40,903 nucleotides of DNA from Prosthecobacter debontii (GTDB lineage Bacteria; Verrucomicrobiota; Verrucomicrobiia; Verrucomicrobiales; Verrucomicrobiaceae): NCBI GenBank assembly GCA_945869695.1, contig CAMBPV010000017.1, forward strand, positions 1 through 40,903. The letters are read 5' to 3'. The position numbers and the translations under genes are program-made. The notes beneath the pieces were generated by a model. The model was given only the letters and a program-made list of their open reading frames with translations, did no database searches and had not been told where the DNA came from. Positions 1 to 40,903 of the stretch are shown piece after piece. Each line of letters opens with the position of its first letter. The first letter of the stretch is position 1.

Positions 1-80
1 TTCCTCCCGATGCTGGGGCACTCTTGAGTGGCTAAATCCCCCGGAATCTGCCAAGAATATCCATCGTCTGATTACCCGAT

Positions 81-398
81 TTACTCCTCGGTGGGTTGCC
101 TGCGGCCGTTTTCCATTCCTGTTTTTAGGATGAAGGGGAAGTCGTCGGGGATGTCGAGGACTTCGATGTTGAGGTCGGGAAGGGCGTCGGGGAAGCGGTC
201 GGCGAGGCGGCGTTTTTGATCGGGCTCCATGACGAGGATGAGGTCGGCCCAGAGCAGGAGTCTCTCGGTGACACGACGGCGGGCGGAGGGGCTGAGGCCG
301 GCGCTCTGGACTTCGACCCGGGGATCGTTTTGATAGAGCGCCTCGGCCGTGGGGCTGCGCCATTGATTGCGAGAGCAGAGGAAGAGGAGCTTGAGCAT
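81..398 (-). CDS. Small protein-tyrosine-phosphatase-like protein (COG4551 type)
   Basis: 105 residues, last gene of a four-gene minus-strand unit. The N-terminus is a hydrophobic beta strand running straight into Cys8-x5-Arg14 followed by Ser (CSRNQWRS), the phosphate-binding loop signature of low-molecular-weight tyrosine phosphatases. A later stretch ending LDIPDDFPF matches the short predicted-phosphatase group of about 105-110 residues. I chose the ATG at 398 because the P-loop strand must lie close to the N-terminus; a longer open frame to 548 overlaps the upstream gene and adds low-complexity residues. It starts 10 nt after the upstream stop codon. The substrate is unknown: small members of this family lack the usual C-terminal catalytic DP pair, so it could be a binding protein instead of an active enzyme. 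Confidence 0.8.
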   Translation of the reverse strand: MLKLLFLCSRNQWRSPTAEALYQNDPRVEVQSAGLSPSARRRVTERLLLWADLILVMEPDQKRRLADRFPDALPDLNIEVLDIPDDFPFILKTGMENGRRQPTEE

Positions 399-408
399 GA
401 GACTCGGG

Positions 409-816
409 CTAAGAAAGGAATCGGGCTCGGATCTCGGGGGTGGGGACCCAGCAGGTTTCCTTTTTTCCAAACCAACGGTAGCGATTCCGGGCGATGAGAC
501 GGTAAGCGGCATCGCGAATGAAAGGGGGCACGATGCGGAAAATAGCAAAGAGGGGCCAGGGCTGGGTCAGCTGGGCGGCGACCTTTAAGGCGGCGCTGCT
601 GCGGGTGTAAACGGTGTGATTTTCGATGAGCACAAAGGTGTCCATCGAGGGAGGGAGCTTGGCATCGGCGAGGAGTTGCTGCCCACGGTCGGACTGCTGG
701 GAGGCAAAGGTGAAGCGCTGGGCGGGATCACGCTCGATGATGAACTGCACGGAGGAGCAGCAGAAATTACAAACGCCATCAAAGAGGATGATGGCGGTGG
801 GCTCGGGGGATGGCAT
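409..816 (-). CDS. DCC-family thiol-disulfide oxidoreductase (DUF393)
   Basis: 135 residues. The family signature DGVCNFC is at the N-terminus (Cys16-x2-Cys19, after the strand AIILFDG), followed by a thioredoxin-like pattern and a C-terminal segment with aromatic and basic residues (RNRYRWFGK). DCC proteins are predicted to exchange thiols and disulfides through the CxxC pair; few have been studied. The gene lies 27 nt after the HTTM-like membrane gene and 10 nt before the phosphatase-like gene, so the three are very likely cotranscribed. DCC domains are often found next to, or fused with, HTTM membrane domains in other bacteria, which supports both calls. The ATG at 816 leaves a short Pro-rich leader and no signal peptide, so the protein is probably cytoplasmic. 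Confidence 0.88.
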   Translation of the reverse strand: MPSPEPTAIILFDGVCNFCCSSVQFIIERDPAQRFTFASQQSDRGQQLLADAKLPPSMDTFVLIENHTVYTRSSAALKVAAQLTQPWPLFAIFRIVPPFIRDAAYRLIARNRYRWFGKKETCWVPTPEIRARFLS

Positions 817-843
817 GGAGGTGGATGCGACGGTCGGCGTGGG

Positions 844-1752
844 TCACGCCTCGCCTCGCCACATCTTGAGCATACCGGGGATGTTTACGCAATAGATGAG
901 AACGGCGATCATGTGGGCTTCGAAGTTCAGATTCATGAGCCGACTGATGCTGAGGTGGAGGGCGATGATGGCAAGGCCGCCGATGAAGGCCCAGCGTCTG
1001 TTGATCAGGATGACGAAGCCGAGCAACTCGATGAGCAGCCCTCCTCCGAAGACGAGGCGCGCGATGTTCGGATTCTCCAAAAGGAAGGTGGTGACGTCCT
1101 GAAGCCACTTCGGCGGCAGGGTGAGGTCGGTGTAATAATCGGAGAAGTGAGTCTTCAGGAGTTGGACGGCGAGGAAGGGTGCTTTGGCGATCCAGAGGCC
1201 GTCGGAGTTCACGATCTTCACCAGTCCGCAGACGACATAACCGGCAGCGATGACGGTGAGGGTGGCAAAAACAACCTGACGATGGCGCTGGAGATCGGGA
1301 CGGAGGGCGATTTTGAAGTTGAGTCCTTTTTCATCCTTCCGTGGCCAGGCGTAAACGATGAACTGCGCGAGGCCCATGAGCGTGATGAGCTGCCAACTGT
1401 GATTGATGGCGCCCTGGGAGTTGATCAGGGTGCCGATGACGGTGGCGAAAAAGACGGTGGGCAGAAGTCCCAAGGCGGGAAAGAGGCCGACGACGTAGAG
1501 CACAAGAAAAGCGATGACGCCGTATTGAGCATTGGCTCCGGGCGGGTGCTGGCCGAGCCAGGTGAGATCAAAGAGACGAGCGAGCCCATTGGGGAATTTT
1601 TGCTCGGTGTAGGGAGCGGTCTCCCATTTGATGTTGATGAAGGCCAGCGCAGCAAATCCGGCACGCATGATGAACATTTCAAGGGTGCTGAGCTCGAAGG
1701 GCAGAGGTCTCCACCATTTGGACGGTGGGGTGTGGGGGGGCGAGTCACTCAT
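844..1752 (-). CDS. HTTM-like multi-pass membrane protein
   Basis: 302 residues with about seven or eight hydrophobic segments (roughly residues 22-40, 75-110, 120-140, 162-182, 237-255, 258-275, 280-296). The arrangement, with the C-terminal pattern of a helix ending LLIELLGF, a basic turn, and a helix followed by HLSISRLMNLNFEAHM, resembles the HTTM domain, the bacterial relative of vitamin-K-dependent gamma-carboxylase, and more loosely DoxX-like proteins. No enzymatic activity can be assigned from sequence. Its ATG overlaps the stop of the upstream gene in an ATGA (1749-1752), a sign of translational coupling. The DCC oxidoreductase follows 27 nt downstream. A redox role paired with the DCC protein is inference from gene order. 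Confidence 0.65.
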   Translation of the reverse strand: MSDSPPHTPPSKWWRPLPFELSTLEMFIMRAGFAALAFINIKWETAPYTEQKFPNGLARLFDLTWLGQHPPGANAQYGVIAFLVLYVVGLFPALGLLPTVFFATVIGTLINSQGAINHSWQLITLMGLAQFIVYAWPRKDEKGLNFKIALRPDLQRHRQVVFATLTVIAAGYVVCGLVKIVNSDGLWIAKAPFLAVQLLKTHFSDYYTDLTLPPKWLQDVTTFLLENPNIARLVFGGGLLIELLGFVILINRRWAFIGGLAIIALHLSISRLMNLNFEAHMIAVLIYCVNIPGMLKMWRGEA

Positions 1753-2228
1753 GAGGCAGGGAGGGTGTATTCAGCCAGCTTCTCGGAGGGGGAGTCGTCA
1801 GCGGATACGCCGGCTCGGAAGGTGCGCACATGAAAACGGAGGGCTGTGGTGCCGGGGGGCACGGCTTTGTGAATGAGCCGTGTGACGAGGGAGTCGAGGA
1901 CTGCTTTGCCAGCCTGCGCGCGCTCCTGGGGTGTGGCGGTGTCGGAATCTCGATCACTCTTTTGGGTGAGGGTGCCGAGCTCTTTCTTGAACATTTTTTT
2001 CGAGGTGCCAGAGCTTGTTTTGAACAGGGGCTTCATGGCGATGGGTTTGTCATTTTGATCCGTGACAAAGGTGACATCTGCTTCTTCGCTGATGTTGGAG
2101 TACATCGGAAAATTGGAGAAGGGGAACTCCTCTTTGATGAGGAAGAGAGCGAGAACGAGTGCCGTCATGGCCGGGAAGGGGAGACGGGACCCGAAAAGGC
2201 GAAGCCGAGAGCGCCAAGGTGAATCCAT
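1749..2228 (-). CDS. Membrane-anchored protein of unknown function, HTTM partner
   Basis: 159 residues from the ATG at 2228 (a TTG at 2246 and an ATG at 2168 are alternatives; none has a clear ribosome binding site). A basic N-terminus is followed by one hydrophobic segment (about residues 20-31) and the motif FPFSNFPMYS; the rest is soluble and rich in Lys, Thr and Asp, ending in beta-like segments (TALRFHVRTFRAG). This suggests a single-pass anchor with a C-terminal domain. I do not recognise a named family. The FPMYS stretch, close behind a membrane helix, together with the ATGA overlap with the HTTM-like gene, suggests a dedicated partner of that protein. It is the first gene of the four-gene unit, and its start codon overlaps head-to-head with an open frame on the other strand at 2227. 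Confidence 0.6.
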   Translation of the reverse strand: MDSPWRSRLRLFGSRLPFPAMTALVLALFLIKEEFPFSNFPMYSNISEEADVTFVTDQNDKPIAMKPLFKTSSGTSKKMFKKELGTLTQKSDRDSDTATPQERAQAGKAVLDSLVTRLIHKAVPPGTTALRFHVRTFRAGVSADDSPSEKLAEYTLPAS

Positions 2229-2417
2229 GAGCGATACCGAGCGCAAGGCGGGAGCTAAATCAAGCAGACCTTTCGATCTGCAAACGCTTGCGCAAGATGT
2301 GGTTAGTCAGGTTGGAGTTGAAATTGACTTCGGGATGAAGTTCGACAGTGTGGCGCTATCAAAAAGGATCAACGATGGCTCAATCAATGGCCGCTCTACT
2401 ACTGGCGCCGACTGCCG

Positions 2418-3236
2418 ATGATGTGGGCCGCAAATGGGTTTGATCTGTCGCGTGTGCGGGAGATTCCGCCGGATGCCTTGCGCCGGGCTTTGGAGTTGGG
2501 GTATCTGCGTTGGACGCGTTCCCTTTCCCGCTACATCAAAGGCGCAGACGTGGTGGATGTGGGCTGTGGCATGGGACTGCATGGCGTGGGTTTTTTGGCC
2601 GAGGGGGCGCGTTCTTACGTGGGCATCGACCCGGAGGTGAAGCCGAGGTCCGCGGTGATGAAGGACCAACACAATGGCCAAAGAGTGGATTGTGGATGGA
2701 CTCCCGAGGCGCTGATGAAGCGGATGAGCCGGTTTCAACTGATCCGCGGACTGAGCACGGAACTGGAGGGGAAGCGCGAGTTTGATCTGGCGACGCTGCA
2801 CAATGCGAGTGAGCACCTGGTGCAACTGGAGGCAGTGTTTGCATCCATCCATCGATTGCTGAGGCCGGGCGGTCGGATGATCTTCAGTCACCACAATTGG
2901 TTTTCATGGAACGGGCACCACCAAGCGCCGAAGACGGTGGCGCGAATCCGATCGGATGATTTGGAACAGGCGCGTTACCTCGACTGGGGGCACCTGGAGG
3001 GCGAGTTCCCAGCGGATAGCTATGTGATGACCAAGCTGAATCAGCTGCGTCTCTCGGAGGTGCGGGCGCTGACGGAGAAGCTGTTTGAAATCGAGGAATG
3101 GCTACCCACGCCTTCGACTCCAGATCAAGGAGCAGGCCGACTGACGGATGCCATCCGGGCTAAAAATCCGGAGCTCGAAGAGCGTGATTTCACGACTCAA
3201 AGCGTGCTGGTGGTGGCGCGGAAAAAGGGGCAATAG
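2418..3236 (+). CDS. Class I SAM-dependent methyltransferase, N-terminus uncertain
   Basis: 272 residues as an uninterrupted frame. Motif I is VVDVGCGMGLHG (residues 45-56), followed by an acidic turn (GIDPEV). A motif-IV-like stretch LHNASEHL (127-134) and the post-motif LLRPGG (147-152) support a Rossmann-fold methyltransferase. The substrate is unknown. The start is doubtful: in the same frame, upstream of 2418, the translation from 2328 reads as believable protein (a Trp/Tyr-rich stretch) but has no start codon. An open frame beginning with ATG at 2227, one base out of phase, covers the missing N-terminus. A single-base shift near 2326 would join them into about 336 residues. truD follows after 9 nt, so the two are probably cotranscribed. 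Confidence 0.8.
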   Translation: MMWAANGFDLSRVREIPPDALRRALELGYLRWTRSLSRYIKGADVVDVGCGMGLHGVGFLAEGARSYVGIDPEVKPRSAVMKDQHNGQRVDCGWTPEALMKRMSRFQLIRGLSTELEGKREFDLATLHNASEHLVQLEAVFASIHRLLRPGGRMIFSHHNWFSWNGHHQAPKTVARIRSDDLEQARYLDWGHLEGEFPADSYVMTKLNQLRLSEVRALTEKLFEIEEWLPTPSTPDQGAGRLTDAIRAKNPELEERDFTTQSVLVVARKKGQ

Positions 3237-3245
3237 GATCAATCC

Positions 3246-4280
3246 ATGGAGCCTCCTTATTTGCATGGCGGTCCTCTCGGGCGGGCTCAATTCAAGACGC
3301 AGCCTGAGGATTTTCAGGTGGAGGAGTTGCTCGGCTTCGAGCCCTCGGGCGAGGGTGAGCATTGTCTGGTGTGGGTGGAGAAACGGGATCTGGATAGCAA
3401 TGCAACGGCGGCGAGGCTGGCGGATGCGATCGGTTTGAGACGTCGGTTGGTGAGTCACTGCGGACTGAAGGATCGTCATGCGGTGACGCGGCAGTGGTTC
3501 AGTCTTCACCTGCCGGGCCAGGCATCGCCGGAGGGTTCGGCCTTGGAGTCGGAGGGGATCAAAGTCCTGCGCATCACGCGAAACACGCGAAAATTGCGAC
3601 GGGGGATTCATTTGGGGAATCGATTCATCATTCGTCTTCGTCAGCCCGACTTCGATGCCGAGAATGCGGCCGAGCGGTGGGCGCACATCGCCAGCAAAGG
3701 CGCGCCGAATTTTTTTGGCAGTCAGCGTTTTGGCAATGAAGGGCGCAACGTGGAAAAGGCGCTCGCTATGTTTCGCGGAGAGTTTGAGCCGCGTGATCGT
3801 TTGCTGCGTGGGATTTTGCTTTCGGCGGTTCGGAGTCATTTGTTCAATGCGGTCGTGGCAGAGCGCATGGCGCGTGGTTCATGGGATCGGGTGTTGTCGG
3901 GTGAGGTGTTCGGCTTTCCGGATAACGGCACGCTGCTCTTGATCGGAAATCAGCGTGGGGATGAGGCGGAGCGGTTCGAGAAAGGCATCGTGGAGATCAC
4001 GGCTCCGATGTGGGGGGGCGGTGATCTGCCAAGTGCGGGGGAGACTCGTGAACTGGAGACGGAGGTGATGTCACGTTTCCCCGAGTTCACGGCCGGACTG
4101 GAGGCCGCGGGGCTGAGGCAAGAGAGGCGCGTGATGAGACTGCGTCCCACGAACTCCGATTTTCTCAGCCTCGAAGGCGGTGATCTGCAATTGAGCTTTG
4201 ATCTCCCCCGAGGGACTTACGCCACGACGTTGCTGAGAGAATTGGCCACACTGGATGAGCCGGATCGTTCCGAAACCTAG
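3246..4280 (+). CDS. truD: tRNA pseudouridine(13) synthase TruD
   Basis: 344 residues, typical of TruD. It isomerises uridine 13 in certain tRNAs. The catalytic motif GLKDRHA is at residues 73-79 with the nucleophile Asp76. The second family signature NFFGSQRFG is at residues 155-163. The N-terminus has the expected FKTQPEDFQVEEL segment. AGGA lies about 10 nt upstream of the ATG and may serve as a ribosome binding site, one of the few visible here. The gene follows the methyltransferase by 9 nt. It ends tail-to-tail with the RND permease gene: the sequence CTAG at 4277-4280 supplies the TAG stop codon of both genes on opposite strands, leaving no intergenic space. Confidence 0.95.
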   Translation: MEPPYLHGGPLGRAQFKTQPEDFQVEELLGFEPSGEGEHCLVWVEKRDLDSNATAARLADAIGLRRRLVSHCGLKDRHAVTRQWFSLHLPGQASPEGSALESEGIKVLRITRNTRKLRRGIHLGNRFIIRLRQPDFDAENAAERWAHIASKGAPNFFGSQRFGNEGRNVEKALAMFRGEFEPRDRLLRGILLSAVRSHLFNAVVAERMARGSWDRVLSGEVFGFPDNGTLLLIGNQRGDEAERFEKGIVEITAPMWGGGDLPSAGETRELETEVMSRFPEFTAGLEAAGLRQERRVMRLRPTNSDFLSLEGGDLQLSFDLPRGTYATTLLRELATLDEPDRSET

Positions 4281-7200
4281 ACCGAGTTGAACCTCTTCTT
4301 TTTCCGGAAGAGGCCAGTGAAGTCATCGACGGCGAGGTAGCAGAGAGGCACGAGGAAAAGGGTGATCACCGTCGCGAAAAGGCTGCCGTAGCCCATGGCC
4401 ACCGAGACAGGCGTGAGAAACTGAGCGTGGGTGCTTTGGGCTCCATTGCTGAAAAAGAAAGGCGCGAGCTTCGAAAGCCAGGTGCCGTCGAAGATGAGAG
4501 GAACGAGGCCGAAGAAGGTGGTGATCTGAGTCAAGAAGATGGCCCGAAAACGGGAGGCTCCGCCCATTTGAACGGCCTCGCGCGTGCTCGCACCCTGGGA
4601 GCGGCGTTCATTGATTTCATCGACTAGCACGAGGGTGTCATTCACCACGACTCCGCAGACGCCGAGGATGCCAAAGAGGCTCATGATGCTGAGGGGGAGA
4701 CTGTGTGCCATGTGGCCGATCACGGCACCGACGATTCCAAACGGCACAACGAGGAGCACGATGAGAGGCTGGGAGTAACTTTTGAATGGAATGGCCATCA
4801 TGCCATACATGCCGGCGAGGACGATGAGCAATGAAATGAGCATCTGCGATTGGCTCTCCTTTTGACGGCGGGCCTCGCCTTCGAAGCTCCACTGGATGTG
4901 ACCATGGCTTGAGAGCAATTGATCCAGAAAGGTGCTGATCTCAAGACGGAGCGAGGCAACGTCGGTGGTGAGCTTGTCCACATCCGCCGTGATGTTTAGG
5001 GCGCGTCGGCGATCGACGCGCTTGATGCTGGTGAAGCTTTTGGCCACGTTCGCCTCTGCGACTCGATTGAAGGGAACTTCGAGGCCGGCAGCAGTGCGGA
5101 CCCGCATGGTGTCGAGGGTGGCGAGATTCTGCCGATTGGCTTTGGGCGAGCGCAGCATCACTTTGACCTCGTTCCTTCCGCGCTGGATGCGCTGGACTTC
5201 ATCCCCATAAAAGGCCTGTCGCACTTGTTTGGCGAGATCACTGACGGTCACGCCAAGCTGCTGCGCCTCGGGTTTTAAACGGAGTTGGATTTCATTGCGG
5301 CCGGAATCGAGGGAGTCGTTGATGTCAAAAAGCGCGGGATACTTAGCGAGGTGTTCTTTGATCTTGCCCGACATGTCAAGGAGCTCACGCGGGTCTGTGC
5401 CGGTGAGTTGAATATCGATGGGATCGCCGCTGCGCATGATTTCGGCGCGGAAGGTCATTTCCTCGACGCCGACGATGTCACCGATGCGTTTTCGCCACTC
5501 GTTGGACATATCCACGGTATTGGCATCACGGCTGCGCTCCTCGGGCCCGTAAGTTTCCATCATCACGCCGCCGATGTGACTGCCGCCCGTGCTTTTGGAG
5601 CTGCTGCGTCCGTAGGAAAGCGTGGTTCCCACCGTGGAGACGATGTGTCGGATGACGCTCTTGCCATCGGGGCCGACGTATTCCTTCTGCATTTCCACGG
5701 CCAAATCATAGATCCTTTGGATGTGGGCCTCCGTGACCTCGACGGGTGTGCCATCGAGCATGGAGAGCCTGCACTCGATGCGCTCACTGGGCACGCGGGG
5801 GAAGTAAGTGGTCTGGATGCGGCCGCCAAAATAGAGGCCGAGAATCAAAATGAGACCGCCAAACAAAATCGAGAGCGAGGTGTAGCAGTGATTCACAGAG
5901 AACCTGAGGGCGGGCTTATAAATACGACGGACAAAGGCCTGAAGGGCTCCGTCTGAAATCCGATGGATCGGTGCCAGCAAATCTCCGGCGCGCCCGAGAA
6001 AGGGGTGCGCGAGGTGACTCGGCAGGATGAGCTTTGTTTCCAACAGCGCGATGAGCATCACGGCGATGAAAACAATGGCGATGGGCTTAAACATGGAGCC
6101 CCAGTCCGATGAATCCAAGGCCATGGGCATGAAGGCGATGACCGTCGTCAGGACGCCGAAGGTGATAGGCACGGCCATGCGGCGAGTCCCCTCAATGGCG
6201 GCATCCAGCGGGCTCATGCCTCCTTTGCGCAATTGATCGCAGTGCTCGCTGATCACGATGGCGTCATCGACGACGATTCCCAAGACGAGAATGAAGCCCA
6301 TGAGCGAGGAGAGATTGATCGAGACATCCAAATAAGGCATCAGCGCGATGGCACCCATGAAACTCATGACCATGCCGACGGCGATCCAGATGACTGCTTC
6401 CAAACGGAGAAAGAGACCGACGCAAATGAAGACGAGGATGAGACTGCTCTTTGCATTTTGCAGCAGGAGATCGATGCGGCCTTTGACGATCTTAGAGCGG
6501 TCGTTCCAGTAATCCAAGCTCACCCCGCCGGGCAGTTTTTGATTGGTCTCCTTGATATATTCTTTGACCCGCTCTCCGATGGTGATGGCATTTTGTCTGC
6601 CTTCGCGCATGACGGAGATCATCACGCAGCGGCGGCCATTGAGCCGGGTGACGAGGGGATTCTCCGTGAAGCCGTCCACGATCTTGGCGATCTCACCCAG
6701 CGTGATGCGGCTTCCATCTGCACGGGAGAGGAGCGGGATGCGGGCGTAGTCTTCTCCAGTGTAGGCACGGCCACGCGTGCGGAGTGAGACATCGCCTGCT
6801 TCGGTCTGCACCACACCTGCGGGCATGTCGATGGCGGTATCGCGGATGGCTTTGTTGATGTCATCAAGGCTCAGGCCATGTTTCCTCAAGATGTCTTCGG
6901 GGATTTCGATGGCGATTTCCTCATTCCTAACACCGGTGATTTCGGCATGGGAGATGCCGGGTAGGGAGGAGAGTTCATCGCGTGTTTGCTCACCGAGTCG
7001 CTTGAGATCACGCTCCGACATGTCGGCGCTGAGGATAACGGTGATGACGGAATGAAACGAGTCGTCCAACTGAATCACGGGCTTCTCGGCAAGCGCTGGA
7101 AAATTCGGGATGGCATCGACGCGGATCTTCACGTCTTCCATGACTCGACGCGGATCTTCATCCTCATTGACCTCGATAAACACGGTGCCGCCGCTGCTTC

Positions 7201-7453
7201 CGGCGGTGCTGTTGACATGCTTGATGCCTCCGACTTGCTGGATGGCTTCCTCGATTTTGAGGACGATGGTTTCCTCGGTTTCATCCGGCGAGGAGGCCGG
7301 ATAAGGCACGTTCACCGAGATGAAGCGCGAGGGCATGTCCTGGAAAACCTCGAGCGGAATCTTGTCCTTCCACAAAGTCCAAAATCCCGCGCCCATGATG
7401 GCGAGCATGAGCAGATTGGCGGCGACGCCGTTGCGTGCGAACCAGGAGATCAT
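4277..7453 (-). CDS. Efflux RND transporter permease subunit (AcrB/HAE1-like)
   Basis: 1058 residues, normal for the family. It would move substrates from the periplasm or inner membrane outward, driven by protons, together with the adaptor encoded just upstream and an outer-membrane channel that is not in this window. The N-terminal transmembrane segment (MISWFARNGVAANLLML) and the two-fold repeat of a large periplasmic loop followed by helices are evident. The proton-relay aspartate pair is Asp396-Asp397 in GIVVDDAIV, matching the TM4 pair of AcrB, and the C-terminal half has the equivalent GVVVNDTLVLVDE. The adaptor gene ends 43 nt upstream, so the two form an operon. The substrate cannot be told from the sequence. 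The 3' end overlaps the truD stop codon. Confidence 0.93.
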   Translation of the reverse strand: MISWFARNGVAANLLMLAIMGAGFWTLWKDKIPLEVFQDMPSRFISVNVPYPASSPDETEETIVLKIEEAIQQVGGIKHVNSTAGSSGGTVFIEVNEDEDPRRVMEDVKIRVDAIPNFPALAEKPVIQLDDSFHSVITVILSADMSERDLKRLGEQTRDELSSLPGISHAEITGVRNEEIAIEIPEDILRKHGLSLDDINKAIRDTAIDMPAGVVQTEAGDVSLRTRGRAYTGEDYARIPLLSRADGSRITLGEIAKIVDGFTENPLVTRLNGRRCVMISVMREGRQNAITIGERVKEYIKETNQKLPGGVSLDYWNDRSKIVKGRIDLLLQNAKSSLILVFICVGLFLRLEAVIWIAVGMVMSFMGAIALMPYLDVSINLSSLMGFILVLGIVVDDAIVISEHCDQLRKGGMSPLDAAIEGTRRMAVPITFGVLTTVIAFMPMALDSSDWGSMFKPIAIVFIAVMLIALLETKLILPSHLAHPFLGRAGDLLAPIHRISDGALQAFVRRIYKPALRFSVNHCYTSLSILFGGLILILGLYFGGRIQTTYFPRVPSERIECRLSMLDGTPVEVTEAHIQRIYDLAVEMQKEYVGPDGKSVIRHIVSTVGTTLSYGRSSSKSTGGSHIGGVMMETYGPEERSRDANTVDMSNEWRKRIGDIVGVEEMTFRAEIMRSGDPIDIQLTGTDPRELLDMSGKIKEHLAKYPALFDINDSLDSGRNEIQLRLKPEAQQLGVTVSDLAKQVRQAFYGDEVQRIQRGRNEVKVMLRSPKANRQNLATLDTMRVRTAAGLEVPFNRVAEANVAKSFTSIKRVDRRRALNITADVDKLTTDVASLRLEISTFLDQLLSSHGHIQWSFEGEARRQKESQSQMLISLLIVLAGMYGMMAIPFKSYSQPLIVLLVVPFGIVGAVIGHMAHSLPLSIMSLFGILGVCGVVVNDTLVLVDEINERRSQGASTREAVQMGGASRFRAIFLTQITTFFGLVPLIFDGTWLSKLAPFFFSNGAQSTHAQFLTPVSVAMGYGSLFATVITLFLVPLCYLAVDDFTGLFRKKKRFNSV

Positions 7454-7496
7454 CGGCCAGCGTTGTTCATGGGGTCAAAAAAGTCGCGGTTCACGA

Positions 7497-8759
7497 TCAG
7501 GAAGCTTTGTCCTGATGGACTGCGGAGACGGCGGCTTTTTTCCCGGTGTCTTTCGGTCCTGCGAGATCGGGATTCTCGACGGTTCCATCAATGGTGGCCA
7601 AAACGCGGGCACCATCGGCGGGGAAGGGAATCGGTGTGAGGCACAGAACATCGCCCTCCTTCGGTGACTTGGGTGCCCCGGCGGCTATGACGATCATTTT
7701 TTCATCGCCTGCGAGAGGCTCCACATTCATGCGGCGGAGACGACTCTCGGGGGTGATGAGGATGATTTCATTGCCCGCCCTGACGGCATTACGAGGGATG
7801 ATGAAAACATCCGTCAGTTGTTGGCCTTCGATTTGTGCTTCCACAAACTGCCCAATTTTCAGCGGTGGCGTTCCATCGTCCCGGCGGGCATACGGGTCAT
7901 TCACCTGTGCGACGGCGACGGCCTGACGGGTGCTCTCATCCAGTGCGCTCTCAACTCGGACGATCTTGCCGGTCCAGGCAGTGGGCTTTCCATTCACCAC
8001 CGCTTTGAGTTTCACCTTTGCCAGGATCTCGGGGCTCTCGCTGTCGCGGAAATGCTCCGGCAGTGTCAAAAAACGCATCTCGCGCTCGGGCAGCGGCAGA
8101 CGAATCTCGACATAGTCCACGGCAAAGATTTTTCCCAAGGTTGTGCCTTGAGTGACGAGCTGTCCGACGTCCACATTTTGCTCCAGGACCTGACCTGCGT
8201 AGGGTGCACGGACCACCGTTCGTTCCAGATCACGCTCGGACTTTAAAATCTGCGCCTTGGCAGATGCCACGTCTGCTTTGGCTTTTGTCACTTGAGGGAG
8301 TCGGAGGACCATCGCACCGGGTTCGCCCTGACGGCCGAGGGCTTTCCAGTTTTCTTTGGCTTGCTCCGCCTTGGCCTCTTCTTCGGCCAGTATGGATTCG
8401 GCCTGAGCGAGGGCAGCTTTTGAAATGACCAGCGCCGTCTCGTAGTCCACGGGTTCGAGTTTTAAAAGCACTTCATCCTTTTCAAAAAAACCGCCGGGTC
8501 GAAACGAGGCTCCGACTTCGATCACCTTAGCTCCGACCTCGGGTAAAATCGCGCTTCTCGTGCGCGGCTGGACCATGCCCTGCGAGCGTGCGATCACTTG
8601 ATGCGTGGTCTTCCGCAGAGCCGTGCCTTCCACGCGGACAAGAGACGGTGGCATTTCCCGGAACTCGGTGACGGGCTGGTGCGTGTAAAGCCACCAAGCT
8701 GCATAACCACTCACGGCCAAAACCGTCAGAGGGAGCAAGGTGCGGAGCAGGGATTTCAT
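7497..8759 (-). CDS. Efflux RND transporter periplasmic adaptor (HlyD/AcrA family)
   Basis: 420 residues from the ATG at 8759 (MKSLLRTLLPLTVLAVSGYAA), chosen because it begins a proper signal-anchor; an ATG at 8783 would add eight residues. Domains in order: N-terminal membrane segment, lipoyl/barrel-sandwich half (RSAILPEVGAKVIEV), an alpha-helical hairpin rich in Ala, Glu and Lys (about residues 110-190), the second barrel-sandwich half (RTVVRAPYAGQVLEQNVDVGQ), then beta-barrel and membrane-proximal domains. It would bridge the downstream RND permease to an outer-membrane channel. No lipobox cysteine is visible, so it is probably anchored by the N-terminal helix. The C-terminus has a polar, Lys-rich tail. 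No tolC-type gene is seen nearby, so the channel must be encoded elsewhere. Confidence 0.92.
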   Translation of the reverse strand: MKSLLRTLLPLTVLAVSGYAAWWLYTHQPVTEFREMPPSLVRVEGTALRKTTHQVIARSQGMVQPRTRSAILPEVGAKVIEVGASFRPGGFFEKDEVLLKLEPVDYETALVISKAALAQAESILAEEEAKAEQAKENWKALGRQGEPGAMVLRLPQVTKAKADVASAKAQILKSERDLERTVVRAPYAGQVLEQNVDVGQLVTQGTTLGKIFAVDYVEIRLPLPEREMRFLTLPEHFRDSESPEILAKVKLKAVVNGKPTAWTGKIVRVESALDESTRQAVAVAQVNDPYARRDDGTPPLKIGQFVEAQIEGQQLTDVFIIPRNAVRAGNEIILITPESRLRRMNVEPLAGDEKMIVIAAGAPKSPKEGDVLCLTPIPFPADGARVLATIDGTVENPDLAGPKDTGKKAAVSAVHQDKAS

Positions 8760-8852
8760 CTGGAAGATAGAGAACGCCTGCATCGAGGGACAAGTTGCGG
8801 GCGATCGTCGGACTGTCAGCTGATTTTGGCCAAAGTCAAAATGACTGGCCTC

Positions 8853-9869
8853 TCAGTCCGCCTCTGGCCGTGGGTCCCTCGAGAGCAGATCGCGCATGGC
8901 GAGTTTGGCTGGCTTGTCTTGGTAAAGGATCGCGTAAACCTCATCGAGAAGCGGGGTGCGGACTCCGGCTTTTCGGGCGCAACGGTAGAGGCTCTCGGTG
9001 TTCGGCACGCCCTCGGCGATCATGCGAGTGCTGGAGATGATCTCAGCCAGCGGCATGCCCTGACCGAGGAGTTTACCGACGCGATTGTTTCGGCTGTGCT
9101 CCGAGTAGCAGGTGGTCACGAGATCGCCCACGCCACTGAGACCCGAGAAGGTCTCCGCGCGGCCTCCCATGCTGGTGCCAAAACGTGCCATCTCAGCCAG
9201 GGCTCGAGTTACGAGTGCCGCGATGGCATTGTCTCCAAGCTTCATCCCACGGGCGATGCCAGCGGAGATCGCATACACGTTTTTCAGAGCGCCTGCCCAC
9301 TCCACGCCGATCACATCATCCGTGGTGTAGCAGCGAAACCAAGGGAGGGTAAAACAATCCTGGACGCGCCGAGCATGGCTCGAATCGGCACAGGCTGCGA
9401 CGGCGGCGGCGGGCTGTTTTTGAGCGATCTCTTCCGCGTGATTCGGGCCTGAGAGTGCAGCCAGGCCATGACCAGGAAGGCAATCGCCGATGACCTCGGT
9501 CATGCGCTCGCCGGTTTCCAATTCGATGCCTTTTGTGCACGAGACGAGGAGTTCACTGCCCTTCAAGACATGGGCTGCGCTGAGTTGTTGCGCCACGGTG
9601 CGTATGCCTTTGGAGGGAACCACGAAGAGCACCAGATCAGCGGGACGAAGTTCCTCGATTCGATGCGTGGCTTCGACCCCCGCCGGGAGAATGAGTGAGG
9701 GCAGGTAGCGCTCATTGCGGCGCTGGGATTGGATGTCGCGCATGAGGTCCTCATCGCGGCCCCAAAACTGAACGGACAATCCGCGCTCGGCCATGAGAGC
9801 GGCCAATGCGGTGCCCCAACTGCCTGCGCCGAGAACGATGGCGAACGAGAAATGATCAGAGGATGGCAT
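8853..9869 (-). CDS. gpsA: NAD(P)-dependent glycerol-3-phosphate dehydrogenase GpsA
   Basis: 338 residues, the usual length. It reduces dihydroxyacetone phosphate to sn-glycerol 3-phosphate, the backbone for phospholipid synthesis, in the cytoplasm. The nucleotide-binding loop GAGSWGT is at residues 14-20. GPNHAEEIA matches the conserved GPxxAxE segment, and EWAGALKNVYAI carries the conserved catalytic lysine region. The start MPSSDHFSF sits directly before the Rossmann strand. It lies 22 nt after plsY on the same strand, the next enzyme in the pathway, so the pair is almost certainly cotranscribed. The RND operon starts 93 nt further on and may be separate. Confidence 0.96.
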   Translation of the reverse strand: MPSSDHFSFAIVLGAGSWGTALAALMAERGLSVQFWGRDEDLMRDIQSQRRNERYLPSLILPAGVEATHRIEELRPADLVLFVVPSKGIRTVAQQLSAAHVLKGSELLVSCTKGIELETGERMTEVIGDCLPGHGLAALSGPNHAEEIAQKQPAAAVAACADSSHARRVQDCFTLPWFRCYTTDDVIGVEWAGALKNVYAISAGIARGMKLGDNAIAALVTRALAEMARFGTSMGGRAETFSGLSGVGDLVTTCYSEHSRNNRVGKLLGQGMPLAEIISSTRMIAEGVPNTESLYRCARKAGVRTPLLDEVYAILYQDKPAKLAMRDLLSRDPRPEAD

Positions 9870-9891
9870 CAGGGGATCTGGTGGGGAATCT

Positions 9892-10536
9892 TTAGCTCGC
9901 CTTCTTTTTGCCGACTCGGCTCTCGGTGCCGGCCATGAGGCGATGGATGTTCGTGCGGTGACGGACCACGACGAGAATGGCTAGCAGAATCCCAAAACCA
10001 ATCAGCACACCGTCCCATGACTTTGCCGTGGCCATTTGAACGGCCATGGTCACTGGAACGGCGATGGCGGCTGCCATGGAAGCGAGGGAGACATAGCGAG
10101 ACGTGAAGAAAAACAGGAGCCAAGCACCGAGCGCGAACAGCATGGCGATGGGAGCAATGCCGAGCAGCACGCCAGTAGCCGTGGCCACGCCTTTGCCACC
10201 TTTGAAGCCGAGCCACGGCGTGAACATGTGACCGAGAATGGCCGCGAGTCCGCACACAACGGCTGCGGCCGAAAGAAGACTGCCCGTGACTTCCGTGCCT
10301 GCGAGCATCCAACTCGGAAGCAAAACCGGCACGAGTCCCTTGATCATGTCGAGGATGAAAACGGGGATGCCGATCCCTTTGCCACAGACGCGGATCACAT
10401 TGGTAGCGCCGATGTTTCCACTGCCATGCTGCCGGATGTCGAGGCCCTTCAATTTCCCCGCCCAGTAGCCAAAAGGCACGGAGCCGCATAAAAAGGCTGC
10501 GGCGATGCAGAGGAAAACGATCATCGGGATGGACAT
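9892..10536 (-). CDS. plsY: Glycerol-3-phosphate acyltransferase PlsY
   Basis: 214 residues, multi-pass inner-membrane protein. It acylates glycerol 3-phosphate from acyl-phosphate to give lysophosphatidic acid, the first acylation of phospholipid synthesis. All family motifs are present: GSVPFGY near the N-terminus, HGSGNIGATNV, GHMFTPWLGFKGGKGVATA, and the C-terminal RHRTNIHRLMAGTE, which carries the expected Arg, Asn and Glu. About five hydrophobic segments are visible. The Lys-rich tail ends GKKKAS. gpsA follows after 22 nt and supplies its substrate. Confidence 0.96.
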   Translation of the reverse strand: MSIPMIVFLCIAAAFLCGSVPFGYWAGKLKGLDIRQHGSGNIGATNVIRVCGKGIGIPVFILDMIKGLVPVLLPSWMLAGTEVTGSLLSAAAVVCGLAAILGHMFTPWLGFKGGKGVATATGVLLGIAPIAMLFALGAWLLFFFTSRYVSLASMAAAIAVPVTMAVQMATAKSWDGVLIGFGILLAILVVVRHRTNIHRLMAGTESRVGKKKAS

Positions 10537-10584
10537 GTTAGCTATCTAGCCGAAGAGGCGGGCCCTAGGCAATGGAAACCTGAA

Positions 10585-11403
10585 TCAGGCAATGCCGAGT
10601 TGAGCCTTCAAGTAAGCGATGCTCTTGCGGGCGATGTTCTCGGGACCGGGAGAGTAATCAAAAACCTCCACTGAGAGGTAGTCGCTGTAGTTCACATCCC
10701 GCAGAGCTTGGATAATGGGCTCATATTTGACCTCACCCATGCCAGGGCCGAGGAGGTTGGGGTCATTGGCATGGAAGTGGACAAACCATTCTTTGCTGTC
10801 GCGAATGATGTCGGCGATGGGTTTGGCCTCATCGCTCATGGCCTTCACATCGAGGTGGAGTTTGCACGCCGGGTGATCCACCGCTTTGCAGAGGCGGATG
10901 GTTTCTTCGGCGGTGTTCAGGAAATTGGTTTCCTTTTTGCCCAGAGGTTCCATCGCTAGCGTGACGCCATACTCACCCGCTGTCTCCGCGACCTGGCGCA
11001 AGGTCTCAGCTGCACGAGCAAAGGCGTCCTCGTAAGGCCACTCCGGAAGCGTATTCCTCGCCTTCGGGCTGCCCCAGACCATGGTTCGACCACCCGTGGC
11101 TGCGCAAATACGGACCAAGTGTTTTGCAAAACGAACCGTCTCGCGTCTCACCAGTGCATCCGGCGTGGTGATGTGAAACCAAGTCGGCCTCGTCAGCAGC
11201 CAATGAAGACCCAGAATCTCCAATCCATGAGCGTGCGCCTTTTGGCAGAGCGAGAGAGCATCCGCATCCGTCAGATCACGCGGATCTTCCGCCAGCGTGA
11301 AGGGTGCCAATTCCAGCGCCTGATAGCCCGCGGCGGCGGCGTCTTCACACACTTTATCAAAGGTCCATCCGGGGTAGGTCTCGTTACAAATTGCAAATTT
11401 CAT
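10585..11403 (-). CDS. Sugar phosphate isomerase/epimerase-like TIM barrel (cytoplasmic)
   Basis: 272 residues from the ATG at 11403 (MKFAICNETYPGW), which places the first barrel strand at the N-terminus; a longer frame to 11439 adds a basic non-homologous leader. The fold is the AP-endonuclease-2 type TIM barrel. Likely metal ligands of the family are visible in order: Glu in LAMEPLG, Asp in KLHLDVKAM, His in FVHFHAND, and Glu in LSVEVFDYS. There is no signal peptide, unlike two other family members in this window. The substrate is unknown; it could be a keto-sugar or inosose. It lies between plsY and a PVC heme protein gene on the same strand (40 nt from the latter), compatible with joint expression. 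Confidence 0.85.
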   Translation of the reverse strand: MKFAICNETYPGWTFDKVCEDAAAAGYQALELAPFTLAEDPRDLTDADALSLCQKAHAHGLEILGLHWLLTRPTWFHITTPDALVRRETVRFAKHLVRICAATGGRTMVWGSPKARNTLPEWPYEDAFARAAETLRQVAETAGEYGVTLAMEPLGKKETNFLNTAEETIRLCKAVDHPACKLHLDVKAMSDEAKPIADIIRDSKEWFVHFHANDPNLLGPGMGEVKYEPIIQALRDVNYSDYLSVEVFDYSPGPENIARKSIAYLKAQLGIA

Positions 11404-11443
11404 CGCGCTCACGATGCGCAGTTCCAAGCGGCGTGGCAACGAT

Positions 11444-14308
11444 TTACTTCAAGCTGCGGAGCCAGGCGACGAGGTCGAGGAGTTCGGACTCGGGGAGGGT
11501 TTGATCGAGGCCCATGGGCATGAGGCTGGTGGGGAGTGGGGTGTCGCCGATGATTTGCGTGTGGGGGATGTTTTTCTCCTGACCGGCGATGTCGATGACG
11601 AGCAGGCCTTCTGCGGTGTGGGATTTGATGACGCCGAGGGTTTGTTGGGCATCGCTGGTTTCGATGATGTGCGCTTCGTAGTCGCGGGCGAGGGTGTTGG
11701 AGGGAAAGAGGATGCTTTCGAGCAGATCGCGCTCGGTGCGGATGACTCCGATTTTGCTGAGGTCGGGGCCGATGGCGCGTCCGGTGTCGCAGACCTTGTG
11801 GCAGGCGATGCAGGTGCCTTTTCCGGCTTTGAAATGCTCGGCTCCTTTGGCGGCATTGCCGCTGGAGATGGCTTTTTCTGCGAGAGGGCCGAGTTGCCGT
11901 TTCTTGGCTTCAACGGAGGCTGTGGCGGACTGGTAGGCAGGCAGGATGATGCTTTCAAAGATATCCACCGGGAGATCTGCAAGGGCGGTTCGGTAGATGC
12001 TTTCCTGCTGACTGGCGATGGCCGGGTTTTTGGCGATCTCTCTGGCGAGGGTGCGGGCGATCTCGGGATCTTTGTGCTTTTTGAGCAAGGTCAGCAGGGT
12101 CTTGAGTTCCACCGGGCCAATGGAGGCGAAGAGTGGCGCGATCTCCACCATCTGCTCCTTTGGAATGGGAGCCTGAGCCAGCATTCCGGCGGCTTGGATT
12201 TTCGAGGCCGCGCTGGAGGTGGCATTGGTGAGGACGGACTTCACCATGGTGAAGGTCGCGCCTTCCAGCTTAATCGTTTGCGCGGAGTCGAGGGCTTTCA
12301 GTCGAGTAGCAAGCGGCTGTTTTGAGTCGCCCGCGAGTGTCTGAAGCTCTGAATCAAAGACGGGTGATTTGAGTTTTTTGACGGCGTCAAAAAGCGAGGG
12401 CGTCGGTGATCCGAGCATGTCTTTGAGCGGCGGCAGCCAATCCGGGTTCACGGTGCTACCGTTCTGTGAGGCGATGATAATGAGGGCCGCGTTTTGAACA
12501 TCGGGTGACCGATGCGAGAGCATGGAGGTGATGAGCTTTTGGGTTTCGGGCTTCGCGATGAGTGCTGTGCAGAAACCGGAGAGCGCCTTGATCCGAAGGG
12601 CGCTGGGTTTAGCATCCGTGAGCCAAACGGCGAGGTCCGGCGAGATCCACTCGTCAGCATCGGGATGATCGAGGGTGTATCTCAGACACTCACGAGCCAA
12701 CTCGACATCTGCTGAGTCTAAGTGAGCCCGAGTGACGGCAAGGGCCATGTTTCCTGCGGCAACGTCATCGGGCGTGAAGCATTGCAGTCGGTGCTTGATG
12801 GCGAGAGGTCCGTCCGCTTCTTTGAGCTCGGTGAGACTGACGGGATACATTTTCTGAGAAGCGGCAATGAGGGCGTGCTCGGTTGCCGCATCGAGTTTTT
12901 CGCTCATGAGCGAGAGCAAAAGGGGATTTACCGCTGCGCTGGATTCATCTCCCTCCTGCGTGTATTCGGCGAGCCACTCGAGCGCGCGGCGTCGATTCTG
13001 TGGGTCTCTGGATTTGAGATCCGAAATGGCGGACTTTAAATTTTGAATGGGTGGCTTTCCTTTGTTGAGGCCGAGGCTCGATGCTTTCTTCGGCGTGATT
13101 CGATACACCGCGCCGAGAATGTCGGATTTGGCCATGAGGCTGCTAGGGCAACCGATGCGGAACCAGCCGCCGGTGTCGAAAAGGAGAAGGGAACCATCGC
13201 GTGGGTCCTCCATCACGTCGGTGAGGTGGATGTCGGGATTGTGGAGTTTGAGGAATTCATTTTCGACGGCTTTGTAGGTGCTGCCTTCGGGTGTGAGCTC
13301 CATGCGCACGAGGCGCTGGGTGTTGAAGTGAGTCACCATGAAGTTCTCGGTTCGCTGTTCTCGGTTCGCAGTTGAATAACGGCGCCAGAAGCAGCAGCCG
13401 CTCACGGCCACGTGACCGAAGTTGTACATAACGGGCATGGTCTCCAGGGTGCGAGGCAGATGGGCGATGGCTTGGAGTTGATCGGCGCGCTCATAGACGC
13501 CGCCGTAAAGCCAGTGGATGATCGTGTCTCCGCGTGGCTGGTTGTAGTAGAGATTCTGCACGCCGATGATGTCGCCGCTTTGAGTGAAATCGACTTCGAC
13601 GGGATTGTCGCCGCAGCCAAGGGAGTGCCAGGCGACGTCTGAGCCATCGGGTTTGCAACTCCAGATGCCGCAGGCTTTGGAGTTATCGACCGGCGTGCCG
13701 TCCTTTTGTTTGACGTCATGGCCTTTGCGTCCGTGGCACCAGTAGAGGCGACCATTGGGATGCAGAAAGGGGCCGTGAATGTCGGCGGCGTTTCCGGTGT
13801 AGTCGAAACCGGTGACGATTTCTTCGCGTTTGTCTGCGACGCCATCGTCGTCTGTGTCGGTGAGTTTCCAGAGGGATGGCGGTGAGCCGACGTAGAGGCT
13901 GCCATCCAGCCAACAGGCCCCTTGCGGGAAAGTCATCTTGTCGGCAAAGACGGTGCTTTTGTCGAAGGCACCATCGCGATCCGTGTCCTCGAGCATGAGG
14001 ACGCGGTTGGGCGGGTTGGCTTCGAGTTGCGCTTTGTTCCAGTTCACGCCCACGGCATCGCCGACAAACAGTCGGCCACGATCATCGAGACAGCCCATGA
14101 TGGGATGCGTGACGAGCGGAGCAGTTGCGGCGACGGTGAGCGTGTAGTCTGCGGGAAGGTCGTGCTTCGGCAGGGCGAGATTCGATTTTCCGGTGACAAC
14201 GACTGGCCGTTTAGCGCTTTCCGGGATATCACTGCTTTTGTCCGGCGGAAGATCGGCGGCGTGTGCGATGAGGGTGCCCAGGCTGAAGAGCAGAAGGAGG
14301 TTCTTCAT
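11444..14308 (-). CDS. PVC-type secreted heme-binding dehydrogenase-like protein 1
   Basis: 954 residues. A signal peptide (MKNLLLLFSLGTLIAHA) is followed by a beta-propeller dehydrogenase-like domain (about 40-410; motifs such as DDRGRLFVGD and EDTDRDGAFD), an alpha-helical HEAT-like region (about 430-790), and a C-terminal cytochrome c domain with heme motif CIACH at 833-837 and a probable axial Met in SLMPMG. This architecture is typical of Planctomycetes and Verrucomicrobia (TIGR02604/TIGR02603 families). The substrate is unknown; oxidation of sugars or sugar alcohols with electrons passed to the heme is inference. Two short repeat-derived segments interrupt it: NREQRTENF near residue 315 and IQNLKSAISDLKS near residue 425, both between recognisable blocks. 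Confidence 0.9.
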   Translation of the reverse strand: MKNLLLLFSLGTLIAHAADLPPDKSSDIPESAKRPVVVTGKSNLALPKHDLPADYTLTVAATAPLVTHPIMGCLDDRGRLFVGDAVGVNWNKAQLEANPPNRVLMLEDTDRDGAFDKSTVFADKMTFPQGACWLDGSLYVGSPPSLWKLTDTDDDGVADKREEIVTGFDYTGNAADIHGPFLHPNGRLYWCHGRKGHDVKQKDGTPVDNSKACGIWSCKPDGSDVAWHSLGCGDNPVEVDFTQSGDIIGVQNLYYNQPRGDTIIHWLYGGVYERADQLQAIAHLPRTLETMPVMYNFGHVAVSGCCFWRRYSTANREQRTENFMVTHFNTQRLVRMELTPEGSTYKAVENEFLKLHNPDIHLTDVMEDPRDGSLLLFDTGGWFRIGCPSSLMAKSDILGAVYRITPKKASSLGLNKGKPPIQNLKSAISDLKSRDPQNRRRALEWLAEYTQEGDESSAAVNPLLLSLMSEKLDAATEHALIAASQKMYPVSLTELKEADGPLAIKHRLQCFTPDDVAAGNMALAVTRAHLDSADVELARECLRYTLDHPDADEWISPDLAVWLTDAKPSALRIKALSGFCTALIAKPETQKLITSMLSHRSPDVQNAALIIIASQNGSTVNPDWLPPLKDMLGSPTPSLFDAVKKLKSPVFDSELQTLAGDSKQPLATRLKALDSAQTIKLEGATFTMVKSVLTNATSSAASKIQAAGMLAQAPIPKEQMVEIAPLFASIGPVELKTLLTLLKKHKDPEIARTLAREIAKNPAIASQQESIYRTALADLPVDIFESIILPAYQSATASVEAKKRQLGPLAEKAISSGNAAKGAEHFKAGKGTCIACHKVCDTGRAIGPDLSKIGVIRTERDLLESILFPSNTLARDYEAHIIETSDAQQTLGVIKSHTAEGLLVIDIAGQEKNIPHTQIIGDTPLPTSLMPMGLDQTLPESELLDLVAWLRSLK
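13011..13048 (-). repeat. In-frame imperfect duplication between propeller and HEAT-like region
   Basis: On the coding strand two related units follow each other, encoding IQNLKS, then A, then ISDLKS. The period is 21 nt, so the duplication keeps frame. It sits where the propeller domain ends and the HEAT-like helices start, a linker that tolerates insertion. The AT-rich composition (many AAA and ATT) contrasts with the surrounding gene. Confidence 0.5.
13343..13370 (-). repeat. Tandem 14-nt repeat inside PVC heme protein 1
   Basis: Two adjacent copies of GTTCTCGGTTCGC(T/A) (plus-strand reading; 13343-13356 and 13357-13370) match at 13 of 14 positions. Because 14 is not a multiple of 3, the two copies are read in different phases and encode NREQRTENF within the propeller domain, next to the start of a conserved FMVTHFNTQRLVRM stretch. 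It looks like a small intergenic-type repeat that has entered a gene without breaking the frame. Confidence 0.75.
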
Positions 14309-14353
14309 GAATGAAGGACTCTACGAGACTGCAGAGGAGAGTCTCTCACGCTC

Positions 14354-14779
14354 TCACTTCTTCGGTGGCAAGAGTTTTTCGGTGAGCGTGAGAATGACGT
14401 CCAGGCGCGGAGGCATCTCGACGCAGCCTTTGACTCTGGCCGTGCCTTGGAGTGCCTGATAAGTGGCCATGTCCTGAGAGCGGATGAGGTAAATGATGGG
14501 CGGTGAGGTGTGGACGCCTCGGTGCGCGAGGGGGTAGGCTTTGACCAGCAGTCGGTCCAACAAATCGCCCGAGAGATGGGGCAGGGGAAGGGAGAAGATG
14601 AAGAGGCTGTATTCTTTGGCCAAGGCCATCTCGAACGCGTGCTCGGCGCTGGAGGTGCCGTCCACTTCACAGTCCCGAAAGGCCATGAGCGCTTCCCGAA
14701 TGACGCTTCGGTACGGGAGGCTTTCCTCGGCGAGGAGGACGCGTGGTTTCGGTGCGGGGATGTCGTGGCTGAGCGCCAT
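14354..14779 (-). CDS. Receiver-like domain protein lacking the phosphorylation site
   Basis: 141 residues, apparently a single response-regulator receiver fold without an output domain. Strand 1 and the acidic pocket are recognisable as RVLLAEES (Glu18, Glu19). The position of the phosphorylated aspartate, in LFIFSLPLPHLSG, is Ser63 instead of Asp. The conserved Thr/Ser after strand 4 (IIYLIRSQD) and the conserved Lys before Pro after strand 5 (CVEMPPRL, Met122) are also replaced. The protein therefore probably cannot be phosphorylated in the normal way and may act as a protein-protein docking domain. It lies 59 nt after mutM and 45 nt before PVC heme protein 1 on the same strand. No histidine kinase is nearby. 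The call rests on pattern similarity and needs structural confirmation. Confidence 0.6.
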   Translation of the reverse strand: MALSHDIPAPKPRVLLAEESLPYRSVIREALMAFRDCEVDGTSSAEHAFEMALAKEYSLFIFSLPLPHLSGDLLDRLLVKAYPLAHRGVHTSPPIIYLIRSQDMATYQALQGTARVKGCVEMPPRLDVILTLTEKLLPPKK

Positions 14780-14838
14780 TTTCAGCGAGACTAGTGGGGT
14801 GAGATGAAGGATTGTTCAACCATCAATCCGATACGCGC

Positions 14839-15648
14839 TCAGCGCTGGCAGGACGGACAGAAGTAGGTGGAGCGCTGGCCGAGGACGATGCGCTTGATGA
14901 GTGTGCCGCACTGGATGCAGGGCTGGCCTTCACGATCGTAAACGCGGAGACTTTGTTTGAAGTAGCCGGGCTCGCCGTCTTCACGGAGGAAATCACGAAG
15001 CGTGGTGCCACCCATCTCGATGGAGGCGCTGAGCACTTCGCGGATGGCATCAACCAAGCGAGTGAAGGCTGTGAGCGGCACTTTGCCTGAGGGTTTGGTG
15101 GGCCGGATCCCTGCCATGAAGAGCGACTCGCAGGCGTAGATGTTTCCGACTCCGACGACTACTTTGGAATCCATGATGAAGCTCTTGATAGCAGATGTTT
15201 TGCCACGGGATGCCTGATGCAGGTAAGCGGCGGAGAAAGCGGAGTCCAGCGGCTCGGGACCGAGTGAGGCGATCAGCGGATGCGCCTCCACGTCCCGCGT
15301 GTGGAGCGCACAACCGAAGCGGCGAGGATCGTGCAATCGGAGCTGTTTGCCTGAGCCGAGGAGGATACCGAGGTGATCATGCTTCCTCCATGGCGAATCG
15401 GGATCAACAATCCGAAGGCTGCCGGACATGCCCAGATGCATGAGGAGAGAGCCCGCAGCGGTGCCGAAGATGAGGAATTTTCCGCGACGCCGAGCGGTAT
15501 CGATTTTGTGCCCGGTGAGTTCGTGAATCGACTCGGGCACGGGCCAGCGGAGGCGGTGGTCTCGCACTTGGATCTCAAGAATCTTGCGTCCGAGCATGTA
15601 AGGGGCCACCCCTCGAAGAGTGGTCTCGACCTCGGGGAGTTCAGGCAT
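14839..15648 (-). CDS. mutM: Formamidopyrimidine-DNA glycosylase MutM (Fpg)
   Basis: 269 residues. It removes oxidised purines such as 8-oxoguanine and nicks the strand by beta/delta elimination. The N-terminus MPELPEVET carries the catalytic Pro2 and Glu3; Lys57 lies in RRGKFL as in the E. coli enzyme. The helix-two-turn-helix region contains VVGVGNIYACESLF. The C-terminal zinc finger is Cys-x2-Cys-x16-Cys-x2-Cys, ending FCPSCQR, the canonical spacing. The initiator must be the ATG at 15648 because Pro2 is catalytic. It is in the middle of a minus-strand run, 35 nt after a coiled-coil membrane protein gene. Confidence 0.97.
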   Translation of the reverse strand: MPELPEVETTLRGVAPYMLGRKILEIQVRDHRLRWPVPESIHELTGHKIDTARRRGKFLIFGTAAGSLLMHLGMSGSLRIVDPDSPWRKHDHLGILLGSGKQLRLHDPRRFGCALHTRDVEAHPLIASLGPEPLDSAFSAAYLHQASRGKTSAIKSFIMDSKVVVGVGNIYACESLFMAGIRPTKPSGKVPLTAFTRLVDAIREVLSASIEMGGTTLRDFLREDGEPGYFKQSLRVYDREGQPCIQCGTLIKRIVLGQRSTYFCPSCQR

Positions 15649-15683
15649 GATTCAAAGGATGCGCCTGACGCTGCAAGTCAAAC

Positions 15684-16217
15684 CTAGGCTGCCGATGCCC
15701 CAGATTCGATGCCCTTCGTGCCGTTGCTGGATGAAGAGTCACCATTTCCGTTGGAAGTTGCCGAGGCTCCACCCGATGTCGGGCCGAGCAGTTTACGGAA
15801 GATTTTTTGAGGCAATGACATGCCGCGCTCTTCGGTCTCAAGGCTAGCCATGGCGGCTGATTTGGCCATCTCCCAAGCGGGGGCAAAGCCGGGTGCATTG
15901 ATCATCATTTGCTTCTCAGCGCGTGCGAGGATCTCGACTTCACGCTGGAGTTTATTGTCAGGCCTTTCATTGAGGCGGGCGACTTGGACTCGGAGGTTTT
16001 CGTTCTCCTGGGTCAGGCGTGTGCGCTCCTTGTTCAGTTCCTGAACATTCCGGGAGTCGAGTTCCAGCTTGTCACTGAGGTGGCGGCGATAGCGGGCGAA
16101 CTCGCGCTTGGTCTTCCAGTGGCTCCAAAGGGCGAGAACGAGGAAAACGACGCCCAAGAGAAAGCCGGCGAGGAAGGTGTTGGTGGGGCTGAAAAGGGGG
16201 TTGGCTGCTTCAGTCAT
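15684..16217 (-). CDS. Membrane-anchored coiled-coil protein of unknown function
   Basis: 177 residues from the ATG at 16217 (an ATG at 16226 would add three). One transmembrane helix near the N-terminus (about residues 14-33, FLAGFLLGVVFLVLALW) is followed by a long charged helix with coiled-coil character (about 35-110: many Leu, Glu, Arg, including LNKERTRLTQENENLRVQVARLNER), then a helical segment (EWAKSAA-like region near 120-145) and a Ser/Gly/Asn-rich disordered tail. I do not recognise a family. It is the first gene of the minus-strand run through mutM and faces a divergent ATPase gene across an AT-rich gap. A structural or scaffold role is possible; nothing in the sequence fixes it. 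Confidence 0.65.
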   Translation of the reverse strand: MTEAANPLFSPTNTFLAGFLLGVVFLVLALWSHWKTKREFARYRRHLSDKLELDSRNVQELNKERTRLTQENENLRVQVARLNERPDNKLQREVEILARAEKQMMINAPGFAPAWEMAKSAAMASLETEERGMSLPQKIFRKLLGPTSGGASATSNGNGDSSSSNGTKGIESGASAA

Positions 16218-16451
16218 AGACCGCATTATAAACCCATTGGCAGTGAGTGTCCTTTGGAATTTATCTGGCGGCGATTCAGGGCAGGGGAGATTTCTTCCCG
16301 ATTTGGGTCAGAAAGTGTGAATAAGTCTAATAACTGAATTGCAATTACGAGAATAATCTCAGAATATGCAAATTACGCTTTCTTATTGAGCAAAGTGCAT
16401 ATAAATATCACAAACAACAGCTCTTGAGATAATTTTATCACCTCCCCGTTT
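16218..16451. promoter_or_regulatory. AT-rich divergent intergenic region
   Basis: 234 nt between divergent genes. The half nearest the plus-strand ATPase gene (about 16316-16442) is clearly richer in A and T than the rest of the window. It holds a TATAAA at 16400-16405, a possible -10 element without a convincing -35 partner, and a short perfect inverted repeat GATAA-TT-TTATC just before the gene. The downstream gene appears to start with GTG at 16452. It probably holds promoters for both directions; exact sites cannot be placed. No tRNA or small ORF was found. Confidence 0.4.
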
Positions 16452-18737
16452 GTGGCTCAAAACGAAAATCTAACTCCATCTGAGTCTCCCTTCAGCGCCC
16501 CCGATGTGCCGCCCTTGCAGGGGGCAGTCGGACGGGTGATGAAGAACCCTTTTGTCGCTGACGTCTGCACGGACCCTCTCGGGGTGGATGAGGCCCATTC
16601 GGTGGCTGGAATGAATCAAGATCTGGTCACGCAGATTGCGTCCTCCATCGACGAAAGACATGCGAGTAGCGGCAGGGGAGGGGGCAATCCGCTCATGCTT
16701 CTCACGGCGCCTCGTGCCGGCTACGGAAAGACGCATCTATTGGGCCGAGTGGCGGCGGCGACTCATGAACAAGTGACCCTGGTGCCTCTGGCTTTTCGAT
16801 TTGGAGATGAGATCGGGTTTCCGAGTGTGGGGCTGCGGGGGGTGGATGCTCTGTCGCGCGCCGGTGGGCGGCGCGAGGAATGGTCTCGACTCCGTGAGGC
16901 GGCCGCGGGTAGCAGTGCGGCATTTCTTCTCAAACTGATCAAGGATGGCAAGCTGCCTTGTGCCAATCCTGAGCAGGCGCAGCGGGTCTTGGCTACCGAT
17001 CCGGGAGAGATTTTCTCGGAGCAGGGTAGCGCGAGATTGATAGGCGACTGGCTGCGGAAGCACTTTTCTCAATTGAAGCGCCCCTTGGCGGATGCTGCGT
17101 CGGAGACTTTAACAGGTGCGCCACCCGCAGATTTGGAAAAGTGGGTGCAGGTGCTTCTGTCCCTAGCCGGAGAAGGTGGGGGGAAAAACGCGAGCGAGCT
17201 GCGGAGTCTGGCATCAGACTCGACGGGTGCAGGATGTGAAATTTGGCTGCGACTCATGGCAGCGGCACGTCCTGTGGTTTTGCTGGTCGATCACCTTGAT
17301 GGATATTACCGCAATGAGCAAGCGGGGCTCCGCCTTGCCATGCTGCTTTTGGACCTTGCCGAGATCGAGGGAGTCCACGTGGTGCTCAGTCTCAATCAAG
17401 ATGTATGGCAGGCCACCTTCGGGCATCACCTGCCTAGCGCCTTGGAAGACAGGCTGACTGCCTCTCAGGTCTTGCTTCGAGGGCTCGGTGCGGAAGATGC
17501 GAGTGAAATGATCAGACTCCGGCTGGCGGATGCGGGTGTTTCCAAAGATGAGGCGGAAAAGTTTCAGCGATTCCTTGATGTGAGGCGCTACTTCATGGGG
17601 CGGCCTCTTGGGTCTGTTTCGGCGCGTGTCTTTTTGCGTCATGCGGCTCAACAGTGGGTCGCTTTTCAAAACTCGGTTGAGAGTGATTTACCCATTGAGC
17701 CCAATGAGGAAACGGGTGACGGCTCGCTGCTTCCGGTGATCCAAGAGACCGCGACTGAGGTGTCGATGGCGAAAGTTCCTTCGGTGTTTGACACTGAGAC
17801 TGGGGACTACGTCAAGCGTGTGGCTGAGGGGCTGTCTGAGCCTGTGGCGGCGCTTCCGCAAAACGATCTTCCTGCTTCTCCGCCGCCATTTCCTACGTCT
17901 CCTCCGCCTTTGATCGCGGATGAGGAGGAAAATGGCGAAGGGGACGCTGCTCCGGCCTTTCATTCCATGGTCGCAACCCTTCCGACTCTCGGAGCTGCGG
18001 CATCGGCTCGGAGCACCGGCGCGTTTGAAAAACTGAGGGAGATGTTGGATAGGCTGCGCACATCCGAGGGGGGTGTCAAAGGGCCCGAGACGGTGGCTCA
18101 GATCCAAAGTTTATTGGGTGAGCCAGCCGTGACCGTTTCGAATGCAAGGGATGCGCTTTTAGGGCGATTCGAGGCATTGCGCCTTCAAATGGCCGCCGAA
18201 GCTGAGTCCCGGCAGATTGATTTGGTGAAGATCGCTGACCTTGTGCGACTCGCAGGCAAACGCTTTCCGCTCGTCAACTACGACGATGTCGAGTTGCCGG
18301 GTTTGACGGGCCGAATTGCGGCACGCTGGACATTGAAAGGCTCTGAGTTGCTCTTTGGACTGAGTGAACTCAATGATCGACGTTATTGGCAAACCTTGGC
18401 TCTGTTCGCTGCGGGTCGGCAGGCTGAGATTCAGGAAAACTCAGCACGCACGGGTGATCCGGTTTCACAGTTTAAGATCGTGGCATTCAAAGGGGATCGT
18501 GACAAAGAGCTGTGGTCGCAGTTGGAGCGAGATGAAGTTTTTCCTCAGACCTTGAGAGCTCATGTGGATCCGTTGCACCTGGATACACGGAGCATCGCGT
18601 CGCTCTATGCAATGCAGAGGATGATCAAGGAAGCCGAGACAGGAGCCATCAATGCGGAGCCTGCGCAGGTCATGAGTGTGCTTGCCCGTGAGCTTGATTT
18701 CTTTTGGAAACGAGTGACGCGTCCGATCACCCATTGA
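16452..18737 (+). CDS. Unassigned P-loop ATPase with Pro-rich linker and novel C-terminal region
   Basis: 761 residues from a GTG. A nucleotide-binding loop APRAGYGKTHLL (residues 86-97) keeps GKT, but the first glycine of the Walker A pattern is Pro. A Walker B strand PVVLLVDHLD is at 274-283, with Asp280 followed by HLD in place of DE. A sensor-1-like Asn315 (LSLNQD) and a basic LEDRL (331-335), possibly an arginine finger region, follow, then a helical lid (GAEDASEMIRLRL). The arrangement resembles AAA+/STAND or Orc/Cdc6-like ATPases. Residues about 410-510 are a low-complexity acidic and Pro-rich linker (ASPPPFPTSPPPL). The C-terminal 240 residues, mostly helical with an LAGKRFPLVNYDDVEL segment, match nothing I recognise. 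No nuclease or other effector is evident next to it. Function unknown. Confidence 0.8.
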   Translation: MAQNENLTPSESPFSAPDVPPLQGAVGRVMKNPFVADVCTDPLGVDEAHSVAGMNQDLVTQIASSIDERHASSGRGGGNPLMLLTAPRAGYGKTHLLGRVAAATHEQVTLVPLAFRFGDEIGFPSVGLRGVDALSRAGGRREEWSRLREAAAGSSAAFLLKLIKDGKLPCANPEQAQRVLATDPGEIFSEQGSARLIGDWLRKHFSQLKRPLADAASETLTGAPPADLEKWVQVLLSLAGEGGGKNASELRSLASDSTGAGCEIWLRLMAAARPVVLLVDHLDGYYRNEQAGLRLAMLLLDLAEIEGVHVVLSLNQDVWQATFGHHLPSALEDRLTASQVLLRGLGAEDASEMIRLRLADAGVSKDEAEKFQRFLDVRRYFMGRPLGSVSARVFLRHAAQQWVAFQNSVESDLPIEPNEETGDGSLLPVIQETATEVSMAKVPSVFDTETGDYVKRVAEGLSEPVAALPQNDLPASPPPFPTSPPPLIADEEENGEGDAAPAFHSMVATLPTLGAAASARSTGAFEKLREMLDRLRTSEGGVKGPETVAQIQSLLGEPAVTVSNARDALLGRFEALRLQMAAEAESRQIDLVKIADLVRLAGKRFPLVNYDDVELPGLTGRIAARWTLKGSELLFGLSELNDRRYWQTLALFAAGRQAEIQENSARTGDPVSQFKIVAFKGDRDKELWSQLERDEVFPQTLRAHVDPLHLDTRSIASLYAMQRMIKEAETGAINAEPAQVMSVLARELDFFWKRVTRPITH

Positions 18738-18786
18738 AAGCGGTTTGGGTGCAACTCTCGTGTCGGTTCAGGGTTTACTCACGGCG

Positions 18787-19596
18787 ATGAGTAACCTGAA
18801 TCGCAGAGAATGGATTTATTGGATGGTCGCGTTGATCTTGAGCGCGGTGATATCTCATGGTGAGGATCCGTGGACTGCTCGAAAGTGGACGGTGGATGGG
18901 GTGACTCGGGTGGCCCTCATCAGCAAACCTCAGGTCGCGGGTAATACCGCTGCGCCCCTGGTTTTCGCCTTTCACGGGCACGGGGGATCCATGAAGAATG
19001 CGACGCGAATGTTTCCGATTCGCGAACTCTGGCCGGAGGCGATTGTGGTCTACATGCAGGGGCTGAATACACCCGGGCGACTCACTGACCCCGAGGGAAA
19101 AAAGTCAGGTTGGCAATCCTCTGCAGGTGATCAGGGGGATCGAGATTTAAAATTTTTCGATGCGGTATTGGTCAGCATGAAAAAGGAGAACAGGATCGAT
19201 GACCGACGGATCTACTCCACCGGCCACTCCAATGGCGGCGGATTCACTTATCTGCTCTGGGCCATGCGAGGGGACGTCTTTGCAGCCGTTGCACCGTCGG
19301 CGTCGGCTGCATCGCGGAGTCGAGGCCTCTTGAAGCCGAAGCCCGTCCTGCACATCGCGGGAGAGTCAGATCCGTTGGTGAAATACGAATGGCAGAAGGC
19401 CACCATCAAGGCTGTTCGAGTGCTTAACGGATGTGGCGAAGGTGAGGCTTGGGAACTGGATCCGCTTTGCACGATCTATCCTTCCGTGAACGGTAATCCT
19501 GTGGTCACGGCTATTCATCCTGGCAATCACAGCTTTCCCAGACAAGCTCCGGATGTCATCGTGAAGTTCTTCAAGAGTCAGGTGAAACCGGAGTAG
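18787..19596 (+). CDS. Secreted polyhydroxybutyrate-depolymerase-like esterase (LpqC type)
   Basis: 269 residues from the ATG at 18787, chosen because it begins a signal peptide (basic NLNRREW, then hydrophobic WMVALILSAVISHG). The alpha/beta hydrolase fold shows an oxyanion segment FAFHGHGG, the nucleophile Ser148 in GHSNGG, an aspartate in GESDPLV and a histidine in PGNHSF. It would cleave an ester, possibly of a polyhydroxyalkanoate, feruloyl or acetylated polysaccharide substrate; sequence cannot decide. It begins 49 nt after the ATPase gene. It ends convergent with PVC heme protein 2, one nucleotide apart. Confidence 0.85.
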   Translation: MSNLNRREWIYWMVALILSAVISHGEDPWTARKWTVDGVTRVALISKPQVAGNTAAPLVFAFHGHGGSMKNATRMFPIRELWPEAIVVYMQGLNTPGRLTDPEGKKSGWQSSAGDQGDRDLKFFDAVLVSMKKENRIDDRRIYSTGHSNGGGFTYLLWAMRGDVFAAVAPSASAASRSRGLLKPKPVLHIAGESDPLVKYEWQKATIKAVRVLNGCGEGEAWELDPLCTIYPSVNGNPVVTAIHPGNHSFPRQAPDVIVKFFKSQVKPE

Positions 19597-19597
19597 C

Positions 19598-22438
19598 CTA
19601 TCGGATCTGACTTTGACTCATGAGGTAGGCAAAGAGGTGGCGGGCTTGCTCTTCTCCAAGGGCTTGGAGTTGCCCCTCAGGCATGAGGCTCAGAGGAAGT
19701 TGTTTTTGTTCGGCAATAAGACTGCTCTCAATGACCAAACGCTCAACCTGAGTCTGCACGGTGATGCTGCGCTCGGTTTTCTCTGGGATTACGCCTGAGA
19801 GCACTCGTCCGTCTTTGAGACTAATCACGCTGACACGATAGTCAGCAGGTACGATGGCACTGGGGTCGATGATGTTCTCGAGGAGGTAGCTTAGTTTATG
19901 GCGGTCTCCGCCTGTCAGATCGGGTCCGAGGGATCCACCTTCGCCGTAGAGCTTGTGGCAGGCACCGCAGAGACTCGTGAAAATGACTTTGCCTTTGGCC
20001 GGATCGGCTTTCTGAATGGAGTCGCTCGTCAGCAGTTGAGTCCACTTTGCGAGTTCTTCTTTCTTTGCGGCCGGTGTATCTCGGAGTTCGCCCCAGACTT
20101 GAGTGAGTTTTTGAGTCAGGGCCTCATCTCCGAGATTTTGAATCTGGCGAGCGTGGGCGGTGGTGATGTCGTTTCGAGCAATGGGATGCTCCTTCACGTA
20201 ATCGAGAAGTGCAGCGGCCCAGTTGGCGCGTGAAGTGAGCGTCGTCACGTTGGCGGAACGCCATTCCTGACTGCGCTCGGGCCAGGTAGCGAGGAGAGCT
20301 TTCGGCACATCGGCCTCGGAAAATTTGGCCAAACCCAGTCGGGCGGAGGAGCCGAGAACTTTGTCATTGATCAGGCTGCGCACGAAGGCGAAATGCTCGG
20401 GCTTGGGACTGCGAAGAAGCGATCCGAATGCGCTGATGCGAGCATTGCTGTCTGCCTCCGTGTCCTTGATGATGACAATGAGTTCATCCATCGCCCGCCC
20501 GCTGCCGAACACCAGTGAGAGCTCGCGAACGATCTCTTCGTTTGCCGAGGCCTTGGCCGCAAGCTCATCCCAACCCTCCGGCTTGGGTGCTTGGCTGATG
20601 CCTTGCAGGGCGGTTCCCATGCCTCGGAGGATATCGACTCGTATCGCTTCATTCTTTGAGGCCAGTGCCACGAGTGCATTAACGGCTGCCGTGTTTCTTT
20701 CAAAGTCCTCTGTGATGCGACGTGCGACAAGTCGGCGCGTCGTGGGGATTTTTGCTTTCGCGATGAATTCCACGCCCTTCATCGGGTCCGCCGCGACGGC
20801 AGGCTCGATGCCATACCAGATCATGAGTGGCTGCTGGCGATCTTCAGCGTCCTCCCCATGCTGAGCCAAGGCCGTGGCAAGGGGCCAGCGGGCCTCAGGC
20901 GGGAGTCGCTGCAAAGCGGAGGCGAGGTGGAGGCGGACGAGGCCAGTGAGCCAAGTAGTGTCTTGAAAATGGTTGGGAGACCAAGCGAGCGTTCCTGTTT
21001 CGGTCATCTCTTTGATAATTGTGATGCTTTGCTGCTCAGTGGTGGGCGTTCTTTGAATGCCGCGACTCACATGATTTCGCTGATTTAAGTGTAGATTTGC
21101 CATGCGATGCCACCAGTTGTTCTCACTCCCGAGCAGCTTCAAGAGCTCCTTATCTTTCATCGCCGCCACATCGATCGGCTCCGCCCTCTTCGGCTCTCCA
21201 TACACGATCTTGTAAATGCGACCGCTCGTGCGATGCACGCCGTCGTTGTCGTGGCACTCACCGGTGTCGCTCCAATCGGAGACGAAGACGTTGCCGTCGG
21301 GTCCGGTGAGGAGATCAAGTCCACGGAACCACTTGTCTTTGGTCTTCATGAAGTCAGGTGCATGTTTGCCCACGTAACCGCAACCTTGACGCTCCAAGCG
21401 GTCCATGTTGATGCGGTTGCCGTGCAGGTTGCAGGTGAGCATGGCACCGTGGTATTCCTTTGGCCAGGTTCCGCCCTGATAAATCAACATCCCGACGTGG
21501 GCATGGCCTCCTCCGAGCTCGAGCGTTTTGTTGCTGATGCCCGAGCGGATGTCACTCCATTTTTCGGAGCCAGTGTCCCAATGGAAGTGATCGGCCGTTT
21601 GCTCGATGACTTCATACACATGTGGGTTCAAATGTGCACCAAACATGCGTCGGTAGTAAGCACCCGGAATAACATGCCAAAGATGTCCGATGACGGTGTT
21701 GATCATAAAAAGCTCGCCATCCTGATTCCAATCATGTCCCCACGAGTTGGTGCCGCCATGAGCCACGACCTCGAAGACACGTCGTGTCGGATGGTAACGC
21801 CAAATGGCGCAGTTAAGCCGGGTGCGCCTTTCTTCAGGTGTGCCGGGCGCACCGATGGAGGAGGTGTCGGTGATGCCGTGGCGTCCATAAAGCCAGCCAT
21901 CAGGTCCCCAGCGCAAACCATTGACGATGTTGTGGCCGATGGTCTTGGTGTTAAAGCCATCCAGCAAGATCTCCGGAACCGAATCCGGCACATCATCGCC
22001 ATTTTTGTCGGCGATGAATGCCAGTTTGCCCTCGTTTAAAATCCACACTCCACCGTAGCCATGCTCCACGCTGGTGAGGTAGCTGCCCTTTTCCCAGAAG
22101 ACCTTTCGGCCGTCGTGTTTTCCGTCGCCATCTTTGTCCTCAAGAATGATGATGCGATCTCGCAAGGTCGTGTCCCAGCGTTTCGGATTTTCAGCAAAGG
22201 TGTAGTTCTCAGCCACCCAAAGTCGGCCTTTGGTATCCCAGGCCATGGCAATGGGTTGCTGCACGTCCGGCTCAGCGGCGAAAACTTGACAGCGAAAACC
22301 GGGGGGAAGCTCCATCGTCCGCGCGACTTCCTCCGCAGGCATGGGACCTGAGGGATCGAGTTTCTCCGTGTTGAAGGGGGTGGGGAAATCAGCAGCGAGA
22401 GCGGGGGCGCAAATCAGAGCAAGTAAGGATCGACACAT
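19598..22438 (-). CDS. PVC-type secreted heme-binding dehydrogenase-like protein 2
   Basis: 946 residues from the ATG at 22438 (MCRSLLALICAPALA, a signal peptide). An open frame extends another 108 codons upstream, but that part overlaps the divergent isomerase gene and is unlikely to be translated. A propeller domain with MAWDTKGRLWVAENYTF and EDKDGDGKHDG is followed by a helical repeat region and a cytochrome c domain with CGACH at 824-828 and a likely axial Met in SLMPEG. It differs from PVC heme protein 1 in the propeller (NTVIGHLWHVIPGAYYRRMFG, histidine-rich loops) and is a paralog rather than a recent copy. Role: probable periplasmic oxidation with heme electron transfer; substrate unknown. 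The divergent neighbour is a Tat-exported isomerase-like protein, possibly coregulated. Confidence 0.9.
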   Translation of the reverse strand: MCRSLLALICAPALAADFPTPFNTEKLDPSGPMPAEEVARTMELPPGFRCQVFAAEPDVQQPIAMAWDTKGRLWVAENYTFAENPKRWDTTLRDRIIILEDKDGDGKHDGRKVFWEKGSYLTSVEHGYGGVWILNEGKLAFIADKNGDDVPDSVPEILLDGFNTKTIGHNIVNGLRWGPDGWLYGRHGITDTSSIGAPGTPEERRTRLNCAIWRYHPTRRVFEVVAHGGTNSWGHDWNQDGELFMINTVIGHLWHVIPGAYYRRMFGAHLNPHVYEVIEQTADHFHWDTGSEKWSDIRSGISNKTLELGGGHAHVGMLIYQGGTWPKEYHGAMLTCNLHGNRINMDRLERQGCGYVGKHAPDFMKTKDKWFRGLDLLTGPDGNVFVSDWSDTGECHDNDGVHRTSGRIYKIVYGEPKRAEPIDVAAMKDKELLKLLGSENNWWHRMANLHLNQRNHVSRGIQRTPTTEQQSITIIKEMTETGTLAWSPNHFQDTTWLTGLVRLHLASALQRLPPEARWPLATALAQHGEDAEDRQQPLMIWYGIEPAVAADPMKGVEFIAKAKIPTTRRLVARRITEDFERNTAAVNALVALASKNEAIRVDILRGMGTALQGISQAPKPEGWDELAAKASANEEIVRELSLVFGSGRAMDELIVIIKDTEADSNARISAFGSLLRSPKPEHFAFVRSLINDKVLGSSARLGLAKFSEADVPKALLATWPERSQEWRSANVTTLTSRANWAAALLDYVKEHPIARNDITTAHARQIQNLGDEALTQKLTQVWGELRDTPAAKKEELAKWTQLLTSDSIQKADPAKGKVIFTSLCGACHKLYGEGGSLGPDLTGGDRHKLSYLLENIIDPSAIVPADYRVSVISLKDGRVLSGVIPEKTERSITVQTQVERLVIESSLIAEQKQLPLSLMPEGQLQALGEEQARHLFAYLMSQSQIR

Positions 22439-22458
22439 GGTGAGAGCAAACGAGCCGA

Positions 22459-22490
22459 GAGATGTCGGTCTGACACTCGTTTGACATCTC
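22459..22490. promoter_or_regulatory. Inverted repeat in divergent promoter region, candidate operator
   Basis: Perfect 8-nt arms GAGATGTC (22459-22466) and GACATCTC (22483-22490) are separated by 16 nt. The arms widen to CCGAG...CTCGG with a 2-nt bulge. The site lies between the starts of PVC heme protein 2 (22438, minus) and the Tat isomerase gene (22544, plus). A TTGACA lies at 22481-22486, inside the right arm, and could be a -35 element for the plus gene, although no good -10 follows at normal spacing. A dimeric regulator would fit the geometry. Confidence 0.45.
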
Positions 22491-22543
22491 GGTGCTTCTG
22501 GCGAGCATGAATCGTCGCACCAACCCTCCACCCATACTCTGCC

Positions 22544-23437
22544 ATGTCTGACCTTCGTCGCCGTCATTTCTTGTCCACACTCTTTGGAACGGGCGTTGCC
22601 TCTCTGGCACTCGGTCAGGAAAAGCTTTCCTACAAGGGCGAGAACATCCGCTTTGGACTGGTGACCTACATGTGGGGTGCGGATCTCGATCTGCCCACGC
22701 TCATCGCCTCCTTGGAAAAAGCAGAGGTGCTCGGTGTCGAACTTCGCATCGATCAAGCTCATGGCGTGAGTCCAAAACTATCCGCCGCTGAGAGGGCGGA
22801 AGTGCGGAAGAAATTTGAGGACTCCAAGGTCGAACTCGTCGGAATGGGAACCAATTTTAACTTTCACTCGCCTGACCCAGCTGAGGTCAAAAAGAATATT
22901 GAGGGGGCGAAGGAGTATATCAAGCTGTGCCATGACATTGGTGGTTCGGGCGTGAAGGTAAAGCCAGATCAATTGCCCAAAAATGTGGCCAAAGAAAAGA
23001 CGCTGGAGCAGATCGGTAAAGCGTTGGCCGAGCTCGGTGATTATTCATCCGGTTTTGGTCAGGAGATTCGGCTCGAGGTGCACGGTCAGGTCACTGACCT
23101 GGGCGATGTGGCTAGGGTGATGAAAACGGCAGACCGTCCCAATGTGAAAGTCTGCTGGAACTCGAACGACAAGGATCAAGAGGGCGAAGGGATCGAGGCC
23201 AATTTTGCAAAGGTGCAGGAATACCTTGGGCACACGGTGCACATTCGCGGGGCCAATGTTCCCGGTTATGCGTGGGATAAAGTGGCCAAGCTGCTGGTGG
23301 CTGCGGATTATGATGGTTGGGTGCTTCTCGAGGCCGGCGGAAAGCGGCCAGAAGGAGATCCGGCTGCGATCTTTGCTGCGCAAAAAGAAGCGTTCATGAA
23401 GTTAGTGACTGCGGCACGGGCTGGGGCAGGAGCGTAG
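22544..23437 (+). CDS. Tat-exported sugar phosphate isomerase/epimerase-like protein
   Basis: 297 residues. The N-terminus MSDLRRRHFLSTLFGTGVASLALG is a twin-arginine signal (RRHFLS followed by a hydrophobic stretch), so the protein is probably folded with its metal in the cytoplasm and then exported. The barrel has strands IRFGLVTYMWG, GVELRIDQAHG, and the ligand-type positions Glu (IRLEVHGQ), an Asn/Asp cluster (VCWNSNDKD), His (VHIRGAN) and Glu (VLLEAGG). The second ligand position, usually Asp, looks substituted. It is divergent from PVC heme protein 2 and 16 nt upstream of the MATE transporter gene, with a strong hairpin covering the stop codon. Substrate unknown. Confidence 0.85.
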   Translation: MSDLRRRHFLSTLFGTGVASLALGQEKLSYKGENIRFGLVTYMWGADLDLPTLIASLEKAEVLGVELRIDQAHGVSPKLSAAERAEVRKKFEDSKVELVGMGTNFNFHSPDPAEVKKNIEGAKEYIKLCHDIGGSGVKVKPDQLPKNVAKEKTLEQIGKALAELGDYSSGFGQEIRLEVHGQVTDLGDVARVMKTADRPNVKVCWNSNDKDQEGEGIEANFAKVQEYLGHTVHIRGANVPGYAWDKVAKLLVAADYDGWVLLEAGGKRPEGDPAAIFAAQKEAFMKLVTAARAGAGA

Positions 23438-23447
23438 CCTCCTGCCC
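23424..23447 (+). repeat. 9-bp GC-rich hairpin spanning the isomerase stop codon
   Basis: Arms GGGCAGGAG (23424-23432) and CTCCTGCCC (23439-23447) pair perfectly around a 6-nt loop. The stop codon TAG of the upstream gene lies at 23435-23437 in the loop, and the ATG of the MATE gene is 6 nt after the stem. No T-run follows, so it is not a standard intrinsic terminator. It could limit translation of the transporter, protect an mRNA end, or be a copy of a dispersed palindromic repeat. Confidence 0.6.
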
Positions 23448-23453
23448 ACCTGC

Positions 23454-24818
23454 ATGAACATCACCGAAGACCCGATTCCACAAATCATCCGGCGGATCGC
23501 CATCCCCGCCAGTGTTGGGTTCTTTTTCAACACGATGTATAATTTCGTGGACACCTACTTCGGTGGGCAGATATCCACCGATGCGTTGGCTGCGCTTTCT
23601 TTGTCGTTTCCCGTTTTCTTCATTATCCTCTCTGCGGGCAGTGGCATCGGGCAGGGGACTACGGCTCTGATCTCGAATTCACTGGGCGCTGGAGATGAAA
23701 AAAAGGCGAGTGTCTATTTCACTCAGGCGCTTCTTTTTTCAGTGATGTGTGGTCTGGTGATTACCCTTGGTGGATTTTTGATGGCGCCATCCCTCTTCCG
23801 TTTGCTCGGAGCCACGGATGCCTACTTGGATATCGCGCTCGATTACATGAACTGGATCGTTGCGGGAACCGTGTTCTTTATCCTCCAGATGACGCTCAAT
23901 TCGGTGTTGAATGCGAAAGGGGAGACCAAGGTGTTTCGGAACACACTGCTCGGAGGTTTTGTTTTAAACTGCATTCTCGATCCCTGGTTCCTTTACGGTG
24001 GATTCGGAGTGCCAGCCATGGGCATCGCGGGGATCGCGATTGCGACCGTGGTCGTGCAGTTCCTCGGTTGCATTTATATTTTTAATCATGTTCGACAGAT
24101 CAGTCTTTGGAATCAGGTGACGCTTTCGAGTTTTAAGCCCAATGGTTCCGTGCAGCGTGAGATCGTGGGGCAGGCATTGCCTGCGAGTCTGAATATGCTG
24201 ACCGTGGCGCTCGGTATTTTTGTCATCACCTGGTTTGTGAGTCGATTCAGTAAGGAGGGTGTCGCTGCCTATGGCATCGCCACACGAATCGAGCAGATGA
24301 TTCTTCTGCCAACGATCGGATTGAACTTTGCGGTGCTCACTTTGGTGGGACAAAACAATGGCGCGGGTCGGCTGGATCGAGTGAAGAAGGCTTGGCTTAC
24401 CACCATGAAATATGGTTTTTCCCTCATGCTTCTGGGAGGCGTGATTTTGTTCTTCGCACGGGAGCCGCTGATGAGATTGTTTACCCAGGATGCCGAAGTG
24501 ATTCGACGCGGTGTGGATTATCTGGGGATCGCGGTGATCACGCTTTGTGCCTACGTGATTTTATTCCAAACGGTCTTTATGCTCCAAGGACTCAAGCGTC
24601 CGATGTTTGGGTTGTGGATCGGCATCTATCGGCAGGTCATCGCTCCCACTCTGGTGTTCAATGGTTTGGCCTTTTCTCTTGGATGGGGTCTCTGGGGTAT
24701 CTGGTGGGGAATCTTTTGTGTCACTTGGAGCGCAGCCTTGATCACGCTTTATTTTGGTGTGAGAACACTTCGGAATGCGGAGGCGGCATTACCTGCCTCG
24801 CTTCCGACTGACACCTGA
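23454..24818 (+). CDS. MATE family efflux transporter
   Basis: 454 residues with about twelve hydrophobic segments and the two-fold repeat of the family. The N-terminal half has IPASVGFFFNTMYNFVDTYF and SAGSGIGQGTTALIS; the C-terminal half has the corresponding ALPASLNML and TLVGQNNGAGR. It would export cationic compounds or other small molecules in exchange for sodium or protons. It starts 16 nt after the Tat isomerase gene, behind a hairpin that could restrain its translation. Its last 30 nt overlap, tail-to-tail, the end of the AAA_28-type ATPase gene on the other strand. Substrate not predictable. Confidence 0.93.
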   Translation: MNITEDPIPQIIRRIAIPASVGFFFNTMYNFVDTYFGGQISTDALAALSLSFPVFFIILSAGSGIGQGTTALISNSLGAGDEKKASVYFTQALLFSVMCGLVITLGGFLMAPSLFRLLGATDAYLDIALDYMNWIVAGTVFFILQMTLNSVLNAKGETKVFRNTLLGGFVLNCILDPWFLYGGFGVPAMGIAGIAIATVVVQFLGCIYIFNHVRQISLWNQVTLSSFKPNGSVQREIVGQALPASLNMLTVALGIFVITWFVSRFSKEGVAAYGIATRIEQMILLPTIGLNFAVLTLVGQNNGAGRLDRVKKAWLTTMKYGFSLMLLGGVILFFAREPLMRLFTQDAEVIRRGVDYLGIAVITLCAYVILFQTVFMLQGLKRPMFGLWIGIYRQVIAPTLVFNGLAFSLGWGLWGIWWGIFCVTWSAALITLYFGVRTLRNAEAALPASLPTDT

Positions 24819-25442
24819 CTTCCGAGGGGCTGTTTTCTTCGGCTGACTTTTCAGGAATGTTGACACAATGCTGTCGAGCGCGGCTAAGCCGAAGGAGATC
24901 TTTTTGAAGAAGGATGGGTTGTGTGGGACGAGAATGAAATTCGGATGCTGACTCCAGAGTTTTTTCAATCGATCGTCCAATGCGACTGCCTCTCGGATGG
25001 TTTCGTTTCTCACCGGATTACCGCCTTCGATGCTCATACCGCCGACCGCAGCGCTTTCGAAAAAGATGACGGCATCGTAACGGGCCAGTTCGAGATTCAG
25101 AGTGGTGTCAAAGACGTGAAAAAAATCGTGCGGATCACCCGGCCAATATGCGGCACCGTCCACCGTGCCGCGATCGCAGAGGAGAATGCGACCTGGGAAC
25201 AAAGCGGACTGCACATCTTCGAGATTTCTTTGAACATGAAAGATGGCCCGCTGGGCCGCGATCACAGCGGGCCGTTCTTTCGATCTTGGGAATCCACCAC
25301 TGAATACAAGGGTGCCTGCCTCGGGGACGATCACGACTCGATCACCAATCTCACGGCGGAACAAGTCAGCTGCCGTTGTTTTTCCTCCGCCGGGTCCTCC
25401 TGTGAGAACGATTCGGCAGCGACCAGTGGATTGTTTTTTCAT
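24789..25442 (-). CDS. AAA_28-type (NadR-like) P-loop nucleotide-binding protein
   Basis: 217 residues from the ATG at 25442 (MKKQSTGRCRIVLTG); ATGs at 25451 and 25454 would add three or four residues. The Walker A motif GGPGGGKTT comes directly after the first strand, and CDRGTVDGAAYW is the Asp-rich second motif typical of this kinase-like group. VPEAGTLVF and the segment with NETIREAVALDD fit AAA_28 proteins, which resemble nucleoside or nicotinamide-riboside kinases. The C-terminal tail is basic (Lys/Arg-rich, ending RKRGR), possibly for nucleic acid or phosphate contact. Substrate unknown. The 3' end overlaps the MATE gene by 30 nt. Confidence 0.8.
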   Translation of the reverse strand: MKKQSTGRCRIVLTGGPGGGKTTAADLFRREIGDRVVIVPEAGTLVFSGGFPRSKERPAVIAAQRAIFHVQRNLEDVQSALFPGRILLCDRGTVDGAAYWPGDPHDFFHVFDTTLNLELARYDAVIFFESAAVGGMSIEGGNPVRNETIREAVALDDRLKKLWSQHPNFILVPHNPSFFKKISFGLAALDSIVSTFLKSQPKKTAPRKSGVSRKRGR

Positions 25443-25789
25443 GGGTCTCATCATCACAACGCAAACCGTTTCATCCGGCCATCACTAATTTAGGAAAAAT
25501 GCAGAGCAGTGAAAAAGGTCTTGCATGTGAGGCCGCCATCCCTCACACTCCTTCTGTTCCTGGCTTTCTCAGCCCGGTGAACTCTTGGTGCTTCGTCTGG
25601 CACGCCAGACCAAGTCCTGCCCCGAAGATCATTTCTCTTCTCGTGCCTTGGATTGGTCTGCCACGTCCGGATAGCGCCCGCAGCGAGGCTGCTCTTTTAT
25701 TCTTAAACTCAGATCCCCAAGACGCGATCAGCGCAGGCGTACGTTTTCGCCCAAGCTGCATTTCGAATACCCCCGCAATTTCAGCAACC
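25443..25789 (+). other. Long intergenic leader before yebC with a hairpin
   Basis: 347 nt between the divergent AAA_28-type gene and the yebC ATG. One frame stays open from an ATG at 25499 straight into yebC, but the translation is unlike a protein (Pro/Ser/Trp mixture) and YebC proteins begin at MAGHNKW, so I treat it as non-coding. A perfect hairpin GTCTGG-CACG-CCAGAC lies at 25595-25610, flanked by CTTGG (25584-25588) and CAAG, which can extend the stem through an internal loop. No T-run follows, so it is not a terminator. The region must hold the promoter of the yebC-rho cluster; I cannot place it with confidence. Confidence 0.45.
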
Positions 25790-26539
25790 ATGGCAGGCCA
25801 CAATAAATGGTCGAAGGTGAAGCGCAGCAAAGGCGTCATAGATGCCAAGCGCGGCCAAGTCTTCAGCAAGCTCTCCAAGGAGCTGACCCTCGCCGTCAAA
25901 CAAGGCGGCTCGAATCCCGATCTCAATGCTCGGCTCCGCACGGCCATCCTGGCAGCCAAAGCTGCCAACATGCCGGGTGATACCCTCGACCGAGCCATCA
26001 AAAAGGGCACTGGTGAGTTGGGTGGCGCGGCCCTCGAAGAGATTCTCTATGAAGGTTACGGCCCGGGCGGCATTGCGCTCATGATTGAAATTGTCACGGA
26101 CAATCGGAACCGCGCTGCCAATGACCTTCGAGTGCTGCTTTCCAAGAACAATGGCACCTTTGCCGATGCAGGGAGTGTGGCCTATCAATTCATGCGCCGT
26201 GGTGAAATAAGGCTTGAGAAGAAGGGGCTCTCCGAGGATGCTGCGATGGAACTGGCACTGGACTCCGGTGCAGATGACGTGCAGGATGACAGTGAGGAAT
26301 GGGTCATCTACACGGCACAGGATCGCCTCTTCGCGGTTGCAAGTGCATTGAAAGAAAAGGGGGCTGCGCCCAAGTCTCCCCAGTTGACCTACGTCCCCAG
26401 CACCACGGTGCCCATCACGGATATCGAAACCGCACGCCAGATTTTGAAGCTTTATGATGTGCTCGATGATTACGAAGACACGCAAAACATCCACGCCAAC
26501 TTTGAAATCCCCGACGACGTAATGGTCGGCCTTTCTTGA
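25790..26539 (+). CDS. yebC: YebC/PmpR family regulatory protein
   Basis: 249 residues starting at the family hallmark MAGHNKWSKVK. The three-domain pattern is visible: N-terminal helices (KRGQVFSKLSKELTLAVKQGG), RAIKKGTG followed by LEEILYEGYGPGGIALMIEIVTDNRNR, and C-terminal domains with DSGADDVQDD. The family was described as DNA-binding regulators and has more recently been linked to relief of ribosome stalling, including at proline runs. It lies 71 nt before rho on the same strand, and that rho has a run of five prolines in its N-terminal extension. No Shine-Dalgarno is evident. Confidence 0.95.
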   Translation: MAGHNKWSKVKRSKGVIDAKRGQVFSKLSKELTLAVKQGGSNPDLNARLRTAILAAKAANMPGDTLDRAIKKGTGELGGAALEEILYEGYGPGGIALMIEIVTDNRNRAANDLRVLLSKNNGTFADAGSVAYQFMRRGEIRLEKKGLSEDAAMELALDSGADDVQDDSEEWVIYTAQDRLFAVASALKEKGAAPKSPQLTYVPSTTVPITDIETARQILKLYDVLDDYEDTQNIHANFEIPDDVMVGLS

Positions 26540-26610
26540 ACGAATAGACCCATTTTCCAGCGTTCGTCGAATGGATCGACGGCGTCAAACAGCCCCTTTT
26601 CCAATCAGAC
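26540..26610 (+). promoter_or_regulatory. yebC-rho spacer with short hairpin
   Basis: 71 nt. A perfect stem CGTCGA-ATGGA-TCGACG occupies 26565-26581. Two imperfect copies of a CCCATTTTCCAG-like sequence flank it (about 26549-26560 and 26594-26605). No T-run follows the stem. In other bacteria rho is autoregulated through its leader; whether this element does that is inference. Confidence 0.3.
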
Positions 26611-28416
26611 ATGACCGAGGACACATCCACCACCGTTGCGGCAGCGCCAATGCCCGCTGCAAAAAAGGTAGCGAAGCCGAAAGCAAAGGCCAAACCAGCT
26701 GCTGAATCCGCTCCCAAAAAGACGGCAGTTCGAAAGAAGCCTGAAGCCAAAGCTGCGGCTGCTCCCGAAAGCGTGAAAGTGGTAGAACCCAAATCTGGGG
26801 TGCGCAAAGCTCCGGCAGCCCGGGCCAAGGCAAAAGAAGCCTCGAATGAAGGCGGCGGCTCTGCTCCGGAACCTAGCGCTCATTTCGCACCGGTTCCAAT
26901 CGCGCCGCCGCCTCCTCCGGTGAGAGAAACAGCTCAAGAAGCCTCACTCCCTGTTCAAGAACAGACTGCGCAGTCGGATCATTCGAATCGCAGGTCTGAC
27001 TCCAGGCCGCAAGGACAGCCTTCTCAACCGGGACAGCCTCAACAGCGTCAGCAGGGAGAAGGCAGCCCCCAAGGCGAAGGTCAGCAGCGTTGGGGTGGAC
27101 GTGATCGTCGGCGTGACCGTCATGGGAGGCATCGGAATCGAGACCGGGATCGCAATCAGGGGCGTGATCAGAATCGTGATCAGAATCGTGATCAGCAGCA
27201 GTCAGGTGATCCGCAGAATCGGGATAATCAGCGTGGTGGACTGCGGCACGAGCATCAGCGTAATGGGGATGCTCAGTCTGAGCGCCCACCACAGCCTGAG
27301 CGTCCGCTTGGCCCGCCTGAGCCAGCAGAGGGTATTTTGGAACTGTCACCCAAAGGCTACGGCTTCCTGCGTCAGAGGGACCGAGGCTATGCCCAGACGC
27401 CGAATGATGCCTTTGTCTCACCTGAGCAGATTCGCAAATTCGGTCTCAGGGAAGGTATGCTGATTAAGGGAGAGGCGAGGAAGGGGCATCGGGGTCCTCA
27501 GATGACCGAGATCAGTGAAGTCAATGCGCGTCCGCCTGAAGAGATGCGGGACCTGCCACTCTTTGAAGAGCTCAAGGCGATCAATCCGAACAAGCGTATT
27601 CTTTTCGAAACGGTCCCAAGTAGGCTTACCACACGCACGATCGATCTCATTACGCCCGTCGGACGTGGTCAGCGCGGGCTGATCGTGGCACCTCCTCGTG
27701 CAGGGAAGACTACTCTTTTGCAGCACATCGCAGAAGCAGTCACACAGCTTCATCCGCAGCTTCATCTCATGGTGCTCTTGGTTGATGAGCGACCAGAGGA
27801 AGTCACAGAGTTCAAGCGCTTGCTTCCCAAAGCGGAAATTTTTGCCAGCTCCAATGACATGGACTTGAAGAGTCACACCCGCATCGCAACCTTTGCGATC
27901 GAGCGCGCCAAGCGCCTCGTCGAGTGTGGACAGCATGTCTTTATTCTCATGGATTCCATCACTCGGATGGCTCGTGCCTTCAATAACTCCAGCAGTGGAG
28001 GTGCCACCATGAGTGGGGGTGTGGGAGTGGGGGCGCTCGAGATCCCTAGACGTCTCTTTGCCGCAGCCCGAAATACGCGAACTGCGGGTTCGATCACGAT
28101 CCTTGCGACGGCTTTGATTGAAACGGGTAGCCGAATGGATGACCTCATTTTCCAGGAGTTCAAAGGCACGGGCAATATGGAACTCGTATTGGATCGGCGC
28201 ATCGCTGAACAGTATGTTTTCCCTGCGGTTAATGTGCTCAAGTCTGGGACGCGTCGTGAGGAACTGCTGGTTCCGGCCTTTCAACTCGAAAAAATTCACA
28301 TGCTGCGTCGCGGATTGGCGGGGCATAAGCCGATCGAGGCCATGCAACGTGTCACGAGTCTTCTCGAGCGTTTCCCCAGCAACAGTCAGATGCTGGTGGA
28401 ATTGCCGAGTCGGTGA
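26611..28416 (+). CDS. rho: Transcription termination factor Rho with long disordered N-terminus
   Basis: 601 residues against about 420 for E. coli Rho. The conserved part starts near residue 240 (EGILELSPKGYGFLR, the cold-shock-like RNA-binding domain) and runs through the ATPase core: P-loop APPRAGKTT with Lys366, LLVDERPEEVTE, the Q-loop region MDLKSHTRIA, MDSITRMARAFN and the R-loop region GTGNMELVLDRR. The usual N-terminal helical Rho_N domain is not evident. In its place are 239 low-complexity residues: Lys/Ala/Pro-rich (1-90), a PPPPP run, Gln/Gly/Pro-rich, then Arg/Asp/Asn-rich with RDQN repeats (about 185-198). Such extensions occur in Rho of several phyla and may aid RNA binding or condensate formation. 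It follows yebC by 71 nt; the DUF4112 gene follows 18 nt downstream. Confidence 0.96.
   Translation: MTEDTSTTVAAAPMPAAKKVAKPKAKAKPAAESAPKKTAVRKKPEAKAAAAPESVKVVEPKSGVRKAPAARAKAKEASNEGGGSAPEPSAHFAPVPIAPPPPPVRETAQEASLPVQEQTAQSDHSNRRSDSRPQGQPSQPGQPQQRQQGEGSPQGEGQQRWGGRDRRRDRHGRHRNRDRDRNQGRDQNRDQNRDQQQSGDPQNRDNQRGGLRHEHQRNGDAQSERPPQPERPLGPPEPAEGILELSPKGYGFLRQRDRGYAQTPNDAFVSPEQIRKFGLREGMLIKGEARKGHRGPQMTEISEVNARPPEEMRDLPLFEELKAINPNKRILFETVPSRLTTRTIDLITPVGRGQRGLIVAPPRAGKTTLLQHIAEAVTQLHPQLHLMVLLVDERPEEVTEFKRLLPKAEIFASSNDMDLKSHTRIATFAIERAKRLVECGQHVFILMDSITRMARAFNNSSSGGATMSGGVGVGALEIPRRLFAAARNTRTAGSITILATALIETGSRMDDLIFQEFKGTGNMELVLDRRIAEQYVFPAVNVLKSGTRREELLVPAFQLEKIHMLRRGLAGHKPIEAMQRVTSLLERFPSNSQMLVELPSR
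27163..27198 (+). repeat. 12-nt tandem repeat coding for RDQN in rho
   Basis: CGTGATCAGAAT occurs twice (27163-27174, 27175-27186), followed by the near-copy CGTGATCAGCAG (27187-27198). The units encode RDQN-RDQN-RDQQ. Exact DNA identity between copies suggests recent slippage expansion in the disordered region. Confidence 0.85.
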
Positions 28417-28434
28417 TCTCAATCAATTTTTCAA

Positions 28435-28992
28435 ATGTCAGATCCTTCCACTCGAGATGTTGAGATCGACGAGGTTCTTCCCCCGGGGAAAGAATCTGCG
28501 GCCAGATCGAATCCGGGTGATGAAGTTAAGAATCACACGTCTAAAATTCTGGCGCATTGGCTGGATGAGTTCTTCCGCATTCCCGGCACCAACTTCCGCA
28601 TCGGCTTGGATCCGATCATCGCTTTCGTTCCGGGGGTGGGAGATTTTTTTGCTTCCAGTGCGGGGATGATCATTCTACTGGAGTCAGCTCGGAACGGAGT
28701 CTCGGTCTCTGTTCTGATCCGTATGGGAATGAACATGCTGATGAACACGGTTTTTGATCTGATACCGGGCATTGGCCCCTTTTTCTCTGCTTTCTTCAAA
28801 TCCAACTCACGTAATCTTGCGCTCCTGCAGCAATGGCAGGCCGGGCATCAGTCCGCTGTCAGGCGCAGCACTTGGCGCATGTTTGCGGTGGTGTTCGTTT
28901 TCTTTGCGCTGCTCGTTGCGCTTTGGATAGGCTGGTGGGCCTTCATCCTCTTTTATCTCGCGCCAAACCTCGGTCGCGCCATTTGGGGTTAG
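28435..28992 (+). CDS. DUF4112 membrane protein
   Basis: 185 residues. After a polar N-terminus of about 40 residues comes the DUF4112 core: FFRIPGTNFRIGLDPIIAFVPGVGD, a hydrophobic hairpin with two G-containing turns (VPGVGD and IPGIGP), and a strongly hydrophobic C-terminal stretch (about 140-175). It is predicted to be an integral membrane protein; the function of the family is unknown. It begins 18 nt after rho, so it is probably cotranscribed. It ends 9 nt before the convergent GtrA-like gene. Confidence 0.85.
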   Translation: MSDPSTRDVEIDEVLPPGKESAARSNPGDEVKNHTSKILAHWLDEFFRIPGTNFRIGLDPIIAFVPGVGDFFASSAGMIILLESARNGVSVSVLIRMGMNMLMNTVFDLIPGIGPFFSAFFKSNSRNLALLQQWQAGHQSAVRRSTWRMFAVVFVFFALLVALWIGWWAFILFYLAPNLGRAIWG

Positions 28993-29001
28993 TTGAGAAG
29001 A

Positions 29002-29523
29002 CTAGGCCTTGAAGACAAATAGTTTTCGGATGGCAAAGTTCAGCAGCACCGAGGCGGTGATGTTAGTGACGATGGCGATGGAAGTGGGCAAGCCGTAGTT
29101 ATGGACAAGCCATGGGCCGGCGAACTGGCTGATCACAAATGAGACCGTGCTGCCCGCCGTGAAGTAGAGGAACTCCATCACCGGATGATGGCGACCCGTC
29201 TTGAAGACAAAGAGGATATTTGTGACATAAGCCACGATATTGGCGATGGCAAAGGCGATGGTGTTGTTGATCAGGAGATCATGGGCGCGGAGATCGTCAG
29301 TGATGGGTTTTCCATCCACGATCATGCCATCCATGGCAGGGAAAACATAGTATGAAAGGTAGATCGTCAGCGTCACGAAGACGACGGTAGAGAGGCCGCC
29401 GCACAGGCCGTAAACCATGAATTGGATCAAGGGCGGAACTTCTCGTGCCCGAATCCGCACAAAGATGGTTTTGAAATCATTGTGTAAAAAGAACTGGAGG
29501 GCTTCGGAAATGGCGCTGGTCAT
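29002..29523 (-). CDS. GtrA-like membrane protein
   Basis: 173 residues from the ATG at 29523 (MTSAISEALQFF); the open frame extends a further 10 codons upstream. Four hydrophobic segments are visible: FMVYGLCGGLSTVVFVTLTIYLSY, TIAFAIANIVAYVTNILFVF, FLYFTAGSTVSFVISQFAG and AIVTNITASVLLNFAIRKLFVF. The order and the pattern of a final NFxxRKLFVF match the GtrA family, which includes proteins thought to flip lipid-linked sugars in cell-surface polysaccharide synthesis. Between helices 1 and 2 there is a longer polar insert (about residues 65-85). A cognate glycosyltransferase is not in the window, so the partner is unknown. Confidence 0.85.
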   Translation of the reverse strand: MTSAISEALQFFLHNDFKTIFVRIRAREVPPLIQFMVYGLCGGLSTVVFVTLTIYLSYYVFPAMDGMIVDGKPITDDLRAHDLLINNTIAFAIANIVAYVTNILFVFKTGRHHPVMEFLYFTAGSTVSFVISQFAGPWLVHNYGLPTSIAIVTNITASVLLNFAIRKLFVFKA

Positions 29524-29578
29524 GGGCTGCGCATACAAGGGCCGGAGCAGCAAATGTCAAGGTTCACCCAAGCTGCGG

Positions 29579-30502
29579 CTAACCAAGGTGAGGGTAGCGG
29601 TTTCGCCACTCGACGAGGCGCTCGGTGATTTGAAGCCGCTTTTGGCTGGGGCTGAGTTCCCAAACCAACGGAATGTCGGCGGGCAACAAAGGTAGCAAGT
29701 GATCAAAATCGACGTCGCCACCCGTGAATGGAATTCGGTGATCCTTGGCGGGCCAATCAACATCATGAACATGACAGCCGATGAGTCTGGGAGCGATGGC
29801 GGCGAGGTATTGCGCGTGATTAAGAAGGCCTAGGTTGGCTTGCCTCTGCACGTGTCCAAAGTCATGCCATGCACCGAGCCACTGATGATCTGGGAATTCG
29901 CTCAATAGCCGCAGCATTTCTGATTCGTTCGGAACTTGTTCGAAGTGACTTCGCGTCTCGATAGCGAGTTTGACCCGATGGCTTTCAGCCACGGGCAGCA
30001 GTTCCTCGAGCGCACTTCTGGCTCTCTCAAGGTAGAAGGCCGAGTGTTTCTGGCGCTCTTGAACGAAGCGCAGTTTTAGCTCGGTGTATTTTCTGGAGTA
30101 AGCAGCGCCTTGGTGTGCCATTTCCTCCAACTGATCGGTGAACGGTTTCATCGCCGCGCTTCCCATGTGGAGGACGACGCGATCAGCGCCAAATCTCACC
30201 GCGGTTTCGATTGATTTTTTGGTCAGCGAGATGGCTCGCTCACGGTCTTCTTTGCGATGTGAGGTGAACTCATAGGCATCAGGAGCATCGATCATAACCT
30301 CCACGGGGGAGGGGCAGAAATTGTGCACACTTGATACCCGGATCTGTCCCGCCTGAAGGCACTGGAGGAGGCCGGGGAAGAGGGAAATACTCGTGCCGTG
30401 ACTGATCTCAATCCATTCAAAGCCGCAACCGCGAGCCTCGGAAACAATGTGCTGACCTTCCGTAAAGCGGTGACTGTTCCAACAGGTGGAGAGGGATAAC
30501 AT
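29579..30502 (-). CDS. Sugar phosphate isomerase/epimerase-like TIM barrel
   Basis: 307 residues from the ATG at 30502 (MLSLSTCWNSHRF), which begins with the first barrel strand; the open frame extends into the upstream gene but is not believable there. Ligand-type residues of the AP-endonuclease-2 barrel appear in order: Glu in KLAIETRSH, Asp in GAWHDFGHV, His in IGCHVHDVD, and Glu in PLVWELSPSQ. There is no signal peptide. It starts 11 nt after the secreted unknown encoded upstream, so they form a two-gene unit. The final Glu-Leu-Ser-Pro and the His-rich strands resemble inosose or hydroxypyruvate isomerase-like proteins; the substrate is not known. Confidence 0.82.
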   Translation of the reverse strand: MLSLSTCWNSHRFTEGQHIVSEARGCGFEWIEISHGTSISLFPGLLQCLQAGQIRVSSVHNFCPSPVEVMIDAPDAYEFTSHRKEDRERAISLTKKSIETAVRFGADRVVLHMGSAAMKPFTDQLEEMAHQGAAYSRKYTELKLRFVQERQKHSAFYLERARSALEELLPVAESHRVKLAIETRSHFEQVPNESEMLRLLSEFPDHQWLGAWHDFGHVQRQANLGLLNHAQYLAAIAPRLIGCHVHDVDWPAKDHRIPFTGGDVDFDHLLPLLPADIPLVWELSPSQKRLQITERLVEWRNRYPHLG

Positions 30503-30512
30503 CGGGGAAAAA

Positions 30513-31400
30513 TCAATGGCCCTTGAGAGTTCCGCCGGAGACCCAAACGGGAAGGTCGATCTCGGCGGGCGGTGTGGCAGAGGTCGTCTCCCACGAGAAG
30601 ATCCGGATTTGAGGGCGGTCTTTGGCGTGAGTGATGACGACTGCATTGACCTCGAGAATTCGCTCCTCGCCCTCTGGGATGGGAATCGCCTTGATCGACA
30701 GCTTGAGGTCATTTTTCCCCCAGGCCAGTCCGCCGATGATCAATTGCTGTTCTGAATTGTCCGTCACCGGGGGGTAGTCGAAGCCATTGATCTGGGCCTT
30801 GGTCTCGTAGCCATAAGATTGCATCTGAAGTGCAGCCATGTAGGGCGGCTTTCTACACTCAGTCGGCACGGGTGGCACAATGCCACTGGGTGTAAAGGCA
30901 GGCTCATTGAGAAAATCCGCGCTTCCGTTTTGTAAACCTGCTCGGATGTCGGGCACTTCTTCCAAGTTGATGAACCGGGTCGTATCGAACTTCCAAGACT
31001 GCCCCTCTTTGAAGAACTTTAGAATCAATAGGTTGTCGGGTATCTTCTCAGCATCAAGGCCGAGGTCGATCTTGCCGAAATAAACAAGGTGTGCCGTGTT
31101 TCCGTTGGCTTCACATTCCAACATTCTGAGTTTGGTGATCTCGGGTGGCTGGATCGGTATTTCGAAGATCGAGTCCGGGTAGGGCTGTCCGCCGCTGACG
31201 ATGAGATTTCGAGTCACGACCTGACGGAAGAGGGATGTCGAACGCTTCCAAGCATCCATGTTTTTGTTGATCAGTGCACTGCGCCAGTCGTGATAAACGC
31301 GATCAAGTTCCGACCGGAGTGCGGGATCTGCACCTTTTGCGCCTGGAATCATGCCAATGAGCAGGAAGACGGGAATCAAGAGGCATGGCAAATGGGTCAT
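30513..31400 (-). CDS. Secreted protein of unknown function
   Basis: 295 residues from the ATG at 31400, which begins a clear signal peptide (MTHLPCLLIPVFLLIGMIPGAKG). An ATG-less extension to 31436 adds 12 residues and looks untranslated. The mature protein has a helical segment with charged residues (LRSELDRVYHDWRSALI) followed by a mixed alpha/beta region and a C-terminal beta-rich domain (LKLSIKAIPIPEG, RILEVNAVVITHA), ending SGGTLKGH. The N-terminal part recalls a SnoaL-like or lipoprotein-type fold. I do not recognise the family. It precedes the TIM-barrel isomerase gene by 11 nt. Confidence 0.7.
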   Translation of the reverse strand: MTHLPCLLIPVFLLIGMIPGAKGADPALRSELDRVYHDWRSALINKNMDAWKRSTSLFRQVVTRNLIVSGGQPYPDSIFEIPIQPPEITKLRMLECEANGNTAHLVYFGKIDLGLDAEKIPDNLLILKFFKEGQSWKFDTTRFINLEEVPDIRAGLQNGSADFLNEPAFTPSGIVPPVPTECRKPPYMAALQMQSYGYETKAQINGFDYPPVTDNSEQQLIIGGLAWGKNDLKLSIKAIPIPEGEERILEVNAVVITHAKDRPQIRIFSWETTSATPPAEIDLPVWVSGGTLKGH

Positions 31401-31475
31401 GGGGTTCGGTGAGGGTGTTCCGTTTGAGGGGGACACCTTTAATGCAAGAATTCACGAGGAAAAGCATTTGCTGCA
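31401..31475. promoter_or_regulatory. Divergent spacer with inverted repeat
   Basis: 75 nt between the secreted unknown (minus) and the alpha/beta hydrolase (plus). GGTGTTCC (31414-31421) can pair with GGGACACC (31430-31437) over 8 bp with one G-T wobble and an 8-nt loop, and the stem may extend slightly. It lies in the leader of the minus-strand gene and could be an operator or an mRNA structure. No convincing -35/-10 pair was seen. Confidence 0.35.
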
Positions 31476-32393
31476 ATGCAGTTATTCGCGAATCTAGCAG
31501 CCTTTTCATCTGAAGCCATGGAGCACTCCCCAGAAGGAATAAGCAAAGCGCCACCGATTGATCGTAACCGTGAACTGTTTCGGTCTGCGAGTGAGGTGAC
31601 GTATAAGGTTTCCGGTGACACAAACCTCTCTGCTTTCATCTGGAACCCAGAGCCGCAACAGATGCCGCTTTATCCGAGATCGGTTGCGGCGTTCTTCTTC
31701 AGCAGTGGATGGGATCATGGACAGGTGAGTCAGTTCGCCCCGCATTGCGTCTATCTGGCTACGCGCGGGATGACGACGATTGCCTTTGAATATCGCGTCG
31801 GCAGTAAGCATGGCACGGGTCCTCGTGAAGCGATGTCAGACGCGAGGTCAGCCATCCGTTGGATTCGAATGAATGCGGCCGAGTTGGGCATCAATCCCGG
31901 TAAGATTGTGGGAGTCGGAGGCTCGGGCGGGGCGCACGCCATCGCTTCTGCTGTGATGCTAAAGGGGTATGATGATCCTGCTGACGATCCGACCATCAAT
32001 GCCGCGCCGAATGCGTTGGTCCTTTTTAACCCGGTCTTGGACACGTCCAAAGATGGATTTGGACTCGATCGCTTCCCGGATCCCAAGGCGGCAAAAGCAG
32101 CCAATTTGATCAATGCGATCGCCAAAGGATTACCGCCGATGTTGATCATGCATGGCACCGCTGATCGGGTGGTGCCCTTCAATGGTTCCTATACCTTCAC
32201 TCGCAAAATGGCGAGGAAGAAGAACAAGACCCGGTTGATCGAGTTCAACACTCAAGGGCACGGATTTTTCAACTTCAACTTATCCTTCGAAATGTACAAG
32301 GCCACGCTGGGGGCCATGGATGAGTTTTTTGTCGAACTCGGATTCATCGAGCCCGACCCGAATGCGGGTTTGGGGGACGATGGATTGATGTGA
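31476..32393 (+). CDS. Alpha/beta hydrolase
   Basis: 305 residues from the ATG at 31476; an ATG at 31518 (MEHSPEG) is an equally plausible start, 14 residues shorter. The oxyanion region is FFFSSGWDHG, the nucleophile elbow GGSGGAHA with Ser150, the acid in MHGTADRVVP and the base in QGHGFFN. This is the pattern of esterase/lipase-like proteins of the acetyl-xylan-esterase or BD-FAE type, often encoded near carbohydrate genes in Verrucomicrobiota. No clear signal peptide. The M16 protease gene follows 80 nt later. Substrate unknown. Confidence 0.82.
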   Translation: MQLFANLAAFSSEAMEHSPEGISKAPPIDRNRELFRSASEVTYKVSGDTNLSAFIWNPEPQQMPLYPRSVAAFFFSSGWDHGQVSQFAPHCVYLATRGMTTIAFEYRVGSKHGTGPREAMSDARSAIRWIRMNAAELGINPGKIVGVGGSGGAHAIASAVMLKGYDDPADDPTINAAPNALVLFNPVLDTSKDGFGLDRFPDPKAAKAANLINAIAKGLPPMLIMHGTADRVVPFNGSYTFTRKMARKKNKTRLIEFNTQGHGFFNFNLSFEMYKATLGAMDEFFVELGFIEPDPNAGLGDDGLM

Positions 32394-32473
32394 GTCTGGG
32401 CATCGGTGTGCCGATGTCTCTATTTTTTTTGGCCAAAAGGCCAGTTGTCCCGCGTATCCCACTCTTTACCAAC

Positions 32474-35302
32474 ATGAAACAAGGTATCCTCGCACTCTTT
32501 GTCCTTCTCATCTTTCAGTCAGTCACCCTGGCTCTGGCTCCTCCCTGGCCTCAGGAAGGAAGTGATCTGAAGGCTGATGCCAAGGTGACTTACGGACGCT
32601 TAGACAACGGATTGCGTTACATCATTTTGCCGAATGAGGAGCCGCCGGGCCGGGCGAGTCTCCGGCTTTACATGGACGTGGGTTCCCTGATGGAAATGGA
32701 TGACCAACAGGGCATGGCTCACTTTTTGGAGCACATGGCCTTCAATGGCTCGCGGAATTTCGCGAGCGGAAAAATGATTGAGTATTTTCAACGCTTGGGC
32801 ATGGCGTTCGGAGCGGATACCAATGCGCACACCTCATTCATGGAGACCGTTTACCAACTCGAGTTGCCTAAAGTGGAGGAGGCATTTTTTGCGGACGGGA
32901 TCAAACTCTTCAGTGACTACCTCGACGGAATGCTCCTGGGAAAAGTGGAGATTGATCGTGAGCGCGGGATCATCTTGAGTGAAAAATTGAGCCGTGATTC
33001 CGTGGAATACCGCACCATGCTCGAGGGTTTTAAGTTCTCGTTGCCTGAGGGGTTGATCTCCCGCCGCCTGCCGATCGGGCAAGAGGAAACCATCAAATCG
33101 ATGACGCGGGAGCGTTTCATCGATTTTTATGAGACCTACTACACGCCGCAACGCGCCGTTGTCGTGGTTGTTGGCGATATCAAAGAACCGGCATTGGTCG
33201 AAGCCCTGATTAAATCCCATTTTAAGGATGCGAAGCCTCGCCGTGAAAAATCCCCGAATCCTGATATGGGAAAGGTGAGTGCCGGGCGTGGTCTGGTTGC
33301 CAAATTGCATCACGAGAAAGACGCTCCAGCGACTGATATTTCGATCGAGGTTCTCCGCCCTGCCAAAGTTGTCCCGGACACTGCGGTTCGTCGGCGCGAG
33401 TTGATGGTGCGTGACATGGGGGATTTGATGTTGAACACCCGGTTCTCCCAGTTGGCGAAGGCCGAGAATGCCGCGATCATGTCCGGGGAATCCTACTCTT
33501 ACGAGTACTTGGAGTTTGTGGAGGTCAACGGAGTCATGGCCAAATGCAAGCCGGAGAAGTGGAAGGATGCGTTGGCCCTTATCGAGCAAGAGCTTCGTCG
33601 TGCGCTGTTGCATGGCTTCACGGACTCTGAGTTTGAGGAAGCAAAGGCGACTTACCTCAAGGGTGCTAAGTTGCGCGCCGAGCAGGCGAGCACGCGTCAG
33701 TCAAAGGTGTTGGCCAGTCAGATCGTGAGCGTTCTGGCTGCGCACAAAGTTTTCACCCATCCGTCTGATGATCTTCCGCGTGTCGAGGCTGCGTTGGCTA
33801 CGCTCAAAAAAGAAGAGTGTCTGAGTGCGTTCGTGGCAGGCTGGGATTCCAAAGACATCGCGATTTTTGTGGGAGGAAATCTGAAACTGGATGGCGATTC
33901 ATCCGGAGCCATTTTGTCGGCATACAAGGAGAGTCATGCGAAGCCCGTGGCTGCGCCTGCGAATGAGAAAACCGCTTCCTTCGCCTATACCAACTTCGGT
34001 CCCGCAGGGAAGGTGGCGTCTCGCAATGAGGTGAAGGATCTGGAGATTACCCAAATCGTCTTCGAGAACAACGTGCGTTTGAATTTGAAAGCGACTCCCT
34101 TTCAGAAAAATGCAGTCAACGTGTTGGTTAGCTTTGGTGGCGGAAAATTGGATGCACCGAAGGATAAGGCGGGTCTAATTCCCTTCGCTCAGAGCACATT
34201 TGAGTTGGGTGGATTGGTGAAGCATGACTCTGATGAGATTCGCCGTCTGTTTGCGAGTCAGACAGTCAGCGCTGATTTCTCGGTGGGGGATGAGGCCTTC
34301 TTGCTTGGGGGTAAGACCACTCCGACTGACCTTGTGGCGCAGATGCAACTCCTGGCGGCTTACGTGACGGCACCGGGTTATCGGGAGGAGGCTGAGCGTC
34401 AATTCAGACAGAGCATCGGGCCGATGTACACGAGCCTGGCCCATACGGCTGAGGGCATCATGACGGATAAGGTATCGGGGTTTATCCACTCGGAGGATCC
34501 TCGCTTCGGATTTCCAGACCAAGCAGAGCTCGAAAAGATCACCACGGCTGATCTGAAATCTTGGATGGCAAAGCCGTTGTCTGAGGCCTGGATGGAAGTG
34601 ACGGTCCTGGGCGATATTGACGTCGAGAAGGCAATCGCTGCGGTTTCACAGACATTCGGTGCCTTGCCCAAGCGTGAATCCCGGAAACCGGACTACTTGG
34701 CAGAGAGGATTGTGGGTTTTCCGACTGAGCCGAAGTCCAAGGAGTTTCGCTTCACCACGGAGATCCCAAAGGCAGTGGCCACGATTTATTGGCCCACGGA
34801 TGACATGAGCGATATCCAGCGCACCCGAAGGCTCTCTCTGCTGGGTTCAGTGCTCGATGATCGACTTCGTTTGAAGGTTCGTGAAGAACTCGGAGAGACC
34901 TACAGCCCTGCCTGTTACCATGTCGCGAATGATACTTTTAAAGGCTACGGCTACATGACGGCCATGATCGAGTGTAAGCCTGAGCAGGCTGAAAAGATTG
35001 GTGCGCTCGTGATCCAAATTGCGGATGGGTTGGCGACAGGGTCGATCTCGGATGATGAGTTTGAGCGGGCTCGGAAGCCGATTCTTGAGCAACTTGCTCA
35101 GATGCGCCGGGATAACCGCTACTGGAGCCAAAATGTGCTGCGGAACAGCCAGGAGCATCCGGAACGGTTGGCTTGGGCACGCAGCCTGGTGTCGGATTTT
35201 GATGGTATCACGAGGTCTGACCTGGAAGCTTTTGCCAAGACCTATCTCGGAGCGGCTCGGGCGATCACCGTCAATGTGATGCCAGACGTGGCGAAGCCTT
35301 GA
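32474..35302 (+). CDS. M16 family zinc metallopeptidase (PqqL-like pitrilysin)
   Basis: 942 residues from the ATG at 32474, which starts a signal peptide (MKQGILALFVLLIFQSVTLA). The inverted zinc motif is HFLEH at residues 83-87, in GMAHFLEHMAFNGSRNF; a further zinc-ligand glutamate is expected in the ETVYQLELPKVEEAFF segment about 75 residues later. Four repeated M16 domains are implied by length: an active N-terminal half and an inactive C-terminal half with a typical REELGETYSP segment. The pattern fits periplasmic two-half M16 peptidases such as PqqL. A longer frame from 32390 adds 28 residues and is not needed. Role: degradation of peptides in the periplasm; substrate unknown. Confidence 0.93.
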   Translation: MKQGILALFVLLIFQSVTLALAPPWPQEGSDLKADAKVTYGRLDNGLRYIILPNEEPPGRASLRLYMDVGSLMEMDDQQGMAHFLEHMAFNGSRNFASGKMIEYFQRLGMAFGADTNAHTSFMETVYQLELPKVEEAFFADGIKLFSDYLDGMLLGKVEIDRERGIILSEKLSRDSVEYRTMLEGFKFSLPEGLISRRLPIGQEETIKSMTRERFIDFYETYYTPQRAVVVVVGDIKEPALVEALIKSHFKDAKPRREKSPNPDMGKVSAGRGLVAKLHHEKDAPATDISIEVLRPAKVVPDTAVRRRELMVRDMGDLMLNTRFSQLAKAENAAIMSGESYSYEYLEFVEVNGVMAKCKPEKWKDALALIEQELRRALLHGFTDSEFEEAKATYLKGAKLRAEQASTRQSKVLASQIVSVLAAHKVFTHPSDDLPRVEAALATLKKEECLSAFVAGWDSKDIAIFVGGNLKLDGDSSGAILSAYKESHAKPVAAPANEKTASFAYTNFGPAGKVASRNEVKDLEITQIVFENNVRLNLKATPFQKNAVNVLVSFGGGKLDAPKDKAGLIPFAQSTFELGGLVKHDSDEIRRLFASQTVSADFSVGDEAFLLGGKTTPTDLVAQMQLLAAYVTAPGYREEAERQFRQSIGPMYTSLAHTAEGIMTDKVSGFIHSEDPRFGFPDQAELEKITTADLKSWMAKPLSEAWMEVTVLGDIDVEKAIAAVSQTFGALPKRESRKPDYLAERIVGFPTEPKSKEFRFTTEIPKAVATIYWPTDDMSDIQRTRRLSLLGSVLDDRLRLKVREELGETYSPACYHVANDTFKGYGYMTAMIECKPEQAEKIGALVIQIADGLATGSISDDEFERARKPILEQLAQMRRDNRYWSQNVLRNSQEHPERLAWARSLVSDFDGITRSDLEAFAKTYLGAARAITVNVMPDVAKP

Positions 35303-35502
35303 TCTGGTAAGCCGATTTCAGGAATAACCTTTGCTATTGGCTCTGAGCGGGACGAGGCATAGGGTGTTCGAGCTAGACCCCTGAAGAATTATAGGCATGG
35401 CAGTTCATCAGGTGAGTTTGTGTATTCATTGGTGATTTTTAAACCCGACCCTCGGGACCAGTCTGCAAGGAAGAGACCGGTATCTGCAAGAAATCCAAAA
35501 AT
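35303..35502 (+). promoter_or_regulatory. Leader region of the RRM protein gene
   Basis: 200 nt. Near the gene are a small hairpin CCCGA-CCC-TCGGG (35444-35456) and an 8-nt direct repeat TCTGCAAG at 35462-35469 and 35483-35490, 21 nt apart, which is two turns of DNA. A weak promoter is possible: TTCGAG at 35367-35372 with TTATAG at 35389-35394, spacing 16. No Shine-Dalgarno lies directly before the ATG. RRM genes of this type in cyanobacteria have cold-responsive leaders; an equivalent here is inference. Confidence 0.35.
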
Positions 35503-35853
35503 ATGAATACCAAGATGTATGTGGGGAATCTCACGTTTGAAGCAACTGAAGCCGAAATCCGTGACCTTTTCAGCCAGCACGGCCCAGTGAACGAAGTGGC
35601 AGTGGTCATGGACCGCGAGACCAATCGCCCACGTGGCTTTGCTTTCGTGACGATGAACTCCAAGGAAGGCATGGACAATGCCATCCGCGAACTCGACGGG
35701 AAGGCCTGGAATGGTCGGCCATTGACCGTGAACGAAGCCCGCCCACGTGAAGAACGCCCAGCCTACGGTGGTGGCGGCGGTGGCCGTGGCAACGGCGGTG
35801 GTGGCGGTCGCGGTGGCAAAGGCGGCGGTGGTGGTGGTGGTGGTCGCTGGTAG
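35503..35853 (+). CDS. Glycine-rich RRM RNA-binding protein
   Basis: 116 residues. A single RNA recognition motif fills residues 3-80: RNP2 is MYVGNL (5-10) and RNP1 is RGFAFVTM (44-51), both with the aromatic residues that stack on RNA. The tail (about 85-116) is almost only Gly with a few Arg, Asn and Lys, ending GGRW, an RGG-like extension that can add RNA affinity or promote condensation. Such small RRM proteins are common in cyanobacteria and Verrucomicrobia and are associated with cold response and RNA chaperoning. It is a single-gene unit with its own leader and a strong intrinsic terminator. Confidence 0.95.
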   Translation: MNTKMYVGNLTFEATEAEIRDLFSQHGPVNEVAVVMDRETNRPRGFAFVTMNSKEGMDNAIRELDGKAWNGRPLTVNEARPREERPAYGGGGGGRGNGGGGGRGGKGGGGGGGGRW

Positions 35854-35894
35854 CCTCCGATCACCCATTTAGGGTGTTGCTGATTTATCTCTGA

Positions 35895-35928
35895 GAAGGT
35901 TCCTTTGAAAAGAGGAGCCTTCTTTTTT
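35895..35928 (+). terminator. Intrinsic terminator of the RRM gene
   Basis: The stem GAAGGTTCCT (35895-35904) pairs with AGGAGCCTTC (35913-35922) over 10 bp with one G-T wobble, around an 8-nt loop TTGAAAAG, followed by TTTTTT. It lies 42 nt after the stop codon. This shows that intrinsic termination is used here as well as Rho. Confidence 0.9.
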
Positions 35929-36033
35929 ATCCAAGCTTCTGAGTTTTGTGAGCTTGAATCAGGCGTTGAGATCGGTTTCAATGCCAATCAGATTTTCGTT
36001 CCGTCACTTGCCACACATTGATTCATTTTTCTT

Positions 36034-37125
36034 ATGATGAAGCGCCGCACTTTTCTATCTGCCGCGTCTGGGGGCATCCTTCCAGTTGCATGGTCGGCTG
36101 ACGAAAAGGTGCCGAGTCCGATGGGAATTGTGATCCACTCTTATGGTCGCCGATGGCAGGGGAAGGACTCGAGTGTGAAGTTTCCACCTTTTGAAAATGC
36201 ACTGGATGTCTTGGATCACTGTCAGCAAATCGGGGCCGGGGGTCTCCAAGTGGGCGTTGATGGATGGTCGGCTGACTTTGCCGGCAAGGTGAGGGACACC
36301 CGGGAGTCCTATGGGCTCTACTTTGAGGGTAGCGTAGCTTTGCCGAAGACGGAAGGTGAGGTGCCTGCATTTGATAAAGCAATCCGGTTAGGGAAAGAGG
36401 CTGGAGCCCGGATTTTCCGCACTTACCTCGGTGGTCGGCGTTACGAGGATTTCTCGAAACTGGCGGAATTCAAAGCTTACAAGGAACAGGCTTTACGCTC
36501 CCTCCAGTTGTCTGAACCCATTGCCAAAAGATATGATGTGAAGATCGGTGTCGAGAATCACAAGGACTTTGAAAGCCCTGAATTGGTAGAACTCCTCCAA
36601 CGTGTCTCCAGCGAGAACATTGGGGCCTGCATTGATCTTGGGAACAGCATTGCCTTGCTCGAAGATCCGATGGACACGGTGACTAACTTGGCACCCTTTG
36701 CGGTGACCACTCATGTTAAGGACATGGCGGCAAGGGAGACGCCTGAGGGCTTTCTGCTCTCTGAGGTTCCGTTGGGGCAGGGGATCTTGGATCTGCCCAA
36801 GATGCTGGAAGTGATCCGGAGGTTGAATCCTGAAGTGAAGCTGAATTTGGAAATGATCACGCGCGATCCCCTTTCCATCGATTGTTTGGACCCTGGCTAC
36901 TGGGCGACGTTTCCTGAAAAGCCGGGGGCGCACTTGGCGGCCACATTAAAAATGGTGCGGACTTGCGGTGTGGCTGATTTACCTTTCGTATCGGGTAAGT
37001 CCGCAGAAGCGGTGTTGGCGTATGAGGAGGATAACATTTTAAAGTCCCTTCAGTATGCAGGACAGTCTCTCGGCCTCGCCTATCATGGCCAAAAATTCAC
37101 CACAGAAGACATCGATGAAAAATAG
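36034..37125 (+). CDS. Tat-exported sugar phosphate isomerase/epimerase-like protein
   Basis: 363 residues (an ATG three nucleotides later, giving MKRRTFLS, may be the true start). The N-terminus MKRRTFLSAASGG is a twin-arginine signal followed by a short hydrophobic stretch. The barrel shows Glu in KIGVENHKDF, Asp in GACIDLGNS, His in TTHVKDM and Glu in LNLEMITRD, all ligand-type positions of the AP-endonuclease-2 fold. The barrel begins with PMGIVIHSYGRR. The last 11 nt overlap the PQQ propeller gene, so they are cotranscribed and possibly translationally coupled. It differs clearly from the Tat-exported member at 22544. Substrate unknown. Confidence 0.87.
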   Translation: MMKRRTFLSAASGGILPVAWSADEKVPSPMGIVIHSYGRRWQGKDSSVKFPPFENALDVLDHCQQIGAGGLQVGVDGWSADFAGKVRDTRESYGLYFEGSVALPKTEGEVPAFDKAIRLGKEAGARIFRTYLGGRRYEDFSKLAEFKAYKEQALRSLQLSEPIAKRYDVKIGVENHKDFESPELVELLQRVSSENIGACIDLGNSIALLEDPMDTVTNLAPFAVTTHVKDMAARETPEGFLLSEVPLGQGILDLPKMLEVIRRLNPEVKLNLEMITRDPLSIDCLDPGYWATFPEKPGAHLAATLKMVRTCGVADLPFVSGKSAEAVLAYEEDNILKSLQYAGQSLGLAYHGQKFTTEDIDEK

Positions 37126-38311
37126 CATAGCTCTCCTTTCACTCTCTCTCATCACTTCGCAGGCGTCCCTGGCGGGGGATTGGCCCCATTGGCGCGGCAA
37201 AAACTTTGATGGAATTTCGACCGAAAAAATCATTGCCTCAGGCACTCCCAAAGAACTGTGGAAGGCGGAGGTTGGAATCGGTTTTTCCTCATTTAGCGTG
37301 GCCGATGGGCGTGTTTATACCATGGGTCACGAAGGGGGGAAGGATACGGTCTGGTGTCTAGATGCGGCCACCGGTGCGAAAGTCTGGGCTCACAGCTACG
37401 ATGCTGATCTCGGTGACAAATACTACGAAGGTGGCACGAGTGGCACGCCCACGGTGGATGAGAACCGGGTTTACGCGTTCAGTCGGTGGGGTGATGTCTT
37501 TTGCCTCGATGCGGCGAGTGGGAAGGTGGTTTGGAGTGTGAACCCCCGTCAGGATGAAGATTATCGCATTCCAGATTGGGGCTTTGGCGGATCCGTTCTT
37601 GTGGCGGGAACCGCATTAATTTTGAACATGGGTGAGTCGGGTGTCGCGTTGGACAAAGCGACGGGCAAGAAGTTGTGGAAATCGGCAAACAAGGATGCGG
37701 GCTACTCCACGCCGGTTCCCTACGACGCAGGTGGGAAGAAGGCGGCGATCCTCGGCTCTGGTCGCAGTTACATTGGCGTAGAGATTTCAACAGGTAAGGT
37801 GCTTTGGTCGCATGATTGGCGGACGAGCTATGGGGTGAACGCGGCCGACGCCATCGTTCAAAATGGTCAGGCCTTCATTTCTTCAGGGTATGAAAAAGGT
37901 GCCGCTCTTCTGAAGTTGGGCGAGGGGGAGCCTGAGGTGATTTGGCAGAGCAAGGCAATGCGGAATCAAATGAGCCCCTCCATTTTGGTGGATGGGCACC
38001 TCTACGGAATTGACGGAAACGAATCCAAAAACGCGGCGCTCAAGTGCATTGACCGGGCCACGGGTGCCGAGAAATGGACGTATCCGGATTCAGGATGCGG
38101 CTCAGTAACCGTGGCGGGTGACCAACTCGTGGTGCTCAGTGACGCGGGGGAATTATCGATCGGCAAATTGTCTCCAGAGGCATTTAAGCCAGGGGTGAAG
38201 GCACGGGTCTTGTCGGGTCGTTGCTGGACGGTTTCTGTGGTGTCGAATGGCCGGTTATACTGCCGGAATGCCGAGGGGAAGGTTGTTTGTTTGGATGTGG
38301 CTGCGCCTTAA
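37115..38311 (+). CDS. Secreted PQQ-like beta-propeller protein
   Basis: 398 residues from the ATG at 37115, which begins the signal peptide MKNSIALLSLSLITSQASLA; the frame opens earlier (37055) inside the preceding gene but without signal. The mature protein starts GDWPHWRGKNFDG, a common opening of PVC outer PQQ-propeller proteins. Repeats with the tryptophan-docking pattern are visible: CLDAATGAKVWAH, CLDAASGKVVWSV, ALDKATGKKLWKS, GVEISTGKVLWSH, CIDRATGAEKWTY. It lacks obvious PQQ-dehydrogenase active-site residues and a heme motif, so it may be a scaffold rather than an enzyme. It overlaps the Tat isomerase gene by 11 nt, a likely functional pair, and ends 9 nt before the convergent prfB. 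Confidence 0.88.
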   Translation: MKNSIALLSLSLITSQASLAGDWPHWRGKNFDGISTEKIIASGTPKELWKAEVGIGFSSFSVADGRVYTMGHEGGKDTVWCLDAATGAKVWAHSYDADLGDKYYEGGTSGTPTVDENRVYAFSRWGDVFCLDAASGKVVWSVNPRQDEDYRIPDWGFGGSVLVAGTALILNMGESGVALDKATGKKLWKSANKDAGYSTPVPYDAGGKKAAILGSGRSYIGVEISTGKVLWSHDWRTSYGVNAADAIVQNGQAFISSGYEKGAALLKLGEGEPEVIWQSKAMRNQMSPSILVDGHLYGIDGNESKNAALKCIDRATGAEKWTYPDSGCGSVTVAGDQLVVLSDAGELSIGKLSPEAFKPGVKARVLSGRCWTVSVVSNGRLYCRNAEGKVVCLDVAAP

Positions 38312-38320
38312 CGGGTGCGG

Positions 38321-39482
38321 CTAGACATCCAAGTCGGTGTCTCCATCCCCTGACTTCCGCCCACGGAGCTTGGCCTCAATGAAGGGGTCTAATGCGCCGT
38401 CCATCACAGCCTGCACGCTACTGGTTTTTTCACCCGTGCGATGATCTTTCACCATCTGGTAAGGCTGGAAAACGTAGGAGCGGATCTGACTTCCCCAAGC
38501 GATGTCGGCGGTCTCGCCATATTGACGCTCGATCTCGGCCTTCTTTTTATCTTCCTCGACCTGATAGAGTTTTGCCTTGAGCATGTTCAGAGCCTTGGCT
38601 CGGTTCTTTGGTTGAGAGCGCTCGACCTGACAGGCCACGATGATGCCCGAGGGGATGTGCGTGATGCGCACGGCAGTCTCCACCTTATTGACGTTCTGAC
38701 CGCCTTTGCCGCCCGCGCGATAGGTGTCCACTTTCAAATCATCATCTCGGACAACGATGTTGATGTCTTCATCCGAGTCAGGAGTGGCGTCAACACTGGC
38801 AAATGAGGTGTGCCTCTTTTTGGCAGCATCAAAAGGGGAGATGCGCACGAGGCGATGGACGCCCCGCTCAGCCTGCAGGAAGCCATAAGCATTTTCGCCG
38901 ACGATCTCAATGGTGACCGAACGAAGGCCCACTTCATCACCGGCTTGATAGTCGATGATCTGAGTCTTGTAGCCCTTCCGCTCGCACCAGCGCTGATACA
39001 TGCGCATCAGCATGTCGGCCCAGTCACAGGCTTCTGTGCCGCCGGCACCCGCATGAATGGTGATGAAGGCATTCCCATGGTCAAACTCACCCGAGAGCAA
39101 TTGACCCAATTCAAAGGAACCCAAGTCCTTTTCCAGGGAGGCAAACTCAGACTCCACCTCACGCCAGGATCCGGTGCCACCGTCCTCCTTGGCCAGTTCG
39201 ACTAAAACGGGCAAGTCTTCCAGTCGCTGGGTGAGATCCTTGAGAGGGAGAAGGATGCGCTCGATCTCTTTGGTGCGTGCGCCTACCTTTCGAGCACCAT
39301 TCGGATCATCCCAGAAGCCGGGACGCGATTGCTTGTCTTCGAGTTCAGCGAGCTCGCTTGAAAGCTTCGGGAGGTCAAAGAAACCTCCTGAGCGCGGCGA
39401 GGCGGTCTTTGAGGCTGTCGATATCGAAAGCCTGCAGGTCGGTGAGTACGGCCTTGTTCGTTTTTTCCATAAGAGCGCTCAT
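38321..39482 (-). CDS. prfB: Peptide chain release factor 2, made by programmed +1 frameshift
   Basis: RF2 releases proteins at UGA and UAA stop codons. The gene is in two frames. The first runs from the ATG at 39482 (or 39470) for 35 codons to a UGA at 39375-39377. After CUU at 39378-39380 the ribosome must skip one base and continue from GAC at 39376-39374 to the stop at 38321, giving about 386 residues, close to the family length. The second part has the stop-codon recognition tripeptide SPF in VRISPFD, the catalytic GGQ in [16 protein letters not shown], and the acidic [17 protein letters not shown]. The last residues are acidic (DGDTDLDV). An ATG at 39214 in the second frame would lose the N-terminal domain and is not the start. 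Confidence 0.97.
39374..39389 (-). promoter_or_regulatory. prfB programmed frameshift site
   Basis: On the coding strand the sequence is AGGAGG-TTT-CTT-TGA-C: a perfect Shine-Dalgarno-like AGGAGG, a 3-nt spacer, the slippery CTT, and the in-frame UGA followed by C. This is the arrangement of the E. coli site, with an even stronger anti-16S match. RF2 shortage slows termination at the weak UGAC and lets the ribosome slip +1, so RF2 controls its own level. Confidence 0.98.
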
Positions 39483-39528
39483 GCTACTGTGGGCGCAGGG
39501 TAACGCAAGAGGCAGAGTGAAAACGAAG

Positions 39529-40278
39529 CTACTTCATCAAATCAGTGACTTTCGGCAAAATGGCTTGGGACCATTTTTCATAGCCAGCTTCGTTGAGATG
39601 GAGGAGGTCTGGCATGATCTCTTTTGGGAGTATTCCGGCAGATTGCAGGAAGGTTTCGCTGATGTCCATGTAATGCACGCTTTGGCCATCAGCGAGTTTG
39701 CTGATGATGGCGTTTGTTGCGATGTTCTGTTTGCGCTTGTCGTCATTGGCGTCTGCTCCACGAGGGAAGATGCCCAGAAGTAGGATTTTCATTTGCGGCT
39801 GTTTTTCTCGCAGCAGCTTAATGATGGCGCTCACGCCTTCGGCTGTTTGCTCAGCAGTGGATTGATAAATCGCGCCATTCAATTCGGCCTGGGGGCGGCC
39901 TTGATGGCCGGTGTTGTTGGTGCCGATCATGAGGACGGTCAGTTTTGGTTTCAAGCCGTCATAGTTTCCATTTTGCAGGCGCCAGAGAACGTGCTCGGTG
40001 CGGTCGCCGCCGATACCAAAATTAGCTGCCTTCATGGGTGCGAAGTGTTTCTCCCATGATGCTTTACCCTTTCCACTCCAGCCTTGGGTTATGGAATCGC
40101 CGAGAAAGACGAGCGGCGCCTCACCTTGCTTGGAGATTACGTTGAAGGACTCGTGGCGTTTCATCCAGCCGGCATCTCTCGGAACCGGAGAAGTGGCAAA
40201 GTTTTTGGGCTGCTCTGCCCGCAAAATAAGAGGGGCGGTGAGGAAGATGGCAAGGCTGAGTTGGAAGATTGAGTTCAT
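39529..40278 (-). CDS. Secreted SGNH/GDSL hydrolase (PAF-acetylhydrolase-like)
   Basis: 249 residues from the ATG at 40278, which begins a signal peptide (MNSIFQLSLAIFLTAPLILRA). SGNH blocks in order: GDSITQGW at residues 60-67 with nucleophile Ser62; GIGGDRTEHVLWRL with the block II glycine; GTNNTG with the block III asparagine; and DLLHLNEAGY with Asp224 and His227. This order resembles the platelet-activating-factor acetylhydrolase beta/gamma group, found in PVC bacteria as esterases acting on acetylated sugars. The function here is not fixed. The gene follows the pnp terminator and precedes prfB by 46 nt. Confidence 0.9.
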   Translation of the reverse strand: MNSIFQLSLAIFLTAPLILRAEQPKNFATSPVPRDAGWMKRHESFNVISKQGEAPLVFLGDSITQGWSGKGKASWEKHFAPMKAANFGIGGDRTEHVLWRLQNGNYDGLKPKLTVLMIGTNNTGHQGRPQAELNGAIYQSTAEQTAEGVSAIIKLLREKQPQMKILLLGIFPRGADANDDKRKQNIATNAIISKLADGQSVHYMDISETFLQSAGILPKEIMPDLLHLNEAGYEKWSQAILPKVTDLMK

Positions 40279-40337
40279 GGTTGGAACTTCCACTGGAGCA
40301 CGGGGTAGAGACTGTGCAATGAGATCCTCAAGACACA

Positions 40338-40374
40338 AAAAAACCGGGGAATGCAATGCACTCCCCGGTTTTTT
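40338..40374 (-). terminator. Strong hairpin terminator after pnp
   Basis: Perfect 13-bp stem: AAAAAACCGGGGA (40338-40350) and TCCCCGGTTTTTT (40362-40374), loop ATGCAATGCAC. On the minus strand a T-run follows the GC-rich part of the stem, ending pnp transcription 24 nt after the stop codon at 40398-40400. A- and T-runs on both sides make it bidirectional in principle. Confidence 0.92.
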
Positions 40375-40397
40375 GAATCCTTAAAGGACTGAACGTT

Positions 40398-40903
40398 TTA
40401 TGACTCAGCAGATGCCTCGGCAGGGACCTCTTCGCCGCGGGCGCGGGCATCGGCTTCCTTCATGGCGATCTTGCGGCTCAATTTGACGCGGCCTTTGTCA
40501 TCGACACCCACGCACTTGGCGGTGACGATGTCTCCGACCTTGACGACGTCTTCGGTGCGGTTGACGCGGCAGTCGGCCAGTTCGGAGATGTGGATGAGGC
40601 CATCCTTGTTACCAAAGAGACGCATGAAGGCTCCGAAGTTCGTCGTCGAGACCACCTTACCGGTGTAGGTCTTGCCGATTTCAACTTCAGCGCTGACTCC
40701 GCTGATCATCTCGACCGCACGCTCGAGGCCTTCCTTGCGGGAAGCGTAAACGTAAACCGTGCCGTCGTCTTCGATGCTGATTTCTGCACCCGACTCGGCC
40801 TGGATGGCCTTGATATTTTTACCACCAGGGCCAATGAGCTCACCGATCTTCTCAGGGTTGATCTTGAGGATCTCAATGCGAGGAGCGTGCTTGCTGAGGG
40901 GGC
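40398..40903 (-). CDS. pnp: Polynucleotide phosphorylase, C-terminal part (KH and S1 domains)
   Basis: Partial gene: the coding strand continues past the window edge at 40903. The visible part begins within the conserved APRIE segment before the KH domain, then the KH domain with its GxxG loop (GPGGKNIKAI), then the S1 RNA-binding domain (IGKTYTGKVVSTTNFGAFMRL, DGLIHISELADCRV, VKVGDIVTAKCVGVDDKGRVKLSRK), and a short acidic tail rich in Ala and Glu (EEVPAEASAES). The order and spacing are those of PNPase, which degrades RNA 3' to 5' with phosphate in the degradosome or alone. It ends in a strong hairpin terminator 24 nt after the stop codon. Confidence 0.95.
   Translation of the reverse strand, partial: PLSKHAPRIEILKINPEKIGELIGPGGKNIKAIQAESGAEISIEDDGTVYVYASRKEGLERAVEMISGVSAEVEIGKTYTGKVVSTTNFGAFMRLFGNKDGLIHISELADCRVNRTEDVVKVGDIVTAKCVGVDDKGRVKLSRKIAMKEADARARGEEVPAEASAES

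Follow-up and report, generated by a model that had tools for sequence, protein, structure and literature searches.

Gene arrangement at the locus

The window analysed here, 40,903 nt in length, is the whole contig G000:C17 of Prosthecobacter debontii, and the sequence beyond gene D stops at the contig end. Four minus-strand genes, termed A, B, C and D, were all confirmed as open reading frames in the window (Table 1), with the ATGA overlap and the two short gaps described in the original prediction, which had suggested that the four genes may belong to a single module for membrane redox chemistry or carboxylation. Homologues were present among 57 related genomes for A (29 genomes), B (28), C (46) and D (38), which speaks against their being chance ORFs. 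Gene C passes the Pfam cut-off for the DCC family PF04134 (106.3 bits against a cut-off of 27.8; E 2.7e-30), and gene D passes that of PF01451 (25.6 bits against 23.2) with a match spanning residues 5–46 only; the CSRNQWR stretch in the D translation corresponds to the CX5R loop of low-molecular-weight (LMW) protein tyrosine phosphatase. Neither A nor B gave a significant match in Pfam or NCBIfam. A promoter and terminator scan yielded 0 promoter-like sites versus 0.6 in shuffles, and 7 terminator-like sites, including one within C on the minus strand, versus 2.1 in shuffles.

Table 1 Genes and sequence features considered in the window
Feature	Position (nt)	Strand	Description
Gene A	1749–2228	−	159 aa; single predicted membrane helix (residues 19–34), then C-terminal alpha/beta domain
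Gene B	844–1752	−	302 aa, multi-pass; ATGA overlap with A (4 nt, 1749–1752)
Gene C	409–816	−	DCC thiol-disulfide oxidoreductase-like; 27 nt past B
Gene D	81–398	−	LMW-phosphatase-like, CX5R; 10 nt past C
FPFSNFPMYS motif of A (residues 35–44)	2097–2126	−	directly after the helix
Codon of B K179	1216–1218	−	aligned via L165 to GGCX catalytic base K218
Codon of B H118	1399–1401	−	aligned via L165 to GGCX H160
Codon of B H266	955–957	−	aligned via L165 to GGCX H287

A and B are constant partners

Gene order was compared in 81 neighbourhoods, comprising the window and 80 stretches selected from the A and B matches in related genomes. Of 80 neighbourhoods in which B occurs, a profile search placed A next to B, or fused with it, in 78, and in the remaining two the B gene is truncated by a contig end. 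The search of the related genomes with B returned 110 rows, of which 101 were used for the pairing count and nine second fragments were omitted. A was located directly upstream in 91 of these rows, and the ten unpaired ones include contig ends, one fusion and faster-evolving A genes, the latter detected by profile. Likewise, the pair was found at 16 of 17 named loci, several of which are on the same contigs as the other counts, and the seventeenth locus is truncated. Copy number, counted as distinct genes where the raw B rows also include gene fragments, reached at most six or seven B genes per genome, with six in the source genome. Furthermore, we observed three natural A/B fusions (L075, L110 and L119). 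B comes first and A last in L075 and L110, which is the domain order of GGCX; A comes first in L119. A and B belong together, and the small single-pass protein is the conserved partner of B that had been anticipated.

The closest orthologues (L091, L094 and L095) encode B proteins with 76% identity, and all three, but not L096, share a divergent methyltransferase gene upstream. More generally, the neighbours of A–B pairs are diverse, with pseudouridine synthase, FKBP, ThiF, sulfatase, DUF1501 and PSCyt2/PSD1 genes among others, and no general substrate or partner gene was seen among the neighbours examined. B also occurs in other families of the order, as judged from the 57 related genomes. 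With the B profile, at least 4 of 288 genomes of the phylum were positive, all in its own family; as the best 8 candidates per genome were scored, the absence elsewhere in the phylum is a weak negative. No match was obtained in a plasmid search with B or with an HTTM protein, nor in a phylum search with full-length L148, and PADLOC gave nothing beyond one weak B match (E 0.036). A pair of this type was not found described in an open-licence library, which omits most subscription papers.

Genes C and D look like incidental neighbours

The reading in which A, B, the DCC protein and the phosphatase-like protein form one module draws on the short gaps between genes on a single strand and on G050:C69, where HTTM and DCC genes meet at a distance of 336 nt, both in open frames of 702 aa. 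It is contradicted by the neighbourhoods of the pair. Of 70 DCC matches, one has a B row at a distance of at most 20 kb, namely the window itself, and DCC occurs irrespective of B (23 of 28 genomes that have B versus 23 of 29 that lack it; Fisher p = 1.0). Gene D lies near A–B in two of the 81 neighbourhoods, one being the window, and is present in 38 of the 57 genomes, many of them devoid of A–B. Neither C nor D had a match at the 17 named loci, nor in the 1.5–2.7 kb downstream of B in the three closest orthologues. The four genes separate in relatives, as C and D are missing from nearly all of the A–B loci examined, which is the outcome named in the original prediction as speaking against it. 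We therefore reject the four-gene module, to which we give almost no credence, and judge C and D to be incidental neighbours of A–B.

B is a distant relative of HTTM proteins with a predicted GGCX-like fold

To compare B with HTTM proteins, we used an alignment built from 19 of 20 loci, L163 being omitted as a wrong-frame ORF. The B profile aligned to these 19 proteins with an hhalign E of 2.7e-12, and as single sequences 16 of the 19 outscored all 58 multi-TM controls against B. At the curated cut-off of the Pfam HTTM family (PF05090, 27.7 bits), neither B of the window nor any other protein of its genome gave a match, and PF05090 matched one of 36 B members with E 0.0047. As the cut-off is not reached, B is regarded as a distant HTTM relative rather than a member of the Pfam family. 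Another weak Pfam match was DUF6041 in three of the 36 members (best E 8.1e-4). An NCBIfam transporter match in one of the 36 (E 6.5e-4) was weak and taken as chance. A DoxX or DoxD identity of B was likewise discarded, with no such model at E 1 or better in any of the 36 members, in line with the earlier assignment of B to HTTM rather than DoxX.

The AlphaFold model of B (pLDDT 85.7, pTM 0.83) was compared with solved structures. The best 13 VIA-align rows were all GGCX with Z of 10.1–11.8 and the next row had 5.7; for helical bundles, Z values under roughly 13 may lack specificity. Foldseek returned GGCX as the top ten chains, with weak E values of 0.022–0.064, none reaching 0.001, and a sequence search of solved structures with B gave no match. 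In these superpositions B covers GGCX residues 31–323, and its chain stops after the eight-helix core. Based on the model, B is predicted to adopt the fold of the GGCX-like transmembrane core, consistent with the HTTM-like character assigned to it originally.

Residues of the GGCX pocket are conserved in B

Conservation was assessed in 74 A–B pairs, omitting fusions and ORFs outside the length limits. Aligning B to GGCX through L165 placed K179 on K218, H118 on H160, W187 on W223, H266 on H287 and F277 on F299, and all five residues are invariant in the 74 B proteins. Roles in GGCX for K218, the catalytic base, and for H160, W223, F299 and M401 are described in PMC12589487. The carboxylase lysine that was to be sought in B has K179 as its aligned counterpart. 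At the position of N159, which in GGCX holds the substrate Glu, 18 of the 74 B proteins have Asn, including B of the window (N117). The equivalent of H160 is His in all eight canonical HTTM proteins versus none of 17 divergent ones, the alignment being least certain in that stretch, and of the 17 divergent proteins 16 have Lys at the position of K218 and all have His at that of H287.

Protein A as a candidate closing subunit

Three residues of protein A, namely P36, M42 and Y43, are kept in 73 of 74 A proteins, and the other protein has a gap there. The AlphaFold model of A (pLDDT 82.7) matched no PDB fold (best Z 4.0), although absence from that list excludes nothing, and a sequence search of solved structures gave chance matches only. 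The likeness of A to the C-terminal region of GGCX/HTTM was at the motif level only (13 columns, E 0.0073, probability 5%), and no match of A was obtained with the other HTTM group. Homology of A to the HTTM C-terminal domains is not claimed beyond this motif. Based on the fusions, the topology and the short motif, A probably provides, in a chain of its own, the ninth helix of GGCX and the linker by which the vitamin K pocket is closed. We propose M42 as the counterpart of GGCX M401, and the C-terminal domain of A would be periplasmic.

A proposed two-subunit, menaquinol-using enzyme and its alternatives

Taken together, we favour, with a probability of roughly 0.55, a reading in which A–B is a two-subunit, menaquinol-using, GGCX-like membrane enzyme acting on exported proteins, whose chemistry and substrate we infer. 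B would form the membrane core with a pocket for reduced vitamin K (quinol), having K179 as the base together with H118, W187, H266 and F277. A would contact B as the missing end of a GGCX-like enzyme in its own chain, its helix standing for GGCX helix 9. The FPFSNFPMYS loop may close the quinol pocket, with M42 in place of M401, and the C-terminal domain on the periplasmic side may hold the substrate. Menaquinol and oxygen would yield a strong base able to take a proton from a residue of the exported protein and perhaps to carboxylate it. The menaquinone gene menA scored above its cut-off in the source genome and in 56 of the 57 genomes, and menaquinone is probably made. VKOR was not found in the source genome and, showing no association with B (5 of 28 genomes that have B versus 3 of 29 that lack it; p = 0.47), was dropped as a companion of A–B.

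That N159 is not conserved and that the source genome lacks VKOR weakens the case for plain carboxylation. Both observations fit an alternative modelled on SdpA–SdpB of Bacillus subtilis, in which an HTTM-type protein and a small partner would mature secreted peptides, by cleavage or another modification, with no vitamin K-type carboxylation. The layout is also similar, as in sdpAB the gene of the small protein precedes that of the HTTM-type membrane protein. PMC6818787 describes the paralogue, yitPOM. Against this, neither A nor 34 A members matched the SdpA family PF17418 at E 1 or better, and PF17418 was found in none of 145 genomes of the phylum with a positive B. subtilis control. Among ORFs of at least 70 aa, no gene of a small secreted peptide recurred next to the pairs, and the carboxylase-type histidine H118 is invariant. 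We consider peptide maturation of this kind unlikely.

A second alternative takes A–B as a quinone-linked redox protein or another membrane protein in which the GGCX fold and pocket are retained but no base chemistry takes place. A precedent is TQO (DoxD–DoxA), a membrane core with a small subunit coupled to the quinone pool. The probable synthesis of menaquinone is compatible with this possibility, and the absence of VKOR fits a non-epoxidising role. Yet at E 1 or better the Pfam matches of the 36 B members contain neither DoxX nor DoxD, and both the Lys at the catalytic-base position and the His at the H160 equivalent are retained throughout the 74 proteins, so that we regard a purely redox function as rather improbable.

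The GGCX-like enzyme reading can also be taken further, to a native vitamin K-type, menaquinol-driven protein carboxylation by a two-chain enzyme. Its active site would be completed in trans by the Met of the FPMYS loop of the partner, and the copies of the pair, at most six or seven in a genome, would each have their own exported substrates. This fuller version is speculative, and we hold it to be doubtful.

Comparison with known systems

GGCX and the canonical bacterial VKGC-type HTTM proteins such as L165 share with B the core fold over GGCX residues 31–323 and the five pocket residues. They carry an aromatic-x-Met motif after the last helix, which in A–B would be supplied by A in trans. 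Whereas helix 9, the linker and the lumenal propeptide-binding domain are part of one chain in GGCX, A–B is encoded by two genes with A before B, save for the fusions, and A has 159 aa compared with the large lumenal part of GGCX. A–B further differs from GGCX in that N159 is mostly replaced in B, Pfam HTTM is unmatched and the source genome is devoid of VKOR. The divergent HTTM proteins (L147–L162 and L164) resemble B at the profile level, but the H160 equivalent is missing in 17 of 17, and many consist of one chain that includes its own C-terminal domain. In genus g13, the HTTM proteins with TQTSFSMYSNLRSEG (L148, L155 and L214–L243) have, like A, an aromatic-x-Met-Tyr-Ser motif directly after the last helix; they are one chain, and their domain past the motif has no detectable relation to A. 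In SdpA–SdpB the small partner gene adjoins the HTTM-type gene as in A–B, but the SdpA family PF17418 is unmatched by A.

The locus illustrates that genes 10 and 27 nt apart may look like operon partners and yet separate in relatives. Most of what is known of vitamin K carboxylation comes from animals. Here, a bacterial family that lacks its own match in Pfam or NCBIfam keeps the residues aligned to the GGCX pocket, together with a constant partner, many paralogues and some fusions. If the proposed reading is true, A–B would show GGCX naturally divided between a catalytic core and a subunit that closes it, and would be a place to seek menaquinol-dependent protein modification in bacteria.

Gene layout and extent of the unit

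The window is contig G000:C17 in its entirety, part of a genome assembly that totals 4.92 Mb over 333 contigs. The original prediction had read four minus-strand genes as one HTTM/DCC/phosphatase-like operon, possibly a membrane redox or carboxylation module; the layout itself, with its overlap and gaps, was confirmed at the coordinates tabulated here. Neither A nor B yielded significant Pfam or NCBIfam matches, and D is a weak, though above-threshold, relative of the LMW phosphatases.

Genes at the start of the window
Gene	Position	Strand	Product	Junction
A	1749–2228	minus	small single-helix protein	
B	844–1752	minus	multi-pass membrane protein	ATGA overlap with A
C	409–816	minus	clear DCC protein (PF04134, E 2.7e-30)	27 nt to B
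D	81–398	minus	LMW-phosphatase-like (25.6 bits, cut-off 23.2)	10 nt to C

The four-gene unit was rejected, as the association of C and D with A and B is not kept in relatives. DCC gave 70 matches over 46 of 57 related genomes, the window holding the sole copy within 20 kb of a B match, and its presence was independent of B (23/28 genomes with B versus 23/29 without; p = 1.0), arguing against C as a module member. Neither A nor B turned up in 20 loci centred on DCC or in 20 centred on HTTM. D occurred in 38/57 genomes, many of them without B, and in 2 of 81 A–B neighbourhoods, namely the window and behind a different A–B copy in genome G003, which likewise argues against its membership. The closest orthologues (L091, L094 and L095; B at 76% identity) retain a divergent methyltransferase gene upstream of A, and no C or D matches were found in the 1.5–2.7 kb available downstream; in L091, B is followed by a convergent 478-aa open frame. 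At the G003 locus (L089, 5115–7706) the A–B copy is followed on the same strand by a pseudouridine-synthase-like gene and the D homologue. Separately, DCC and HTTM matches lie 336 nt apart at G050:C69:22647–23786, both in open frames of 702 aa, probably representing an HTTM–DCC fusion.

A and B form a conserved pair

The expectation of a small single-pass membrane protein as conserved partner was borne out. Homologues of B and A were present in 28 and 29 of the 57 genomes, respectively. Once fragments were merged, a single genome carried as many as six or seven copies of B, and the window's own carried six. A lay directly upstream on the same strand for 91/101 B matches used, and 90/93 A matches were paired with B. 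Profile searches detected B in 80 of the 81 neighbourhoods examined, with A adjoining or fused in 78 of these 80, the other two B genes reaching a contig end; among 17 named loci of a separate collection, several being the same contigs, A was present in 16 and the seventeenth was cut. A and B distances agreed (Mantel r 0.883, 74 pairs, 0/2000 permutations equally high), which is what linkage would lead one to expect. The two genes are also naturally fused in three cases, two with B preceding A (L075, L110) and one in the reverse order (L119).

Local duplication of the pair is suggested by two tandem A-B-A-B arrays, one elsewhere in the genome of the window (L062, G000:C103, 5722–9495) and one in a named relative (L191, 2887–6885). 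In L110 (G039:C524) a gene A precedes the B–A fusion, followed by the apparent start of another B at the contig end. An A-like stretch containing three TGA and one TAA codons (L059, G056:C20:78495–78758), with no B found adjoining, is perhaps a decayed pair.

B resembles the vitamin K-dependent carboxylase

The assignment of B as an HTTM relative was upheld by sequence and structure. In hhalign, a profile built from 36 B proteins matched one of 19 HTTM proteins with an E of 2.7e-12 (probability 97.6); against single sequences probabilities were mostly low, yet 16 of the 19 HTTM proteins outscored all 58 multi-TM controls. The AlphaFold model of B was good (pLDDT 85.7, pTM 0.83), and its top Foldseek matches in the PDB were ten chains of the gamma-glutamyl carboxylase GGCX (probability 0.99–1.00, E 0.022–0.064, query TM-score 0.42–0.50). 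VIA-align matched B 8–302 to GGCX 31–323, with 13 GGCX entries at Z 10.1–11.8 over 223–251 residues and the next row at 5.7, although the tool warns that Z below about 13 may lack specificity where helical bundles are compared. A chance fold match is unlikely, given how far the unrelated rows fall behind and given the independent evidence from sequence. The core of the A–B system is of a known kind (GGCX/HTTM).

Residues were transferred through the canonical HTTM protein L165 (E 2.4e-51 against human GGCX; E 3.6e-11 for B against L165 with 25 HTTM proteins), equating K179, H118, W187, H266, F277 and E242 of B with GGCX K218, H160, W223, H287, F299 and D263. Of these, all but E242 never vary among the 74 B proteins, and E242 is present in 73; K179 is the aligned counterpart of the carboxylase catalytic lysine. 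According to PMC12589487, K218 is the base that deprotonates vitamin K hydroquinone; the naphthoquinone pocket is lined by H160, W223 and F299, the first of which additionally touches the substrate Glu. A role for H287 is not given in the sections covered. Among the 25 HTTM sequences, Lys occupies the K218 position in 8/8 canonical and 16/17 divergent proteins, and His the H160 position, where the alignment is least certain, in 8/8 and 0/17. In this respect B is nearer the carboxylase than the divergent HTTM proteins examined. The low share of Asn at the GGCX N159 position (18/74) speaks against a plain carboxylase.

A may complete the active site

The model of A (pLDDT 82.7) shows one helix at 19–34, a FPFSNFPMYS loop (residues 35–44) of lower confidence (blocks at 58–60) and a domain of three strands plus helices, for which no PDB fold match was found. 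P36, M42 and Y43 are conserved in 73/74 proteins, the remaining one having a gap. In GGCX, a linker embedded in the membrane comes after helix 9, and its M401 and M402 wall off the vitamin K pocket from the Glu pocket (PMC12589487). By eye, an aromatic-x-Met motif follows the last helices in 9 of 11 HTTM proteins longer than 440 aa (e.g. RWDMFAP, FSWHMKL, SFSMYSN), the other two having Phe or Leu, and the L075 and L110 fusions place A at the position of GGCX helix 9 and the lumenal part. M42 is taken as the putative counterpart of M401; sequence statistics for A against the GGCX/HTTM C-terminal region are weak (E 0.0073 over 13 columns, probability 5%), which leaves this step an inference. In genus g13, a group of HTTM proteins made as one chain (L148, L155, L214–L243) carries TQTSFSMYSNLRSEG directly after its last helix, resembling FPMYS of A; a C-terminal query found this type in 32/189 genomes of the order.

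Proposed mechanism and relation to known systems

In the proposed mechanism B would carry the quinol and the base, and A would close the pocket in trans and present the substrate, presumably in the periplasm given its arginine-rich N-terminus ahead of the helix. Menaquinone synthesis is probably possible, menA scoring above cut-off both in this genome and in 56/57 genomes. VKOR was not found in the window's own genome and did not track with B, so that the epoxide would be recycled by another route or not be the product. The genes flanking A–B pairs included no substrate gene of general occurrence; speculatively, several dedicated substrates would suit the many paralogues with differing neighbours. 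In six genomes, one group of pairs has beside it a family of proteins with no Pfam match at 0.01 (L085, 3664–5733, 689 aa; homologues in L090, L103, L105, L134 and L137).

SdpA–SdpB is a known pairing of a small protein with an HTTM-type protein; A, however, does not match the SdpA model. The paralogue yitPOM is treated in PMC6818787, and PMC9927463 mentions an HTTM protein of unclear role in a bacteriocin cluster. No earlier description of the A–B pair was found in the open-licence literature searched, and we rate the pair as a novel variation on the known GGCX/HTTM core. At a probability of roughly 20%, it may serve native menaquinol-driven protein carboxylation by a two-chain enzyme, in which a partner methionine would complete the active site in trans and the copies would act on separate exported substrates.
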